64,000 nt of DNA from Phycisphaerae bacterium (GTDB lineage: Bacteria > Planctomycetota > Phycisphaerae > UBA1845 > Fen-1342), in assembly GCA_028279405.1 (NCBI GenBank), contig JANQNU010000043.1, positions 1 through 64,000 on the forward strand. Reading direction: 5' to 3'. Positions 1 to 64,000 of this stretch are shown piece after piece (positions within the stretch are counted from its first letter, which is position 1; every line of letters begins with the position of its first letter). The notes beneath the pieces are model-generated. The model was not told the DNA's origin, did no database searches, and saw only the letters and a list, made by a program, of their open reading frames with translations. The position numbers and the translations under genes are program-made.

Positions 1-1575
<1,575 letters not shown>

Positions 1576-1767
1576 AGTATCAGTCACTCGGGCCGAAACC
1601 CGATGTGTACCGATTGTTAAGGGCTTCTCGTCCGTCTCTGCTCGACAGACGTGGAGCCGTGCCGGCCCTGGCGGGCCAGCACTACATGTAGTTGTAAGCC
1701 ATCTACGCACCATATGCAGAGATGCGCCGATGACCCACATCTTCTCGGCTTTCTTCCCACTGTGAAC

Positions 1768-1780
1768 TTGTCAAAGAGCA
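1768..1780 (-). promoter_or_regulatory. rrn leader boxA antitermination site
   Basis: Minus-strand sequence TGCTCTTTGACAA closely matches the E. coli rrn boxA core TGCTCTTTAACA. It sits about 190 nt upstream of the estimated 16S 5' end and directly after a hairpin, the boxB-boxA order of rrn operons. By family knowledge it should load NusB-S10 antitermination factors; that function is inferred. Confidence 0.85.
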
Positions 1781-1799
1781 CCCGGCTCTCGTAGCCGGG
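1781..1799 (-). promoter_or_regulatory. boxB-like hairpin of the rrn leader
   Basis: A perfect 7-bp stem, CCCGGCT/AGCCGGG, with a 5-nt loop lies immediately upstream of boxA on the minus strand. It falls at the predicted start of the transcript. Confidence 0.7.
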
Positions 1800-1805
1800 C
1801 CCAGC

Positions 1806-1833
1806 ATATTACCACCGCGAGGAGCGGATGCAA
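1806..1833 (-). promoter_or_regulatory. 16S rRNA operon promoter
   Basis: On the minus strand, -35 TTGCAT (1828-1833) and -10 TAATAT (1806-1811) are separated by 16 bp. Transcription would start near 1799, just before the boxB hairpin, giving a leader of about 220 nt. The position relative to boxB and boxA supports the call. Confidence 0.7.
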
Positions 1834-2174
1834 GACCCCAAACCGTAAAATCCGCGGGTTTGTCGCAAGTCGCCTCCACACAAATGGATACGCAACCACA
1901 CTTCCGCCCAATCGCCCCCGCTGACAACCGCACGAGCGACCGAAACCCATCAACATCACAAACCACCAACAGGGACCCGCAACAACATCTTGGATAACGA
2001 TCAACTCCCAACGCAATGAACGCAGGCTTTTATCGGCCGTCCCCACCTTGTCCCCATTCCTAAAATCACGATGGAAGGCGCGGGCCGATCCGTGCCAATC
2101 ACAACCGAGCGGCAACGTCGAATCCCCTTCCGACCAAGGGGCGACCGAACCGCTCCTCGCGAGGGAGATACGCC
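1834..2174. other. Intergenic region between divergent rrn and propeller gene
   Basis: About 340 bp between the rrn promoter (minus) and the next gene (plus). I see no convincing gene or second promoter. The only clear signal is the ribosome-binding site GAGGGAG at 2161-2167 before the GTG start at 2175. Confidence 0.6.
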
Positions 2175-4166
2175 GTGAAACGTTCGATCTCAGCGGCCGT
2201 CCTGTCTGGCGCACTCGTGTTGCTCGCCGGCGGCTGCCCCGGACCGCTCTTGCCGTTCCTGCCACCGCCGACCCCCGGCCCCGGCGGAGATAAGAGCGCG
2301 CCTCGACTCCAGCCGTTCGGTTCGCAGCAGGAGTTGGTCGACTACTACAAGAATCAGGTCAATCGCAGCGGACACTTCGACTTCCTCAGATTCCTCAACG
2401 AGCCCGCCGCGTTTGATACCGCAAACGAAAACGCCGGCGGCGATGACAGCGGCGACTTCTCCACGACCAACCTTCAGGAAGCCGGCGTCGATGAAAGCGA
2501 CGTCTTCAAGAGCGACGGACGCCACCTTTACATCGCGCAGCGTGATCATCTGCGGATCGTCGATACGCAAGGAGACGAGCTACGACTCGTCGGCTCGCTC
2601 GATGTCGATCGACACATCGATTCGATGTACCTCCGCGGCGACAAGCTGATCCTGCTCTCTCAAGACTATGGCTTCAACATCGCCGCCGTGGATGCATTGA
2701 TCTTCCCACCGTTCTATCCGCAGGCCAGCCTGCGCGTGATCGAAGTGGATATCTCGGACCGGGCTAATCCCGAGATCGCCGGCGACGTCGAGTTTGAGGG
2801 CAGCATGGCGACCTCGCGCCTGATCGACGATCGCCTGATCCTGGTGCTCACCATCCGACCCGAGGTGCAGCCGGCCAACGCGATCGAATTGGCCTTCATC
2901 GACATCGGCCAGATCATGCCGACCATGCGCGTCAACGGGACGACAACCGCGATCGCACCCTGGGATCGCTGGCTGCGTCCGGAAAGCCCTGACGGCTTCG
3001 ACATGACCGCCGTCGTCACGCTCGACGCCGACAACGTCGAGAATATGCTTGATTCCGTAGCAGTCATGGCCGGCGCTGGAACCGTCTACGCCTCGACCGA
3101 AGCGATCTACGTCACCGACACCAACGCCGATCCGGACGACAACTATCGCCAGCGCACCGCCATCCACAAGTTCGCCTTCGACGACGACGGTGTCGCACAA
3201 TACGTCGCCAGCGGATCGATCCCGGGGCGGCTGCTCAACCAGTTCTCGCTCAGCGAGAAGGACGGTATGCTCCGCGTCGCGACCCACATCAACGATATCG
3301 CGATCATCTTCGAAGACCTCGTCGACCTCCCGCTCGTCGACTTCGATGTCGCGACCGATTCGAACCGTACACAATCGCGCGAACCCAGCGGCCCCACCAA
3401 CGCCGTCTTCGTGCTCGACGAAGTCGACAGCAACCTCGACATCATCGGCGGCGTCGAGAACATCGCACCAAACGAACTGATCTACGCCGCTCGTTTCGTC
3501 GGCGATCGCGGATACCTGGTCACGTTCCGACGGATCGACCCGCTCTTCGTGATCGACTTCGCTGATCCGAACGCACCGGAGATCCTCGGCGAACTCAAGA
3601 TCCCTGGATTCAGCGACTATCTGCACCCCTTGGGCGAGACGCATCTCATCGGCGTTGGCCGCACGACTGAGGAAACGCCCTGGGGTGGCGTCATCCCAGC
3701 CGGCGTACAGCTCTCGCTCTTCGACGTTTCAGATCCCCACAACCCGACCGCCGTGCAGCAGATCGATCTCGGCGACGGCTGGTCAGACATCAACGGAACG
3801 CACAAGGCGTTCACGATGATCGAGCGCGACGACGAAAACCTGGTGATGGTACCGGCAGTCCTTCCGGGTCATCCAAACGGGCCGTTCGAAGGCGTGCTCG
3901 CGTTCGACGTGCAGCCCGCAACCGGGTTCGCCGAGAAGGGGCGAATCGCGGCCACGAGCACCTCCTTCTGGAATCAATGGCGCCGGGCCGCGATCATCGA
4001 CGACGCCGCATTCGCCCTCACCGACGGCGGCGTTCACGCCGTCAACTTGCCGGACTTCTCTGACATCGACGAGCTCATGTTCGAGGCGGTGCCGTTCGAT
4101 TTCGGACGATTCGGCGAGGATGTGGACGTCGGCGGGGACGCGTCCGAACCCAACGTCGGACAGTAA
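2175..4166 (+). CDS. Secreted beta-propeller domain lipoprotein (COG4880-like)
   Basis: 663 aa, starting with GTG 8 nt after GAGGGAG. The N-terminus is a lipoprotein signal (basic start, hydrophobic stretch, AGGC with Cys21), followed by a Pro/Gly-rich linker. From about residue 80 the protein matches the secreted C-terminal beta-propeller family: a TTNLQEAGVDESDVFKSDG block is the family hallmark, followed by repeated strands with RIVD and IDFADPNAPEI motifs typical of propeller blades. It is probably anchored to a membrane and exposed outside the cytoplasm. Substrate and role are unknown in this family. It stands alone, with a convergent gene downstream. Confidence 0.8.
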   Translation: MKRSISAAVLSGALVLLAGGCPGPLLPFLPPPTPGPGGDKSAPRLQPFGSQQELVDYYKNQVNRSGHFDFLRFLNEPAAFDTANENAGGDDSGDFSTTNLQEAGVDESDVFKSDGRHLYIAQRDHLRIVDTQGDELRLVGSLDVDRHIDSMYLRGDKLILLSQDYGFNIAAVDALIFPPFYPQASLRVIEVDISDRANPEIAGDVEFEGSMATSRLIDDRLILVLTIRPEVQPANAIELAFIDIGQIMPTMRVNGTTTAIAPWDRWLRPESPDGFDMTAVVTLDADNVENMLDSVAVMAGAGTVYASTEAIYVTDTNADPDDNYRQRTAIHKFAFDDDGVAQYVASGSIPGRLLNQFSLSEKDGMLRVATHINDIAIIFEDLVDLPLVDFDVATDSNRTQSREPSGPTNAVFVLDEVDSNLDIIGGVENIAPNELIYAARFVGDRGYLVTFRRIDPLFVIDFADPNAPEILGELKIPGFSDYLHPLGETHLIGVGRTTEETPWGGVIPAGVQLSLFDVSDPHNPTAVQQIDLGDGWSDINGTHKAFTMIERDDENLVMVPAVLPGHPNGPFEGVLAFDVQPATGFAEKGRIAATSTSFWNQWRRAAIIDDAAFALTDGGVHAVNLPDFSDIDELMFEAVPFDFGRFGEDVDVGGDASEPNVGQ

Positions 4167-4219
4167 CCGCCCCAACCTCAGCGTGCCCTGCCCTCCACCG
4201 GCGGGGCGCGCCGAGTGCC

Positions 4220-5062
4220 TTACAGCGGCTCGAACGCCCGGCCGCGTTCGATCTCATCGTGAAGCGCCTGCCCCGTCAGGACCAGAGCCACCGCGGTGCC
4301 CACCAGCACCCCGATACCGCCTGCCAGGAGCAGCGGCCCGAAACAGCCGCCGGGGATGCCGGCCGCTCGCAGGACGAGCCAGAAGCCGCCGAGGACCCAT
4401 GTGGCGCCCATCAGCATCCGCGCGAAGCCGCTTACCTCGTCCGTCGCCGTTCGACGCGTCAGCATCTGCAAATAGTTGAGCAGCAGCAGAGGAACGATCA
4501 TCAGCCCGAGCCCGGCCGCCACCATCCAGACAACCTCGCCAGCAAGCCGTCCCGCGGTCGGGCCGAGCACAACCGCCAAGGTGCTTGCAGGCGGCAGCAG
4601 CCACCACAGCCAAAGCCAGCGTCGCAACCGGTCGCGGGCTACCCGATTCTGAAACGCACTCCCCGGCTCGGCGGCGGTCAACATGCGAACGCCGAGGATC
4701 CCGCCACCTACGCCGACGAGCATCCCCACCATCACCAATCCCAGTCGCAACAGCTGTTGGGTAGCGACCTCGAACGGCAAGAGTGACTGCCCGACCAGGC
4801 AGATGAATACCGTCGCCGCGCTCAGGACGAGCAGCCGTGTACCGCTTCGAAAACCGACAAGCCACCCGCGATAGACCTGTTGCAGGTGCTCACGTGTCAG
4901 CGAATGGGCCACCGGCTCGCGACACTGCGGGCACCCGCCGGCAATACGAACCCCACTCAGATCCGTACCGCATTCAATGCAGACCAGCGGCGCCGAATCG
5001 GAAGCAGCCGGCGGATTGGCGTTGTCGGCATCCACGGACCGCTCACTCGATGCCAAGGTCAC
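4220..5062 (-). CDS. Zinc-ribbon multi-pass membrane protein, unknown function
   Basis: 280 aa. An N-terminal zinc ribbon (Cys28, Cys31, Cys44, Cys47 in CIECGTDL and CPQC) precedes four to six hydrophobic segments, the last around residues 235-262. This layout, a ribbon plus a membrane domain, is common among uncharacterised planctomycete proteins. The start overlaps the end of the upstream eIF-2B-like gene by 20 bp, so the two are probably cotranscribed and translationally coupled. No catalytic motif was recognised. Confidence 0.75.
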   Translation of the reverse strand: MTLASSERSVDADNANPPAASDSAPLVCIECGTDLSGVRIAGGCPQCREPVAHSLTREHLQQVYRGWLVGFRSGTRLLVLSAATVFICLVGQSLLPFEVATQQLLRLGLVMVGMLVGVGGGILGVRMLTAAEPGSAFQNRVARDRLRRWLWLWWLLPPASTLAVVLGPTAGRLAGEVVWMVAAGLGLMIVPLLLLNYLQMLTRRTATDEVSGFARMLMGATWVLGGFWLVLRAAGIPGGCFGPLLLAGGIGVLVGTAVALVLTGQALHDEIERGRAFEPL

Positions 5063-5999
5063 GTTCGAGGCTGACGATCAGCTCCTCGGTGGCCTGAAAA
5101 ACTTCACGTTCCGCCTCATACACTTCGCGCGTCTTCTCCGCGTCCAGCACGCCCTCCTCGGTGATGATGCCGGCGATCGAACTCAGCGGAACGGGATCGT
5201 GCGAGAAGACCTGCTTTCGGAATCGCAGATCGCCGATGGACTTCTCGCGCTCTTCGCGATACGCCGTCTCGGTCTCTTCCGTCCAATAGCTCCATTTGTT
5301 CGTGGTCAGAATCACGTAGGTTGGAATGCCGGCTGACCGCAGGTGCTCGATCAGGTTCGCCGACCCCGGCGAGAGAACGATCCGCTCGTCCAACGTGATC
5401 GTCAGCCCGGCGAACAAGGCACAACTCAACTCGTGTGCCATATGCGAGAGGGAATACTCCGAAACGACGGTATAGTCGTACGACGCCGACTGGAGCGCGC
5501 GCAGGATCCCGCGCGTCCGGACTTCCTGCTGCTGAGCGACGATCACGCGCGGCTTGCGACGAATCTCCGCCAGGTGCCGCAGCAGCATCTCGAGCGTCGT
5601 ACTGTAAGAGTGCAGCAGTAGCGTCTGCGGCTCGACGAACAAGCCGGCGGCCACGCGCGCCACCTGCTGCCGACGATCGGTGCGGGCCTGGGTCAGGTCC
5701 TGGAGAAACCGCAACACGTCATCCTGCGTCGCATTCGGCGATTGGTGTACATGCAACAATAGCTTCTGGATATCGAGGATGATGCTGGCGACCCGCGGCC
5801 GCATCTCGAGCAGCACGTCATGCAACAGCAGCAGCTCACGCAGCAACCCCTCGCGCGACGCATCACCCTCGTACTCCTGCACCGCGCGGGCGATCGCGCC
5901 GGCAACGTCGGTGGCGATCGCGTCCGAGCCGCCTTCGCGATCGAGCACGAGCAGTTGCCGATTGACGGTTTCGACCAGTTCGCGGTCAATGGCGCTCAT
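5043..5999 (-). CDS. eIF-2B alpha/MtnA-like (NagB/RpiA fold) protein
   Basis: 318 aa. The start is taken as the ATG at 5999, preceded by AGGGG; a longer reading frame upstream has non-protein-like composition and overlaps the permease gene. The N-terminal half is helical. The C-terminal half resembles IF-2B/MtnA Rossmann domains: a VVSEYSLSHMAHE segment, an LSPGSANLIEHLRSAGIP segment, and an ending like DPVPLSSIAGIITEEG that matches the family's 'P..I..IITE.G' block. Archaeal and bacterial members include ribose-1,5-bisphosphate isomerases and methylthioribose-1-phosphate isomerases; I cannot assign a substrate. It lies 14 bp downstream of the permease gene. Confidence 0.6.
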   Translation of the reverse strand: MSAIDRELVETVNRQLLVLDREGGSDAIATDVAGAIARAVQEYEGDASREGLLRELLLLHDVLLEMRPRVASIILDIQKLLLHVHQSPNATQDDVLRFLQDLTQARTDRRQQVARVAAGLFVEPQTLLLHSYSTTLEMLLRHLAEIRRKPRVIVAQQQEVRTRGILRALQSASYDYTVVSEYSLSHMAHELSCALFAGLTITLDERIVLSPGSANLIEHLRSAGIPTYVILTTNKWSYWTEETETAYREEREKSIGDLRFRKQVFSHDPVPLSSIAGIITEEGVLDAEKTREVYEAEREVFQATEELIVSLERDLGIE

Positions 6000-6013
6000 C
6001 GCAACCCCTGGAA

Positions 6014-7336
6014 CTACAGCCAATAGAGAAACGTCAGGTAGATCATCGACACCACAATCGTAATCGCCGTGGTAGGCGCCGAGATCCGCGCAAACTCGAC
6101 AAAGCTGATGTGAACCCCTTCTCGCTTGGCCAGACCGCAGGACACGACGTTGGCCGACGCGCCGATCATCGTCGCGTTGCCGCCAAAGCAGGCGCCCATC
6201 ACCAGGGCCCACCAGAGGAGATGGCTGTTCTCGACATTCTGGTACGGGCCGCCTTCACCAAGAAGCCCCGTCAGAACGGGAATCATCACCGCCACGAACG
6301 GGATGTTGTCGACGATCCCCGACAGGATCGCCGACGCCCACAACACGATCATCAGCAGGACCCACAGGTTGTCGGTCATCGAAACCAGTCCGTGCGAAAT
6401 CGTCTCGAGCAGATGCACCTCCTCCGCGGCGCCGACGATCACGAACAGGCCGGCGAAGAACAGCAGTGTCGTCCACTCCACATGTTGCATGAGGTGATGC
6501 AGGTCCAGCCGACGGTGAAAGACCGCCAGCATCAACACCGCGCCCGCCATCGCAATCACCGCCGGCTCGATGTGTGTGACGCCGTGCGTGAAGAAGCCCA
6601 GCAGGACCAGTAGCCCGATGATCGACGAACCGAGCGTGACATCCTGGGGAATCTTCAGGCTTGCAGCCTGCCGCTGCACCCGCTCGAGCATCAAGCTGCT
6701 GGCAAACAACCAGCCGAAGTGCGTGCTGCGCGACTGGATATGGGTTGCAAAGCACCGCCGCATGAACCAAACGGCACCCACCGCGGAGATGACCACCGGT
6801 ACCAGCATGTACTTTGGAAAATCGAGGAAAGTGATCGAATCCACCTTGGATCCGACCAGAATATTGGGCGGATCGCCGATCAGGGTGGCAGCGCCGCCGA
6901 TATTCGACAGGAAGATGATCGTCAGAATGAACGGCTTGGGGGCCAGTCCGATCCCACGCGTAATCGTAATCACCAGCGGGATAATGATGAGCACGGTGGT
7001 GACGTTGTCCAGGAACGCAGAAAAGACCGCTGATGCCGCTCCGAAAACGATGAAGATCAACACCGGACTGCCGCGCGTCAGCAGCGCGAGACGCAGCGCG
7101 ATCCACTCGAAAAGGTGCAGTTCCTGGAGACAAGCGACCATCAGCATCATGCCGAGCAGCAGCCCGATCGTCTTGAAGTCGATCGCATGCATGGCGTGAT
7201 CGAACTCGATCAGGTGAGCGACAATAACGAAGATCGCCCCACCGATAGCGATAACCGCCTTGTCGACCTTCTCCATGATGATCCCGGCGAACACGACCAC
7301 AAAAAGGCCGAGAACCATCCACTCGTGGGTGCTCAT
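6014..7336 (-). CDS. ArsB/NhaD-type ion permease (SLC13-like superfamily)
   Basis: 440 aa with about eleven hydrophobic segments. The block SNIGGAATLIGDPPNILVG (around residue 145) is the signature of the ArsB/NhaD permease family, and a second half-repeat carries GGNATMIGASANVV near the C-terminus, as expected for the inverted two-repeat fold. Members export arsenite or exchange Na+ for H+. No ars genes are nearby, so Na+/H+ antiport (NhaD-like) is the more likely role, but this is inference. First gene of a three-gene minus-strand group. Confidence 0.8.
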   Translation of the reverse strand: MSTHEWMVLGLFVVVFAGIIMEKVDKAVIAIGGAIFVIVAHLIEFDHAMHAIDFKTIGLLLGMMLMVACLQELHLFEWIALRLALLTRGSPVLIFIVFGAASAVFSAFLDNVTTVLIIIPLVITITRGIGLAPKPFILTIIFLSNIGGAATLIGDPPNILVGSKVDSITFLDFPKYMLVPVVISAVGAVWFMRRCFATHIQSRSTHFGWLFASSLMLERVQRQAASLKIPQDVTLGSSIIGLLVLLGFFTHGVTHIEPAVIAMAGAVLMLAVFHRRLDLHHLMQHVEWTTLLFFAGLFVIVGAAEEVHLLETISHGLVSMTDNLWVLLMIVLWASAILSGIVDNIPFVAVMIPVLTGLLGEGGPYQNVENSHLLWWALVMGACFGGNATMIGASANVVSCGLAKREGVHISFVEFARISAPTTAITIVVSMIYLTFLYWL

Positions 7337-7590
7337 TGACTTCCTTTCACGGAGCGTCCGCGCCGACGGGGTCGCCCCGGCCTCGTCGCCGGGCGGAAAA
7401 CGCGATTTCTACGCCCAGCCGGTCCGTTACACAAGTCGGATCCGGCTATCGGCCCCTCCGGGCCCGACGCCCCCCTCGAACGCCACCCGCCCAATGCTCC
7501 CATCGGCGGCAGGCACGGCGGAACCCGAGCCCGTTCCGGCCACCGCCCCGGCCCCGGGGCTCCCTTTCATTCAGACTGGGCGGGATCGGT
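7337..7590. other. Divergent intergenic region upstream of rplK
   Basis: GC-rich spacer between the permease start and the ribosomal-protein promoter. I see no gene. secE, nusG and a tRNA, which often precede rplK, are absent here. Confidence 0.6.
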
Positions 7591-7618
7591 TTGCAAATTG
7601 TGATGGGTCTGGTACACT
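7591..7618 (+). promoter_or_regulatory. Promoter of the rplKAJL cluster
   Basis: -35 TTGCAA (7591-7596) and -10 TACACT (7613-7618) are spaced 16 bp apart, giving a leader of about 75 nt before rplK. It is the best sigma-70-like match in the spacer. Confidence 0.5.
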
Positions 7619-7699
7619 CCCGGATTCCTTGACGGTCGCCGGGCCGGGCAGCTCGGCGGCGGGCACAGTCATCAGGTTAGCGAACGGCAGGATTGAACC

Positions 7700-8146
<447 letters not shown>

Positions 8147-8218
8147 CGGCACGGTTCGCGTTCGTCGACGAAGACAACTGGAAGGTCGGACCACGGGCCG
8201 AAATAGTGGGAGCATATA

Positions 8219-8917
8219 ATGCGAGGCCGTAGCAGACGGTACAACGACAGTTTCAAAGTGCGCCCGAGCGCTGCGCAGCCGCTCGACGACGCCATCAAAT
8301 CCATGAAGAACTTCAAGAAGACCAAGTTCGACCAGAGCGTGGACTTGGTCTGCAACCTGGGCATCGACCCCCGGCAAGCGGATCAGATGATCCGCGGCTC
8401 GGTCAGCATGCCCAAGGGCATCGGCAAGACCAAGCGGGTCATCGCCTTCTGCAACGACAACGACGCGGAGGGCTGCAAGCAGGCGGGTGCCATCGAGGCA
8501 GGCGGCGACGAACTCGTCGAGAAGGTGACCGGCGGCTGGATGGACTTCGACGTCGCGATCGCCCACCCGTCGCTGATGGGCAAGGTCGGCAAGCTCGGAC
8601 GCGTCCTGGGACCGCAGGGCAAGATGCCCTCGCCCAAGAGCGGCACGGTCACGCCGAACGTGGTCGACGCCGTCCGTGAGTTTGCGGCGGGCAAGGTCGA
8701 GTTCCGCAACGACAACGGCGGCAACGTCCACGCCATCGTCGGCAAGCTGAGTTTTGCCGACGGCGACTTGAAGGAGAACATCATCGCCTTCGTCGATCAC
8801 ATCCGCCGGATGAAGCCGACTGCGGCGAAAGGCACATACATCAAGAAAGTCTGCATCAGCGGAACCATGACGCCCTCGGTCGAGGTCGCTACAAATGCCG
8901 CAGGCGGGGTGGAGTAA
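8219..8917 (+). CDS. rplA: 50S ribosomal protein L1
   Basis: 232 aa, the normal length. Family blocks are visible: RSRRYNDS at the start, DLVCNLGIDPRQADQMIRG, then VGKLGRVLGPQGKMPSPKSGTV around residue 122. L1 binds 23S rRNA at the mobile stalk by the E site and in many bacteria represses its own mRNA. It is separated from rplK by 72 bp, which could hold an L1 target in the mRNA, though I could not identify one. A TATAAT overlaps the start codon but has no -35. Confidence 0.98.
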   Translation: MRGRSRRYNDSFKVRPSAAQPLDDAIKSMKNFKKTKFDQSVDLVCNLGIDPRQADQMIRGSVSMPKGIGKTKRVIAFCNDNDAEGCKQAGAIEAGGDELVEKVTGGWMDFDVAIAHPSLMGKVGKLGRVLGPQGKMPSPKSGTVTPNVVDAVREFAAGKVEFRNDNGGNVHAIVGKLSFADGDLKENIIAFVDHIRRMKPTAAKGTYIKKVCISGTMTPSVEVATNAAGGVE

Positions 8918-8920
8918 GCC

Positions 8921-9469
8921 ATGAGCAAGCTCGTCAAGGAAATGGTCACGGAGCAGCTTCGAACGCGCTACGCCGACGTGGAAAGCGCGGTCTGGGTCGA
9001 GGTGGTCGGGGTTGACGGCAACACCACCAATGCGATGCGGCGCGACCTGAACGAAAAGTCGATGCGGATCGAGGTCATCAAGAATTCGCTGCTGCGCCGC
9101 GCGGTCGGCGAAGGCCCGCTCGCCCCCCTGGCCGCGGCGATGTGCGGCCCGGCGGCACTGGTCACCGGCGGCGAGTCGGCGATCGATGCTGCTAAGGCGA
9201 TCGAAGAGTGGATCGGCAAGCTGCAGGACAAAGTTCGTTTGCGCGGCGCGTTGCTCGAGGGCGAATACCTCGACGAATCGCGCGTCGCCGGCCTGGCGAA
9301 GATGCCGACCAAACGCGACCTGCAGGCCAAGGTCGTCGGCTGCTTCCTTTCGCCGGGCAGCAACCTGGCAGGCGCCATGCTCGCGGGAGGCGGCAACATC
9401 GCCGGCTGCCTGAAGGCCATGATCGAGAAGCTCGAAGACGGCGAGACCATCGAACGCAAGAGTGCGTAA
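8921..9469 (+). CDS. rplJ: 50S ribosomal protein L10
   Basis: 182 aa, 3 bp after rplA, with GGAG before the ATG. Shows the L10 pattern: an N-terminal MSKLVKEMVTEQL helix, a KNSLLRRAVGEGPL block, and a helical C-terminus that should carry the L7/L12 dimers. It forms the base of the ribosomal stalk on which translation factors act. Confidence 0.95.
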   Translation: MSKLVKEMVTEQLRTRYADVESAVWVEVVGVDGNTTNAMRRDLNEKSMRIEVIKNSLLRRAVGEGPLAPLAAAMCGPAALVTGGESAIDAAKAIEEWIGKLQDKVRLRGALLEGEYLDESRVAGLAKMPTKRDLQAKVVGCFLSPGSNLAGAMLAGGGNIAGCLKAMIEKLEDGETIERKSA

Positions 9470-9517
9470 CGAGAGGATATTCCGTCGATTGCCCGACTGC
9501 TCCGCGCAGGGATTAAA

Positions 9518-9536
9518 AGAGACCAACGGGGTCTCT
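9518..9536 (+). promoter_or_regulatory. Stem-loop in the rplJ-rplL spacer
   Basis: Perfect 7-bp inverted repeat AGAGACC/GGTCTCT with a 5-nt loop, not followed by a T run, so not a classical terminator. It may be a processing or attenuation site that adjusts the excess of L7/L12 over L10. Function is inferred from position. Confidence 0.5.
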
Positions 9537-9591
9537 GCTATCGGGATCGGCGAAACCGGCGGCGGTGCCGCCACTTTCCGAGGAGTTCGAA

Positions 9592-10014
9592 ATGTCTGAA
9601 GAAGCCACCGCCACCGCGACCAAGGAATTCGACGGGGCCATCAAGGATCTGGGGGACAAGATCGTCGGCCTCTCGCTGCTCCAGGCGAAGGACCTGGCCG
9701 ACTATCTCAAGGAAGAATACGGCATCGAGCCGGCCGCGGGTGGTGCCGCCGTGATGATGGCGCCAACCGGCGGCGGCGGCGGCGAAGCGGCCGAAGAAAA
9801 GACCGAGTTCGACGTCATCATCACCGGTGCCGGCGACAAGAAGCTGCAGGTCATCAAGGTCGTCCGCGCGGCGCGCAGCGACCTCGGCCTCAAGGAAGCC
9901 AAGGAGCTGGTCGACACGGCACCGAAGCCGCTGCTCGAGGCCGTCAGCAAGGAAGACGCCGAGAAGTGGAAGAAGGAGCTGGAGACCGCGGGCGCGAGCG
10001 TCGAAATCAAGTAG
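9592..10014 (+). CDS. rplL: 50S ribosomal protein L7/L12
   Basis: 140 aa from the ATG at 9592, which follows GAGGA; a longer frame starting at 9565 lacks a ribosome-binding site. An N-terminal dimerisation helix, an Ala/Gly-rich hinge around residues 45-65 and the C-terminal factor-binding domain ([21 protein letters not shown]) are clear. It is somewhat longer than the usual 120-130 aa, with an extended N-terminus. It is the acidic stalk protein recruiting elongation and release factors. Confidence 0.97.
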
Positions 10015-10049
10015 ACGCCGCTCCTGTTGGCTGCATCGAGATGCACGAG

Positions 10050-10082
10050 AACGCCCGTTGCCGATTGGCCGCGGGCGTTTTT
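10050..10082 (+). terminator. Rho-independent terminator after rplL
   Basis: Stem AACGCCCG/CGGGCGTT (10050-10057, 10072-10079) with a T run at 10078-10082. It closes the ribosomal-protein cluster; rpoB does not follow. Confidence 0.85.
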
Positions 10083-10323
10083 CGTTGCCCAAGAGCCAGA
10101 TGCGTGCCCCTCCCGCGACACGACACCGAGATTCCATCACAACTGGGCTGTTTCCACACGGTTGTTGGGTCGCGGACTGAGTCTCGGTGCTCCGGCGTCT
10201 CGGCGACTCTGAGTGGTTGATCGGTATCGAACGCGGCTACTCCGTCCGAGCTGGCGACAGCGACGGCAAGCGGCAACGAGGTTGTTCCCACGACTGACGA
10301 TTGACGATCTCCAGGAGGCGCCG

Positions 10324-10719
10324 GTGACGACTCCCGCAAACAATCAGATCTGCCTGATCTTCCTTCTCTCGGATTTCGAAGAGAGCCCCGACGAGATAAC
10401 GAAGTTGTTGGGCATTACACCAACCTCCGTCACCAAAGCGGGGACCGCTCGACGTCGACATACAGTGACTGCCAATTCCTGGTCGCTCGAAGCCGATGCG
10501 AGTGATCGGAGCCTCGACGAACACTTTCAGACGGTCTTCGCAATGCTCGAACCGTGCTGGCCAGCGTACATGAGGCTCGCCAAGGCAAACTCGCTCGAGA
10601 TCATCTGTCAGCTTTGGCGAGAGGACGAGAATCGGCCAGTGCCGGAGCTTTTTCTGTCTCGGGTCATTCTTGATCGGATGAGTGAGATAGACGCTGAGTT
10701 TGGCATCGAGGTGTACTAA
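10324..10719 (+). CDS. DUF4279-like protein
   Basis: 131 aa from a GTG at 10324, chosen because AGGAGG lies at 10313-10318, 5 nt upstream. The sequence pattern SDFEESPDEITKLLGITPT followed by a W-S-L-E segment and a helical 'EHFQTVFAMLEP' stretch matches the DUF4279 family, whose members are often found near immunity or toxin-related genes but have no proven function. No neighbour supports a role. It sits at the edge of the gene-poor block. Confidence 0.6.
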   Translation: MTTPANNQICLIFLLSDFEESPDEITKLLGITPTSVTKAGTARRRHTVTANSWSLEADASDRSLDEHFQTVFAMLEPCWPAYMRLAKANSLEIICQLWREDENRPVPELFLSRVILDRMSEIDAEFGIEVY

Positions 10720-11062
10720 GCCTGATAGGCAATCAAGGGATACGCGGAGCTGAGTCTTACGGTCGCCGAGTTGGATGATGCCCGACGATGCCCCCGATTT
10801 GGACCCAACCTGGGAGTCGGGCGCACTCAAAACGCCTGCCCCCCTGCTTCCGAGCTGAAGTTCGGCGTGTGCTGTCTTTTGAAGCGGAGACACTCTTCGC
10901 AGCGATGGTCACCATATCCGAGGATCCCAGAACAGATTGGCGCGATGCGGGTCGATCTACACGTTGCCTGAGCTCGCAACCGATGGATGGTCGATCGGAG
11001 CGGGTGTCCATTGCCCTAGTGGTCCCATCACGAATGCTCCCTCACATCGATGATGCCCACCA

Positions 11063-11126
11063 AGGGGTGGCGCGGCCGCGCCGGGAGACACGACCGCGCC
11101 TAGGGTAAGGGAGGATCGTCGGGGAT
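11063..11126 (+). repeat. Diverged direct repeat, copy 1
   Basis: Begins AAGGGGTGGCGCGGCCGCGC and aligns by eye to 11497-11566. Each copy contains two GCGCG(A/G)CCGCGC-like half elements around a GAGAC core, so it could form an imperfect hairpin, and ends with GGGAGGATCGTCG or a close variant. Confidence 0.5.
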
Positions 11127-11496
11127 GAACGGCAAACATGAGGTGCGACGCGGCCTCGACCACGAAACCGCCCGCACCCCACGAGGAGAGGCCACGTGTC
11201 GCTGCCGTCTGGCACGCGGGTTGCGCACTCCTGCCCATCGATTGCCGGCTGATCTTGCGCATCCTCAATCGCCCGGAGCGCAGGTGGTTACGTAGCGTTC
11301 CAACACCAGATTGATCCTTCCAAAAGGAACTCGCCTGCTCTCCCAATTGTTGGTGTCGAATCCAATTGCCTCTGCGAACAGGCTCGAGCGGTATGTGACA
11401 GGTCTTGTCCCAACCGCCACAACCCCCTTGAAACGACGTTCGGTCGGCGCCGAGTTGCTCATCTGGTCGCAGCCCCGCGTTATGTCGGCTCCCTGT

Positions 11497-11566
11497 AAGG
11501 GCTGCGCGACCGCGCCTGTGAGACGCGGCCGCGCAATGGGTAGGGGGAGGGATCGTCGCATTGGTT
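11497..11566 (+). repeat. Diverged direct repeat, copy 2
   Basis: Second copy of the element at 11063-11126, with the same order of parts: GCGCGACCGCGCC, GAGACGCGGCCGCGC, then GGGAGGGATCGTCG. The copies are about 370 bp apart in the gene-poor block. Confidence 0.5.
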
Positions 11567-12002
11567 TCGTAAGCCCCCTTTTCGAATGAACCGCTCTGGC
11601 CCTCGAATATCCCGCACGTGTTGACGCTGACACATCCATCGGCGGCTGCGGCACGCTCCGGGCCCAATCGCCGCCGATCTCTGCATGCGAGAATGCGCCC
11701 ATTGATCCGCCCCCGTACACCGCGATTGATTCGGATTGCCGTTCCACGTAGTCCGCCCCTTCTTCCACAGCGTTGCATCGACGTTGCCCCCCCACCGTTC
11801 ACGCGAGCTTCTCTCGAACCGGCGAACCCGATTGCATCCTCGTTTAGCGCGCGACGTTGTTGAGCCCCGGTCTAGCAGTCTGCGCAGGAATAAAGGGCGT
11901 CAACACCCGCCAATTCGAGGACGGTTGCGATCAGCCGCGAACACGCCCCCTGCGGGATGGCTCCATCGGCAATCAAAGCCGTTCATCATCGCACTCCCCG
12001 GA

Positions 12003-12034
12003 CCCACGTCCAACTCAGCCCACGTCCAACTCAG
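12003..12034 (+). repeat. 16-bp tandem repeat, two units
   Basis: CCCACGTCCAACTCAG occurs twice head to tail (12003-12018, 12019-12034). Degenerate relatives continue toward the 15-bp array at 12073. Confidence 0.8.
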
Positions 12035-12066
12035 CCTGCACCCAACCAACTCGGCCCCTAACCAGC

Positions 12067-12342
12067 TCAGCTTTCATCCAGCCCAGGTTCGTCCAGCCCA
12101 GGTTCGCCCAGCCCAGGTTCGTCCAGCTCGAACATGTCCGCGACGAACCGCAGCGCCAGAACCATCGTCGTCCGCGTCCCGCCAACAGCGATTGCGACAC
12201 GTGGTGCCATCTCGAACAGCTGCTCTGCTTGGCGCAGCACACACTGCTCCTCGCGCACCGTCAGTTCCAAACTGGCTACGAAGCGTTCGAACGCGAGCTC
12301 AAATGCTCGCTGCTCTGCACACATTGGCAGACCACGCCTCAT
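12067..12342 (-). CDS. Possible small protein with acidic LDEPG-repeat tail
   Basis: 91 aa if read from 12342, or 85 aa from an internal ATG at 12324; the start is uncertain and no strong ribosome-binding site is seen. The body is two amphipathic helical stretches (residues about 10-45 and 55-70), and the tail is three copies of a five-residue L(D/G)EPG unit made by the DNA tandem repeat. Composition is more protein-like than any other frame in the block. No family was recognised. It could be a real orphan gene or a repeat-driven open frame. Confidence 0.35.
   Translation of the reverse strand: MRRGLPMCAEQRAFELAFERFVASLELTVREEQCVLRQAEQLFEMAPRVAIAVGGTRTTMVLALRFVADMFELDEPGLGEPGLDEPGLDES
12073..12131 (+). 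repeat. 15-bp tandem repeat, about four units
   Basis: Units of the form TTCRTCCAGCCCAGG at 12073, 12088, 12103 and a partial unit at 12118. The period is a multiple of three, and on the minus strand the units encode LDEPG or LGEPG repeats at the end of a possible small protein. Confidence 0.85.
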
Positions 12343-12682
12343 CTGGCACCCCGGGCCGTCGTATCATTCGCGTCCCCACAGCCGCGCCGGCTCGTCCGTG
12401 ACCGATCCGGCGGACCAGACCGCAGTTCCGCGAAAAACACGCGACGGAGTCTGGGCCCAATCTCCAACACCCACGCCGGGCATTGCTTCCAATGACTGCT
12501 CCGATATCAATCCAGCCGACCCGGGGGCAAATACCCGCAATTCAATACCCCGTTCCCGCGGACCAAACGCCCATCGAGTTGCCATGCGACCTGTCACACC
12601 GATGCCGACCCCGAGCCGTTACCTCCGAGTTGAAAAGCACTTAGACCCCGGCCAACCGATTCGATTCACGTGCAGTCAATTA

Positions 12683-12732
12683 CTAGATAGTGACTATATC
12701 GTTTTATACTAAGCTGTCAACTCGAATACTAG
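12683..12732 (+). promoter_or_regulatory. AT-rich control region before RHH-like gene 1
   Basis: Contains CTAG at 12683-12686 and 12729-12732 and a TATACT at 12705-12710, in AT-rich sequence unlike the surrounding GC-rich DNA. Just downstream it shares AGCTAT followed by TTGCC with the region before gene 3. Operator function is inferred. Confidence 0.4.
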
Positions 12733-12826
12733 AGAATAGCTATCATTTGCCTATTCCATTGCGGGCGCTAAGTTTGCGAACGGTTTTGCCGAAGCATGAA
12801 GGCTTGAACCAGGAGTACACGCGCCA

Positions 12827-13141
12827 ATGGATTGGAAGCAAGCGACGTTCAAGATACCGCAAAGTTGGCGGGACCATGTCAACAAGAAGGCGAGCGAATG
12901 GGGTTGTGACGCCGGCAGCATCTGGATGGCCGCCATCGACGCCTTCTTCCGCGACGAGGACGCCCGAACCGCCTCGATTCGCTTCATGCTGGCGCTCAAT
13001 CTCAAACGCGAAGAGTTCGAGGACGTGCTCCCAGGCGACGCGCACACGCTCACGGAAGAGTGGGTTCTGCCCGCAAAGGACACCACCGACCCTGACAAAC
13101 GTGGACGAAAACGCCCAAAACGACCGCGCAACGAGCCGTAA
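12827..13141 (+). CDS. RHH-like small protein, array copy 1
   Basis: 104 aa, ATG 11 nt after AGGAG. The first 45 residues fit a ribbon-helix-helix plan: a strand WKQATFKIPQSW, helix 1 HVNKKASEWG, a turn CDAGS, helix 2 IWMAAIDAFFRD. RHH proteins (CopG/Arc type) dimerise and bind DNA with the strand; this fold assignment is from pattern, not from a search. Residues 46-80 form a conserved second region (SIRFMLAL, FEDVLPG), and the C-terminal tail is Lys/Arg-rich. It is about 80% identical by eye to copy 4 over the first 70 residues. No toxin-like partner is adjacent. Confidence 0.8.
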   Translation: MDWKQATFKIPQSWRDHVNKKASEWGCDAGSIWMAAIDAFFRDEDARTASIRFMLALNLKREEFEDVLPGDAHTLTEEWVLPAKDTTDPDKRGRKRPKRPRNEP

Positions 13142-13251
13142 GCGGAACGGAGTCCGCGCGAATGCGAGCCCCCCCTACCTTACGATGCAGCTGCTGCCGA
13201 TGGACGCTCCTGCACTCAGCCAAGCCCCGTCCAAACGCAACTATAATTTTT

Positions 13252-13298
13252 CTAGTACAATCATATTGTTTGCATATCTAGCAACCACACGAGATACT
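13252..13298 (+). promoter_or_regulatory. Promoter with CTAG motifs before RHH-like gene 2
   Basis: -35 TTGCAT (13270-13275) and -10 GATACT (13293-13298) with a 17-bp spacer. CTAG at 13278-13281 lies within that spacer and another is at 13252-13255 upstream, a placement expected for repressor operators. Confidence 0.5.
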
Positions 13299-13327
13299 GC
13301 ATTGAAGCAAGTTGACTGGATGCAGCC

Positions 13328-13636
13328 GTGGATTGGAAGCAAGCGACATTTCATATTCCGGAAAGCTGGCGCGACCAAATCAATAACAAGGCCGCCAAAT
13401 GGGGCTGCGATCCGGCGAGCATTTGGATGGCCGCCATCGACACGTTCTTCCGGGATGGCGATGCCAAGGCCAAGTCAATACGCTTCATTTCTGCGCATCA
13501 TCTTGGACGCTCAGCGTTCGGAGATGTTCAATCTGAAGATGCGCACCGAATCACCGACGAAATCAAAATTGCCTCCCATCCCACGGGTAGCGAGACCATC
13601 AAGCCTCCGGAAACGCCACCCACAGGTCGCGAGTAG
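13328..13636 (+). CDS. RHH-like small protein, array copy 2
   Basis: 102 aa with a GTG start placed so that the protein begins with the conserved (M)DWKQATF. The RHH-like core is intact (SWRDQINNKAAKWGCD, SIWMAAIDTFFRD), but the region after residue 50 has diverged: the SIRF-LAL block is altered and the tail is Pro/Thr-rich rather than basic. It is the most divergent of the four, possibly relaxed or specialised. It has its own AT-rich upstream region, so it is likely transcribed separately. Confidence 0.75.
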   Translation: MDWKQATFHIPESWRDQINNKAAKWGCDPASIWMAAIDTFFRDGDAKAKSIRFISAHHLGRSAFGDVQSEDAHRITDEIKIASHPTGSETIKPPETPPTGRE

Positions 13637-13684
13637 CTCAGCATCATTCCCGACAAACACCTCTCCTCCGTCAGCAGTCAATGA

Positions 13685-13755
13685 CTAGCTATAATATATA
13701 CGCCAGCTATTCCTTGCCTTTCTAGCTATTTTGCCCAATTCTTATTCTTCTCTAG
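13685..13755 (+). promoter_or_regulatory. AT-rich control region before RHH-like gene 3
   Basis: CTAG occurs at 13685-13688, 13722-13725 and 13752-13755. The first abuts a perfect -10 hexamer TATAAT (13690-13695), without a good -35. AGCTAT occurs three times in the stretch. Confidence 0.45.
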
Positions 13756-13782
13756 TGCAGAAGTTATGAGGATAAAGCGGTC

Positions 13783-14109
13783 ATGGAATGGAAACAGGCC
13801 ACATTCAAGATCCCCGAGAGTTGGCGCGAGCATGTAAACACGAAGGGCGACGAGTGGGGATGCGACGCAGCGAGCATCTGGATCGCAGCGGTCGATTCGT
13901 TCATTCGTGATCCGAACGCGCCGAAACTATCGGCTATGTACATGCTGGCGCTTCGGCGACGACGGCCCGCATTCGAAGAAGTCGTTCCCGGCGAAGCCTT
14001 GGCGATCGCCGAACAGTGGGGCAAGCTGGACGCGCTCAGCGGAACCGACAAATCAGACAAAACCGAAGAACCCCGAAAAACGCCGAAACGTCGGCAACGA
14101 CGTAAGTGA
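13783..14109 (+). CDS. RHH-like small protein, array copy 3
   Basis: 108 aa, ATG preceded by GAGGA at 13768-13772. Core MEWKQATFKIPESWREHVN, WGCDAASIWIAAVDSFIRD matches the RHH-like pattern of its neighbours. The middle keeps MLAL and FEEVVPGEA, and the C-terminus ends in a strongly basic tail (KTPKRRQRRK), which suggests nucleic-acid contact. It shares its upstream element with gene 1. Confidence 0.8.
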   Translation: MEWKQATFKIPESWREHVNTKGDEWGCDAASIWIAAVDSFIRDPNAPKLSAMYMLALRRRRPAFEEVVPGEALAIAEQWGKLDALSGTDKSDKTEEPRKTPKRRQRRK

Positions 14110-14169
14110 CCGCGCCAACCACCGGGGGGTTTCGCCAGCTTCGTAGACCGTCGCCTATCGGCTGTAAAT

Positions 14170-14195
14170 CTAGGGAATTTACTTCGATGGGCTAG
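14170..14195 (+). promoter_or_regulatory. CTAG-containing region before RHH-like gene 4
   Basis: CTAG at 14170-14173 and 14192-14195. The first lies inside an inverted repeat GTAAAT...ATTTAC (14164-14182 region). The gene's start follows about 100 bp later, after a duplicated GGGGGTAGAGGAGT segment. Confidence 0.4.
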
Positions 14196-14291
14196 CAGAT
14201 AGATTGCGTTTGCATAGCCCATGGACTCGCCCGAAACTCTCTGTCACGGGGGTAGGGTAGAGGAGTCGGGGGTAGAGGAGTGTCTCGGCCG

Positions 14292-14642
14292 ATGGAATGG
14301 AAACAGGCCACGTTCAAGCTCCCCGCGAGCTGGCGCGACCACGTCAACCGCAAAGCAACCGAGTGGGGCTGCGACGCCGGCAGCATCTGGATGGCCGCGA
14401 TCGACGCGTTTTTCCGCGAGGAGAATGCGCGGACCGTCTCAATCCAGTTCATGCTCGCGCTCAAACGCGAACGCGGCGCCTTCGAAGATGTTCTCCCCGG
14501 AAAGGCCACTGAACTCACCGAAGACTGGGAGGTGCAGTCACGCGGCCGGAAGCAACGGGACATGACCGCGGCAGAGGAAGACGAATACCTCATCAGCGGC
14601 AAGAATCCCAAACGAAAGTCGAAGCGGAAACGGTCCGGTTAA
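14292..14642 (+). CDS. RHH-like small protein, array copy 4
   Basis: 116 aa. The ATG at 14292 is chosen because it aligns with the conserved M(D/E)WKQATF start and lies 12 nt after AGGAG; a GTG at 14280 would abut the ribosome-binding site. The core is nearly the same as copy 1, with FEDVLPG and a longer basic tail (KNPKRKSKRKRSG). It is the longest copy. It lies last in the array and is followed by an unrelated small gene. Confidence 0.8.
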   Translation: MEWKQATFKLPASWRDHVNRKATEWGCDAGSIWMAAIDAFFREENARTVSIQFMLALKRERGAFEDVLPGKATELTEDWEVQSRGRKQRDMTAAEEDEYLISGKNPKRKSKRKRSG

Positions 14643-14715
14643 GTCGCCGACACGGGCCGAGCGATCGCTATGATGGGCGCTAGAGCCCCAGCGCCCATTC
14701 GAACCGAGGCCGACG

Positions 14716-14979
14716 ATGTTGGAAGCCAGAAACAGCGAACCGATAGCGGACACCACCGCCGAGCTTCGCCGAGAGTTGATCCTCGAACTCGCGACGCTCA
14801 TGTCCGAGAGCAGCCAGACTGCCCGCGACGCGCTCCTTCGGCGAATCACCACCCACCGTCAGGAACTCGTCTACGTCCTCGAGTGGCTGGCCCAGATCCC
14901 CGACGACCGGTTCGACGGCTTTGTCGAACGCCTTCGCTCTCGCCAAACCGTTCGGCTCGTAACCAAACCACGTCAGTAG
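14716..14979 (+). CDS. Small hypothetical protein, helical
   Basis: 87 aa. Predominantly helical and charged (TAELRRELILELATLMSES, DALLRRITTHRQELVYVLEWL), with no signal or membrane segment and no recognised family. It lies 73 bp after the last RHH-like gene and could be read with it, but the spacing and lack of similarity give no functional link. Confidence 0.6.
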   Translation: MLEARNSEPIADTTAELRRELILELATLMSESSQTARDALLRRITTHRQELVYVLEWLAQIPDDRFDGFVERLRSRQTVRLVTKPRQ

Positions 14980-15199
14980 CCCCAATAGCCCGCGCTATTC
15001 GTTATCGGGCCAACGAACCCGCACGTGCCCGCGACCGCCAATTCGCGTGCGAATCCGCGAATCTCGCACCGGATTCGCTACAATGGCCCGAGCGCGATTT
15101 TCCAGCCCGCTACGATTGGAACGCGATGACCGTCGGAGAAACTGACGGCGCGTACCGCCGGATCGACCGTCGGCGTAACTGCCCCATTGAGGAACGCAA

Positions 15200-16237
15200 A
15201 TGAAAATGCACCCTGTCTGCTGGTCGCTCCTGCTTGCGACACTGTACGTGCCGTCGGCGAGCGCCGCCGAGGATGTTCGCGTCGTCTCCTTCAACATCCT
15301 CAGCTACAACAACCCCGGGTCGGCCTCGTTCAACGCGCTCGTACGCATCGTCGAAACGCTCGACGCGGACCTGCTGCTGATCCAGGAAGCCGCCAATGCG
15401 TCGGGCCGGGCCGCGTTTCAGGCCCACTTTCAGGACCGTTACCCGTTCCGGGCACTGGGCCTCGCGGACGGCGGCGGCAATCGTCAACAGACCTTCAGTC
15501 GCTGGCCGCTGCTCAACCCGGCGAACCTGTTCACCGTCGGCTTCTCACGGCCGACGCTGCGGGTCGATGTTGACACCGACCCGAACAACCCCGGTGCCGA
15601 GCTTCGAATCTACAACGTCCACTTCAAAGCCGGCTCCAGCGGCAATGATGCCGACCTGCGATTCGCGATGGCCAACCGCATCCGCGACGACATCGAGAGC
15701 CTGCGCCTGACGAGCCCCGACTTCCGCATCATCATCGGCGGCGACCTCAACGACGAACCCGGCGACCCGTCGGTCGTTCGGCTACACACGCCAATCTTCA
15801 ACATGATCTTCGAGGACGAACAGGACCCATTTACCGGCAGTCGTGCGACGCGCCCGTCCAGCGGACGCAACCTCGACCACTTCATCGTCTCGCGCACCGT
15901 GGACGCCAAGACCGAGACCCGCGCGATCTACAATACCGCCAGCTTCATCGGCGACCCGCCGGGCCCCGCCCAGATCGGCGACTCCGGCCTCGCGAGCGAT
16001 CACCTGGCGCTCTATCTCGACTTCACGCTCGTCGACTTCATCCCCGGCGACACCAACGTCGACGGCAGCGTCAGCGTCGCCGACATCAACGCATTCGTGC
16101 TCGCGATCACCAATCAGCCGGCGTATCGCGCCGCGTTCCCCTGTGCAGACCTCAACGAGGTCGCGGACATCAACAACGACAGCATGGTCTCGGTCGGCGA
16201 CATCACCCCCTTCGTCGAGCTGCTCACCGGCGGTTAG
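15200..16237 (+). CDS. Secreted endonuclease/exonuclease/phosphatase-family protein with dockerin-like tail
   Basis: 345 aa, ATG after GAGGAACGC. A signal peptide (about residues 1-22, ending SASAAE) is followed by an EEP-fold domain: VVSFNILSYNN at the start, LLLIQEA with the metal-binding Glu, GGDLNDEP with Asp/Asn, and SDHLALYLDF at the end with the catalytic Asp-His. Residues 280-345 hold two dockerin/EF-hand-type calcium loops (284-295 DTNVDGSVSVAD and 323-334 DINNDSMVSVGD) ending ITPFVELLTGG, a C-terminal module frequent in Phycisphaerae secreted proteins. Probably an extracellular nuclease or phosphodiesterase. Confidence 0.85.
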   Translation: MKMHPVCWSLLLATLYVPSASAAEDVRVVSFNILSYNNPGSASFNALVRIVETLDADLLLIQEAANASGRAAFQAHFQDRYPFRALGLADGGGNRQQTFSRWPLLNPANLFTVGFSRPTLRVDVDTDPNNPGAELRIYNVHFKAGSSGNDADLRFAMANRIRDDIESLRLTSPDFRIIIGGDLNDEPGDPSVVRLHTPIFNMIFEDEQDPFTGSRATRPSSGRNLDHFIVSRTVDAKTETRAIYNTASFIGDPPGPAQIGDSGLASDHLALYLDFTLVDFIPGDTNVDGSVSVADINAFVLAITNQPAYRAAFPCADLNEVADINNDSMVSVGDITPFVELLTGG

Positions 16238-16326
16238 CCGGAAGGGGCCGGAAAGCCGTCGCTTGCAAAGAAGGCGCAAAAGGACTGCGACCGACGGGCG
16301 TTCTGGACACGGATGGTAAATGTCCT

Positions 16327-16357
16327 GGTGCCCCAGGGTTCTACCCTGGGGGACACC
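16327..16357. repeat. Palindromic REP-like element
   Basis: CCCCAGGGT-TCT-ACCCTGGGG is a perfect 9-bp inverted repeat (16331-16351) flanked by pairing GGTG and CACC. There is no T run directly after it. Location between convergent genes fits a REP-like or bidirectional terminator element. Confidence 0.65.
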
Positions 16358-16552
16358 TTTGTATGCTGCGCGAAACACGTCCCCTACTCTAGAAGGGTGG
16401 GGCACCTCCCCGTCCGACCAAACCAAATGCAAGCGAACAGGGTGGCACTGGCAATGCAAAGGGGCAATGCCCCTTGTCCGCCAGCGTTTGGAACGTACGC
16501 CTGATCAAGCGTTATTGTGGATGTAGCGGCTCTGCCCCAAGCACCCCCTTAA

Positions 16553-16574
16553 CACTGGTAGCAAGCTACCAGTG
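16553..16574. repeat. Palindromic REP-like element
   Basis: Perfect 10-bp inverted repeat CACTGGTAGC/GCTACCAGTG with a 2-nt centre, between convergent genes. Confidence 0.65.
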
Positions 16575-16616
16575 CCACCCGGTGTCCGGCGGGCCTCCGG
16601 TGCCGACTCGCTCAGG

Positions 16617-17447
16617 TCAAATAAACGCGAGTTCCTTGGGTGCGGGAACGATCCCGGCCTGGGCACCCTCTTCGAGCAGTCGTCGGACCGCTTCGCGACC
16701 GCGTTCGCCGTAGTCGACGGTCCAGTCGTTGACATACATGCCGACAAACCGGTCGGCGAGCTGCAGATCCAGCCCGCGCCCATACTTCAGCGCGAATGCG
16801 ACCGCTTCCTGACGGTGCGCGAGGCTGTAGCGAATCGACTCACGGACGAGCCGGGTGATTTCGCGGCAGTGGTCGTCGCCGAGATCGCGTCGGACAACGT
16901 TGCCGCCGAGCGGCAGCGGCAGCCCGGTTTTCTCCTGCCACCAGACGCCGAGATCGACGACCAGGTGCAGCCCTTCACGCTCGTACGTAATCTGCCCTTC
17001 GTGGATCAGCAGGCCGGCGTCGACGCTACCGGACTTCACCGCTGCCGGGATCTCGTCGAATATCACGACTTCGGGAACGAAGGTGTCCTTGCCGAGCAGG
17101 AGTTGCAGCGTGAGGAACGCGGTCGTCATCTTGCCGGGGACGGCGATCTTGCGGCCGCGCAGGTCGTCGATCGTTGTGGGCTCACGCGTGACGATCATCG
17201 GGCCGTAGCCGTCGCCCATACTGGAACCGCAGGACATGAGCGCGTACTTGTCCGCGACGTAGGGAAACGCGTGAATGCTGATCGCGCTGACCTCGTAGGT
17301 ACCTTGGAGCGCCCGCTCGTTGAGCGTCTGGATATCGTCGAGGATGTGCTCGAATGCATAGGGTTCCGAGGGCACACCGCCGCTGGAGAATCCGTAGAAC
17401 ATGAACGCATCATCGGGATCGGGGCTGTGAGCGATTCGGATCAGCAT
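16617..17447 (-). CDS. mqnD: 1,4-dihydroxy-6-naphthoate synthase
   Basis: 276 aa from the ATG at 17447 (preceded by GAAAGG), the usual length for MqnD. Matches the family along its length: an N-terminal AHSPDPDDAFMFYGF in place of the common SPCPNDTF, GYGPMIVTRE, KIAVPGKMTTAFL, DAGLLIHEGQITY, then LGVWWQEKTGLPLPLGGNVVRRDLG. It makes 1,4-dihydroxy-6-naphthoate from cyclic dehypoxanthine futalosine in the futalosine route to menaquinone, the likely electron donor for the respiratory operon at 37.6-51.8 kb. MqnA is the nearest alternative, but the 'GLPLPLGG..VRRDL' block favours MqnD. Confidence 0.85.
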   Translation of the reverse strand: MLIRIAHSPDPDDAFMFYGFSSGGVPSEPYAFEHILDDIQTLNERALQGTYEVSAISIHAFPYVADKYALMSCGSSMGDGYGPMIVTREPTTIDDLRGRKIAVPGKMTTAFLTLQLLLGKDTFVPEVVIFDEIPAAVKSGSVDAGLLIHEGQITYEREGLHLVVDLGVWWQEKTGLPLPLGGNVVRRDLGDDHCREITRLVRESIRYSLAHRQEAVAFALKYGRGLDLQLADRFVGMYVNDWTVDYGERGREAVRRLLEEGAQAGIVPAPKELAFI

Positions 17448-17567
17448 CGGGCGGCCTTTCGCAGATTGAAGCGGATACAGAGTTTGCCGACCCGCAGTGT
17501 ACCCGCGACGAGGACCGCGTGTCATGTTACGATTTCGACCGACGAGACGTCGACAGGAGCTGTGACG

Positions 17568-18281
17568 ATGGCCGCCGGCCGATTCCATATCGGAACTTCG
17601 GGCTATTCCTACAAGGAATGGAAGGGCGCCTTCTACCCGGAAAAGCTGGCTGCGAAGAACTACCTCCAGTTCTACGCCGACCAACTCAGCAGCGTCGAGA
17701 TCAACAACACCTTCTACCGATTCCCCAGCGAGACGATGCTTCAGGGCTGGGTCGAGCAGACGCCCGAGACGTTCACCTTCGCCGTCAAGGCAGTCCAGGG
17801 GATCACGCACAAAGCGCGACTGAAAGACGTGAGCGAGTTAACGCGCGACTTCATCCAGCGGTGCCAGCAACTCGGCCAGAAACTCGGGCCGATTCTGTTT
17901 CAGCTGCCGCCCAATCTCAAGCGCGATGACGAACGGCTTGACGCGTTTCTGGCCGTGCTCCCGGAAATCGGGCGCTACGCAATGGAATTCCGGCACGAGA
18001 GCTGGCTCGACGATTCCGTGTTCGAACGACTGGAGAATCGCGGAGTCGCGCTGGTTCTGTCGGAAGGCGAAAAACTCGACACGCCCCGGCGGGTGACCGC
18101 GCCGTTCGTCTATGCCCGGCTGCGCAAGGAGGAGTATTCCGACGCCGAGCTGATGGACTGGCACGGATTCCTGCACGCGCAAGGCGACGCGGGCCGCGAC
18201 GTCTACGCCTATCTCAAACACGACGAGGCTGGCGTTTCGCCGGCACACGCCCTACGACTGCTGGCGGGCCGTGAGGAATGA
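17568..18281 (+). CDS. DUF72 family protein (YecE-like)
   Basis: 237 aa. ATG at 17568 follows AGGAGC; the long upstream frame is antisense to mqnD. The start HIGTSGYSYKEWKGAFYPEKL, then SSVEINNTFYRFPS and MEFRHESW, are the DUF72/YecE signature; the fold is a TIM barrel of unknown activity. The stop overlaps the next start by 4 bp, so the two products are probably made together. Confidence 0.85.
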   Translation: MAAGRFHIGTSGYSYKEWKGAFYPEKLAAKNYLQFYADQLSSVEINNTFYRFPSETMLQGWVEQTPETFTFAVKAVQGITHKARLKDVSELTRDFIQRCQQLGQKLGPILFQLPPNLKRDDERLDAFLAVLPEIGRYAMEFRHESWLDDSVFERLENRGVALVLSEGEKLDTPRRVTAPFVYARLRKEEYSDAELMDWHGFLHAQGDAGRDVYAYLKHDEAGVSPAHALRLLAGREE

Positions 18282-19252
18282 CGGAAACAACGATGCGAAC
18301 GAGTCTGCGTACACTGCTGACGGGTATTATCGATTATGCCGGTCTCTTTCCGCCGGCCAAGCTCGACATGGAGCCTGCGATCCGCAACTTCGCCCGCTAT
18401 CGCGGCTGTGATGATCGCTGGATGCTCGGTCGGTTCATCTGCCCGGCGTCGCGCCTTGAAGAATTGTACGCATTCGCGGAGCTGTTTGAAGAATCGCCTG
18501 CATTCGCGTTCTCCATCCTGGGCACGCCCGCGGGCGAAGACGAGCATTGGCTGGCGGATCTCGGAACACAGCTGTCGGCGACGGAATCCTTCGTGGGTCA
18601 CTTTACGGGTCGCGTCGAAGTCGGGGCGCTGGAACTCAAGCTACCGCCGTGCTGGTCGGATTCCGCGTTGCGGGATTCGTTGCCGCAACGGATCGTCGAG
18701 CGCATGGGATCAGCGACGCGGGTGCCCTGCTTTGTCGAAGCCGCGCCCGGTCCGGCCTTCGCAGCGGATTTTGCCGCCGCGGCGCGCTGCCTGGCGGATT
18801 ACAACCGCGATGTTGGCGACACGGCACCTCATTTCGGTATGAAGTATCGCAGCGGCGGAGTCGAAGCATCAGCGTTCCCGCCGATTGATGCGCTTGCGTT
18901 GGCGCTGCTGGAGTGCCGCGATGCGAACGTTCCGCTGAAGTTCACCGCCGGTCTGCATCACCCGCTCAGGCACTTCAACGACAGTGTCGACACGAAGATG
19001 CACGGTTTCATCAACGTTTGGCTCGCAGGGCTGTTGGCGCAGGTGCATGCGTTGAACGCTACGGACACCGCGCGAATCCTTTCAGCCGAAGGCTCGGCGG
19101 CATTCGTTTTCGACGACGAGTCCGCGCGATTCGAGGACTGGGCGATCGACACCGCACAAATCCGCGACCTGCGGGAAACGGCCCTGCTTTCATTCGGAAG
19201 TTGCAGCTTCGACGAACCGCGGGAGGACCTACGGGCACTGAGCTGGATGTAG
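18278..19252 (+). CDS. Conserved hypothetical protein coupled to DUF72
   Basis: 324 aa, starting within the stop of the DUF72 gene (ATGA overlap). No signal or membrane segment. The sequence has barrel-like alternation and blocks such as DYAGLFPPAKLDM near the start, HFGMKYRSGG and PLKFTAGLHHPLRH in the second half; the latter has a Lys and three His that could form an active site. I do not recognise a named family. Coupling to DUF72, another barrel protein of unknown role, is the best functional clue. Confidence 0.7.
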   Translation: MTETTMRTSLRTLLTGIIDYAGLFPPAKLDMEPAIRNFARYRGCDDRWMLGRFICPASRLEELYAFAELFEESPAFAFSILGTPAGEDEHWLADLGTQLSATESFVGHFTGRVEVGALELKLPPCWSDSALRDSLPQRIVERMGSATRVPCFVEAAPGPAFAADFAAAARCLADYNRDVGDTAPHFGMKYRSGGVEASAFPPIDALALALLECRDANVPLKFTAGLHHPLRHFNDSVDTKMHGFINVWLAGLLAQVHALNATDTARILSAEGSAAFVFDDESARFEDWAIDTAQIRDLRETALLSFGSCSFDEPREDLRALSWM

Positions 19253-19296
19253 GTCCAGTCGGCCGAATAGCGTTCCTTGCGCCGTCGCGTTCACGT

Positions 19297-20535
19297 TCAG
19301 CGCGCCTGATCCAACGAGGCCTCGAATTGTCGATACTCGGCATCCGCGAGTGACTTGCGTGCGCTGGCCAGCAGCGCGGGCATGCCGGCATCGCCCTTCG
19401 CCCGGCGCGCATGCCGTGCCAGCAACGCGTACATATCAAGTGAATCGTCGCCCCGGATTGCCTGATAGAGAATGCGCTCCGCCAACCGCGGATCGTCTGC
19501 ACCGAGTGCGGCTTCATACAGCTTGCTACACTTCTCGCGATACTTCTGAACCATGTACTCCAGGCGACCCTGTGACGACTGGCCCTGGAAATGCTTGCGC
19601 GTATCGTCGAGCATGGCGCGCTGCGTCGCAACGAGTGCCGGCACGTCCGTCGCGACACGCAGCAGGTCTTTGTAGCGCCGCGCCTCGAGCAGCGGATCGA
19701 GCACATCGCCGAGCAACGGCCGGAGCAACTCCGGACGGAGCGGCTCGGCTTTCAACAAGTGCTCACACAATTCGAGCGTCTTGTCGGCTTCTCGCAGGTT
19801 TTTGTTGAGCGCCGCATACACTTGCACGTCTTCGTGTCGTGCTTTCGCCGGTGTTTCGCGGAGTCGTTTCCCGGCGGTATCGCGTCGCTCGACGAGCGCC
19901 GCTCTTGCGGGCGCGTACTCTCTCCCCAACGCCGCAATTTGCATCGGCAGATAGGAAAGACGAACGCCGACGAACTCAGGGCTCTTTTCCGCCCCATGAT
20001 CGAGGCACCAGAGGTAATGCTCCAGCGCGGCCGCATGCTTGTCTTCCCGGGCCAACTCCCCTGCCAGCTTCATCCGGAGCATCGGATCATCGGGAGTCGT
20101 CCGATACTGCTCTTCGAGGCGCATCCTCGGCGTGACGCCGTCGAGCAGGTCCTTGGCTCCCGCCAGAAACTTCTCCGGGTCGTGATACCCGACGAGCTGC
20201 CCCTTGATGCTTCCGTCGGCGTTGATGAAGATCATCGTCGGATAGGCATTGATGCCGTACTTCTTCGCGAGCCGCCGCTGCTTCTCCGCGTCGATCTTGA
20301 GCGCCACGGTCTTCGCGCGCAACCACTCGCGAACTTTCGCATCCTTCCAGGTAGTATGGTCGAGCTTTTTGCAGGGGCCGCACCAGGTGGTGTAGAAGTC
20401 GATCATCACTGGCTTGTCTTTCTCTTTTGCCAGCGCCAGCGCCTTCTCGAACGACAGATCGACGAACGCGGAGGAGGCGGCTTCATCGGCGACGACCGGC
20501 GCCCACGCACTCAGTAGCAGTATCACGGCATTCAT
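19297..20535 (-). CDS. Exported thioredoxin-domain protein with helical repeat region
   Basis: 412 aa from the ATG at 20535 (GGAG 7 nt upstream; the longer frame runs into the divergent promoter). A signal peptide (residues about 1-17) precedes a thioredoxin domain with WCGPCK (Cys52, Cys55) and cis-Pro in NAYPTMIF, most like the DsbD-gamma/thioredoxin-7 type. Residues 150-410 are helical and TPR-like (DPMLRMKLAGELARE, KTLELCEHLLKAEPL). Likely a periplasmic thiol reductase or oxidase with a protein-binding tail. It is divergent from the AAA+ fusion gene. Confidence 0.8.
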   Translation of the reverse strand: MNAVILLLSAWAPVVADEAASSAFVDLSFEKALALAKEKDKPVMIDFYTTWCGPCKKLDHTTWKDAKVREWLRAKTVALKIDAEKQRRLAKKYGINAYPTMIFINADGSIKGQLVGYHDPEKFLAGAKDLLDGVTPRMRLEEQYRTTPDDPMLRMKLAGELAREDKHAAALEHYLWCLDHGAEKSPEFVGVRLSYLPMQIAALGREYAPARAALVERRDTAGKRLRETPAKARHEDVQVYAALNKNLREADKTLELCEHLLKAEPLRPELLRPLLGDVLDPLLEARRYKDLLRVATDVPALVATQRAMLDDTRKHFQGQSSQGRLEYMVQKYREKCSKLYEAALGADDPRLAERILYQAIRGDDSLDMYALLARHARRAKGDAGMPALLASARKSLADAEYRQFEASLDQAR

Positions 20536-20681
20536 GACGCGCTCCAAGCAAATGAAATGGTCCGAATCCCCGGTCGCCGGAACGATACACATCGCCCCTT
20601 GCGTCAGATACTCTACCCATGCGCACCGGCCGCAGCAACGGAAACATTGGCGGTCGGCGGCCCTCGGGCTAGACTGCCTGA

Positions 20682-23504
20682 ATGGGGAATCCGAACAAAA
20701 AGGATAAGCCGAAGCCAAGTTGGCAAGCGGTCGTGGAGCCGTGGCTGGAGCTCGACCTGACGGCCGTCGCCAAGGAAGGTGCGCTCGCGCCGGCGTTCGA
20801 AGTCGAAGACTCGTTGCTGCAACTGACAGACATCCTTACCTCCGGCCGCTGTCCCGTGCTCGTCGGTGAGCGCGGCGTCGGGAAGACAGCAATTGTTCAT
20901 GAATTGGTCCGACGTTGCGTTGCCGGGGCAGACGAGACGCTGGCCCAACGAACTGTTCTGCAGTTATCGTTGCGACGACGCGCCGGAACACTAAAGGAGC
21001 CGGGCGAGCAAATGCGTCCGGCCCTGCAGAAACTCCAGTCCGCCCTCGCCCGGCAACCTGAGCCGATCGTGCTGTTCTTCTCCGACCTCGAACTGGCGTA
21101 CGGGTATGATTTGGAGCTTCCATTCCTGAGCTTGGCGCATCGCATCCCGGGCCGGTTGATATGTGAGGGACAGCGCAGCGGGATCAAGGCGATGATGGAG
21201 TCAACACCCGGCATCGAGTCCCAGTTCCTGCTGTTACCGATCGAGGAGCCGGACCCGCCGCGGATGGCGCGCGTGTTGAACGCTTGGGCCGCGGACCAAG
21301 AATCCCGCGGGCTCTCGCGTGTCGAGCCCGGTGCGCTCGACGAAGCGCTGCACTTGACCAATCGTTTTCTTACGCGCGGGCACATGCCGCGCAAGGCCAT
21401 GGATCTGCTGAACCAGGTCATCACCATCCGCGGTCGCGGCGCCGCGGTGCGACAGCGCGACATCATCGATCGGTTCTGCCAGCAACACCGCGTTCGCACC
21501 GCCCTGATCGATCCGCACGAACGCTTCGACCTGACGGGGTTCGAGGCCGATCTGAATCGGCGAATCCTGGGCCAGCCGAGCGCGATCCGTGCGGTTGTGC
21601 AGATGATCGGTCTCATAAAGGCCGGCCTGGTGGACCTCCGCCGGCCAATCGGTGTCTACTTGTTCGTCGGCCCGACCGGAGTCGGCAAGACCCACGTGGC
21701 TCAACTCCTCGCCGAGTTTATCTTCGGCAGCCGCGAACGCATGATCCGTTTCAACATGGCAGACTATCAGCAGCCCGACGCAGCGCCCGTCCTCTTTGGC
21801 GACCCGACCCAATACAACCCGAGTGTCCGCCAGGGCGTCCTGACACGAAGTGTAATGGGACACCCCTTTGCGGTGCTCCTATTTGACGAGCTGGAGAAGG
21901 CCCATCGGTCCATCCATGATCGCCTGTTGCAGCTGATCGATGAAGGTAGCTTCGTCAACGGACACGGCGAGACGATCTCGTGTCGCTCGTCGATCCTGAT
22001 CGCCACCTCGAACGCCGGCGCTGAGATCTTCCGCGGGCAGTCGTTTGGCTTCGTCGGCCGTCGAGATAGTGCCGCGCGGGACCAGGAGCTGGATCGCCGA
22101 CTCGAGGATTACTTCCGTTTCGAGTTCCTCAACCGCTTCGACCAGATCGTTCGGTTCTATCCGTTGTCCCGAAGCGACATTCGGACGATCGCGCTGCGCG
22201 AACTCGAAATGATCCAGAACCGACCGGGCTTTCGGCAGCGGGGCATCGATCTCGAGATCGACGAATCAGTGCTCGATTGGGTCGCCGCCAACGGCTATGA
22301 CCCGGACTACGGTGCCCGCTTCCTTCGGCGTACGATCGAACGACACGTCACCACCGAGCTGGCGGAGACGATCGTCCGCGAGAGCCCGCCACCGGGTGCC
22401 GGCGTTCAACTGACCGTGCGGGGGAACGCCATTCGCGCCCGCGTGCAGCGTGCTGCCCCGCCACCGAAATCTGGCGCGGTTCTCGCGGACCCGAGTAAGC
22501 GGACCGTGCCCGACGCGGACCTCCAGCGCGATGCCGCAGCGCTCGTCGCACGCGCTCGGCCGCGTCTTGACGCCTACGCGCAACGGACCCGCGAGCGAGA
22601 GGCGTTGCTGGCCCAAATGAACGAACCGGGCTTCTGGGACGATCGCGAACGGCGCGGACCGATCCTCGATCAATTCCGCGCGCTTGACGTTGCCGTTCGC
22701 GCGGAAGAGCGGCTCGCCAGGCCCATTCTCGGCCTGTCGGAGGCGCTCCAGGACGACGGTGTTGCATCTGAGCGCGCCGCTGGGCTTTTAGCCAGCGCCG
22801 CCCGCGCCATGTCAGAGTGGGAAGAACGGATCGCGGAAGAGGGGCCGTCGGCCATCTGGCTGATTATCTCGAACGCCGACCCGTCGCACACGGCGTCCGA
22901 CTGGCTCGGTCACCTGGTACGAATGGAGATCGCCTGGGCCCGTCGACAGCACCTGACAGCCGAGATCGTGGCATACGAAGCGACGGACGAAACGACGCAA
23001 CGTGTGCTGCTCTCGATCGAGGGCCCGGGCACGACCTACTACTTTGCCATGGAGGCCGGCATCCACCGACTCGTACGTCGCGGCAAGCGCGACAGCCGCG
23101 CGCGAATGACGCTGCTTCCCAAGAGCGCCTCCGACACCACGGCGAATCGGCAGCGGGTGGTCGCGGTCCCGCCGCGGAGCGGACTGTTCGGGCTCGCGAT
23201 CAGCTGCACGGGCCACGTCGAGCTGCCGCAGCGAGGGATGCGAATCGAACTGCTGGGCGCGAATGCGGAACTGCTGGCGATCGCAGCGGCGGACATTGCC
23301 GCTCAATGGCAGCCGGTACCGGTAGACAGCGATCCCGTCGCTCGGATATACGGCGAAACGGACGGAACCGTCCGGGATCCGCGCACCGATGCATCGGCGC
23401 CGCGACTGCGCGGCGTGCTGCGCGGCGAACTCGAGCGTTTCCACGAAGCCTGGCGCGCACAAGCCGAGAGAACAGCACCCGACCCAACTTCGAGCACCGC
23501 GTGA
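20682..23504 (+). CDS. ClpB/ClpA-type AAA+ ATPase fused to a degenerate release factor 2
   Basis: 940 aa. The first AAA module is reduced: Walker A GERGVGKT at 62-69 with a weak Walker B (LFFSDLELA, 131-139). The second is complete and Clp-like: Walker A GPTGVGKT 330-337, Walker B LLFDELEKAH 399-408, sensor 1 ATSN 441-444, Arg finger EFLNRFD 481-487, sensor 2 GARFLRR 544-550. After a linker, residues 644-815 match RF2: NEPGFWDD, DWLGHLVRMEIAWARR, IEGPGTTYYFAMEAGIHRLVRR. The RF2 tail also survives (ARIYGETDGTVRDPRTD then VLRGELERFHEA, 887-923). Missing are the GGQ loop and the SPF tripeptide (RGK in its place). It may dock an unfoldase on the ribosome; no termination activity is expected. Confidence 0.85.
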   Translation: MGNPNKKDKPKPSWQAVVEPWLELDLTAVAKEGALAPAFEVEDSLLQLTDILTSGRCPVLVGERGVGKTAIVHELVRRCVAGADETLAQRTVLQLSLRRRAGTLKEPGEQMRPALQKLQSALARQPEPIVLFFSDLELAYGYDLELPFLSLAHRIPGRLICEGQRSGIKAMMESTPGIESQFLLLPIEEPDPPRMARVLNAWAADQESRGLSRVEPGALDEALHLTNRFLTRGHMPRKAMDLLNQVITIRGRGAAVRQRDIIDRFCQQHRVRTALIDPHERFDLTGFEADLNRRILGQPSAIRAVVQMIGLIKAGLVDLRRPIGVYLFVGPTGVGKTHVAQLLAEFIFGSRERMIRFNMADYQQPDAAPVLFGDPTQYNPSVRQGVLTRSVMGHPFAVLLFDELEKAHRSIHDRLLQLIDEGSFVNGHGETISCRSSILIATSNAGAEIFRGQSFGFVGRRDSAARDQELDRRLEDYFRFEFLNRFDQIVRFYPLSRSDIRTIALRELEMIQNRPGFRQRGIDLEIDESVLDWVAANGYDPDYGARFLRRTIERHVTTELAETIVRESPPPGAGVQLTVRGNAIRARVQRAAPPPKSGAVLADPSKRTVPDADLQRDAAALVARARPRLDAYAQRTREREALLAQMNEPGFWDDRERRGPILDQFRALDVAVRAEERLARPILGLSEALQDDGVASERAAGLLASAARAMSEWEERIAEEGPSAIWLIISNADPSHTASDWLGHLVRMEIAWARRQHLTAEIVAYEATDETTQRVLLSIEGPGTTYYFAMEAGIHRLVRRGKRDSRARMTLLPKSASDTTANRQRVVAVPPRSGLFGLAISCTGHVELPQRGMRIELLGANAELLAIAAADIAAQWQPVPVDSDPVARIYGETDGTVRDPRTDASAPRLRGVLRGELERFHEAWRAQAERTAPDPTSSTA

Positions 23505-23613
23505 AACCTCCGCCGAACGCCGGCATCACAACCACAACGGGATCCTTAGCGCGCCAAGATCGTGTTACGATTCCGGTTCAAGTTCGACCGATCGTTCGGA
23601 AAGGAGCAGGACG

Positions 23614-24381
23614 GTGGCCCAGACGCTCGATATCGTTTTCGCCATGCCTCACCCCGATGACCTCGAAATCACCTGCGGCGGGACGATTGCGAAGCTTGTC
23701 AAGCTTGGCCATCGGGTCGGGATGGTCCACCTGACTGACGGTGAGCCGACACCGCGGGGAACACCCGAAACGCGCGCCAAAGAGCTTGCGGCGGCCGCGG
23801 AGATCCTCGGCGTGGCACATGTCGAGGTGCTCGGACTGCCAAATCGCGAGCTGATGGACGGGCCGGAAGCGCGCTATCGCGTCGCGACCGTTCTGCGACG
23901 CTACCGCCCGAAGATCGTCGTGGGTATGTGGGGCCGCACGCCGGGCGCCTCGCCGGACCACTACCAGGCCCACCTCATCGTGGAAGCCGCGCGGTTCTAC
24001 TCACAGCTCACAAAGTGGGACGATCGGTTCGACAACACCACGCCACACCGCATCGACTGGCACTGGTACCGCCCCACAGGCTTTACCGCCGAACCCGGCA
24101 TCTTCCACTCGACCTTCGTCGTGGATATCAGTGACGTCTATGAGCAGAAACTCGCCGCCATCGCCTGCTATGAATCGCAGTTCAACGAAGCTCGGCTGGA
24201 GCGCGTGCTGCACCGCATCCGCGCTCACGACGCCGAAGATGGCGGTCGGGCGGGTTTCGAGTACGGCGAGCTCTTCGCCTTGCCGCACCCGGTCGGGATT
24301 CATGATCCGGTGAAGCACTTTACCGAGCTGAGGCGCAACGCCACGTCCGCCTACGCCCCGCAGAAGCCGGCGGAAGAATAG
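23614..24381 (+). CDS. PIG-L/LmbE-family deacetylase, BshB1-like
   Basis: 255 aa from a GTG at 23614, chosen because AAGGAGC ends 7 nt upstream. The zinc motif PHPDDLE (His13, Asp15, Asp16) and CGGTIAKLVKLG, TDGEPTPRGT, LGLPNRELMDG and SPDHYQAH are characteristic of N-acetylglucosaminyl deacetylases; the later FVVDISDVYEQKLAAIACYESQF block resembles BshB1, which deacetylates GlcNAc-malate in bacillithiol synthesis. No BshA or BshC is in the window, so another GlcNAc conjugate is possible. Confidence 0.8.
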   Translation: MAQTLDIVFAMPHPDDLEITCGGTIAKLVKLGHRVGMVHLTDGEPTPRGTPETRAKELAAAAEILGVAHVEVLGLPNRELMDGPEARYRVATVLRRYRPKIVVGMWGRTPGASPDHYQAHLIVEAARFYSQLTKWDDRFDNTTPHRIDWHWYRPTGFTAEPGIFHSTFVVDISDVYEQKLAAIACYESQFNEARLERVLHRIRAHDAEDGGRAGFEYGELFALPHPVGIHDPVKHFTELRRNATSAYAPQKPAEE

Positions 24382-24391
24382 CGCAACTCCC

Positions 24392-25408
24392 TCAATTGAT
24401 TCGGCGATTCACGGCGCTCGCGATCGGCTGCAGTTCGTCGGACATTTGACGGAACGCGTCGAAGTTCAGGGACTGCGCACCATCGGACATGGCCCGCGCC
24501 GGCTGGGGATGGACTTCGATGATGAGTCCGTCTGCTCCGGCCGCAACGGCGGCTTTCGACATCGCGGGCACGAAGTCCGCCTTGCCGGTGCCGTGACTCG
24601 GATCAGCGATCACGGGCAAATGGGAGATATGCTTGACGACGGGAATAACGGAGAGATCGAGCGTGTTCCGCGTATGGTCGGCGAAAGTCCGCACGCCGCG
24701 CTCGCAGAGGATCACGTTGCGATTTCCGCCCGCCGCAAGGTATTCGGCAGCCATCAGCCATTCGTCGAGCGTTGCTGCCATGCCGCGCTTCAGCAGAATC
24801 GGCTTGCGGATCCGCGAGAGCCGGCGCAGCAGCGAGTAGTTCTGCATGTTCCGCGTGCCGACCTGCAAGACGTCCGCCATATCGGCAACGACGTCGACGG
24901 TTTCGACGTCCAGGACCTCGGTGACGATGCCGACGCCGGTCTCTTCACGGGCCTTCGCAAGCAGCCGTAGTCCTTCGATGCCCAACCCCTGAAACGCATA
25001 CGGGCTTGTGCGTGGCTTGTAGGCGCCGCCGCGCATGAGACGGACGCCGACATCGCGCAGAAAGTGGGCGGTCTCGAGGATCATTTCCTCGTTCTCGACC
25101 GAGCACGGGCCCGCGATCATGGTGACGCCGCCCTCGCCGATGCGGACACCGTTGACGTCGATGACGGTCGGTTCCTGTTTCGTTTCACGTGAAACGAGCT
25201 TGTACGGCACGGTAACACGGATCACGTCTTCGACGCCGGGCATGAGGCGCAGCGAGTCACGACCTTCGGTCCCTGCGTTGCCGGTAATTCCAACGGCGGT
25301 GCGACTCGGCCCCGGGATCGGATGCGGTTCGTAGCCCAGCTCTCGAATGCGCGCTTCGACCGCCTGGATCTGCTCGGGCGTGGCCTGCGCATTCATCACG
25401 ACAAGCAT
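24392..25408 (-). CDS. aroF: 3-deoxy-7-phosphoheptulonate synthase (DAHP synthase, type I beta)
   Basis: 338 aa from the ATG at 25408, preceded by AGGAAA. An N-terminal regulatory ferredoxin-like domain (residues about 1-70, [14 protein letters not shown]) precedes the barrel with [46 protein letters not shown] and [11 protein letters not shown]. It condenses phosphoenolpyruvate and erythrose-4-phosphate in the first step of the shikimate pathway. The N-terminal domain suggests feedback control by an aromatic product, by family knowledge. It stands alone and convergent to the deacetylase gene. Confidence 0.95.
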
Positions 25409-25861
25409 GTCTGGTTTCCTGACGTCAAAAAGGGCCCGCTGGGTCGAGGCAGCCGTCCCCGACCGACAAACCACGCAGGATACGCCGGTCCCCCGACAGA
25501 CGCCACCCCAGGGTAGGGACGGGCGTCTCGCCCGCTGTCGCTTGACCGCTCGCTCGCGCCGCGGCTCGCACTGGCGCCCCTCGGCCCCGATCCCGGGGGT
25601 AAAGTGGGGCATCGTGCAACCGGCCCGCTTCCCCTGTCAATCTGGCATTCGGTGCGGGTGAATTAGCGGTCCCGGATGGCATGGGCTATCGGACGGCCGC
25701 GGCTGTCGAATATCGTAAACGTCTGCTAATAAATAGCTTGCAGCATGCGTTGCGCCGGTCGAAAAATGGTATGCTTTTTGCTAAAGACTGGGCAGTTGGA
25801 AGATTTCCTTTGACGGATCGGCGCGCCTGCGTCACACTATCTCGGTTACCAAGGAGTACGA
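25409..25861. other. Divergent intergenic region before groES
   Basis: About 450 bp. It holds one palindrome (25520-25534) and AT-rich sequence near 25725-25790. A TTGACG at 25810 and CACTAT at 25835 could be a weak promoter (19-bp spacing). No CIRCE element (TTAGCACTC-N9-GAGTGCTAA) is present, so HrcA control is not supported. Confidence 0.5.
25520..25534. repeat. Short palindrome CGGGCG-TCT-CGCCCG
   Basis: Perfect 6-bp inverted repeat with a TCT centre, the same loop as the palindrome at 16331-16351. It is upstream of aroF on its coding strand and probably one of a family of dispersed elements. Confidence 0.5.
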
Positions 25862-26158
25862 ATGAGTCGGGTTGGAATTCGCCCCGTTGGGGAGAAGGTC
25901 ATCGTGAAGCGGCTGGAGGCGTCTGAGATCACCGCCGGCGGGATCGTGTTGCCGGATTCGGCACGCGAGAAGCCGAAGCGCGGCGAAGTGATGAGCGTCG
26001 GTTCGGGCAGGATGCTCGACACCGGCAAACGCCAGACGCTACAGGTCAACGAAGGCGACCAGGTGCTGTTTTCGAGCTATTCGGGCACCGAGGTCAAGGT
26101 CAGAGGCGAGGAGTTCATCATCATGGATGAGTCGGACATTCTCGCGATCCTGGAGTAG
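25862..26158 (+). CDS. groS: GroES co-chaperonin
   Basis: 98 aa, ATG after AAGGAG. IRPVGEKVIVKRLEASEITAGGIVLPDSA with the mobile loop, then KPKRGEVMSVGSG and EEFIIMDESDILAIL, match GroES throughout. It caps the GroEL ring. Unusually, groL does not follow; instead a 76-aa gene starts 6 bp later. Confidence 0.97.
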   Translation: MSRVGIRPVGEKVIVKRLEASEITAGGIVLPDSAREKPKRGEVMSVGSGRMLDTGKRQTLQVNEGDQVLFSSYSGTEVKVRGEEFIIMDESDILAILE

Positions 26159-26164
26159 TCGGAG

Positions 26165-26395
26165 ATGTTGCACGCAACCTCCATTCACGACGCCGTGGCG
26201 TCGGCCGTCAATACGGTGAACAACAACGCCGGCCGGGCAGCGGTGCGGCTGTTGTTCGCGAACGAGCCCGAGTTGGATTTCGTCGCGGATTCGGCCGAAT
26301 TCGACGGTCAGTCCTTCCGCTTCGACGCCGGCTTTGACACGTTCAGCGGCACCGTTACAGAACTCGCGGAGATCCGGGCTGACGTCATTCAGTAG
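26165..26395 (+). CDS. Small hypothetical protein downstream of groES
   Basis: 76 aa, 6 bp after groS and before a terminator, so cotranscribed with it. HDAVASAVNTVNNNAGRAAVRLLFANEPEL then acidic FDAGFDTFSGTVTELAEI. No membrane segment or known motif. Association with a chaperonin gene is the only clue. Confidence 0.65.
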   Translation: MLHATSIHDAVASAVNTVNNNAGRAAVRLLFANEPELDFVADSAEFDGQSFRFDAGFDTFSGTVTELAEIRADVIQ

Positions 26396-26461
26396 GCGCT
26401 ACGGCACCCGCTCGGCTTTCCCCCGGTCTCGAGAGACTGACACAACCCGCAAGATAGGCCG

Positions 26462-26497
26462 AACGGCGCGGTCCGGCGACGGGCTGGCGCCGTTTTT
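26462..26497 (+). terminator. Rho-independent terminator after groES-orf76
   Basis: Stem AACGGCGC/GCGCCGTT (26462-26469, 26487-26494) and a T run through 26497. Confidence 0.8.
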
Positions 26498-26608
26498 CGT
26501 TACCGTCAGAGTGTTTGACGCTGGTCATTGCGGGCGGCAAAATAGCAGGCTCGATCGAGTTGCGCCGCCTGTCGGCGAATAGAGCAGGGGTTTCGCGGAG
26601 GCCGAACC

Positions 26609-27088
26609 ATGAGACAGGGAAGATGGATTTTCCCGCTGAGCGTGATTGCAATCGCGTGGCCGCTGGTCGGCTGCCGGTCCTCGCAAGCGAACGTGGACAC
26701 GACAGGCGCCGGTCCGGTCGCGGCCCAGCAGCATCCGATGCTGGCGGGCGTTCCCGTACCGCGCGGGTTTCGGTTCGCACCGGACATCAGCGTCGGACGT
26801 GACAGCGGCCGGTTTCGGTACGGGAAGTATGCTTTCTACGGCAGCGCCGACCCGACGACGGTGACGCGTTTCTATTCGGACCACATGCAGTCGGCCGGAT
26901 TTCGACTGCGCGTGCGGGATTTTGACTACGGCGAGTACAGCCTGCGGTTTGACAGTTCGACGGAGGAATGCCATGTGCGGGTCAAGAAACAGGGATTGCG
27001 GACCCGCCTGGTAATCGACATCGGCCCGCGACCGCAGGGCACGACTGACCGGGAAGCGCCGCCGGGCGTTCCTGGCGCGACTACGTAA
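26609..27088 (+). CDS. Hypothetical lipoprotein
   Basis: 159 aa with a lipoprotein signal ending LVGC (Cys22). The mature part has a PVPRGFRF segment and a YGKYAFYGSADPTTVTRFYSD region like small periplasmic domains that follow 'ADP..V..FY...M...G' in other uncharacterised lipoproteins. It is 11 bp upstream of a TPR-type membrane protein, so likely the first gene of an envelope pair. Confidence 0.7.
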   Translation: MRQGRWIFPLSVIAIAWPLVGCRSSQANVDTTGAGPVAAQQHPMLAGVPVPRGFRFAPDISVGRDSGRFRYGKYAFYGSADPTTVTRFYSDHMQSAGFRLRVRDFDYGEYSLRFDSSTEECHVRVKKQGLRTRLVIDIGPRPQGTTDREAPPGVPGATT

Positions 27089-27099
27089 CAGAGGATTTC

Positions 27100-27921
27100 A
27101 TGGACGCACAAACCCGTCACAGCCTCCAGCAGAACGAGCTGGCCGAAGCACTGCAGAACCTGCGGGATCTCGGCAGCCATCCACAGACCCGCAACTGGAT
27201 CATTGCCATTGCGACAGTGATCATTCTCTACTCGGGATGGAAGCTGTGGTCGTGGTCGGCGTACAACACGCGAACGGGCGCCTGGGCCGATCTCGATGCG
27301 GCACTGCTGGGTGAAGGCGAGGCCGAGCAGACGATTGCGAACTTGCGCAACATCACACGGGACGGCGCAACGGAATCGGTCCGAACGGCCGCGCGACTCC
27401 GCCTCGCGAGCCTGCTCGTCAACCAAGCGACCGACGAAGCGCCGGGTGAGCGCTTGAACGAGGCGGCCGCCCTCCTTTCGACGATCGCGGACGACCCGAA
27501 CAACGTCGCGGCTTACCGGGCGGTATCGCTGTTCAAGCTTGGCACGGTCCATGAGTCGTTGTTCGAGATGGACGAGGCCCGATCCGCATACGAACGTCTG
27601 ACGCAGGATCCTATGCTCGCGGCATCGCCGTACGGAGCGGTGGCCCAGGAGCGCCTCGATACGCTGGATACGATCGAGCAGGTCGAGTTTACTGCGGGCA
27701 ACAAACCCGGAGCGGTCGAGTCTGTCATCCCGGGCCTGCCGCCCGGCGTCAATCCCGCGGAATTGGATCTTTCGACCTCTAACGACAACCCGGGACCGCC
27801 GTTGGAGATCGATCTGAAGCCGAACCAGTCAACCGGTACGCCCCCGGACGCGCCGGCCTCTGACCCTTCGCCGAGCGCTGATGATCCGCCGGCGATCCCA
27901 TCGTCCGAGGACCCGCAATAG
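27100..27921 (+). CDS. Membrane-anchored TPR-like protein
   Basis: 273 aa. A cytoplasmic N-terminus and one membrane segment (about 33-50, IIAIATVIILYSGWKLW) are followed by helical repeats (residues 60-200: AWADLDAALLGEGEAEQTIANL, GERLNEAAALLSTIADDP, AYRAVSLFKLGTVHESLFEM) resembling the YfgM/TPR-2 type. The last 50 residues are Pro/Asp/Ser-rich and low complexity. It may organise envelope proteins. Confidence 0.7.
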   Translation: MDAQTRHSLQQNELAEALQNLRDLGSHPQTRNWIIAIATVIILYSGWKLWSWSAYNTRTGAWADLDAALLGEGEAEQTIANLRNITRDGATESVRTAARLRLASLLVNQATDEAPGERLNEAAALLSTIADDPNNVAAYRAVSLFKLGTVHESLFEMDEARSAYERLTQDPMLAASPYGAVAQERLDTLDTIEQVEFTAGNKPGAVESVIPGLPPGVNPAELDLSTSNDNPGPPLEIDLKPNQSTGTPPDAPASDPSPSADDPPAIPSSEDPQ

Positions 27922-27948
27922 CAGCGCATCGAATCGAGCTGACAAGCC

Positions 27949-28986
27949 GTGGAGTCTGAGCCCCCCCGGGAAGCTGAAGATCTCGTCGTCGATCGCGAAA
28001 GCGACGAGTCATTCGAGACCTACCAGCTGCGCGTGCGCCGCAAGCTACCCAGTCGGCGTCTCGACAAGTACCTGCATGGCCGGTTCCCGTCGCTTTCCCG
28101 CACGGCGATCCAGCGGCTGATCCGTGACGGATCGGTGACGGTCAACGGCCGAGCGATCAAGCCCAGCTATGAAATGAGCGGCGGCGACGTCATTGACCTG
28201 ACGTTGCCGGCGCAACCGCCCAAACGGCTGATCCCCGAGAACATCCCGCTCGAAATCGTCTACGAGGACGATGAGCTGATGGCGATCAACAAGCAAGCCG
28301 GGATTATCTGTCACCCAGCCCGTGGCGATCAGACCGGGACGATCGCGAACGCGGTCGCTTATCACGCAGACCGCCTGAGCCAGGGAAGTGCTCCCTTTCG
28401 TCCGGGAATCGTCCACCGTCTCGACAAGTACACCACCGGGATCATGCTGATCGCCAAATCCGATGAAGCCCACTGGCGTCTATCGCTTCAGTTCGAACGC
28501 CGAACGATCCAGAAGACCTACCTCGCGGTCGTTCAGGGTACCCTCCAGCTGGATGGCGATACGATCGACGCCCCGATCGGCGTGCATCCCGTCGTGCGTG
28601 AGAAGTTCTCGGTCTTCGTGCGCGAGAAGAAGCTGCATACCAAGAGCGCGGTAACGCACTATGAGGTCGGCGAGCGTTACGGCGACCACACGCTGGTCAA
28701 GCTGTTTCCCAAGACCGGCCGCACACACCAACTCCGTGTTCACATGTCGCACATCGGCCATCCGATCGTGGGCGACGCCATGTACGGCGGACGGGTCGTC
28801 AGCGAGCAATCGCTGACCGGAACGGGCAGTGACCGGCCTTTGTTCGTGAACCAGGCGCTACACGCCTGGCGGATCGCATTTCGCCACCCGATCTCGGAGG
28901 CGCCGTTGGAGCTCGAAGCCCCATTTCCGCCACCTTTCCGCAGGCTCGTCACCATTCTCCGCGAACGCCGGGACGAGGCCGGCTAG
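27949..28986 (+). CDS. RluA-family pseudouridine synthase
   Basis: 345 aa from a GTG at 27949. An S4 RNA-binding domain (residues 32-90, LPSRRLDKYLHGRFPSLSR) precedes the catalytic domain with HRLDKYTTG (catalytic Asp159), and the KLFPKTGRTHQLRVHMSHIGHPIVGD block. It converts uridine to pseudouridine in rRNA or tRNA; the architecture is closest to RluD (23S helix 69), but the specific target is not determined here. The next gene follows a terminator. Confidence 0.92.
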   Translation: MESEPPREAEDLVVDRESDESFETYQLRVRRKLPSRRLDKYLHGRFPSLSRTAIQRLIRDGSVTVNGRAIKPSYEMSGGDVIDLTLPAQPPKRLIPENIPLEIVYEDDELMAINKQAGIICHPARGDQTGTIANAVAYHADRLSQGSAPFRPGIVHRLDKYTTGIMLIAKSDEAHWRLSLQFERRTIQKTYLAVVQGTLQLDGDTIDAPIGVHPVVREKFSVFVREKKLHTKSAVTHYEVGERYGDHTLVKLFPKTGRTHQLRVHMSHIGHPIVGDAMYGGRVVSEQSLTGTGSDRPLFVNQALHAWRIAFRHPISEAPLELEAPFPPPFRRLVTILRERRDEAG

Positions 28987-29002
28987 GCCCTCATGAACGT
29001 GT

Positions 29003-29039
29003 CCGGCCCCGATGCATCCTACGGGCCCGCCGGTTTTTT
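29003..29039 (+). terminator. Rho-independent terminator after the RluA gene
   Basis: Stem CCGGC-CCCG / CGGG-CCC bulge-GCCGG with six T at 29034-29039. Confidence 0.75.
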
Positions 29040-29209
29040 CGAATAACGGGTCCACGCGATAGAATACCTCTTTGTGGGACGCATTCGCGACCGCCGTCAC
29101 GTCGCCGGCGAACGCCTGAGTACCGCTATTCGAGTGCTCCCAGCGACGGCTGGTCAGGATCGCTTGTCTGCGATCGTCTGGTGTTGGGTCGAAGTCAAGG
29201 AGCGTCGAC

Positions 29210-29725
29210 ATGCTGCACTTTTGCCTCTTCGGCGGCCACGGCGGCTCGATGGCCCCCGGCCGACGACTATACATCACGCTCTTTGGAGCCTGTGAACTCA
29301 AGCGCCCGACGCTCGCACGGATGATCATGGAAGCACGCGAAAACGGGAAGGATTTCGATCCGCAGCGCGGCTGCTTTTTCCTGACAATCTTCGGGGGCTC
29401 GGGAATCAAGGCCCCGACCATGGCTGAAGAATATGCTGACATGCGCGATCTGTTGCGGTCTGGAGCGATCACGCACACAGACTGGGAACGCCATGCCAGC
29501 CACCTGGGCAGCCCGCCGCGCATCGGCAGCTTTACGCTTTTTGGCGCATTCGACGGGGACGTCCTGCCCACGGAAGAAGAAGAGTTGGACGCGATCGCGA
29601 TCCAGCAACAGCTCGGCGACCTCAGTGACCGGATCGGACGCGACCTGATGCTCGCCATCGGCCGCCCCAGCAGCCAGCGGTTTCAGGCCGTTCGCCGAGC
29701 GACCTCCAACGCGGCAGTCGCCTAA
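29210..29725 (+). CDS. LiaF/DUF1707-like beta-domain protein
   Basis: 171 aa, ATG after AAGGAG. Three 'LFG(G/A)' strands recur (MLHFCLFGGHGG, YITLFGACELKRPT, LTIFGGSGIKAPT, FTLFGAFDGDVL), a pattern typical of the C-terminal beta-solenoid of LiaF and DUF1707 proteins. No membrane segment is present, unlike full-length LiaF, so this may be a soluble form. It overlaps the end of the convergent HAD gene by 4 bp. Confidence 0.5.
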   Translation: MLHFCLFGGHGGSMAPGRRLYITLFGACELKRPTLARMIMEARENGKDFDPQRGCFFLTIFGGSGIKAPTMAEEYADMRDLLRSGAITHTDWERHASHLGSPPRIGSFTLFGAFDGDVLPTEEEELDAIAIQQQLGDLSDRIGRDLMLAIGRPSSQRFQAVRRATSNAAVA

Positions 29726-30474
29726 GTCGCCGCGTCAGTGCTGTTGGGTTGGTCCGCTTTCTCCCAGTGAACGAGTCCCTCGAGAACACCGGCCGCACAT
29801 GAGCGTGCTGCGCGATAGACGTTGGTCAGTGAGGCCCGTGCCAGTTCGGGCTGCGCGTTGGAGACGACGATCCCGCGAAAGCCGTGCTCGAACATGGGCA
29901 GATCATTCCCCGAGTCTCCCGCAACGATGACCTCGTCCGCCGCAATGCCCCAATGAGCGGCAAGGAACGCCGCCGCCTGCCCTTTGTCTGCCCGCGCGGG
30001 GAGTAGGTCCAGGTCGCGATTCGAACTGTAGATCAGGCTGACCACGCTACCCGTCGCTTCGATACGAGATCGAAGCGTCGCACGCCATTGGTCATCCACG
30101 TCGCGCGCGAAGTAGCTTAGTTTGAACGCGGACTGCACCTCCGCCGGTTGCGGCTCGGCCGTACCGAAAGCGTCGACCGCGCTCTGAATCGCGTTGCGAT
30201 CCCAGTCGCGATCGATGTGCGCCGTCCACTGGGGCCATGGCTCAGCGTCGTGCGCCAGGTGAATCTCGCTACCGACACCGCCGATCACGGCGTCCGGTTC
30301 CGGTAGCTGGTGCGCTAGCAACGTGGCGCGGACCGAACCCACGAGTCGGCCTGAGGCGTACACGAGCCGCAGGGAGGCTCGTCGCTGTGCCACCCACGCG
30401 CTCCAGGCGCGAATCCCAGCCGATTCCCCCCCGAGAATCGTGCCATCGATGTCGGTGACCACCAAGCGAATCAT
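29722..30474 (-). CDS. HAD-superfamily sucrose-phosphate phosphatase-like protein
   Basis: 250 aa from ATG 30474; a TTG at 30486 would overlap the upstream stop and extend the protein by 4 residues. Motif I DIDGT (Asp8, Asp10), a GGVGSEIH cap, DKGQAAAFL and the motif III-IV AGDSGNDLPMF followed by GIVVSNAQPEL are those of sucrose-6-phosphate phosphatases (Cof-like HAD subgroup). It lies directly after a sucrose-phosphate synthase-like gene, so it likely removes phosphate from sucrose-6-phosphate. Mannosylglycerate-3-phosphate phosphatase is an alternative. Confidence 0.8.
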   Translation of the reverse strand: MIRLVVTDIDGTILGGESAGIRAWSAWVAQRRASLRLVYASGRLVGSVRATLLAHQLPEPDAVIGGVGSEIHLAHDAEPWPQWTAHIDRDWDRNAIQSAVDAFGTAEPQPAEVQSAFKLSYFARDVDDQWRATLRSRIEATGSVVSLIYSSNRDLDLLPARADKGQAAAFLAAHWGIAADEVIVAGDSGNDLPMFEHGFRGIVVSNAQPELARASLTNVYRAARSCAAGVLEGLVHWEKADQPNSTDAAT

Positions 30475-30482
30475 CGCGTTCG

Positions 30483-31820
30483 TCAAACGCCGGCTGACAG
30501 GACCGGCGTGTCGAATCCACCCTGCGTATCGACGAAGTCCTCACGATGCTGCAGGTGCTGCGCCACGCGGTAACCCTGAAGAACATGAAGGATCTGGTGC
30601 GCGATGCCCATCCAGGTGAACTTTGCCCGCGCCTTCTGCGATCCGTAGTGCGCCAACTGCCCGGCGACCCGCGGGTGCTGCAGGATGAAACAAATGGCGT
30701 GACCGTAAGACTCCGGGTCCAGCGGGTTGGCATAAAGAGCCTCGAGGCCCCAGACAACCTGCTCCCACAAGCCACCCTCAGTCGTAATCACAGTCGGCGT
30801 GCCACACGCCATCGCTTCAACCGCGGTCATCCCGAACGGCTCGTGCCGACTGCACAACGCAAACACGTCCGCCAACCGATACAGGTCCGGTAGCTCCGAC
30901 TGATCCACGCACGACCCGAAATGGACGCGATCGTAAACGCCCAGCTCACGCGCCAGTTCCTGCAATTGCTGCATCTCCGACTGCTCTTGCGCACTCGGCT
31001 CGGCCGACCCGATTGCCAGATGCAACCCCACCTCGGGAATCCGCTGGACGATCGTCGGTAGCGCCTGAATCAAGAGATCATAGCCCTTGTTCTGAACCAG
31101 CCGACCCGCCGCCAACACCAGCGGCCGCTCATCCCCATACTCCTGCTTCAACGCCTGTTGCGTAGCGCGCGAGACCGGGAAGAACAGCGTGTCGTCATAG
31201 CCCGGCGGAATCACGTAGATCTTGGAGGGATCCGTATCGTACTCGCTCGCCACGATCGCCTGTCGCTGCTCGGCCGTCGTCGCGATCACACCGTCACACG
31301 CCTGCAGGATGTTCCGTTCTTCCCGTATCCGGCGCTTGAAGTTGTACTTGCGGTCCAGCTCATCCGGATCACCGTCGAGCGCGTCACGCTTCAGTGAACC
31401 CAACGTGTGCGGTGTGAACAGATGCCGCACCCTCAACGAGTTCGCCAACGACTGCGCCGCTACCCCCGCATCCCAATAGTGGGAGATGATCCCGGAGTAC
31501 TTCACGCGCTTCGAACGAATGTAACGCCAGACATTACCCACCCACTCCGGCAACTCCTCCCACAACCGCTCTTTGGGAATAAAACCGTCAGCGCCACACG
31601 GAAATCGCAGCAACCGGCACCGCTCAGCAATCCGCTCCTCTTTCGGCTGCCCCTCGAACTGTCGCGTGAGTATGTCAACCTGGTAGCCCAGCCGGGCCAG
31701 ACACTTGCTCAACTCGAGCACGTACACGACCTGACCACCCGTGTCCGGCTTGCCCAACTCAGGCTCCGCGGCCACGTAGCCGTGCGTCGAGATCATCATG
31801 ATCCGCTGTTTGCTTGCCAT
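30483..31820 (-). CDS. Sucrose-phosphate synthase-like glycosyltransferase (GT4)
   Basis: 445 aa. ATG at 31820 is chosen because GGAGG lies 9 nt upstream; an ATG at 31829 would abut it. The N-terminal GT-B domain has HGYVAAEPELGKPDTGGQVVYV with the SPS hallmark GKPDTGGQ and THTLGSLKRD; the C-terminal domain has AGRLVQNKG and EPFGMTAVEAMACGTP (nucleotide-sugar site). SPS makes sucrose-6-phosphate from UDP-glucose and fructose-6-phosphate. With the adjacent phosphatase it forms a two-gene sucrose pathway. Sucrose synthase is an alternative, less likely given the pairing. Confidence 0.82.
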   Translation of the reverse strand: MASKQRIMMISTHGYVAAEPELGKPDTGGQVVYVLELSKCLARLGYQVDILTRQFEGQPKEERIAERCRLLRFPCGADGFIPKERLWEELPEWVGNVWRYIRSKRVKYSGIISHYWDAGVAAQSLANSLRVRHLFTPHTLGSLKRDALDGDPDELDRKYNFKRRIREERNILQACDGVIATTAEQRQAIVASEYDTDPSKIYVIPPGYDDTLFFPVSRATQQALKQEYGDERPLVLAAGRLVQNKGYDLLIQALPTIVQRIPEVGLHLAIGSAEPSAQEQSEMQQLQELARELGVYDRVHFGSCVDQSELPDLYRLADVFALCSRHEPFGMTAVEAMACGTPTVITTEGGLWEQVVWGLEALYANPLDPESYGHAICFILQHPRVAGQLAHYGSQKARAKFTWMGIAHQILHVLQGYRVAQHLQHREDFVDTQGGFDTPVLSAGV

Positions 31821-32216
31821 TCCCAACATCCTCCTTCGAGCCAGACCCTCGGCGAGGACACGCACCTGCGGACGATCGCAAGAAACCACCGCCCACACAA
31901 GGACCTATAATAACACTCGCGCCCGTGCTGCCGTAGCGATCATACGCCGCGCTTTTCGATCACGAGCGCACCAGGAGCAGCCCTGCCGCCGGATCGAGTG
32001 CAGCTAATGATCATTATCGGCTGGACCGCGTCCCGACACGCACGTCGGCCGGCGCGCGCCGCCAAAGTCCTGCGCGCAAACCAACGAGGCTTACAAACCG
32101 ACACGCTTGCCCCACCCCCATTGGCGTCCGTATCCTTGACCGAAAGCCGCCTTCACGCGACAGTCGACGCGCTGCTGACCGCGTCGACCAATTGTTGATG
32201 CATCCATAATGATCCT
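31821..32216. other. Divergent intergenic region
   Basis: About 395 bp between the divergent SPS-like gene and the methyltransferase-type gene. I see no gene or convincing promoter; the only clear site is the ribosome-binding site GGAGG for SPS at the left edge. Confidence 0.6.
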
Positions 32217-33080
32217 ATGACAGACGAGCAGTTGCGTCAAAAAACAGCCGCCCGCGGCAAAAACCGCGTCGAGCTCATCCGCCGTCGACACCTGGACCCG
32301 CGCCAAGCGAACGACGCGCGCGACCGCCCCATCCACGACAGCGTCAACATCCCGCTCGCGGAACTCCCGCAACGAACCCACGAGTTGCCTCCGACTCACG
32401 AGACGGTCTCGATCGCAGCGGAATCGCCGCTGCTGGAAAAAACACGCAAGACCCTCGAGTCGCTCGGCCGGGCGAGCGTCAGCGCCACCGACTGGAGCTT
32501 GAGCGAGGCGCCAATCGTCGGGGCCGGCCGCCTCTGGGAGCCGACGCACTTCGTCGCGGAAGTCCTCGACGACCTGCCGCCCGGCAGGCTGCTCGAACTG
32601 GCATGCGGTACCGGCCGCGACAGCGTATATGCCGCTTCGCTGGGGTGGGCCGTGACCGCCGTCGATCGGTTGCCCGACGCGCTCGAGCGCGCCTGCGGAC
32701 TGGAAAGACCGCTGCATGACCGGATCACGCCGATCTCGTGGCGAGCGTTGGACCTGGAAACCGATCGACTCTCCGACCTGACCCGCGACTGGAACGGGGC
32801 GTTTGATGCAGTGGTCGTCGTCCGCTATCTGCACCGTCCGCTTTTTTCGCTGTTCGCGCAATGGTTGCGCCCCGGCGGGCACCTAGTCTATGAGACGTTT
32901 ACGACCACTCACCGAGCGCGACATGGCAAGCCGCGACGCGATGCATTCGTCTTACAGCCAGACGAGATCGCGACGCTGGTGCCGTCCCGATTCTCCCTCC
33001 AGCACGTGTCGGAAGCGTGGCGCGGCGATGTCCATACCGCCCGGCTCTGGGCAACAGCGACACTGACCAATCAAGCGTGA
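32217..33080 (+). CDS. Rhodanese-like / class I methyltransferase fusion
   Basis: 287 aa. Residues 1-80 resemble a rhodanese domain (VELIRRRHLDPRQANDARDRPI, SVNIPLAELPQRTHELPP), but the active-site Cys position holds Ala/Glu (VSIAAES), so it is likely catalytically dead. Residues 105-285 form a TehB-like SAM-dependent methyltransferase with LLELACGTGRDS and an AVDRLPDAL second strand, then WLRPGGHLVYETFT. Substrate unknown. Its end overlaps the convergent lpd gene by 10 bp. Confidence 0.75.
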   Translation: MTDEQLRQKTAARGKNRVELIRRRHLDPRQANDARDRPIHDSVNIPLAELPQRTHELPPTHETVSIAAESPLLEKTRKTLESLGRASVSATDWSLSEAPIVGAGRLWEPTHFVAEVLDDLPPGRLLELACGTGRDSVYAASLGWAVTAVDRLPDALERACGLERPLHDRITPISWRALDLETDRLSDLTRDWNGAFDAVVVVRYLHRPLFSLFAQWLRPGGHLVYETFTTTHRARHGKPRRDAFVLQPDEIATLVPSRFSLQHVSEAWRGDVHTARLWATATLTNQA

Positions 33081-34453
33081 ATGGGCTTGGCCGTAACGGC
33101 CATCGCAGCTTCCTTGAGCGCTTCGGCCAATGTCGGGTGTGCATGACTGGAACGTGCGATGTCCTCGCTGCTGGCACCGAACTCGATCGCGACAGCGGCC
33201 TCCGCGATCAGGTCCCCGGCCCGGGGACCGATGATGTGCACGCCGAGCACGCGGTCCGTCTGCTCGTGCGCCAGGACCTTGACGAAGCCAATCGGCGACG
33301 CGAGCGCGCGCGCTCGACCGTTCCCACGAAAATGGAAGAGGCCCTTACGGTAGGGAACATTTGATTCCTTCAGCTGTTCCTCGGTCTTACCGACGGACGC
33401 GATCTCGGGGTCCGTATAGACGACGCCGGGAATCGCGTCGTAGTTCACGTGCGCGTGGCCACTCAGGATGCCCTCGACGCACGCGATCCCTTCCTCTTCG
33501 GCCTTGTGCGCCAACATCGGCCCGCGAATCACATCGCCGATCGCATACACACCGGGGACGCTGGTACGGAACGCCTCATCGACTGCGATCCGGCCGCGCT
33601 CGTCCACGGCAACGCCGACCGTTTCGAGACCCAAATTCTCGGTGTTCGGCGCGCGTCCAACAGCCAGCAGCACGCGATCGCAGGCCAGATCCTCCTGGCC
33701 CTCGATAACGACAGTACACCGCTTCCCTTTGGCTCGGGCACCGGTCACCTTGGCCGACAGCTTGAACGCCAAGCCCTGCTTCTGAAAGAGCTTGCGAGCC
33801 TCCTTTGCGACCTCGGAGTCCATGCCCGGCAGTATCCGATCCAGGTACTCGAGCACGGTGACCCGTGCTCCGAGCCGCGCCCAGACCGAACCCAACTCGA
33901 GACCGATGTACCCGGCGCCGATGACGACGAGATGCTCCGGAACGGTGGGATAGCTCAGGGCCTCGGTGCTGGTGCCGATCCGGTCACCGTCCAGCTCGAC
34001 CCCCGGAAGCGCCGCCGACCGGCTGCCGGTAGCGATGAGCACGTGCTTGGCCCCGATCGTTTCAGTGCCGTCAGCGCTTTCGATTGCGATGCGGTTGGCG
34101 CTCTCGAAACGAGCATGGCCGCGATAGTGTGCGACCCCGTTCTTCTTGAACAGCCCCTCGATCCCCTTGGTAAGACCGTCGACCGTTTGATCCTTGCGTT
34201 CGAGCATCTTGGCCAGATTCAGTTTCGCGCCCGCGATCTCGATCCCGTGCTCGGCCAGCGTCTGGGCATGAACGTACCGTTCACTCGACTCGAGCAGCAC
34301 CTTGCTGGGGATGCAGCCGACACGCAGGCAGGTCCCGCCCAGTCGCGACTCCTTCTCGATGCAGGCCGTGTTCATTCCCAATTGGGCGGCACGAATCGCC
34401 GCGACGTAGCCGCCAGGCCCGGCTCCAATGACCACCAGGTCGTATTCGCTCAT
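33071..34453 (-). CDS. lpdA: Dihydrolipoyl dehydrogenase
   Basis: 460 aa, the usual length. FAD motif GAGPGG (10-15), redox disulfide TCLRVGCIPS (Cys42, Cys47), NAD motif IGAGYIGLELG, and the C-terminal catalytic HAHPTLAEA with His-Glu. It is the E3 subunit of 2-oxoacid dehydrogenase or glycine cleavage complexes, reoxidising dihydrolipoamide. No E1/E2 genes are adjacent. Confidence 0.97.
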   Translation of the reverse strand: MSEYDLVVIGAGPGGYVAAIRAAQLGMNTACIEKESRLGGTCLRVGCIPSKVLLESSERYVHAQTLAEHGIEIAGAKLNLAKMLERKDQTVDGLTKGIEGLFKKNGVAHYRGHARFESANRIAIESADGTETIGAKHVLIATGSRSAALPGVELDGDRIGTSTEALSYPTVPEHLVVIGAGYIGLELGSVWARLGARVTVLEYLDRILPGMDSEVAKEARKLFQKQGLAFKLSAKVTGARAKGKRCTVVIEGQEDLACDRVLLAVGRAPNTENLGLETVGVAVDERGRIAVDEAFRTSVPGVYAIGDVIRGPMLAHKAEEEGIACVEGILSGHAHVNYDAIPGVVYTDPEIASVGKTEEQLKESNVPYRKGLFHFRGNGRARALASPIGFVKVLAHEQTDRVLGVHIIGPRAGDLIAEAAVAIEFGASSEDIARSSHAHPTLAEALKEAAMAVTAKPIHA

Positions 34454-34677
34454 TCGAAATCGGTTCCTTTCGCGCCCGGAAGCGCTTCCAAGCGACCGCG
34501 CTGTTTACCTTCAAATCGGCTCCGGACCGACGACCGATCCACCCGAAGTTGGGCCGAGAGGGATGCCCACTGCTAGTGTAGGCGGCGGTGCACCATCCGC
34601 CAGCACGGCCCTGCCCATCGATCCTTCAACCACTTCAACACATGCGAGCGCCAAGCGCTCGAACGCCAGTTGCACGA

Positions 34678-35256
34678 TCAATCCGACTCATCCGGACGCA
34701 GTGCCCGTCGCAGCCAGGCCCGGGCCATCCGCCAATCATCGTGGACCGTGCGCTCGGAGATGTCCAGGATCGCGGCGCATTCGGCCGCCGAGAGACCGCC
34801 AAAGAAGCGCAGCTCGACGAGCCGGGCATGTCGCTCGTTCAACTGAGCAAGCCGCTGGAGGGCGTCGTCGAGTACGACGAGGTCGTCGTCGAGCGGCAAT
34901 GCGGGTGCCTGCTCGTCGTCGAGCGACAACCGCACGCGCCCGCCACCGCGTTTCGCCCGTTTCTTTCCGCGTGCATGGTCGACGAGGATTCGTCGAATCA
35001 CATTCGCCGCCGCTCCGAAGAAGTGCGCGCGATCGCGCCACTGCACGCGCCGTTGGTCGATCAGGCGCAGATACGCCTCATGAGCCAGCGCGGTGGCTTG
35101 CAGCGTGTGGTCCGGCCGCTCAGACTTCAGATGATGGTCGGCCAGTCGACGCAGCTCGTCATACACGATGACGACGAGCTGATCGATCGCGGACGCGTCC
35201 CCGGCGGAGACGGCCTGCAATACGGCGGTCAGGTCTTGCTGTGGCGGGGTTGTCAC
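34678..35256 (-). CDS. ECF-type RNA polymerase sigma factor
   Basis: 192 aa. Region 2 (YDELRRLADHHLKSERPDHTLQATALAHEAYLRL) and region 4 (LRFFGGLSAAECAAILDISERTVHDDW, a helix-turn-helix) are clear, with the linker between. It resembles the TIGR02999-type ECF group common in planctomycetes. It is on the same strand as, and 110 bp after, a 587-aa exported protein, with no obvious anti-sigma gene. Confidence 0.92.
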   Translation of the reverse strand: MTTPPQQDLTAVLQAVSAGDASAIDQLVVIVYDELRRLADHHLKSERPDHTLQATALAHEAYLRLIDQRRVQWRDRAHFFGAAANVIRRILVDHARGKKRAKRGGGRVRLSLDDEQAPALPLDDDLVVLDDALQRLAQLNERHARLVELRFFGGLSAAECAAILDISERTVHDDWRMARAWLRRALRPDESD

Positions 35257-35365
35257 GTCGCGCGTCCTCGCTCATCAGCCTCAAACCATCGACGCACCGA
35301 GTCGGCGGCGCCCGAGAAACCGCCACAGCTACGGGGCGCGATCGGTTCAGGGCTCGCTGAGCCGT

Positions 35366-37129
35366 TCATTTCGCCACCACGTACGGGAACACCTCGGTCA
35401 ACCGTCCTCTTTTCTTCGAATCGATCAGCTTCTCCAGAAAAGTCCGGACCTGCATTCTGCGAACCGCTGATGGTGGTGCGTCCGCGGCCACGACTGCCAC
35501 CACCTGGCAATCGTTCCCGATCGGCAGCCCCCATCGGTAGGACTTGGGGTTACGCCGCGATAGTGAAACGCTGAACTGTCCGCCGTCTGCAACGAATGCA
35601 CGGTAGAGAATGGGCGACACCGTCGAAAACCGCCAATCGCTGCCTTGTGCCAGTACCGCGGCCGACGGCAGAAACTGAAGGAACGCCCCCTGGACTTCGC
35701 GTGTCATCGGGAGCAGCGCCGACTCGATCGCCCGCAGTCCTGCGGGTCGCGTCGCGCGACCGTCCGTCGCAACCAGGAAACGCCCGTCCGCAATCGCTCC
35801 CGGGACGAGGCCGGTTGCTTCACGCGTTAGCGCCGCGAGGTCTGATCGCGGCCCCACGAGCGCGACGGCGTAGCTGTCGTCGACGCCGCGCGTTCCTGTT
35901 GTCGAGTGGAGCGCCAAACCGTGATACTGCCCGCCAACATCCGCCAGCTCGAGATATAACGTCACTCCGACGGCATAGCCGGTCTCCGCCCGAAGGCGCT
36001 GTTGGAGCGCCGCCAGGCCGACGGGGCCGGAAGCGCGCCCGTTTCGCTCACTCGCCTTTAACGTCTGCATGGCCGTAATCACGCGCGCCGGATCGGCGCT
36101 CGACCACGCTTGCAGAAACGCGCTCTCGGCCTCCGATCGGCGCGTGCGCGCCGCGGACCGCGCCAATCCCGGAAACGCCTCGGACACATCACCACGGATC
36201 TGCTGAAACAGGTTTGTGAGACGCGTGTCGACGTCCGCCGGCTGAGGCGCCACCAGGCGCAACCGTTGCAACAGCGCCTCTCCGCGTTGCACCGCCGTCG
36301 TCCGCGCATTACCGCTGGCCGTTAATGCTTCCAGCAGGCGCGCCGCAGCGCCCCACCGCCACAGGCCGTCATCCTCCAACTGCTGCGCGAGCCCGGCCCA
36401 CGTCGACGACTGGTCCCAACGCGGCTTACCGATATCCGTTCCGTCTGCCCCCAACGACAGGTTGATCAAGGCGTGTGTAATCTCGAAGGTCGGCACCGCC
36501 TGCGTGACGTTTTGCGGAGTACCGTCGGCGAGCATCTTCTGCTGTTCCGTGAGTCGGCGAATGAACGTCGAGTTGTCGGCGAACGCTGCGGCCAACGTCA
36601 GACGCGCCTGATCCCAGGGCCCCATGGCGCGACGCGCATTGCCGCCGAGCCGGGTGACCGGAACGCCGCGCGACACCAGTGCGAAACGCTGGGTATCGGA
36701 GAGCGCCCGCAACGCGCTCGCATCGGCCCGGTCCAAAGCCGCGCGAAGCTGCGCCGGGTCGAGCAACTCCGCGAGTGGCCGCGCCTCGCGCAACCAGTCC
36801 CGTATGCGATCATCGAACGGCTGCAACCCGTCGACACCCGTGGAACGCCAGCGCTCGATCCGTCCTTGAATCTTGCTGAGAAACGGTCGGACAGCCTCCT
36901 CGTCCCCTTGCGCGCGGCGTTCCTGCGCGCGCTGCATCAGCCATTGGATCTGGTCGACCGGACTGCCGAGCAGGCGACTGCGAGCGATCAGGTCCTCATC
37001 GGAGAGGGCCGCACCGCCAACGAGAACGTCCAACGCCGCGACCTGTCCCGCATGCTTGAACACGACCGTCGACTGCCGTGCGAAGACCGCCGACAGCAGG
37101 CCCGCCGCAACAAGGGCGGTTGCGATCAT
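35366..37129 (-). CDS. Large hypothetical exported protein
   Basis: 587 aa with an N-terminal signal or anchor (MIATALVAAGLLSAVFARQS) and no further membrane segment. Mostly alpha-helical in the first 370 residues, then an alternating region (VGVTLYLELADVGGQYHGL, DSYAVALVG, VSPILYRAFVADGGQF). No domain recognised. It precedes an ECF sigma gene on the same strand, so it might be a regulated envelope or virulence-type factor; this is inference. Confidence 0.6.
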   Translation of the reverse strand: MIATALVAAGLLSAVFARQSTVVFKHAGQVAALDVLVGGAALSDEDLIARSRLLGSPVDQIQWLMQRAQERRAQGDEEAVRPFLSKIQGRIERWRSTGVDGLQPFDDRIRDWLREARPLAELLDPAQLRAALDRADASALRALSDTQRFALVSRGVPVTRLGGNARRAMGPWDQARLTLAAAFADNSTFIRRLTEQQKMLADGTPQNVTQAVPTFEITHALINLSLGADGTDIGKPRWDQSSTWAGLAQQLEDDGLWRWGAAARLLEALTASGNARTTAVQRGEALLQRLRLVAPQPADVDTRLTNLFQQIRGDVSEAFPGLARSAARTRRSEAESAFLQAWSSADPARVITAMQTLKASERNGRASGPVGLAALQQRLRAETGYAVGVTLYLELADVGGQYHGLALHSTTGTRGVDDSYAVALVGPRSDLAALTREATGLVPGAIADGRFLVATDGRATRPAGLRAIESALLPMTREVQGAFLQFLPSAAVLAQGSDWRFSTVSPILYRAFVADGGQFSVSLSRRNPKSYRWGLPIGNDCQVVAVVAADAPPSAVRRMQVRTFLEKLIDSKKRGRLTEVFPYVVAK

Positions 37130-37271
37130 TTTCGACTTGTAAGACTGTTCGGAGATCAGCCGGCGCTCCCATCAGATCTGCAGGCCTCGCCGCGAAAACC
37201 CGATCCATCGGGGTACCGTAGCGTACCCCGAGCGGAGCCACCCGCAAGAATTGAGCCGAATCACGCGACGA

Positions 37272-37553
37272 CTAGCGCCGGATCGGCTGGTCCACGGCGC
37301 GATTACCGCCGTGCGGACGCGGCGCGCGAGGCTTCTTGTTGTTCCGCAACTGATCGCGCTCCTGCATCTGCCTGATGGCGCGATTCGCGTCACGGTCGGT
37401 CATCTCGTCGGCCGCCTTGCCGTGCGTCGAAGCATCCTCCGACTCCGCCGTAGCTGGCCGCGCCGAATCGCGTTTCTCGGTCCGGCAACCACCACACGCC
37501 AGGGTGAACAGCGCGGTGCCCACAGCGAGAACCAACCAGATTTCACGTCTCAT
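37272..37553 (-). CDS. Small lipoprotein
   Basis: 93 aa with a signal ending TLACGGC (lipidation Cys20 or Cys23). The mature part is charged and hydrophilic (TDRDANRAIRQMQERDQLRNN) with a basic, Pro-rich end (KKPRAPRPHGG). Located just after the oxidase operon on the same strand. No known family. Confidence 0.6.
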   Translation of the reverse strand: MRREIWLVLAVGTALFTLACGGCRTEKRDSARPATAESEDASTHGKAADEMTDRDANRAIRQMQERDQLRNNKKPRAPRPHGGNRAVDQPIRR

Positions 37554-37607
37554 TCGTCCGATCCTCCAACAAACCCGTACTCAGATTCTAGGGTCGCCGG
37601 TCAATGA

Positions 37608-38231
37608 TCACCGCAAAAACAGAACGATGAACAGCACGATCCACACGCCGTCGAGAAAATGCCAGTATAGGCTGCAAAGCCAGACGCCGACGTAGTCTCG
37701 CGACGAGTACCGGCGCCGAAACGCGTTCAACGTAACGACGGAAAGACCCGCCAACCCCCCAATCACGTGCATCGCGTGCAACCCGGTGAGCACATAGAAC
37801 GAAAGCAACAGCAACGGGGCGGCCTCGACGTTCCTCTCGTCATAACCCTGCTCGAGCCAGCCGTAGGTCTGCAACGCCAGGAAAACGAGCCCCAACACAA
37901 ACGTGACGATCATCGCCTGCTGCAAACGACGACGACGATCCTGTCGTGCTGCCAGCAACGCGGCGTGCATCGTGCCGCTGCTGGCAATCATCACCGCAGT
38001 GCTCAGTGCGAACACCACCGGCATTCCGGACTGCCGTGGCTCGACGGAACGGTGCTCCACAACCAAGTGCAACACGATCGTCGCCGCAAAGAGAACCCCC
38101 AGCGAGATCAGAAACAGGACCATCCCATGCGTTCCCGACGCACGGCGCTCCCGTGGATCCCCGTCTCCAAACGCCCCGTAATCACCCCACCAGCCGTGGC
38201 GACCCTTCGAAATCAACGCGAACGGAAACAT
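37608..38231 (-). CDS. Second cytochrome c oxidase subunit III-like protein
   Basis: 207 aa with about five hydrophobic segments. The end HVIGGLAGLSVVTLNAFRRRY...WLCSLYWHFLDGVWIVLF matches the last helices of subunit III (the WHF.D..W pattern). It lacks the first two helices of the long form. It is the last gene of the respiratory cluster, 17 bp after subunit IV, and shorter than the main subunit III at 38639, so it may be a paralogue used as an additional or alternative subunit. Confidence 0.75.
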   Translation of the reverse strand: MFPFALISKGRHGWWGDYGAFGDGDPRERRASGTHGMVLFLISLGVLFAATIVLHLVVEHRSVEPRQSGMPVVFALSTAVMIASSGTMHAALLAARQDRRRRLQQAMIVTFVLGLVFLALQTYGWLEQGYDERNVEAAPLLLLSFYVLTGLHAMHVIGGLAGLSVVTLNAFRRRYSSRDYVGVWLCSLYWHFLDGVWIVLFIVLFLR

Positions 38232-38247
38232 CTGCCGGCACTGGCAC

Positions 38248-38619
38248 CTATTGGCGATCCACCATCGCCGGCGCTTGTCGATCGATGATATCAGGCTGAT
38301 ACGCGTGCGTGTCCATCATCGCAAACGCGATGAACAGACTGACGAACAACACGGACGCCACCAGAACGATGCCGTTGAACGGTTTGTCCCAGCGCAGGTG
38401 CATGAAGAACAAGGCAACCAGGCTCGCCTTGGCCGACGCAATCAACATCGCGATCAGGATATTCAACTTGCCGAGATCGATCTCCTTCGCCGTCCAGACC
38501 GTGATGCCCGTCAGGAACAGCAGCGCGATCAGCACGCCGAACAGCAACCCCGTGGGAACTTGGTGCCCGAGGCCGTGATGGTCGTCGCCGTGTGAGGTCG
38601 CCGAATGATGGTCACTCAT
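38248..38619 (-). CDS. Cytochrome c oxidase subunit IV-type protein (CtaF/CoxD-like)
   Basis: 123 aa. A His-rich N-terminus (SDHHSATSHGDDHHGLGH) then three membrane segments with FLTGITVWTAKEIDLGKLNILIAMLIASAKASLVALFFMHLRW, the prokaryotic subunit IV signature ending in the FFMHLRW motif. It lies between the two subunit III genes. Confidence 0.85.
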   Translation of the reverse strand: MSDHHSATSHGDDHHGLGHQVPTGLLFGVLIALLFLTGITVWTAKEIDLGKLNILIAMLIASAKASLVALFFMHLRWDKPFNGIVLVASVLFVSLFIAFAMMDTHAYQPDIIDRQAPAMVDRQ

Positions 38620-38638
38620 CAGGAGGACTCCGCAAACG

Positions 38639-39643
38639 TCAAATCAGATAGAACAAGGGAAACAAGTAGATCCAGATCAGGTCGACCAAGTGCCAGTAAA
38701 GCCCGCCGAGATCGACCGGCTCGAAGTATCCGGGACCAAAATCGCCACGCAACGCCCGAACGAACAACCAGCCGATTACCGCCATCCCGATCAGCACGTG
38801 GATCCCGTGCAGCCCGGTCATGCAGAAATAGATGCTGAAGAAGAGATGCACATTGCGCACCTCCTCGGCCGAAAGCTTCGTCTCGCTCGTCGGCGGAGCC
38901 GACGCCGCCAGACCGCCCGGCGCCTCAGCTGCCAGCAGCACTTTCGAAGGCTCGTAGCCCAGCTCCGTCAGCCGCTCGGCCGAGAGCCCTGCCAGCGCAG
39001 CCGGCGGACGAACCTCCTGCGGCGCAAGCTCACCGGCCGAATCAGCCACCGATTCTTCACCGTGCGCTGAATCCGCCGCGTGGCCATCGCCGTGCGAATC
39101 GGCCGCACCGGCCTCCGCATGCGCCGCGTCGGCGGTTTCGGCATGCTCCCCGTCAGCATGATCAGCTGCATGCCCTTCCTCGTGGTGCGTCGGATTGTAG
39201 CTTCCGCCCCAGTAATACCCATGGGAGAACTTCTCGGTGTACTCCACACTCTTGATGCCCATGAAGCCGATACCGCCCAGGAAGGTAATTCCCAACCCGA
39301 GCAGCAGTCCCTGCCGGTTGCCCCGCTGGGCACAGCCAACCGCCCAGGCCATCGTGAAACTGCTGACCAGCAGGACGATCGTGTTGATTCCGCCCAGCTT
39401 CCAATCCAGCTTCTGGGCGCCGTAGACGAACACCTCGGGATGATTGCTGCGCCAGATCGCATACCAGCAGAATAGGCCGCCGAAGAGCAGCACTTCCGTC
39501 GCCAGGAAGAGCCACATCCCGAGCTTGCCGCACTCGAACTGCTGCTCCATCGTGTCGAAGTGATGCGCCAGATTCGGGTCATGATGCCCGTGAGGGCCCT
39601 CGTGTCCCGCCGATGCGCCACTCGTTTGTACGGCATCCGCCAT
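38639..39643 (-). CDS. Cytochrome c oxidase subunit III with His/Ala-rich insertion
   Basis: 334 aa. N-terminal helices (LGMWLFLATEVLLFGGLFC) and the C-terminal HGIHVLIGMAVIGWLFVRA, YWHLVDLIWIYLFPLFYL are those of subunit III. Between them, at about 152-260, is an inserted segment of over 100 residues rich in His, Asp, Glu and Ala. It is not part of the usual fold and is probably exposed between two membrane helices. Subunit III stabilises proton-pumping oxidases. Confidence 0.9.
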   Translation of the reverse strand: MADAVQTSGASAGHEGPHGHHDPNLAHHFDTMEQQFECGKLGMWLFLATEVLLFGGLFCWYAIWRSNHPEVFVYGAQKLDWKLGGINTIVLLVSSFTMAWAVGCAQRGNRQGLLLGLGITFLGGIGFMGIKSVEYTEKFSHGYYWGGSYNPTHHEEGHAADHADGEHAETADAAHAEAGAADSHGDGHAADSAHGEESVADSAGELAPQEVRPPAALAGLSAERLTELGYEPSKVLLAAEAPGGLAASAPPTSETKLSAEEVRNVHLFFSIYFCMTGLHGIHVLIGMAVIGWLFVRALRGDFGPGYFEPVDLGGLYWHLVDLIWIYLFPLFYLI

Positions 39644-39784
39644 CGCTTGCTTCCCGTTTCAGTATCGCAGGCCGCTTGATCGGCCTCGAAGACCGCCGCG
39701 ACACCGGATCGCCGCGTCCCTATGCACCCTCAACACTACGACGCCAGCCCGGCTACGCCGAACGACATCCAGCCAAACCGCGCG

Positions 39785-41482
<1,698 letters not shown>

Positions 41483-41503
41483 TCACCCGTCTCCTCAATC
41501 AGA

Positions 41504-42565
41504 CTATTTACTCGCCAACGTCCGTAGATAGGCGATCAGCATGTCAATTTCACGATCCTTGATCCGGCCCTGATAGGGCGTCATCACATTCCCATAGCCC
41601 TTCACCAGCTTGGCACCCGGATTCAGGATCGACTCGCGCACGTAATTCTCATCCACCTTCACCGAAGACCCGTCCGCGAGCTCCTCGGTACGCCCCCATA
41701 TCCCCTGGAACGTCGGCCCCGTGTTGGCCTTGCCGTCCACCGTATGACAGCTTACACAGCCTTTCTTCGTGTAAAGCCGCTCACCCATCACCGCCGGCGG
41801 CATCAGCCCGACATACTCCGGATGGGCCGTGATGAACGCCTGCGGGTCCGCAACATACTCCTGATAATGCTCCGGCGTCATCCCGATCAACGGGTCGGCG
41901 TTCTCCAGCCATTCCGGAAAATCTTCCTTCGGCAGCACGATCACGTTCCGATTCATGTTCGAGTGATCCTTGCCGCAGTATTCCGTACAGAACAACCGAT
42001 GCGGCTTGTTCTCCGGCGTCGGCTCCGGCGCCTCGAACCACACCATCGTGTAACGCCCCGGAACCACGTCCTGCTTCACCCGAAAATTCGGAATGTACAA
42101 GCTGTGCAAGACGTCCGCCGACTGCATCACCAGCTTGATCGGAACGCCTGCGGGAACCGTCAGGTCCTCGGTCTCCGTCCCGTTCGGGTACGTGAAAGCC
42201 CAACTCCACTGCTGCGCATTGACGTTGATCACGTACGCGTCTTCCGGCGGCACCCGCATGTCCACGAACACCCGGAATCCCCAGACGAACATCAACACCA
42301 GCAAGAGCGAGGGAAAGACGCTCCACAGCAATTCCAGCCGCGTGTTATGCGTCACGTTACTGGTCGGATCCATCCGCTGCGGCGTTCGGCGATACACCAC
42401 CATGAACCAAACCATCAACCCCACGATCAACGCAAAGAAAACCGCGCAGATCACGAAGATGAAGTAAAACAGCGAATCGACCGACGCAGACACCGTCGAT
42501 CCCTGCTTCGGCATCATGAACGTACCGTCAAACTGCGCCAGCGTCGTGAATGCTCTCGACATCAC
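41504..42565 (-). CDS. caa3-type cytochrome c oxidase subunit II with fused cytochrome c
   Basis: 353 aa. Two N-terminal membrane helices (residues about 32-58 and 82-103), a CuA domain with the CTEYCGKDHSNM motif (193-204), then a cytochrome c domain with CVSCH (270-274) and a later Met ligand. The fused cytochrome c defines the caa3 form and lets complex III hand electrons over directly. Start overlaps the SCO stop (ATGA). Confidence 0.95.
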   Translation of the reverse strand: MMSRAFTTLAQFDGTFMMPKQGSTVSASVDSLFYFIFVICAVFFALIVGLMVWFMVVYRRTPQRMDPTSNVTHNTRLELLWSVFPSLLLVLMFVWGFRVFVDMRVPPEDAYVINVNAQQWSWAFTYPNGTETEDLTVPAGVPIKLVMQSADVLHSLYIPNFRVKQDVVPGRYTMVWFEAPEPTPENKPHRLFCTEYCGKDHSNMNRNVIVLPKEDFPEWLENADPLIGMTPEHYQEYVADPQAFITAHPEYVGLMPPAVMGERLYTKKGCVSCHTVDGKANTGPTFQGIWGRTEELADGSSVKVDENYVRESILNPGAKLVKGYGNVMTPYQGRIKDREIDMLIAYLRTLASK

Positions 42566-43479
42566 CCTTCGGGCCCTCGTGAAGAATCCAAACCACTCGC
42601 CACGGCCCCGCGGCGCGTCGCACGCCGACGATGCTCGATCAGCCAGAAACCACCCAGCACCAGACCCAACACCCCCAGGGTCAACGCACCACCCAACTGC
42701 ATGATGTTCCGCGCCACCGGCGCATAGTCACCACGCGACGGATCGTAGTGATAACACCACAGGAACAACTGGTCGAACAGCGACCCGACCTTGCCCTGCG
42801 ACGCCTCCACCAGCGACATCCGCACCAGCTCGGACTCGTTGTTGAAACTGAAATACCGCGACACGCGCCCGGTCGGCGTACAGACGATCGTCGCCGCCGA
42901 GTGCGCCCACTCCTGCTCATCCTCGTTCCAACGATACGAAAAACCGACCGACTCCGTCAGCGGCTTGATGTTGTCCAGCGTACCCACCAGAAAATGCCAA
43001 CCAGCCGACGCCGACGGATCACCCAGCGCGTCCAGCGCGTTATCCTTCTTTAACTTCGCCGCCCGCGGCCGATCCAACGGGTCGAAACTGATCGTCAGAA
43101 TCTCGAAGTCCTCGCCGACTTTGGCCTTCATATCCTTCAACGTGCCCACCAAGTCCTGGTACTGCAACTCGCACAGCATCGGACACGTGAAGTAGTTGAG
43201 CGTAACGATGATCGGCTTCTCGCCATTGAAATAGTCACCCAACCGCACGTCGCGCCCCGTCGAGTCGCGAAACGCAAGGTTGAGCGGAATCTGTGCGTCA
43301 AGCCGCTGCTCGATGCCGACATCTTCCAGCGACTTCGGTACCTCGTCCGCCTTGACCAGATTCTGCCCGTGCACCGCCGGCGCGGCCATCAGCGCCGCCA
43401 CCAGCGCCGCCATGCCCCAACGCAGACACCAAGCCCCCCGCCCCAGTGATTCGCCCAAATGATGATGAATGCTGCTCAT
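42562..43479 (-). CDS. SCO1/SenC copper chaperone
   Basis: 305 aa. A signal/anchor near the N-terminus, a thioredoxin-like SCO domain with TCPMLC (copper CxxxC) and the later His ligand region, and a C-terminal membrane helix (ALTLGVLGLVLGGFWLIEH). SCO proteins insert copper into CuA of subunit II, encoded immediately downstream. Overlaps both neighbours by 4 bp. Confidence 0.92.
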   Translation of the reverse strand: MSSIHHHLGESLGRGAWCLRWGMAALVAALMAAPAVHGQNLVKADEVPKSLEDVGIEQRLDAQIPLNLAFRDSTGRDVRLGDYFNGEKPIIVTLNYFTCPMLCELQYQDLVGTLKDMKAKVGEDFEILTISFDPLDRPRAAKLKKDNALDALGDPSASAGWHFLVGTLDNIKPLTESVGFSYRWNEDEQEWAHSAATIVCTPTGRVSRYFSFNNESELVRMSLVEASQGKVGSLFDQLFLWCYHYDPSRGDYAPVARNIMQLGGALTLGVLGLVLGGFWLIEHRRRATRRGAVASGLDSSRGPEG

Positions 43480-43808
43480 TGCTTCGATTGTAGTTCCCGC
43501 ACAGTGGCTTCCATCGCCACGTCGATCGGAATCTTCACCGCACCGGTCTCCGCGTCCTGACCGTACTCCTCGAGCCAGCCCTGCTGCGCCCGCTCAAGCT
43601 CGACGCGCGGCGTGTACGCCTGGTTTTCCCGTTTGACGACATCCTCGCCACGCTGCGCGACATACCAGACCGCCTCCAGCGCAATCACGATCGCAACGAC
43701 AATCAACGTACCTACCACTCCGACGAAGACCGTCGAGCCGGCCGCAGGATCCGCCGTCTGCCCCCCCATTTGCTCAGAATCGGCATGTGCGTCGTGATGT
43801 CCAGACAC
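43476..43808 (-). CDS. Small membrane protein of the ACIII cluster
   Basis: 110 aa. A His/Asp-rich start (SGHHDAHADSEQ) precedes one membrane helix (about 27-50), then a soluble C-terminus with ENQAYTPRVELERAQQ. It sits in the operon between ActF and SCO, overlapping SCO by 4 bp. Possibly an assembly factor or accessory subunit of the supercomplex; no family recognised. Confidence 0.65.
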   Translation of the reverse strand: MSGHHDAHADSEQMGGQTADPAAGSTVFVGVVGTLIVVAIVIALEAVWYVAQRGEDVVKRENQAYTPRVELERAQQGWLEEYGQDAETGAVKIPIDVAMEATVRELQSKQ

Positions 43809-43816
43809 GATTCACC

Positions 43817-45106
43817 TCAGAAGTTATGAAACGCCAACGCTTCGTTGAGCCGCGGATCGCGCAGCGGCACAAGCGAGTGGTTCGCCGCGAATTTCACCAC
43901 GAATGAAAGATAGATCCCGGCGATACCGATCACCGCGGGAATGTCCGTCACCAGATGCAACAGACCCGAGTGCAAGGGACCGGCGCCGCCAGTCTGCAGC
44001 CAACCGTTCGCATCGGGTGCCACGATGTAATAAAGGTCGACAAAATGCGCCACCAGCATCCAGAGTGCGCCAAACACCAGCAGCTTCGGATGACGTTTCG
44101 GGAAACGCGAAATCAGCGCCAGAAACGGAATCACGAAATGACCGAACAGCAGCAACAGGCTGACGAAGATCCACCAGCCAGTGGATTGCCGCGCCTGATA
44201 CCAATATGTCTCTTCCGGAATGTTCGCGTACCAGATCAGCATGTACTGCGAAAACGCGATGTACGCCCAAAACACCACGAACGCGAACAGGAACTTGCCG
44301 ACATCGTGATAATGTTCTGTATTGATGGCACTCGCCAGCCGACCGTTCCGTTGGACGTAGACCATCATCAACGTCAACACCGAGAAGAATCCGACCATGC
44401 CACCCGCGAAGAAGTACACGCCGAAGATCGTGCTGAACCAGTGCGGCGTCAGCGACATCAGCAAGTCGAACGCAAAGAACGTCGCCGTGATCGCAAAGAG
44501 CAGCGTCCCAGGCGCACTCAGCCGCTGCATCTCAGTCGTCAACAACTCGGCACCAGTGTTGTCCTGTTCCACCGAACGGACATAGAAATACCGTGCGAGC
44601 CACGACCAGATCGCGAAATACAGAACCATGCGAATCGTAAAGAACGTCGGATTCAGATAACCGGCCTTCTGCACCAACAGTCCGGTCTGATCATCCCATG
44701 CGTCGATATCCGTCCAAGGATAGACGTCCTCCATCCCCAGCCAGACCGGAATCAACACCGGCAGCGCGAGAATGCCCAGCCACGGGATCGCCGCACAGAC
44801 GACCTCGGCCAGGCGCCGGACCGTCACACTCCAGCCCGCACGCGTCAAATGCTGCAACAGAACGAAGATCAACGCCCCCAGCGCGATGCTGGAAACGTAC
44901 CCGATCGCGAGAATATACGATCGAAAGAACTGGCTCAGCCCAGCTTCGAAACCCGCGCTCCCGGTGAAGCCCAGGATCAACCCGGCAATCACGGCCAGCG
45001 CCAACGCCCCGCCACCAACAACCTGCGCCTTCAGCGCCAGCGCTGGTCCCAGCTCCTCGAGCCGTCGGTTCTCGTGCGACAGGTCAGTCGTTCCCGCGTT
45101 TGCCAC
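43817..45106 (-). CDS. actF: Alternative complex III subunit ActF (NrfD-like paralogue of ActC)
   Basis: 429 aa from a GTG at 45106, with GGAG 7 nt upstream; the longer frame upstream is antisense-like and overlaps ActDE. About ten membrane segments. The ActF/ActC type is an integral quinol-binding subunit of the complex. Blocks include IFGVYFFAGGMVGFFSVLTLMMV and WYANIPEETYWYQ. It overlaps the ActDE stop by 23 bp, so translation is coupled. By family knowledge it takes part in the quinol site and proton path. Confidence 0.9.
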   Translation of the reverse strand: MANAGTTDLSHENRRLEELGPALALKAQVVGGGALALAVIAGLILGFTGSAGFEAGLSQFFRSYILAIGYVSSIALGALIFVLLQHLTRAGWSVTVRRLAEVVCAAIPWLGILALPVLIPVWLGMEDVYPWTDIDAWDDQTGLLVQKAGYLNPTFFTIRMVLYFAIWSWLARYFYVRSVEQDNTGAELLTTEMQRLSAPGTLLFAITATFFAFDLLMSLTPHWFSTIFGVYFFAGGMVGFFSVLTLMMVYVQRNGRLASAINTEHYHDVGKFLFAFVVFWAYIAFSQYMLIWYANIPEETYWYQARQSTGWWIFVSLLLLFGHFVIPFLALISRFPKRHPKLLVFGALWMLVAHFVDLYYIVAPDANGWLQTGGAGPLHSGLLHLVTDIPAVIGIAGIYLSFVVKFAANHSLVPLRDPRLNEALAFHNF

Positions 45107-46415
45107 TTCGTCTCTCCAACTCCTGCCGAGCGGCCGCCGGCACTTCGTTCCAATCCGCCTGCGACGCCTTCTGCAACGCCCGGATGTACGCCACGATCGC
45201 CCAGCGATCGTCCGGCTCGATCTGGTCACGGTACGGCGGCATCGTACGAATACCATTGGTGATCGAATTGAACAGATGTCCCACCGCCCGATCGCGAACC
45301 GATTGATCGTGCAGCGACGTCGGCTGTACCCAGCCGGCCCAGCCCTCGCGCCCGCCGTCCGGATTCCGCGCCGGTACCGCACCATTGCCGCGACCATCCA
45401 GACCGTGACACGGTGCACAGAAAATCCCGAACTGGCGCCGGCCGCGCTCCATGAACGCCGACGTCACCCGCAATGACTCCGGAAAGACCGTCGCCCACTG
45501 ATCATCGACCAGGCCTTCGAGCCGATGCCGATCCGTCCCGAGCGCATCCAGGTCCCCGCGAGCCACCGTTCCGACCACCGTCGGCCGCATCGCCCGCTCA
45601 TCCGCGAAGGCCGCATTCTGCATCTGACCCTTGTAGCGCGGCTGGTTGTCCATGTCCTGCCAGATGTGAATCCGCGGCTCCGTCGATTTCGAGACGCGTG
45701 CCTTCGCTATCACCACCAGCGGAATCAACGTCACGCACGCGAAGATCACGCCGGCCGCCATCAACCAACGTGGCATACCCGGCTGCACCACCGGCTCCTC
45801 GACCCGCATCACATCCGAGCCGCCGAGCTCGGCCAGCAGACCACCCGTCGTCGACTCGTCGAAAATCGGATCGGATGCGTCCACGGACACGAAGAAGTGA
45901 TCATCGGTCACCCGCTGAAACGCGCGCGACCGAAACAGGCTGCGATGAAACGTCGGCAACCCATTCAGCGCGAGCATCCCGAAGACCGCCGCCAGCGCAG
46001 AAAAGAGCACCGTCAACTCAAAAATGACCGGGATGTTCGCCGGAAAGCTGTAGAACGGCTTGCCCGAAATCAGATAGTCGTACCCCTGCAGGTTCGTCGG
46101 CAGGAAAGTGAAGTTCCGCGCGTCCGTCGCATTGGTCCAATACTGCAGGAAGATACCCGACAGCGCTCCGGTCAGCCCGGCCACGAATACGATCCACGGC
46201 AATATCGTCGGCCGTACCCCCATCGCGGTATCCAAGCCGTGAATCGGATACGGCGTGTGCACATCCCACCGCGTATACCCGGCTTCCTTCATCCGCGCGG
46301 CGGCGCCCATCAACGGCCCGGGCTCCTCGAACGACACCAGCATTCCCGCCAGCCGCGTCTCGGAATCCGACCGCGTGCGCGCCGGCGCTGAAGGGGCTGC
46401 CACCGTCTGGCTCAT
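45084..46415 (-). CDS. ActD-ActE fusion: membrane subunit plus cytochrome c
   Basis: 443 aa. Residues 1-205 are ActD (DUF3341): [38 protein letters not shown], two membrane helices (about 73-92, 128-148). Residues about 210-443 are ActE: a membrane anchor (about 217-237) and a monohaem cytochrome c with CAPCH (333-337) and a Met ligand near [10 protein letters not shown]. These are separate genes in many organisms; here they form one frame without a stop. Overlaps ActC by 4 bp. Confidence 0.92.
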
Positions 46416-47833
46416 GCTGCACCTCCCGCATGTCCGTCACCGTGTGCCGACCGCTTGAGCGTATGCGGCATCACCGCCTTGACCTCCGCCATCGCTACCA
46501 TCGGCAGGTAACGGCAGAACAACAGGAAGAACGTGAAGAACAACCCGAACGACCCGACCAGCATCGCCGCATCCACCCAAGTCGGGACGTAGGGCCCCCA
46601 GCTCGACGGCAGGAAGTCCGAACTCAGCGACGTCACCACAATCACGTATCGCTCAAACCACATCCCGACGTTCACCAGCAAACTGATGATGAACATCGCC
46701 GGTATGCTCGTACGAATCTTCCTGAACCAGAAGAGCTGCGGCACGAACGCGTTACAACTGAACATGATCCAGTAGGCCCAGGCGTATGGCCCGAACGCCC
46801 GGCTGATGAACGCGAAGCGCTCCTCCGGGATCGCACCGTACCAGGCAATGAAGAACTCGATCGAGTACGCATACCCCACGATCGAGCCGGTCGCGAGAAT
46901 GATCTTGTTCATGTTATCGAGGTGCCGCATCGTGATGATGTGCTTGAGGCCGAACAGCTCCCGCGCCGGCACCGCCAAGGTCACCACCATCCCGAAGCCA
47001 CTGAAGATCGCTCCGGCAACGAAGTAGGGCGGGAAGATCGTCGTATGCCACCCGGGCAGCTGAGCCACCGCGAAGTCGAAACTGACGACCGAGTGCACGC
47101 TCAGCACCAGCGGTGTCGCCAGCGCCGCCAAAATCAAATAGGCCCGCTCGTAACGGTGCCAATGACGCATCGAACCGTTCCAGCCCAATGCGAAGATTCC
47201 GTAGACAATCTGCTTCACCCGGGTCTTGGCCCGGTCACGAAACGTCGCGAGATCCGGTATCAACCCGACATACCAGAAGAGCAGTGACACCGTGAAGTAG
47301 GTGCCGACCGCAAACACGTCCCACAACAACGGGCTGCGAAACTGCGGCCACATCGCCATCTGGTTCGGCAACGGGAACATCCAGTAGGCCAGCCAGGCCC
47401 GACCGACGTGAATCCCCGGGAACATTCCCGCGCAAATAACCGCAAAGATCGTCATTGCCTCGGCAAACCGGTTGATCCCCGTCCGCCAATGCTGACGAAA
47501 GAGAAACAGAATCGCCGAGATCAACGTGCCGGCGTGACCGATACCAACCCAGAAAACGAAGTTGATGATCGCGAAGCCCCACGCCACCGGGTTGTTGACA
47601 CCCCAGACGCCGACGCCGGTCATGATCAGATACCCGATCAGCCCGCCGAGCATGATCGTCAGCCCGGCCGAGATGGTAAACGCGACGTACCACGCCAACG
47701 GGGCCCGCGGCGCCTCGGCGACGCGACTCACCGTTTCCGTCAGCGTCCCGAGGTCATGGTCCCCGGTGACGAGCGGCGCGCGATGTCGCGGATCATCCTG
47801 CGTGTTGTCAATCTCGAGCGGAATCGTCGCCAT
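46412..47833 (-). CDS. actC: Alternative complex III subunit ActC (NrfD-like)
   Basis: 473 aa, ten membrane segments; NrfD/PsrC type. Blocks such as [38 protein letters not shown] and [12 protein letters not shown] match ActC; the quinol-binding site sits on the periplasmic side by family knowledge. It starts right after ActB (4-bp gap) and overlaps ActDE by 4 bp. Confidence 0.95.
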
Positions 47834-47836
47834 TAC

Positions 47837-50800
47837 TTAGTGCCCGTTGTCTGAATGCGTGTTGGAATGCCCGGCGGACGCCCCATGCGCCTCGTCACCG
47901 TGCGCCTCGTCACCATGCCCGTGCCCGTGCCCGTGCCCCAGCTCAACGGTCTTCAACGCCGGGTTGTAATGCCGCGTACGCGCCAGATACTGATTCCTCG
48001 GCTTCACGTTGAGCTGCGCGAGAATTGGGTAGGCCCGCGGATCACGCTTGTGCAACGCGTGCACCCGACTCTTGGGGTCTGCCAGGTCGCCGAAGACGAT
48101 CGCATCACTCGGACAAGCCTGCTGACATGCGGTCAGAATCGTCTGGTCCGCGATCGTGTACGTCGCGCCGCGGTTGGCATCCCCCTGGACCCACTCATTC
48201 TTGGCCTGGATCTTCGCCCGCGCAATTCGCTGATAGCAGAACGTGCATTTTTCCATCACGCCGCGGCTGCGAACCGTAACCTCCGGGTTGTAGACCATCT
48301 GCTCGATTTCGCTGGCATACGCCTGCTTCAACATGCTCGTCCGCTCGAGCGTCGGCACCATCGTCATCGTGCCGTCTCGACGAGAGCGCGGATGCTCCGG
48401 ACCGTGGTGGTTATAGAAGTAGTTGAACCGTCGCACCTTGTACGGACAGTTGTTCGAACAATATCGCGTGCCAATGCACCGGTTGTAGACCATCACGTTC
48501 AGGCCTTCCTCGTCGTGCATCGTCGCCGCCACCGGGCAGACCTGCTCGCACGGAGCATTCTCGCAATGCTGACACGTCACCGGCTGGAACGCGACCGCAT
48601 CCGGCGCTTCCGGATCCCCGCGATAGTATCGGTCGACGCGAATCCAGTGCATTTCGCGCCCCATGTACACTTCCTGCTTGCCGACGACCGGAATGTTATT
48701 CTCCGCCTGGCACGCAACCACGCACGTATTGCATCCCGTGCACGCCGCGAGATCGATCGCCATGCCCCACTGATGCCCGGAGTACTCGAACTCCTGCCAT
48801 AGCGATTCGAGCTGCGGCAAATGAACCACATGCGACACGTGATGCGGATCATGTTTGATCTGTTCGGGGGTCACCTCGCGAATGAGCACCGGAACACGAT
48901 GCTCCTTCTCGGCCTCGCCGACCGCAGATTCCATCGCATGATGATCCTGGGTCGTCACCAGCTGATAGGAGCCGCCAGCCGACGCAATGCTGCCGCCCGT
49001 AGCGACCCCCGCTCCGGCGCTCGTCCGCAGCGGGTACACGTCGAAACCCGCGCCCTCGGCCACCGCACCAGCCGACGCGCCGCGTCCGAAACCGAGCGAC
49101 AGACTGATGGTGCCCCGCGCCTGCCCCGGCTGAACCATCACCGGCATCGTGATCGAACGGCCATCGACCGTGATCTTCGCCAAGTCGCCGGTCGCAAGCC
49201 CCTGGGCCTTCGCGTCCGATGGCGCCATCAGCGCCGCATTGTCCCACGTCAGCTTGGTAATCGGGTCAGGAAGCTCCTGAAGCCAGCCGAGGTTCGCGAA
49301 CCGCCCGTCATAGAGCCCGTACGATGGCCGGAACTCGACATCCATGCCACCCGACTCGCCGGCTGCAACCGCCGCCAAATCACGCGCCCAGCCACCACCC
49401 GCCAACGACACCTCCGCCGGCGCGGCCGCCGTCTCCCGCAGGAAACCGTCGTGCAGAATCTTCGACCAGGCACCCGTCAGGTCCCGCGCCTGCAACGCGG
49501 CGCTCATCTTTTCCTTCAGCGCCGCCGGCTGCTTGGCAATCTCCGCCTCGAGCGGCGCCCGCATCAATCGCTCGACCGTCTCGCGCGTAATCTCGTAGGC
49601 ACCCCGCGGATGGGCCGTGAACCGCGACAGCAACTCGGCCACCGTTCGACCGCCGTACAACGGCGCAATCAACGGCTGCACTACGCTCATCGTTCCGTCC
49701 AACCCGCGCGTGTCACCCCACGACTCCAGGTAGTGCGCCCGCGGCACGTGCCATGTGCACGCCTGGGACGTCTCGTCCGCATAGTCGCTGAGATGGATCG
49801 ATGTGGCCGCCCGTTGCAGCTTGGTCGCGAGATCGAGCTCCGTCGGCGCCGTCAGAACGGGGTTGCCGCCCAGAATCACCAGCGTCGAGACGTTGCCGCG
49901 CTCCAGCCGCTCCGCCAGCGTGCGAATCGACTCCGCATGCGACGGTGCGTCCGACGCTTCGTAGTACCGAACCGTCTTGCCGACATTCCCCAACGCCGCA
50001 TTGAGCCATGTCGCCAGCGCATGAGCCGCGGCCGGCTGGTTGCGCCCTGCCGTCACGACGCAATGGCCCGCGTGCTCCATCAAGTCCTTCGCGATCGCAT
50101 CCGCAACCGCCGCATCCAGCACCGCCTCGGGCGCGCTGCGCAAGACCCCGGCAATCGCCAGCGTCGCACTATCGGCGCTCGGCTTCCAACCGTGCGCGAG
50201 CATCGACGCCACGATCTGCATGCCCGCCGCCGCAATCCGGCTCGGCCGCACCGCGATACGGTGATCCGCCGTCGCCCCGGTCGTCGAAACGCCACCCTCG
50301 AGCACGTACAGCCGATTGAGCTTGTCCAGATCACGTCGCCGCGTCGCATAGTCCAGCGAGTACGGAATCGAAGCGTGATGGACACCGAGAAAATCGTCGT
50401 CCAGGCTCAGAATGACCGCGGCCTCGGAAAGATCCATCACCGGACGATAGGGTCGACCGAGCGCCAGTTTCGTTCCCGCACGCACCGCATCGTCGTTAAT
50501 CGGCTCGTAGGTCAACCACGTCGACTGCGGCAATCGCGCGCGAACCTGAGCGACCAACGCCTCGACACTCGGAGAACTGGTCGCCTCTGACAGGAACACC
50601 AGCCCCGCACCGCGATCCAGCACCGCATCGTTCGCCAGCCCCATTACCGCTGTCGAAAAGGCCTCCGACGACGAGGATTCGCCCTGGTGCAGATAGCCTT
50701 GCGAACGATCCGGGTCATACAACGAAAGAACGCTCGCCTGAATCTGCGGCGTACTGCGGCCCCGCGTCAGCGGGTGCCCCGGATTCCCGTCAACCTTGAT

Positions 50801-51142
50801 CGGCCGCCCGTCAACGCTCGTCGCCACCAATCCCTGACCGACACCGCCCAACTCGAACGCCGTCGCAAACTGCACGGGCTCGCCGGGGATCCGGTTGTTC
50901 GGACGGTTGGCGTACGGCAGGATCTCCTCCCGCGGCCAGCGACAGCCCGAAAGCGACGCCAGCGCTACCGACGCGCCCATGATCCCGAGGAACTGCCGAC
51001 GGTTGGGCGCGCGCAGCACTTCCTCCGGCGAATACCCGGGGAACTCGGCCTCCACGAAACGACGAAAGGAACTGGATTGTGATAGCTCGTCGAGGCTTCG
51101 CCAATACGGCTGCCCGGTCTCATTCCCGCTTAGCGATGGCAT
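47837..51142 (-). CDS. actB: Alternative complex III subunit ActB (molybdopterin-fold, Fe-S)
   Basis: 1101 aa from ATG 51142 (MPSLSGNETGQPYWRSL), overlapping ActA by 13 bp; a longer frame to 51349 lacks protein-like sequence. A Tat-type signal (NRRQFLGIMGASVALASLSGC) is present. The N-terminal 700 residues are molybdopterin-oxidoreductase-like, which binds no cofactor in ActB; the C-terminal 300 are an iron-sulfur ferredoxin-like part with CTGCNTCVVACQ, CQHCENAPCEQVCP and CIGTRYCSNNCP clusters. The protein ends in a His-rich GHGHGHGHGDEAHGDEAHG tail. Confidence 0.95.
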   Translation of the reverse strand: MPSLSGNETGQPYWRSLDELSQSSSFRRFVEAEFPGYSPEEVLRAPNRRQFLGIMGASVALASLSGCRWPREEILPYANRPNNRIPGEPVQFATAFELGGVGQGLVATSVDGRPIKVDGNPGHPLTRGRSTPQIQASVLSLYDPDRSQGYLHQGESSSSEAFSTAVMGLANDAVLDRGAGLVFLSEATSSPSVEALVAQVRARLPQSTWLTYEPINDDAVRAGTKLALGRPYRPVMDLSEAAVILSLDDDFLGVHHASIPYSLDYATRRRDLDKLNRLYVLEGGVSTTGATADHRIAVRPSRIAAAGMQIVASMLAHGWKPSADSATLAIAGVLRSAPEAVLDAAVADAIAKDLMEHAGHCVVTAGRNQPAAAHALATWLNAALGNVGKTVRYYEASDAPSHAESIRTLAERLERGNVSTLVILGGNPVLTAPTELDLATKLQRAATSIHLSDYADETSQACTWHVPRAHYLESWGDTRGLDGTMSVVQPLIAPLYGGRTVAELLSRFTAHPRGAYEITRETVERLMRAPLEAEIAKQPAALKEKMSAALQARDLTGAWSKILHDGFLRETAAAPAEVSLAGGGWARDLAAVAAGESGGMDVEFRPSYGLYDGRFANLGWLQELPDPITKLTWDNAALMAPSDAKAQGLATGDLAKITVDGRSITMPVMVQPGQARGTISLSLGFGRGASAGAVAEGAGFDVYPLRTSAGAGVATGGSIASAGGSYQLVTTQDHHAMESAVGEAEKEHRVPVLIREVTPEQIKHDPHHVSHVVHLPQLESLWQEFEYSGHQWGMAIDLAACTGCNTCVVACQAENNIPVVGKQEVYMGREMHWIRVDRYYRGDPEAPDAVAFQPVTCQHCENAPCEQVCPVAATMHDEEGLNVMVYNRCIGTRYCSNNCPYKVRRFNYFYNHHGPEHPRSRRDGTMTMVPTLERTSMLKQAYASEIEQMVYNPEVTVRSRGVMEKCTFCYQRIARAKIQAKNEWVQGDANRGATYTIADQTILTACQQACPSDAIVFGDLADPKSRVHALHKRDPRAYPILAQLNVKPRNQYLARTRHYNPALKTVELGHGHGHGHGDEAHGDEAHGASAGHSNTHSDNGH

Positions 51143-51807
51143 GTTGAACAATCCGTTGAAGGGCGAATGTCGTGCTGTTTTGCGAAGGTTGCCGGATCGA
51201 AATCCCCGTCCGGCTTCCATTCCATATTCGTAATCTGGTCCAGCGGCCGCAGGAACGGCGTCGGATCGCGATGGCAGTCCAGGCACCACGACATGCTCAG
51301 CCGCTCCGCCTGGTACACTTCCTCCATACGATCCACCCGCCCATGACAACTAACACAGCCAACACCACGGTTGACGTGGGCACTGTGATTGAAGTACGCG
51401 TAGTCCGGCAAATCGTGGACCCGTACCCACTCGATCGGACGCCCGGTCTCAAAACTCGTCAGCACCGGCGACAACTTGTCCTCGGAGTCCGGATTGGACG
51501 GATCCATGGACTTCTTCGGATGAATCGCCGTGTGGCAGTTCATGCACGTCTGCGTCGGCGGAATCCATGCGTGTGCCGTCCGGTCAACCGTGTTGTGGCA
51601 GTACATGCAGTCGATTCCCAACTCGCCCGCGTGCAACGCATGGCTGTAGGGAACGGGCTGCGTCGGCATGTAACCCACGTCGGTGGCGGTCGGCGCAAAG
51701 CCGAACGTGACGACGACCACGACATAGAGCACACCGCAGACCAGTCCAGCACCGACGACCGGCTTGAGACCATCCACCCATTTGGGAAACAAAAAAGGCT
51801 CGTTCAT
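51130..51807 (-). CDS. actA: Alternative complex III subunit ActA, pentahaem cytochrome c
   Basis: 225 aa from the ATG at 51807 (GGAG 9 nt upstream; a TTG at 51816 is less likely). One membrane anchor (about residues 18-36), then five CxxCH haem sites: CMYCH (67-71), CMNCH, CVSCH, CLDCH and CSTCH. ActA passes electrons from the iron-sulfur subunit to ActE. First gene of the operon, with a promoter at 51840-51867. Confidence 0.95.
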   Translation of the reverse strand: MNEPFLFPKWVDGLKPVVGAGLVCGVLYVVVVVTFGFAPTATDVGYMPTQPVPYSHALHAGELGIDCMYCHNTVDRTAHAWIPPTQTCMNCHTAIHPKKSMDPSNPDSEDKLSPVLTSFETGRPIEWVRVHDLPDYAYFNHSAHVNRGVGCVSCHGRVDRMEEVYQAERLSMSWCLDCHRDPTPFLRPLDQITNMEWKPDGDFDPATFAKQHDIRPSTDCSTCHR

Positions 51808-51839
51808 GCTCTCCAACTCCGCCCCCGTTTGGGAAAGCG

Positions 51840-51867
51840 ATCATAGGGTACGTCGGCTCGCGGTCAA
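51840..51867 (-). promoter_or_regulatory. Promoter of the act-cox operon
   Basis: Minus strand: -35 TTGACC (51862-51867), 16-bp spacer, -10 TATGAT (51840-51845). Transcription would start near 51833, about 26 nt before actA. It drives roughly 14 kb of respiratory genes with no other promoter seen inside. Confidence 0.65.
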
Positions 51868-52053
51868 GGGGCGCCACGCCAGTTTCGCCCCGAATGAAAC
51901 GGTTGCGCCAAAACGCCCGCCGCCTACAGCAGCGCGACGATGGATCGACGATTCCCAAGGGAAGCATGCGAACGATCCCACGAGATCGGGCAACCGATAC
52001 AAGTCGCGGATCGGCGGCGCCGAACCCACTTTCGGGGCCCACGGGCCCTGTTT

Positions 52054-52083
52054 TTGACCTGACATTCCCCCCGTCCGTAGAAT
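52054..52083 (+). promoter_or_regulatory. Promoter of the 52177 gene
   Basis: -35 TTGACC (52054-52059), 18-bp spacer, -10 TAGAAT (52078-52083), divergent to the act promoter about 190 bp away. Confidence 0.5.
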
Positions 52084-52176
52084 GGTTGAGGCGTGCCGAC
52101 CGCGCTTTCCGTGCTACCATCGGGAAACGGGGGCCTAAACCGGGGTCGGCTTCGTCCAAACGAGAGGTCACGCTGC

Positions 52177-53016
52177 ATGGTCAACCGCTGGATCGGAATC
52201 GCGCTGCTGGCGTGCATGCTGAGCGCAAATGCTGCGCTCTTCCTCCGCGATGTCCTGCCCGCGCTCACCGCGGGCGCCCCGCCGACACCCGTGCCCTATG
52301 CGCTGAAGGTCGGCCACGAACAATGGGTGCAGACCGCGATCTACCACGAGGAGGACGGACTGATCGGTCGCAGCTGGACCCGCGTCTGGCGCGGCGATCA
52401 GCTCTCCACGCTCGAATCGACCACTTTCCTGAGCGGGTTACGCCTACCGACAATCGAAGTCCCCGCCGTCCGAATCAATTTCCTGTTGATGTACCAGAAC
52501 AGCGACGCAACCCAGCGGGTGGACGAGCTGCACATGGACATCACCGGATTGCCGTTCGATGTCGGCCTTGACGGTGAGCTTGTCGCCGACCAGTTCCCCT
52601 GCGTCTGGAAAGCGGGACCGCACGAAGGCCAGTTCATCCTCGACGGCGACGCGACCCGCGCCCTCGGCGATGCGATCCGCCCGTTCAGCCGACTCCCCGG
52701 CCTCGAAGTCGGCCAATCCTGGCGACTCCAGCTGATGAACCCCTTTTCCAAGATCATCCCCGGCCTGCGCGCCGACAACATCGGTTTCGATTCGATCGTC
52801 GTCCGCGTAAGCCGACGCGAAACGATCGAACATGCCGGCCGCGACGTCGAGGCCCTGCGCGTCGAGGCCCACAACATTACCGCCTGGGTGGCGCCCGACG
52901 GTCGCGTCCTGCGGCAAACCGTCGACCTACCGTTCGTTGGGCGCCTGACCATCAAGGACGAGCCGTTCGACGAAACACTCTGGCGAAGCACCAACCGAAC
53001 CCGCGCCATCCAGTGA
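52177..53016 (+). CDS. Hypothetical membrane-anchored protein
   Basis: 279 aa from ATG 52177 (AGAGG 8 nt upstream). One signal-anchor helix (about residues 5-24), then a soluble beta-rich domain: VKVGHEQWVQTAIYHEEDGLIGRSWTRVW, a repeat of strands, and DGRVLRQTVDLPFVGRLTIKDE. It is somewhat like DUF3108-type outer membrane proteins. Function unknown. It precedes an ABC exporter with a 90-bp gap. Confidence 0.6.
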   Translation: MVNRWIGIALLACMLSANAALFLRDVLPALTAGAPPTPVPYALKVGHEQWVQTAIYHEEDGLIGRSWTRVWRGDQLSTLESTTFLSGLRLPTIEVPAVRINFLLMYQNSDATQRVDELHMDITGLPFDVGLDGELVADQFPCVWKAGPHEGQFILDGDATRALGDAIRPFSRLPGLEVGQSWRLQLMNPFSKIIPGLRADNIGFDSIVVRVSRRETIEHAGRDVEALRVEAHNITAWVAPDGRVLRQTVDLPFVGRLTIKDEPFDETLWRSTNRTRAIQ

Positions 53017-53107
53017 TCGCCCCGCAGTTTACGTGCCCGACGTTCGTTTCGCGTAATGGTAAAGATGTCGAAACCGGGAGTTCGAAAAACCGCCACGGGA
53101 CCCTACA

Positions 53108-53938
53108 ATGCATGACAGAGCGCTACAGAACGGTACCCGAGCGGCATTTGTGAACGCCCCTATCGACAACCCGCCAGCCAGCGACCCGATCGTCAAGCTC
53201 GACCAGGTCCACAAGCACTATGGCCGCAAGCACGCGGTCATCGACCTGTCCCTACAGATTCATCCGCACGAGGTCTTCGCGTTCCTGGGCCCGAACGGCG
53301 CCGGAAAAACCACGACCCTCAAGATGACGACCGGCCTGCTGCGTGCCGATCGTGGGCACGTACATGTCTGCGGCTACAACATGCACGCCGACGCCCAAAC
53401 CGCCAAGCAGCAGACCGCGTACGTGCCGGACCAGCCGTTTCTGTACGATAAGCTGACCGGTCGAGAGTTCCTCGAGTTCACCCGCGACGTCTACCGGCTC
53501 GACCCAGCCATCGCCCGCGAGCGAATGACCCTGCTCGCCGACCGACTCGATATGAACCCGTTCCTCGACCGACTCGCCGAAACCTACAGCCACGGTATGA
53601 AACAACGCGTCGCGCTCGCGGCCGCATTCCTCCACGAGCCGCGCCTCCTGGTCGTTGACGAGCCGATGGTCGGCCTGGACCCCAAGACGATCCGAATCGC
53701 GAAAGCCATGTTCCGAGAATTGGCCGACGCCGGCGGCGCCGTCTTCATGAGCACCCACACCCTCGACGTGGCCGAGCAGGTCGCGGACCGTATCGGCATC
53801 ATCAACCACGGGCGACTGATCGCGCTCGGAACAATGCACGAACTCCGACAACGGGCGGCGCTCGACGGCCGACTGGAAGACATCTACCTGCACCTCACCG
53901 ACAATCCCGCAGACACGCCGGAATCGGAGGTCGCGTAA
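53108..53938 (+). CDS. ABC-2 type transporter ATP-binding protein
   Basis: 276 aa, ATG at 53108 (a GTG at 53150 is an alternative start). Walker A GPNGAGKTTT, Q-loop near YVPDQPF, ABC signature in the variant form YSHGMKQR, Walker B LLVVDEPMVGLDP and a switch His in STHTLDVAEQ. The variant signature is typical of ABC-2 exporters. Paired with the permease directly downstream. Confidence 0.9.
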   Translation: MHDRALQNGTRAAFVNAPIDNPPASDPIVKLDQVHKHYGRKHAVIDLSLQIHPHEVFAFLGPNGAGKTTTLKMTTGLLRADRGHVHVCGYNMHADAQTAKQQTAYVPDQPFLYDKLTGREFLEFTRDVYRLDPAIARERMTLLADRLDMNPFLDRLAETYSHGMKQRVALAAAFLHEPRLLVVDEPMVGLDPKTIRIAKAMFRELADAGGAVFMSTHTLDVAEQVADRIGIINHGRLIALGTMHELRQRAALDGRLEDIYLHLTDNPADTPESEVA

Positions 53939-55651
53939 ATGGACGCCCCGCGGCGCCCCGACACGCCGTCCCGCTCGCTCGGCTGGGACACCCGGGTCGC
54001 TGCCGGCTGGCGGTTGCGCCAAATCGCGCACATGATCGATCAGAACCTTCGCGAAGCGCCGGGACGCACGCTGATCATCATCCTGCTGCTGGTGCTGGTG
54101 TGGGGCGCGTTGTACCAGATGCTCGCGGCCGTGTTCTATCACGTTCGCACGTGGCAACTCGTCGCCGTGGTCGCGAACCAGCAGATCTTCGTCCACTTCT
54201 TCCTGGCGCTGGCGGTCATGTTGGCATTCTCCAACGCGGTCCTGGCCTATGGATACCTGTTCGGACAAGCGGAGCCGTCCCATTTGCTCAGCACGCCGTT
54301 ACACCCGCGGCACGTGATCGCGGTCAAGTGGTGTGAGGGCATGGCGCTCTCCAGTTGGTCGTTCCTCTTGCTGGGCGTGCCGCTGATGTTCGCGGTCTCG
54401 ACGTCGATGGATGTCGAGTGGTACTACTACCCGCTGTTTATCGGCCATTTCCTCGGGTTCGTGATCATTCCCGGCACACTGGGATTGCTGGTCGCGTGGG
54501 CGGTTGCGATGTGGGCACCGCGCCGGCCGATGCTACTCGCGTTTTGGGTCGGCGGCGCACTGCTGGTCGTGGCGCTGGTCTGGCTCTGGCAGTTGACGCA
54601 GACGGGTCTGAGCACGGAGGAGTGGGTACAAATCCTCTTCGCGCAGATCGGTGCGGCACAAAGTCCGCTGATTCCGAGTTCGTGGACGGCGCTGGGCGTG
54701 GTGGCGGCGCTGGAACGGCGCGTCGAAGACAGCATCTTCTATCTGTGGATCGTGGTCGGGAACGCGGCGTTTCTCGCATGGTTGGCGGTCAATATCATCG
54801 GCCGGAACTGGGCGGTCGCGTTCAACCGCGCGCAGTTCGGCCGTTTTCATCCCACGATCCGCAAGGGCTGGTTCACCGCCGGCCTGAGTTCGGTGCTCTT
54901 CTTCTATCTCCTCAGGCCCCACCGGGCGGTGTTGCTCAAGGACATTCGCGCGTTCGCGCGGGACGCCACCCAATGGACCCAGATGGCGATCATGCTCGGG
55001 CTGTTGATGCTCTATGCGATGAATCTCCGCCAGCTACCGCTCGATCTCGAGAACCCGCGCGTCAAGGGACTGATCGCATTCCTGAACCTCACGACCGTCA
55101 GTCTGATCCTCGCGACGTTCACCAGCCGATTCGTCTACCCGTTGCTTTCGCTCGAGAGCCAACAACTCTGGCTGCTGGGGCTGGTTCCGATTCGGCGCGC
55201 CACCCTCCTATGGGTCAAGTTCGCCTTTGCCTTCGCCGTCACCTGCGTGTCGGCGATCGCGGTCATGGGTCTGGCGGTCTGGCAACTCGAACTGCCGGTG
55301 GTCTGGACCCGCACACACCTCGGACTCAGCGTGGCGACGTGTGCGGGCCTATGCGGTATCTCGGTCGGACTCGGTGCGCGCTTTCCGGTACTGGGCCAGC
55401 GTAACCCCGCGCGGATCGCGTCCGGTTTTGGCGGCACGCTGAACCTGATCGTCAGCATGGCCTTCGTCAGCATCGTGCTCGTGGGTGTTGGCTTCGTGAC
55501 CTGGGAGGAAATGCGATCGAGCGAAACGCTCCCGGCACAGATCTCGACCGAATCCTGGCGGGTCATTGCCGGGCTGCTGGTCTTCAGCGTCGTCGCCACC
55601 CTGGCCGCCATGCACCTGGGCACCCGACACTTCCGCCGACTGGATTACTAG
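53939..55651 (+). CDS. ABC-2 type permease
   Basis: 570 aa, starting on the base after the ATPase stop. About twelve membrane segments, beginning near residue 40 (ALYQMLAAVFYHVR, VFAV-like stretches), with large loops. Together with the ATPase it forms an exporter of the type that moves drugs, lipids or polysaccharide precursors; the substrate is unknown. Confidence 0.82.
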   Translation: MDAPRRPDTPSRSLGWDTRVAAGWRLRQIAHMIDQNLREAPGRTLIIILLLVLVWGALYQMLAAVFYHVRTWQLVAVVANQQIFVHFFLALAVMLAFSNAVLAYGYLFGQAEPSHLLSTPLHPRHVIAVKWCEGMALSSWSFLLLGVPLMFAVSTSMDVEWYYYPLFIGHFLGFVIIPGTLGLLVAWAVAMWAPRRPMLLAFWVGGALLVVALVWLWQLTQTGLSTEEWVQILFAQIGAAQSPLIPSSWTALGVVAALERRVEDSIFYLWIVVGNAAFLAWLAVNIIGRNWAVAFNRAQFGRFHPTIRKGWFTAGLSSVLFFYLLRPHRAVLLKDIRAFARDATQWTQMAIMLGLLMLYAMNLRQLPLDLENPRVKGLIAFLNLTTVSLILATFTSRFVYPLLSLESQQLWLLGLVPIRRATLLWVKFAFAFAVTCVSAIAVMGLAVWQLELPVVWTRTHLGLSVATCAGLCGISVGLGARFPVLGQRNPARIASGFGGTLNLIVSMAFVSIVLVGVGFVTWEEMRSSETLPAQISTESWRVIAGLLVFSVVATLAAMHLGTRHFRRLDY

Positions 55652-55660
55652 GCCCGTCAC

Positions 55661-56059
55661 ATGTTTCGGCGTCTTTTCCTGATCCGCTGGTGGCCGATGC
55701 TCCATCGTGATGCAGTCGCCAAGACGCTCCGTGCCTACGAGCAAACCCACCCGCTGGAACGTCGAGCCAGGGCATTGATTGTGGCAAGCTCGCTGATACT
55801 GATGGCCTACCTGTTCGCGATGATGTACGTCGGCCTGCTCAGCACGCCTCTTCACACCATTGTCTGTCTCGTCCCGTCGGTGTTGATCACGATCGTGGTG
55901 TTCGACGCGGTCCCGATTTTGATGGACGTTGCTGCGATCAAGCGAATCTTGACACGCCAGGGCCGCTGTACGCAATGCGGCTATGATCTCCCAACGCCTG
56001 AATCGCCGCGCTGCCCGGAATGCGGCACGATCGCGCCCGGCGGGCAATCGACACACTGA
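55661..56059 (+). CDS. Small zinc-ribbon membrane protein (CGYDL type)
   Basis: 132 aa. Two membrane helices (about 39-59 and 63-85) followed by a C-terminal zinc ribbon CTQCGYDLPTPESPRCPECG (Cys103, 106, 118, 121). The CGYDL ribbon is widespread in planctomycete membrane proteins. It lies just 9 bp after the ABC permease, so it may be cotranscribed. Confidence 0.75.
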   Translation: MFRRLFLIRWWPMLHRDAVAKTLRAYEQTHPLERRARALIVASSLILMAYLFAMMYVGLLSTPLHTIVCLVPSVLITIVVFDAVPILMDVAAIKRILTRQGRCTQCGYDLPTPESPRCPECGTIAPGGQSTH

Positions 56060-56143
56060 CTCGTCGTCGGGACCGCAACCGCGGGGGCTCTTCGATTACA
56101 GGCAGGCAAACCGTCGCCGCCGCGATAGAATGCCGCCATCAAA

Positions 56144-57886
56144 ATGAGCCAATCCCCCACCGTTGTCGATACGTTCCGTCACGACGCCACCGCGGGCATC
56201 ACCGTCGCGCTGGTCTCGATCCCGCAATGCATGGCCTTCGCGACCATCGCCGGGCTCGAGCCCGCCAACGGGCTGTACGCCGCGGTCGTGATGGGTGCCG
56301 TCGGCGCACTGGCTTCCGGGTGCAGCAAGCTCAACATCGGACCTGCCGTCACGATCAGTTCGATGGTCTTTTCGCTGCTGGCAACGGTCGCTCCGAACGA
56401 ACAGCATCGCTGGCCCGGTTTGGCCGCGCTGCTCGCAATCCTCACCGGCATGATGGTGCTGGCCGGAACGCTGCTGCGCATCGGTCGGCTGGCCCGGTTC
56501 GTCTCCCGGTCCGTGCTGCTTGGCCTGATGGTATGTGCGGCGATGCTCATCGGCGGCTCCCAGCTCGCCCCGGCGCTCGGACTCCCCGCGGTACGAAAAG
56601 CGTCATTGCTTGGGATCCTCATCGAAGTCAGCGGTAGTTTACCGCAGGCGGACATGCAGGCGCTGCTCTTCTCGACCAGCACGTTCATCGTCATTCTGGC
56701 AGGCACGCGCCTTCTGCCGCGCTGGCCGATCCCGTTCCTCGCCATCGTGCTCGGCGCAGTGGTGTTCTTCATGCTGAAATCGTGGCAGGCCGCAACGGTG
56801 AGCGCCATCCCCCAGCTACCGGAGGCACTGCCGAGCGGGCTCACGCCGTTGCCGGCCGATGCGTTCTCGACAGATCTGCTGGTCGGGGCCGCGGCACTCG
56901 CGCTGGTCTCGATCATCCAGACGCTGGCCATCTCGCGGGCAATGTCGCTGCGCGACCCGTCGCCGACACAGGACATCGGTCGAACGATGAAACAGGATCT
57001 CGTCGCACTCGGCCTCGCCAACGTGCTCACGGGGCTGTTGCACGGATTTGCCGGGGCAGCCAGCTTCGCGCGCACGGCGTTGAATGACGTGGCCGGGGCG
57101 CGGACGCGGGTGGCCGGGCTGATCAATGCCATTGCGATCGTTGGCGTGGCAGCGATCGCCGCACCTGGGACCCGCTATGTGACGAACGCGAGTATCGCCG
57201 GCCTGCTGTTCGCAACCGCGATCTCGATCGTCGACTGGCGCGAAGTCCTGGCCATCCTCCGACGCGAACGGCACGAACGTCCCGTGTTGCTGGTGATGCC
57301 GATCGCCGTCTTCGTTCTGCCGCTGCACTGGGTGATCCTGATTGGCCTGAGCGTGTCGATCGTCATCTTCCTTCGGCGGGTCAGCAGCCTGCGGATGGTC
57401 GAGATGGTCCGCGCCCGGGGCGCGACTTTCAGCGAAATGCCGCTCGACGCCGAGACGGGCCGCTCGCAGATCACATTCCTGCAAGTGGAAGGCCCACTCT
57501 TCTTCGCACAAGCGGACGAACTGCGCGAAGCGCTCCGCAACGTCTTCGAGCGCTGCCCGAACGTCACGATCATCCGGATGCGCCGCACGCAGCAGATCGA
57601 CTTCTCGGTCGTCGCCGTCCTCGAACAGGAGCTGCAACGGTATCACGACGCAGGTGGGCGGGTGATCCTCTGTGGCCTCACCGCGGGGTTACGCCGAACG
57701 ATTCTGAAGAGCGCATTGCGAACACAGATCGCTCCTGAGCACGTGCTGGAAACAACCGGCACCATCTTTGGCTCGGCTCAAGCGGCCCTCGACCTCGCGG
57801 AAGCAATGCTCACGAACGACGATCCCCGACCACGGATGCGAACCATCACCGAACCGATAGCGTCAGCTGAGGCAACACCGCGGTAG
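56144..57886 (+). CDS. SulP-family anion transporter with STAS domain
   Basis: 580 aa. The start TVVDTFRHDATAGITVALVSIPQCMAFATIAGLEPANGLYAAVV is the SulP signature, followed by the membrane core of about ten to twelve segments. A C-terminal STAS domain runs from about residue 440 to 550 (QVEGPLFFAQADELREALRNVFERC, RMRRTQQIDFSVVAVLEQEL, RVILCGLT). SulP proteins carry sulfate, bicarbonate or other anions, usually with Na+ or H+. No carbonic anhydrase is adjacent, which slightly favours sulfate. Confidence 0.9.
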   Translation: MSQSPTVVDTFRHDATAGITVALVSIPQCMAFATIAGLEPANGLYAAVVMGAVGALASGCSKLNIGPAVTISSMVFSLLATVAPNEQHRWPGLAALLAILTGMMVLAGTLLRIGRLARFVSRSVLLGLMVCAAMLIGGSQLAPALGLPAVRKASLLGILIEVSGSLPQADMQALLFSTSTFIVILAGTRLLPRWPIPFLAIVLGAVVFFMLKSWQAATVSAIPQLPEALPSGLTPLPADAFSTDLLVGAAALALVSIIQTLAISRAMSLRDPSPTQDIGRTMKQDLVALGLANVLTGLLHGFAGAASFARTALNDVAGARTRVAGLINAIAIVGVAAIAAPGTRYVTNASIAGLLFATAISIVDWREVLAILRRERHERPVLLVMPIAVFVLPLHWVILIGLSVSIVIFLRRVSSLRMVEMVRARGATFSEMPLDAETGRSQITFLQVEGPLFFAQADELREALRNVFERCPNVTIIRMRRTQQIDFSVVAVLEQELQRYHDAGGRVILCGLTAGLRRTILKSALRTQIAPEHVLETTGTIFGSAQAALDLAEAMLTNDDPRPRMRTITEPIASAEATPR

Positions 57887-57901
57887 ATCGCGACCCGCCA
57901 A

Positions 57902-58525
57902 TCAGTACGAAATCGATACACACCGGCCCCGATAGTGACCATCCGTCAGCTGATCGATCATGAAATGGGCGACATCGGCGCGAGAGATCGTGAGCGTCAG
58001 ACCGCGGGCCGTTCCCGGAAAACCATGCTGGTAATCGCCGGTCAGCGGCCCGTCGGTAAACGCCGCCGGCCGCACAATCGTCCAGTCGAGTTCGCTCCGT
58101 CGAACGCAAGCCTCCTGCCGTTCGTGATCGGACAGCGCCCAGCGAAGCGGCAAGCGGAAGATCATGCGCCACTTGAAGTCAAGATTGTCAAAACTGTCCC
58201 CGCCCCCGAGCGTCGTCTGACAAACCAGCCGACGCGTACCGACCTCCTTCATCGCCGCGACGATGCTGTGCGTCCCTTCCGCGCGCACGCGACCGCGTAA
58301 CCCGCCGCCCAGCGCAACCAGCACCGCGTCCTGACCCGTCACCGCCGCCCGCACACGATCCTGATCCGAAAGCACGTCACCCTGGACAAACGCAAGCTGC
58401 CGATCCGAAACCGATAGTCGAGACGGGTCCCGCCCGAAAGCGGTCACGGCGTGCCCGGCAGCCAATAGTTGTTCCACGAGATACGTCCCGATCGTTCCCG
58501 TCGCCCCAAACACCACCACCTTCAT
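57902..58525 (-). CDS. Atypical short-chain dehydrogenase (NAD(P)-binding, NmrA-like)
   Basis: 207 aa. GATGTIGTYLVEQLLAAGHAV at the N-terminus is an NAD(P) Rossmann motif; no classical YxxxK follows, as in the NmrA/HSCARG or SDR a5 group. It is divergent from a TetR regulator and shares its control region, with a minus-strand promoter and operators in the gap. Probably regulated by that TetR protein. Confidence 0.85.
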   Translation of the reverse strand: MKVVVFGATGTIGTYLVEQLLAAGHAVTAFGRDPSRLSVSDRQLAFVQGDVLSDQDRVRAAVTGQDAVLVALGGGLRGRVRAEGTHSIVAAMKEVGTRRLVCQTTLGGGDSFDNLDFKWRMIFRLPLRWALSDHERQEACVRRSELDWTIVRPAAFTDGPLTGDYQHGFPGTARGLTLTISRADVAHFMIDQLTDGHYRGRCVSISY

Positions 58526-58557
58526 GACCGTCTCCCGCTCAAGCTTCTATCCGTCGG

Positions 58558-58578
58558 AACTTTACACTGTGTAAAGTT
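58558..58578. promoter_or_regulatory. TetR operator palindrome
   Basis: AACTTTACACTGTGTAAAGTT is a perfect 10-1-10 palindrome. The half-site GTGTAAAGT recurs at 58585-58593. It lies just downstream of the SDR -10 box, where a bound repressor would block transcription. Confidence 0.75.
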
Positions 58579-58618
58579 GACATCGTGTAAAGTATAGACT
58601 AGCTTGACACGATGTCAA
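58577..58618. promoter_or_regulatory. Inverted repeat overlapping both promoters
   Basis: TTGACATCGTGT (58577-58588) and ACACGATGTCAA (58607-58618) form a perfect 12-bp inverted repeat with an 18-nt spacer. One arm carries the SDR -35 on the minus strand and overlaps the tetR start codon (58612), the other arm is the plus-strand TTGACA. Confidence 0.7.
58591..58618 (-). promoter_or_regulatory. Promoter of the SDR gene
   Basis: Minus strand: -35 TTGACA (58613-58618), 16-bp spacer, -10 TATACT (58591-58596). Both hexamers lie in or next to the inverted repeats. Confidence 0.75.
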
Positions 58619-59193
58619 GAAAAAAGCCGGAGACGCGAGCTCGGATCTGCGCCGCTGCCTGGCGGCTGCTCGCGGAGCGTCGCGGACTGAACGTTCGGAT
58701 GGAGGACATTGCGGAGGCCGCGGAGGTTTCTCGCCAAGCGGTCTACCTGCACTTCAAGTCGCGGGTGCGCCTGATGGTCGCGACCGTTCAGTACGGCGAC
58801 GAGCTGAATGCGGCCGCCGCTCAAGCCCGGCCCTGGAAGGAAGCTACGGGTGTGGGCAAGCTCGACGCATGGATTGCCTTCTGGGGCAACTATGTCCCGC
58901 AAATCTTCGGCGTCGCGAAAGCGCTGATGATCGCGCGCGAAACGGACGAGGCCGCGGCGGCGGCCTGGGACGATCGGATGCAGGAAGTTCGCCGTAGCTG
59001 TCGAACCACGATTCAGGAACTGGCCGATCGCGGGCTGCTGGCGACGGACTGGGACGTAGAAGAAGCCGCCGACCTGCTCTGGACGATGCTTTCAGTATCC
59101 GGATGGGAGCAACTGACGGTTACCTGTAACTGGTCGACCCATCGGTACATCTCCCACCTGCAAATCGCGGCACGTCGAACATTCCTGAAATAG
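58612..59193 (+). CDS. TetR/AcrR-family transcriptional regulator
   Basis: 193 aa. The helix-turn-helix is at about residues 28-50 (RMEDIAEAAEVSRQAVYLHF), the usual TetR pattern; the rest is a helical ligand-binding domain. The start codon is embedded in the inverted repeat, so the mRNA would be leaderless or nearly so, and autoregulation is likely. Divergent partner of the SDR gene. Confidence 0.9.
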   Translation: MSRKKPETRARICAAAWRLLAERRGLNVRMEDIAEAAEVSRQAVYLHFKSRVRLMVATVQYGDELNAAAAQARPWKEATGVGKLDAWIAFWGNYVPQIFGVAKALMIARETDEAAAAAWDDRMQEVRRSCRTTIQELADRGLLATDWDVEEAADLLWTMLSVSGWEQLTVTCNWSTHRYISHLQIAARRTFLK

Positions 59194-59215
59194 GCAGTTG
59201 CGGGCTCGGCACCGC

Positions 59216-60154
59216 CTAGGTCGACACGCCTTCATCGACGCGGACGCGTGGGTCGATCACGCCGTAGAGCAGGTCGACGATCAGGTTGAAGAGCACCAGA
59301 AAGGTGCCGTAGACGAGCACGGTCGCGAGAATCAGGCTCTGGTCGCGGTTGTGGATCGACTCCACCACATGTGTCCCCATGCCCGGAATCACGAAGATCT
59401 TCTCGACCACGAACGAACCGGTGAAGATCGCCGCCGCCGCCGGCCCGAGGTAGCCCAGCACCGGGAGGAACGCGTTGCGCAGCGCATGGTCGAAAAAGAC
59501 CCGCGCGGTCGAAAGCCCTTTGGCGCGCGCGGTACGAATGAAATCCTGGTCGTAGACGTCCAGAAGCGCCGAGCGTGTCAGGCGCGCGATGTACGCTGCG
59601 TAGGGCAGTGCGAGGGTGAACGCGGGCAAAAGCGTCTGGGACGGTCGTCCCCAGCCGCCGACGGGGAACCCCTGGAGCCAGATGCCGAAGACCATCACGA
59701 GCAGAGCGCCGACGACGAACGTGGGCACGGAGATGCCCAGCAGGGCCAGGAGCAGCGTCAGCCGATCCAACAGCGGAATCCCGCCGACCACCGCGAGCGC
59801 GCCGGCGGAGAATCCGATCAACATCGCCAATCCGAGCGCAATGACGCCCAATTGCAGCGAGACCGGCAGCGCGGCGCTCATGATCTCGACGACGGTCCAG
59901 TCTTCGTACTGGTGCGCAGGCAGGTCGCGGTCCCAGACGAGTCGTTTCGGCCACGTCCAGTAGTAGCGCTGCCACCAGGGCTCGTCGTAGTTGTACGCCT
60001 TCAGGCGCTGGGCGAGCACTTCCGGAGGCAGTTCCTTCTCGCCGGACTCGAGCCCCTGGCCTGGGGTGAACATCAACAACCCCACGGCGCCCGAGTACAT
60101 CGCGAGCAGCACCAGCGGAAAGAACAGCAACCGTCGCAGAGCGTAACGCAGCAT
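59216..60154 (-). CDS. ABC transporter permease, OppB/DppB type
   Basis: 312 aa. An N-terminal helix then a cluster of five to six membrane segments, with the permease motif RTARAKGLSTARVFFDHALRNA (EAA-like loop) around residue 215. OppB-type peptide or nickel transporters carry this layout. No ATPase, second permease or binding protein is in the window, so the rest of the system is elsewhere or the gene is an orphan. Confidence 0.88.
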   Translation of the reverse strand: MLRYALRRLLFFPLVLLAMYSGAVGLLMFTPGQGLESGEKELPPEVLAQRLKAYNYDEPWWQRYYWTWPKRLVWDRDLPAHQYEDWTVVEIMSAALPVSLQLGVIALGLAMLIGFSAGALAVVGGIPLLDRLTLLLALLGISVPTFVVGALLVMVFGIWLQGFPVGGWGRPSQTLLPAFTLALPYAAYIARLTRSALLDVYDQDFIRTARAKGLSTARVFFDHALRNAFLPVLGYLGPAAAAIFTGSFVVEKIFVIPGMGTHVVESIHNRDQSLILATVLVYGTFLVLFNLIVDLLYGVIDPRVRVDEGVST

Positions 60155-60199
60155 GCCGGGAGGTTACCCGCAACAGGGCGCGAACGGGACTGTCTCGCT

Positions 60200-61334
60200 C
60201 TACTCCGCGGGTTCAGGCGCCGGTGTGCCCTTTTCCAGGCGCTGTCGCAAGCGGGCGTGGATATACGGCTCGACGTCCCCGTTGAGGACGCGCTGCGTGT
60301 CGCCGATCGCGAAGTTCGTGCGGTGATCCTTGACGTGAATCGTGGAGCCGTGCAGCACGTAGCTGCGAATCTGGTTGCCCCACGCGATCTGACCTTTGTC
60401 CCCATAGATCTTGGCCAGTTCGGCGTCGCGCTTCGCCTGCTCCATCTGCTCGAGCTTCGACTGCAAGATCGCGAGCGCCATGCGCTTGTTCTGCTGCTGG
60501 CTCCGCTCGTTCACGCATTCGACGATCATCCCGGTCGGCTTGTGCCGCACGCGGACAGCGGTGGCCACCTTGTTGACATTCTGTCCACCAGCGCCGGACG
60601 CACGCCGAAAGAACTCGATGTCGACATCGGCCTCGGCGATCTCGATCTTCGACTCTTCGAACTCGGGCAGGACATCCACGCCAACGAACGACGTTTGTCG
60701 CTTCCCCTGCGCGTTGTACGGACTGATGCGTACCAGACGATGGACCCCCGCCTCGCACGAAAGATACCCGTACGCGTACGGCCCCTGAACGTGCAGCGTC
60801 ACCGACTGAATCCCCGCCTCATCGCCATCGTTGCGCTCGAGTTCGGATACCTCGTACCCCGCGCGCTCAAAATACATCAGGTACATCCGCAGCAGCATCT
60901 CGGCGAAGTCGCACGCATCCACGCCGCCAGCCCCAGCCTGAATACTGAAGAAACACGCCCGGCCGTCGTTCTTGCCCGAAAGCAATGTGAGCAGCTCGAC
61001 CGCATCCGTCTTCTGCGCCAGCTGCTCGAGTTCACGCTGGACTTCCTCCGCCGCCGAAGGATCGGTCTCCTCGCCCGCGAGCTCGATCAACACCTGCGCA
61101 TCTTCGACCCGGGCCAGCAAGTCCTGCACTGGATCGACCTGGGCCCGTAGGGCCTTCAGCGTACGAACCACCTGCTGGGCCGATTCCTGGTGGTCCCAGA
61201 AGCCGGGCTGCTCCATCCGCGTGGAAAGGCCTTCGATGTCCTTGCGTTTGGTAGGCAGGTCAAAGAGAGTCCCGGATCGCAACGATCCGGGCCGAAAGCT
61301 CTTCGAGCGTGCCGGACGGGTCTTCGTAAGTCAT
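60200..61334 (-). CDS. prfB: Peptide chain release factor 2 (programmed +1 frameshift)
   Basis: The gene is read in two frames. The first 24 codons (ATG 61334 to 61263) end CTT TGA; the ribosome must skip U62 at 61262 and read GAC (61261), after which 353 codons run to 60200, giving 377 aa, normal for RF2. The slip site CTTTGAC is the classic prfB one, so RF2 tunes its own synthesis. PCRF domain, GAGGQNVNK with the catalytic GGQ, and the tail QIRSYVLHGSTIHVKDHRTNF are all present. The stop-recognition tripeptide reads SPY rather than the usual SPF. Confidence 0.95.
61259..61291 (-). promoter_or_regulatory. prfB frameshift site with upstream hairpin
   Basis: mRNA order: a perfect 9-bp hairpin CCCGGATCG-TTG-CGATCCGGG (61291-61271), 5 nt, then the slip site CUUUGAC (61265-61259). 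The Shine-Dalgarno-like stimulator found in E. coli (AGGGGG) is not clear; only a GGGA is present in the 3' arm of the hairpin. Confidence 0.75.
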
Positions 61335-61493
61335 GATTCCACTCGATCGTGAACGTACCGCTTGCTCACCGAACGCCGCACCGCTGCGATCGCGTTCGAC
61401 CACCATGAGCGACAACGGGGCCGCAACCGCGCCAATCGGCGGTCGATTCTACCCTGCCAAGCCTATGCTCGTTGCGCCCTCGGGATGACCGAT

Positions 61494-62681
61494 CTAGGCC
61501 ACGCCGGCCGATGCCGCGTTCTTGAGCACCGCGGCCTTGTCGGTCTTCTCCCAGGTGAACGTATTGTAGGTCTCGCCCCCGGCCTTGACCGTACCCGGAA
61601 CACGGCCGAAATGGCCGTGCGTGGCAGTGGGTCGATAGATCGGACGGCGCAGCTCGAGATGATCGATGATTCCGCGCGGCGTCAGCGGGAAATGCTCGCG
61701 GACGAGCGCCGCGATCGTGTCCTCGTCGACGCGGCCAGTCCCCTGCGTGTCGATCCAGACACTGGTCGGCTCGGCAACGCCGATCGCGTACGAGAGCTGA
61801 ACCTCGCAGATGTCCGCCAGTTCGGCCGCAACTACGTTTTTCGCGATGTAACGGGCCATATAGGCCGCCGAACGGTCGACCTTCGTCGGATCCTTGCCCG
61901 AGAAGGCGCCGCCGCCATGCCGGCCACGACCGCCGTAGGTATCCACGATGATCTTCCGCCCCGTCAGACCGACGTCGCCGTGCGGACCGCCGATCTCGAA
62001 CCGGCCGGTCGGATTCACGTGTACGGTGATCTGATTGTTCCACCACTCACCCAGCACCGGCTTCAGGACGTGCTCGATGATTTCGTTCCGCAACTTGTCC
62101 TGCGCGTCGTTCCAGGTCTTGTCGTGCTGCGTCGAGAGCACCAGCGTGTTCACCGCGACCGGCTTCTGCTCCTCGTACTCCACCGTGACCTGCGACTTGG
62201 CATCCGGCCGCAACCCCTTGATCCCGCCGGCGCGACGTACTTCGGCATGCTTCTCGACCAGCCGATGGGCCAGCTGGATCGGCAGCGGCATCAGCGCGTC
62301 GGTCTCGCGACAGGCGAAACCGAACATCATCCCCTGGTCGCCGGCCCCTTCCTTGTCGACGCCCAACGCAATGTCAGCGGACTGCCGCTTGATTGACGTC
62401 AATACCGCACAGGACTCGTAGTCAAACGCCATATCGCCGGAGGTGTAGCCGATCTCGCGGATCGCCTCGCGGACCACGTCCGGAATCTCGACATACGCTT
62501 CGGTAGTCACCTCGCCGGCGACCACCACCATGCCGGTCGAGACCATCGTCTCGCAAGCGACCCGCGAATTCGGGTCCTGCGCCAGCATTGCATCCAAAAC
62601 GGCGTCCGACACCTGATCGGAGACCTTGTCCGGATGCCCCATGCTGACCGATTCCGACGTGAATTGATATCTGCTAGACAA
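61494..62681 (-). CDS. metK: S-adenosylmethionine synthase
   Basis: 395 aa, usual length. Motifs [58 protein letters not shown] and [14 protein letters not shown] are diagnostic. It makes SAM from Met and ATP. No SAM riboswitch was recognised in the 107 bp between it and the divergent selenoprotein gene. Confidence 0.97.
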
Positions 62682-62788
62682 CGCTTTCTCTCCGGCTCTC
62701 TGGGGATTCTACGGGTCCTGGTCAATTCCAATCCCGTAAAGTATAGTCCGATCATCGCACACCGACAATCCTCGAAGGAGCAGCCGCC

Positions 62789-63133
62789 ATGGCCCGCAAT
62801 ATCGACTGGTACTATCACCGCAACGGGTGAACCTCCTGCAAGAAATCGCAGGGGTTCCTTGCGAAAGCAGCGTTGGAGGTCACCGAACAGCAGTCGGCGT
62901 CGGCCAAGCTTGGCCGCGATGAAGCGCTGGCGCTCGCCCGGGCGGCAAGCCGGGTGGTCGTCGCCAAGGGCCGCAAGATCGTCGAATTCGACATGCGCTC
63001 GGAACCGAGCGATGAGGACCTGCTCGCCGCGCTCCTCGGACCCACCGGCAATCTGCGCGCCCCCGCCATTCGCCAGGGAAAGACACTGATCGTCGGCTTC
63101 AACGAAGATCTCTACGAACAACACCTCGGCTAG
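62789..63133 (+). CDS. ArsC/Spx-like selenoprotein (in-frame UGA = Sec14)
   Basis: 114 aa, ATG 8 nt after AAGGAG. Reading stops at an in-frame TGA (62828-62830) after 13 codons, but the same frame continues to 63133 with homology-like sequence. The site reads G-Sec14-T-S-Cys17-K, i.e. a UxxC thioredoxin-fold redox motif as in ArsC and Spx (CxxC). Downstream comes ALEVTEQQSASAKLGRDEALALARAA, the usual helical part, then GKTLIVGFNEDLYEQHL. A hairpin consistent with a bacterial SECIS begins at the UGA. Such 'ArsC family (seleno)proteins' are known in planctomycetes. Predicted as a redox protein; substrate unknown. Confidence 0.85.
62830..62856 (+). promoter_or_regulatory. Bacterial SECIS-like stem-loop
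   Basis: Starting at the A of the UGA, AACC-(bulged U)-CCTGC pairs with GCAGG-GGTT, a 9-bp stem with an 8-nt loop AAGAAATC. A bulged U and a G in the loop are features of bacterial SECIS elements. It lies somewhat closer to the UGA than the textbook case. Confidence 0.65.
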
Positions 63134-63145
63134 CGTCCCCACGCG

Positions 63146-63811
63146 TCACTGGAGCCGGTAACGGATCGATCGCTTCGCGGTCCGCTCGAACGCGTATTGA
63201 TCCGCGAACGCCTCGGCACTGCGACGGTTGGCGGCGGTCCATTTCCGATCGTACCAGTCGAGATTGTGGCCGATCTCGTGGTACAAGAGATATTCGACGT
63301 AGAAGTCCTTCAACGACGCCAACGACCACGCGAGGTACCAGCCGTCGGCATGTTGCCGCAGGACGGGTGCATACTTCGCGTACGGTCGCAGGACACGCTC
63401 GGCCGGCCGCCGTGGTCCGAGATAGAGTCGCAAGTCCTTCGGCCACGGATAGAGGACGATCGCGCGAACTCCCGAGCCGCATATGAACTCCGCAAACGGC
63501 AAAATGCCGTCCGCATAGTCAGTCTTCCGGAAACGCCGTAGCCAAACGTGCGTTACCGTTTTCCAGTGCTTCTTCGGCAGATGACGCAGTTCCTTCTGGA
63601 TCTCGGTGCACGTCAGCGGGAAGAAGAAGTCCCGGGACGGATTATCGACCATGAAGATCGGCAGGTCGTCGTGCTGCGTCGGCGGCCTCAGTGAGTGCGC
63701 GCGCCAACGAATGCGATCCGGCACCTTCCGCGAGGTCCGCCCGCCGTAGACGTCGCCGAACGTGCGGCTCTTCTTCCATGCGGTCCGTTTTCGGTCCACC
63801 GTCGCCCCCAT
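63146..63811 (-). CDS. Zinc-metallopeptidase-like protein
   Basis: 221 aa. HEIGH (178-182) followed by EAFAD (200-204) is a zinc-binding pattern (HExxH...ExxxD) seen in several metallopeptidase clans. No signal peptide is evident, so it is likely cytoplasmic. The rest is unassigned. Convergent with the selenoprotein gene. Confidence 0.65.
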   Translation of the reverse strand: MGATVDRKRTAWKKSRTFGDVYGGRTSRKVPDRIRWRAHSLRPPTQHDDLPIFMVDNPSRDFFFPLTCTEIQKELRHLPKKHWKTVTHVWLRRFRKTDYADGILPFAEFICGSGVRAIVLYPWPKDLRLYLGPRRPAERVLRPYAKYAPVLRQHADGWYLAWSLASLKDFYVEYLLYHEIGHNLDWYDRKWTAANRRSAEAFADQYAFERTAKRSIRYRLQ

Positions 63812-63838
63812 CGCAGGACCTACGGTCCGTTGGCGCGC

Positions 63839-64000
63839 TTAGGCAAGTTTCGTCGCCCGGGTAGCAATGAACGTCGGCAGGTACTGGGAAAGGGGATCCT
63901 GGTCGGCGTCTTCGTAGCGGTCCTCGAAGAAGCCGGTCAGGGCCAAACCCGCCGCGATCTGCCCCCCGACCTGGTCGTCCAGCGTGTGACCAAACTCGAG
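63839..64000 (-). CDS. SAM-dependent methyltransferase, C-terminal fragment
   Basis: The last 53 residues of a minus-strand gene that continues past the right edge of the window. The fragment reads [31 protein letters not shown], then [14 protein letters not shown], the C-terminus of a common class I methyltransferase group ('[10 protein letters not shown]'). Stop TAA at 63839-63841. Confidence 0.75.

Follow-up and report, generated by a model that had tools for sequence, protein, structure and literature searches.

The window, meaning the whole 64,000-nucleotide stretch of DNA that was analysed, carries a complete 16S rRNA gene at its very start (1-1575, minus strand) and a predicted selenoprotein gene near its other end. 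The features of this gene are listed in Table 1. It stands alone, with metK (61494-62681) upstream on the opposite strand. Downstream lies an ORF on the minus strand (63146-63811) which encodes a YHEIGH zincin-like motif and for which no Pfam domain was matched at E 0.001. A terminator-like site was sought 3' of the selenoprotein gene and none was found.

Table 1. Predicted features of the selenoprotein gene
Feature	Coordinates	Strand	Basis
Predicted selenoprotein gene of 114 codons, counting TGA as Sec	62789..63133	+	NF041106 ArsC family (seleno)protein
Predicted Sec-encoding TGA, codon 14, opening the U-T-S-C active site	62828..62830	+	TGA in 91/93 distinct homologues
TGC codon of Cys17, presumably the resolving residue of UxxC	62837..62839	+	invariant in 49 aligned sequences
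Shine-Dalgarno-like GAAGGAG, purine-rich, 5' of the ATG	62774..62780	+	sequence
Predicted bSECIS upper stem-loop UCGCAGGG-GUU-CCUUGCGA, apical loop starting with G, 23 nt past the UGA	62846..62864	+	covariation, register control, codon bias, -10.4 kcal/mol

The reading frame runs from the ATG at 62789 to an in-frame TGA at 62828-62830, continues through 100 open codons, and ends at a TAG (63131-63133). With the TGA read as Sec it is translated as MARNIDWYYHRNGUTSCKKSQGFLAK...VGFNEDLYEQHLG, 114 residues in length. A first-pass annotation had described a 13-codon start running into an in-frame TGA, followed by a Sec-T-S-Cys site; the TGA is present at codon 14, and the site is U14-T-S-C17 as described. 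The same annotation expected standard gene callers to start this gene late, which is borne out by the ORF list made with translation table 11: the only entry at the locus is a frame of 86 aa from the TTG at 62873, which begins past the active site and so loses it.

The translated protein was matched by the NF041106 profile with 126.6 bits (cut-off 85, E 5e-37) over residues 5-109, the whole profile being covered. The UxxC or CxxC motif that defines this family near the N terminus is found as U14-T-S-C17. Matches to the Spx and Spx/MgsR profiles were weak and far under their cut-offs, and Pfam ArsC gave 17.5 bits, under its cut-off of 24. The family was present in 22 of 61 related genomes, the source genome counted in, with TGA at codon 14 in the source genome and 20 relatives and TGC in one. 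A scan of GTDB species genomes gave 467 relatives, and the best 80 of these were used; 79 had TGA and one had TGT at the Sec codon. These 80 were mainly from Planctomycetota (Phycisphaerae, Gemmatales, Pirellulaceae) and also spanned Acidobacteriota, Myxococcota, Deltaproteobacteria and others. Pooling of both sets gave 93 distinct genes (91 TGA, 1 TGC, 1 TGT), a Sec to Cys ratio of 91:2 that describes the related genomes and the nearest relatives (best 80 of 467) rather than the wider family. Besides its intact copy (L022), one related genome has a truncated one (L039, G052:C5) that is almost identical to the C-terminal part of L022 and has the appearance of either a partly duplicated gene or a fragment from assembly.

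Alignment with Cys homologues, proposed in the first-pass annotation, placed the UGA in line with a Cys codon in the two homologues that have TGC or TGT. In 49 aligned sequences the Sec14 column contained Sec or Cys only and the Cys17 column was invariant. W7 and R11, which precede the TGA, were also invariant, as were G61, G84, P85, G87-N88-L89-R90-A91-P92, G97, G103 and F104. These invariant residues outline the site and, possibly, a surface for the substrate. Since the same codon is TGA in 91 of 93 homologues and TGC or TGT in the other two, and since the residues before the TGA are conserved together with the rest of the protein, the TGA is not a product of chance or of a sequencing slip.

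The stem-loop downstream of the UGA has the properties published for bSECIS elements (loop GUU, 8 bp, 23 nt, -10.4 kcal/mol). Two sequence solutions for this hairpin were found among the Sec genes: class Q, with 67 genes including the type at 62789-63133, and class SKF, with 24 genes that are mostly from Myxococcota/Deltaproteobacteria. In a register scan, 91% of class Q cells were paired at one register and no more than 56% at others, while class SKF, at a register one base longer, was 97% paired, with no more than 45% at other registers. By formal count 97.4% of class Q cells were paired, compared with 34-66% when the register was slid, and 27 cells were changed on both sides compared with 6.7 in shuffles; 0 of 500 shuffles were as high in cells paired or in covariation score. 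Three class Q pairs had double changes, G-C being replaced by U-A in 10 genes and by A-U in 15. The formal count for class SKF was 96.9% paired, again with 3 pairs showing double changes. RNAalifold recovered the same helix unprompted.

Codon usage within the hairpin was compared with that elsewhere in the same genes. Glycine was encoded by GGG in 46/46 cases (19% elsewhere; Fisher p 3e-30) and leucine by CTT in 64/67 (11% elsewhere; Fisher p 5e-49). Serine was TCG in 25/25 cases and alanine GCG in 47/54, against 27% and 37% elsewhere, respectively. In genes with Glu GAG instead of Gly GGG, the Phe codon that follows changed from TTC to TTT (19/21), so that the base pair was retained. Judged from these sequences, codon choice is overridden by the hairpin and the bias serves the RNA.

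Using our own simple hairpin scoring, the published bSECIS energy threshold of -7.5 kcal/mol was reached by 71 of the 91 Sec genes and by 37 of 273 control stretches of the same genes; under this scoring 20 of the 91 Sec members miss it. A qualifying hairpin was sought in both Cys genes and was retained in neither (L018, 1501-1815; L099, 362-709). Loss of the machinery does not account for the Cys state of L018, whose genome (G055) has SelA and a strong tRNA-Sec match. When the first 45 nt of the mRNA from 62789-63133 were folded without constraint, the structure of minimum energy (-19.0 kcal/mol) had a competing pairing close to the UGA; the UGA-proximal arm of this pairing varies among relatives. 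Covariation supports the hairpin.

The first-pass annotation also predicted that selA, selB, selC (tRNA-Sec) and selD would be found elsewhere in the genome, and all four are present. SelA was matched on C72 (554.9 bits) and SelB on C61 (278.6 bits in a 722-aa frame, plus a second C-terminal piece). The tRNA-Sec was found on C23 with 66.5 bits, and ARAGORN named it tRNA-SeC with anticodon TCA. SelD was found on C92 (372.7 bits) with one internal TGA. The SelD DNA (L041 1481-2427, G000:C92) reads ...TCG TGC GCG GGT TGA GCG GGC AAA TTG... at an N-terminal CAG-U-AGK motif, and SelD of the source genome itself appears to be a selenoprotein. Among the 61 relatives, a SelA match was obtained in 21 of the 22 gene-bearing genomes; the exception is G024, whose assembly is fragmented and in which tRNA-Sec was strongly matched. 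Since most of the genomes without the gene also have SelA, this co-occurrence discriminates little.

The TGA could instead be a true stop or a sequencing error, the locus then being a pseudogene or encoding a shorter protein from TTG 62873, where a mechanical ORF does exist. This reading was rejected as extremely improbable, however, because independent assemblies show the same TGA in 91 distinct genes, the residues upstream of it and the hairpin downstream are conserved, and the genome has the full Sec machinery. The pattern of TGA and Cys among homologues, the compensated hairpin, its codon bias and the set of SelA, SelB, tRNA-Sec and SelD together indicate that the gene almost certainly encodes an NF041106 selenoprotein whose TGA is decoded as Sec. 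Absence of selABCD and an erroneous TGA, the two findings named beforehand as contrary to a selenoprotein, were examined and neither held. SelB with Sec-tRNA(UCA) would recognise the mRNA hairpin, and Sec would be inserted at the UGA, where RF2 would otherwise terminate translation. At 61334-61259 (minus strand) the gene for RF2, prfB (PCRF and RF-1 domains), seemingly has an upstream ATG start and an in-frame TGA in CTT-TGA-C, which we take to be the classic site of programmed +1 frameshifting in this gene. With the Sec UGA, which lies no more than 1.6 kb away, there would be two recoded UGAs here.

An AlphaFold2 model was obtained from the selenoprotein aligned with 48 locus sequences (pLDDT 93.9, pTM 0.85). 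It has a thioredoxin fold closest to YffB/Spx, in agreement with the ArsC/Spx-like thioredoxin-fold group to which the predicted selenoprotein had been assigned at first pass. The closest solved folds were YffB (1rw1; Z 8.7, 2.6 A, 85 residues) and Spx (Z 8.5), followed by glutaredoxins, NrdH and ArsC (E. coli ArsC 1i9d, Z 6.5); Foldseek TM-scores were modest, at about 0.5. Helix 1 of the model begins with the Sec14-x-x-Cys17 site, and P92, within N-L-R-A-P, is the proline conserved in this fold.

The family name, the sub-threshold Pfam ArsC match and the fold family shared with E. coli ArsC, a glutaredoxin-dependent enzyme, would fit an arsenate reductase in which Sec replaces the catalytic Cys12, and the position of the catalytic residue is indeed the same (Sec or Cys in all). 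The Arg60/Arg94/Arg107 triad of ArsC has been called essential (PMC3169414), however, and it is not kept here. All 49 sequences have Ala at the Arg94 position, beside the conserved proline; the Arg107 position is mixed, and the Arg60 position is mostly Lys in a part where the alignment is somewhat doubtful. Clustering of the first and second neighbours of the 80 homologues gave no cluster larger than 7 members and no functional partner; with no conserved neighbours of any kind there is no arsenic-resistance context. Arsenate reductase activity was rejected on the triad and is considered quite improbable.

By both sequence and fold Spx ranks with the closest solved structures, and the B. subtilis protein shares with the selenoprotein the CxxC position (Sec here standing for the first Cys) and the C-terminal VGFNED/VGYNED motif, as expected if the selenoprotein were a redox-switched regulator of RNA polymerase with Sec in the switch. 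In contrast, the selenoprotein family lacks the inserted TEDG segment of Spx, and with it G52, which is required for docking to the RNA polymerase alpha-CTD (PMC2801614); the position of Spx R92 is Ala. Such a regulator is thus not supported, and its standing was lowered to unlikely. A Spx-type Sec redox switch outside the Gram-positives, in which Sec14-Cys17 would sense oxidants and act on a partner other than alpha-CTD, is less likely still; if it were true, selenium status would gate a stress response. YffB (P. aeruginosa 1rw1, B. melitensis 2kok) has the same fold, likewise without the ArsC arginine triad, and has been proposed to be a glutathione-dependent thiol reductase (PMC3169414). 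Brucella YffB is reported to have a single cysteine in GX3CX3K, whereas the selenoprotein has UxxC.

Since the catalytic Arg94 of ArsC and the Spx docking segment are both absent, we infer from fold and motif that the protein is rather likely to be a free-standing selenol/thiol oxidoreductase with a Sec14-Cys17 site. The Sec14 selenolate would attack an oxidised substrate (a disulfide, peroxide or similar), Cys17 would resolve the adduct as a selenenylsulfide, and this would be reduced by thioredoxin or a low-molecular-weight thiol.

NF041106 (ArsC_rel_Se_1) appears in a 2026 review as the UxxC "arsenate reductase-like protein" family (PMC13188914). The review cites earlier work as its reference 61, by list position the Global Ocean Sampling paper (PMC2398784), the table of which has an "Arsenate reductase 2" (cd03032, UxxC, 42 sequences) that is probably the same family. 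The present gene shares with the catalogued family a profile score above cut-off, the UxxC motif, the Sec TGA and a downstream bSECIS, and nothing essential differs. The family was previously catalogued and the decoding mechanism is well known; the gene adds a new member to this family, from a planctomycete genome of Phycisphaerae kin. Plain gene callers truncate or miss its UGA recoding site. In the comparative set obtained here, about 90 Sec genes show two solutions for the hairpin, which is missing from the two Cys genes. Within this sample nearly every member of the family has Sec rather than Cys (91 to 2), a predominance that suggests an important role of Sec in the chemistry of the family.
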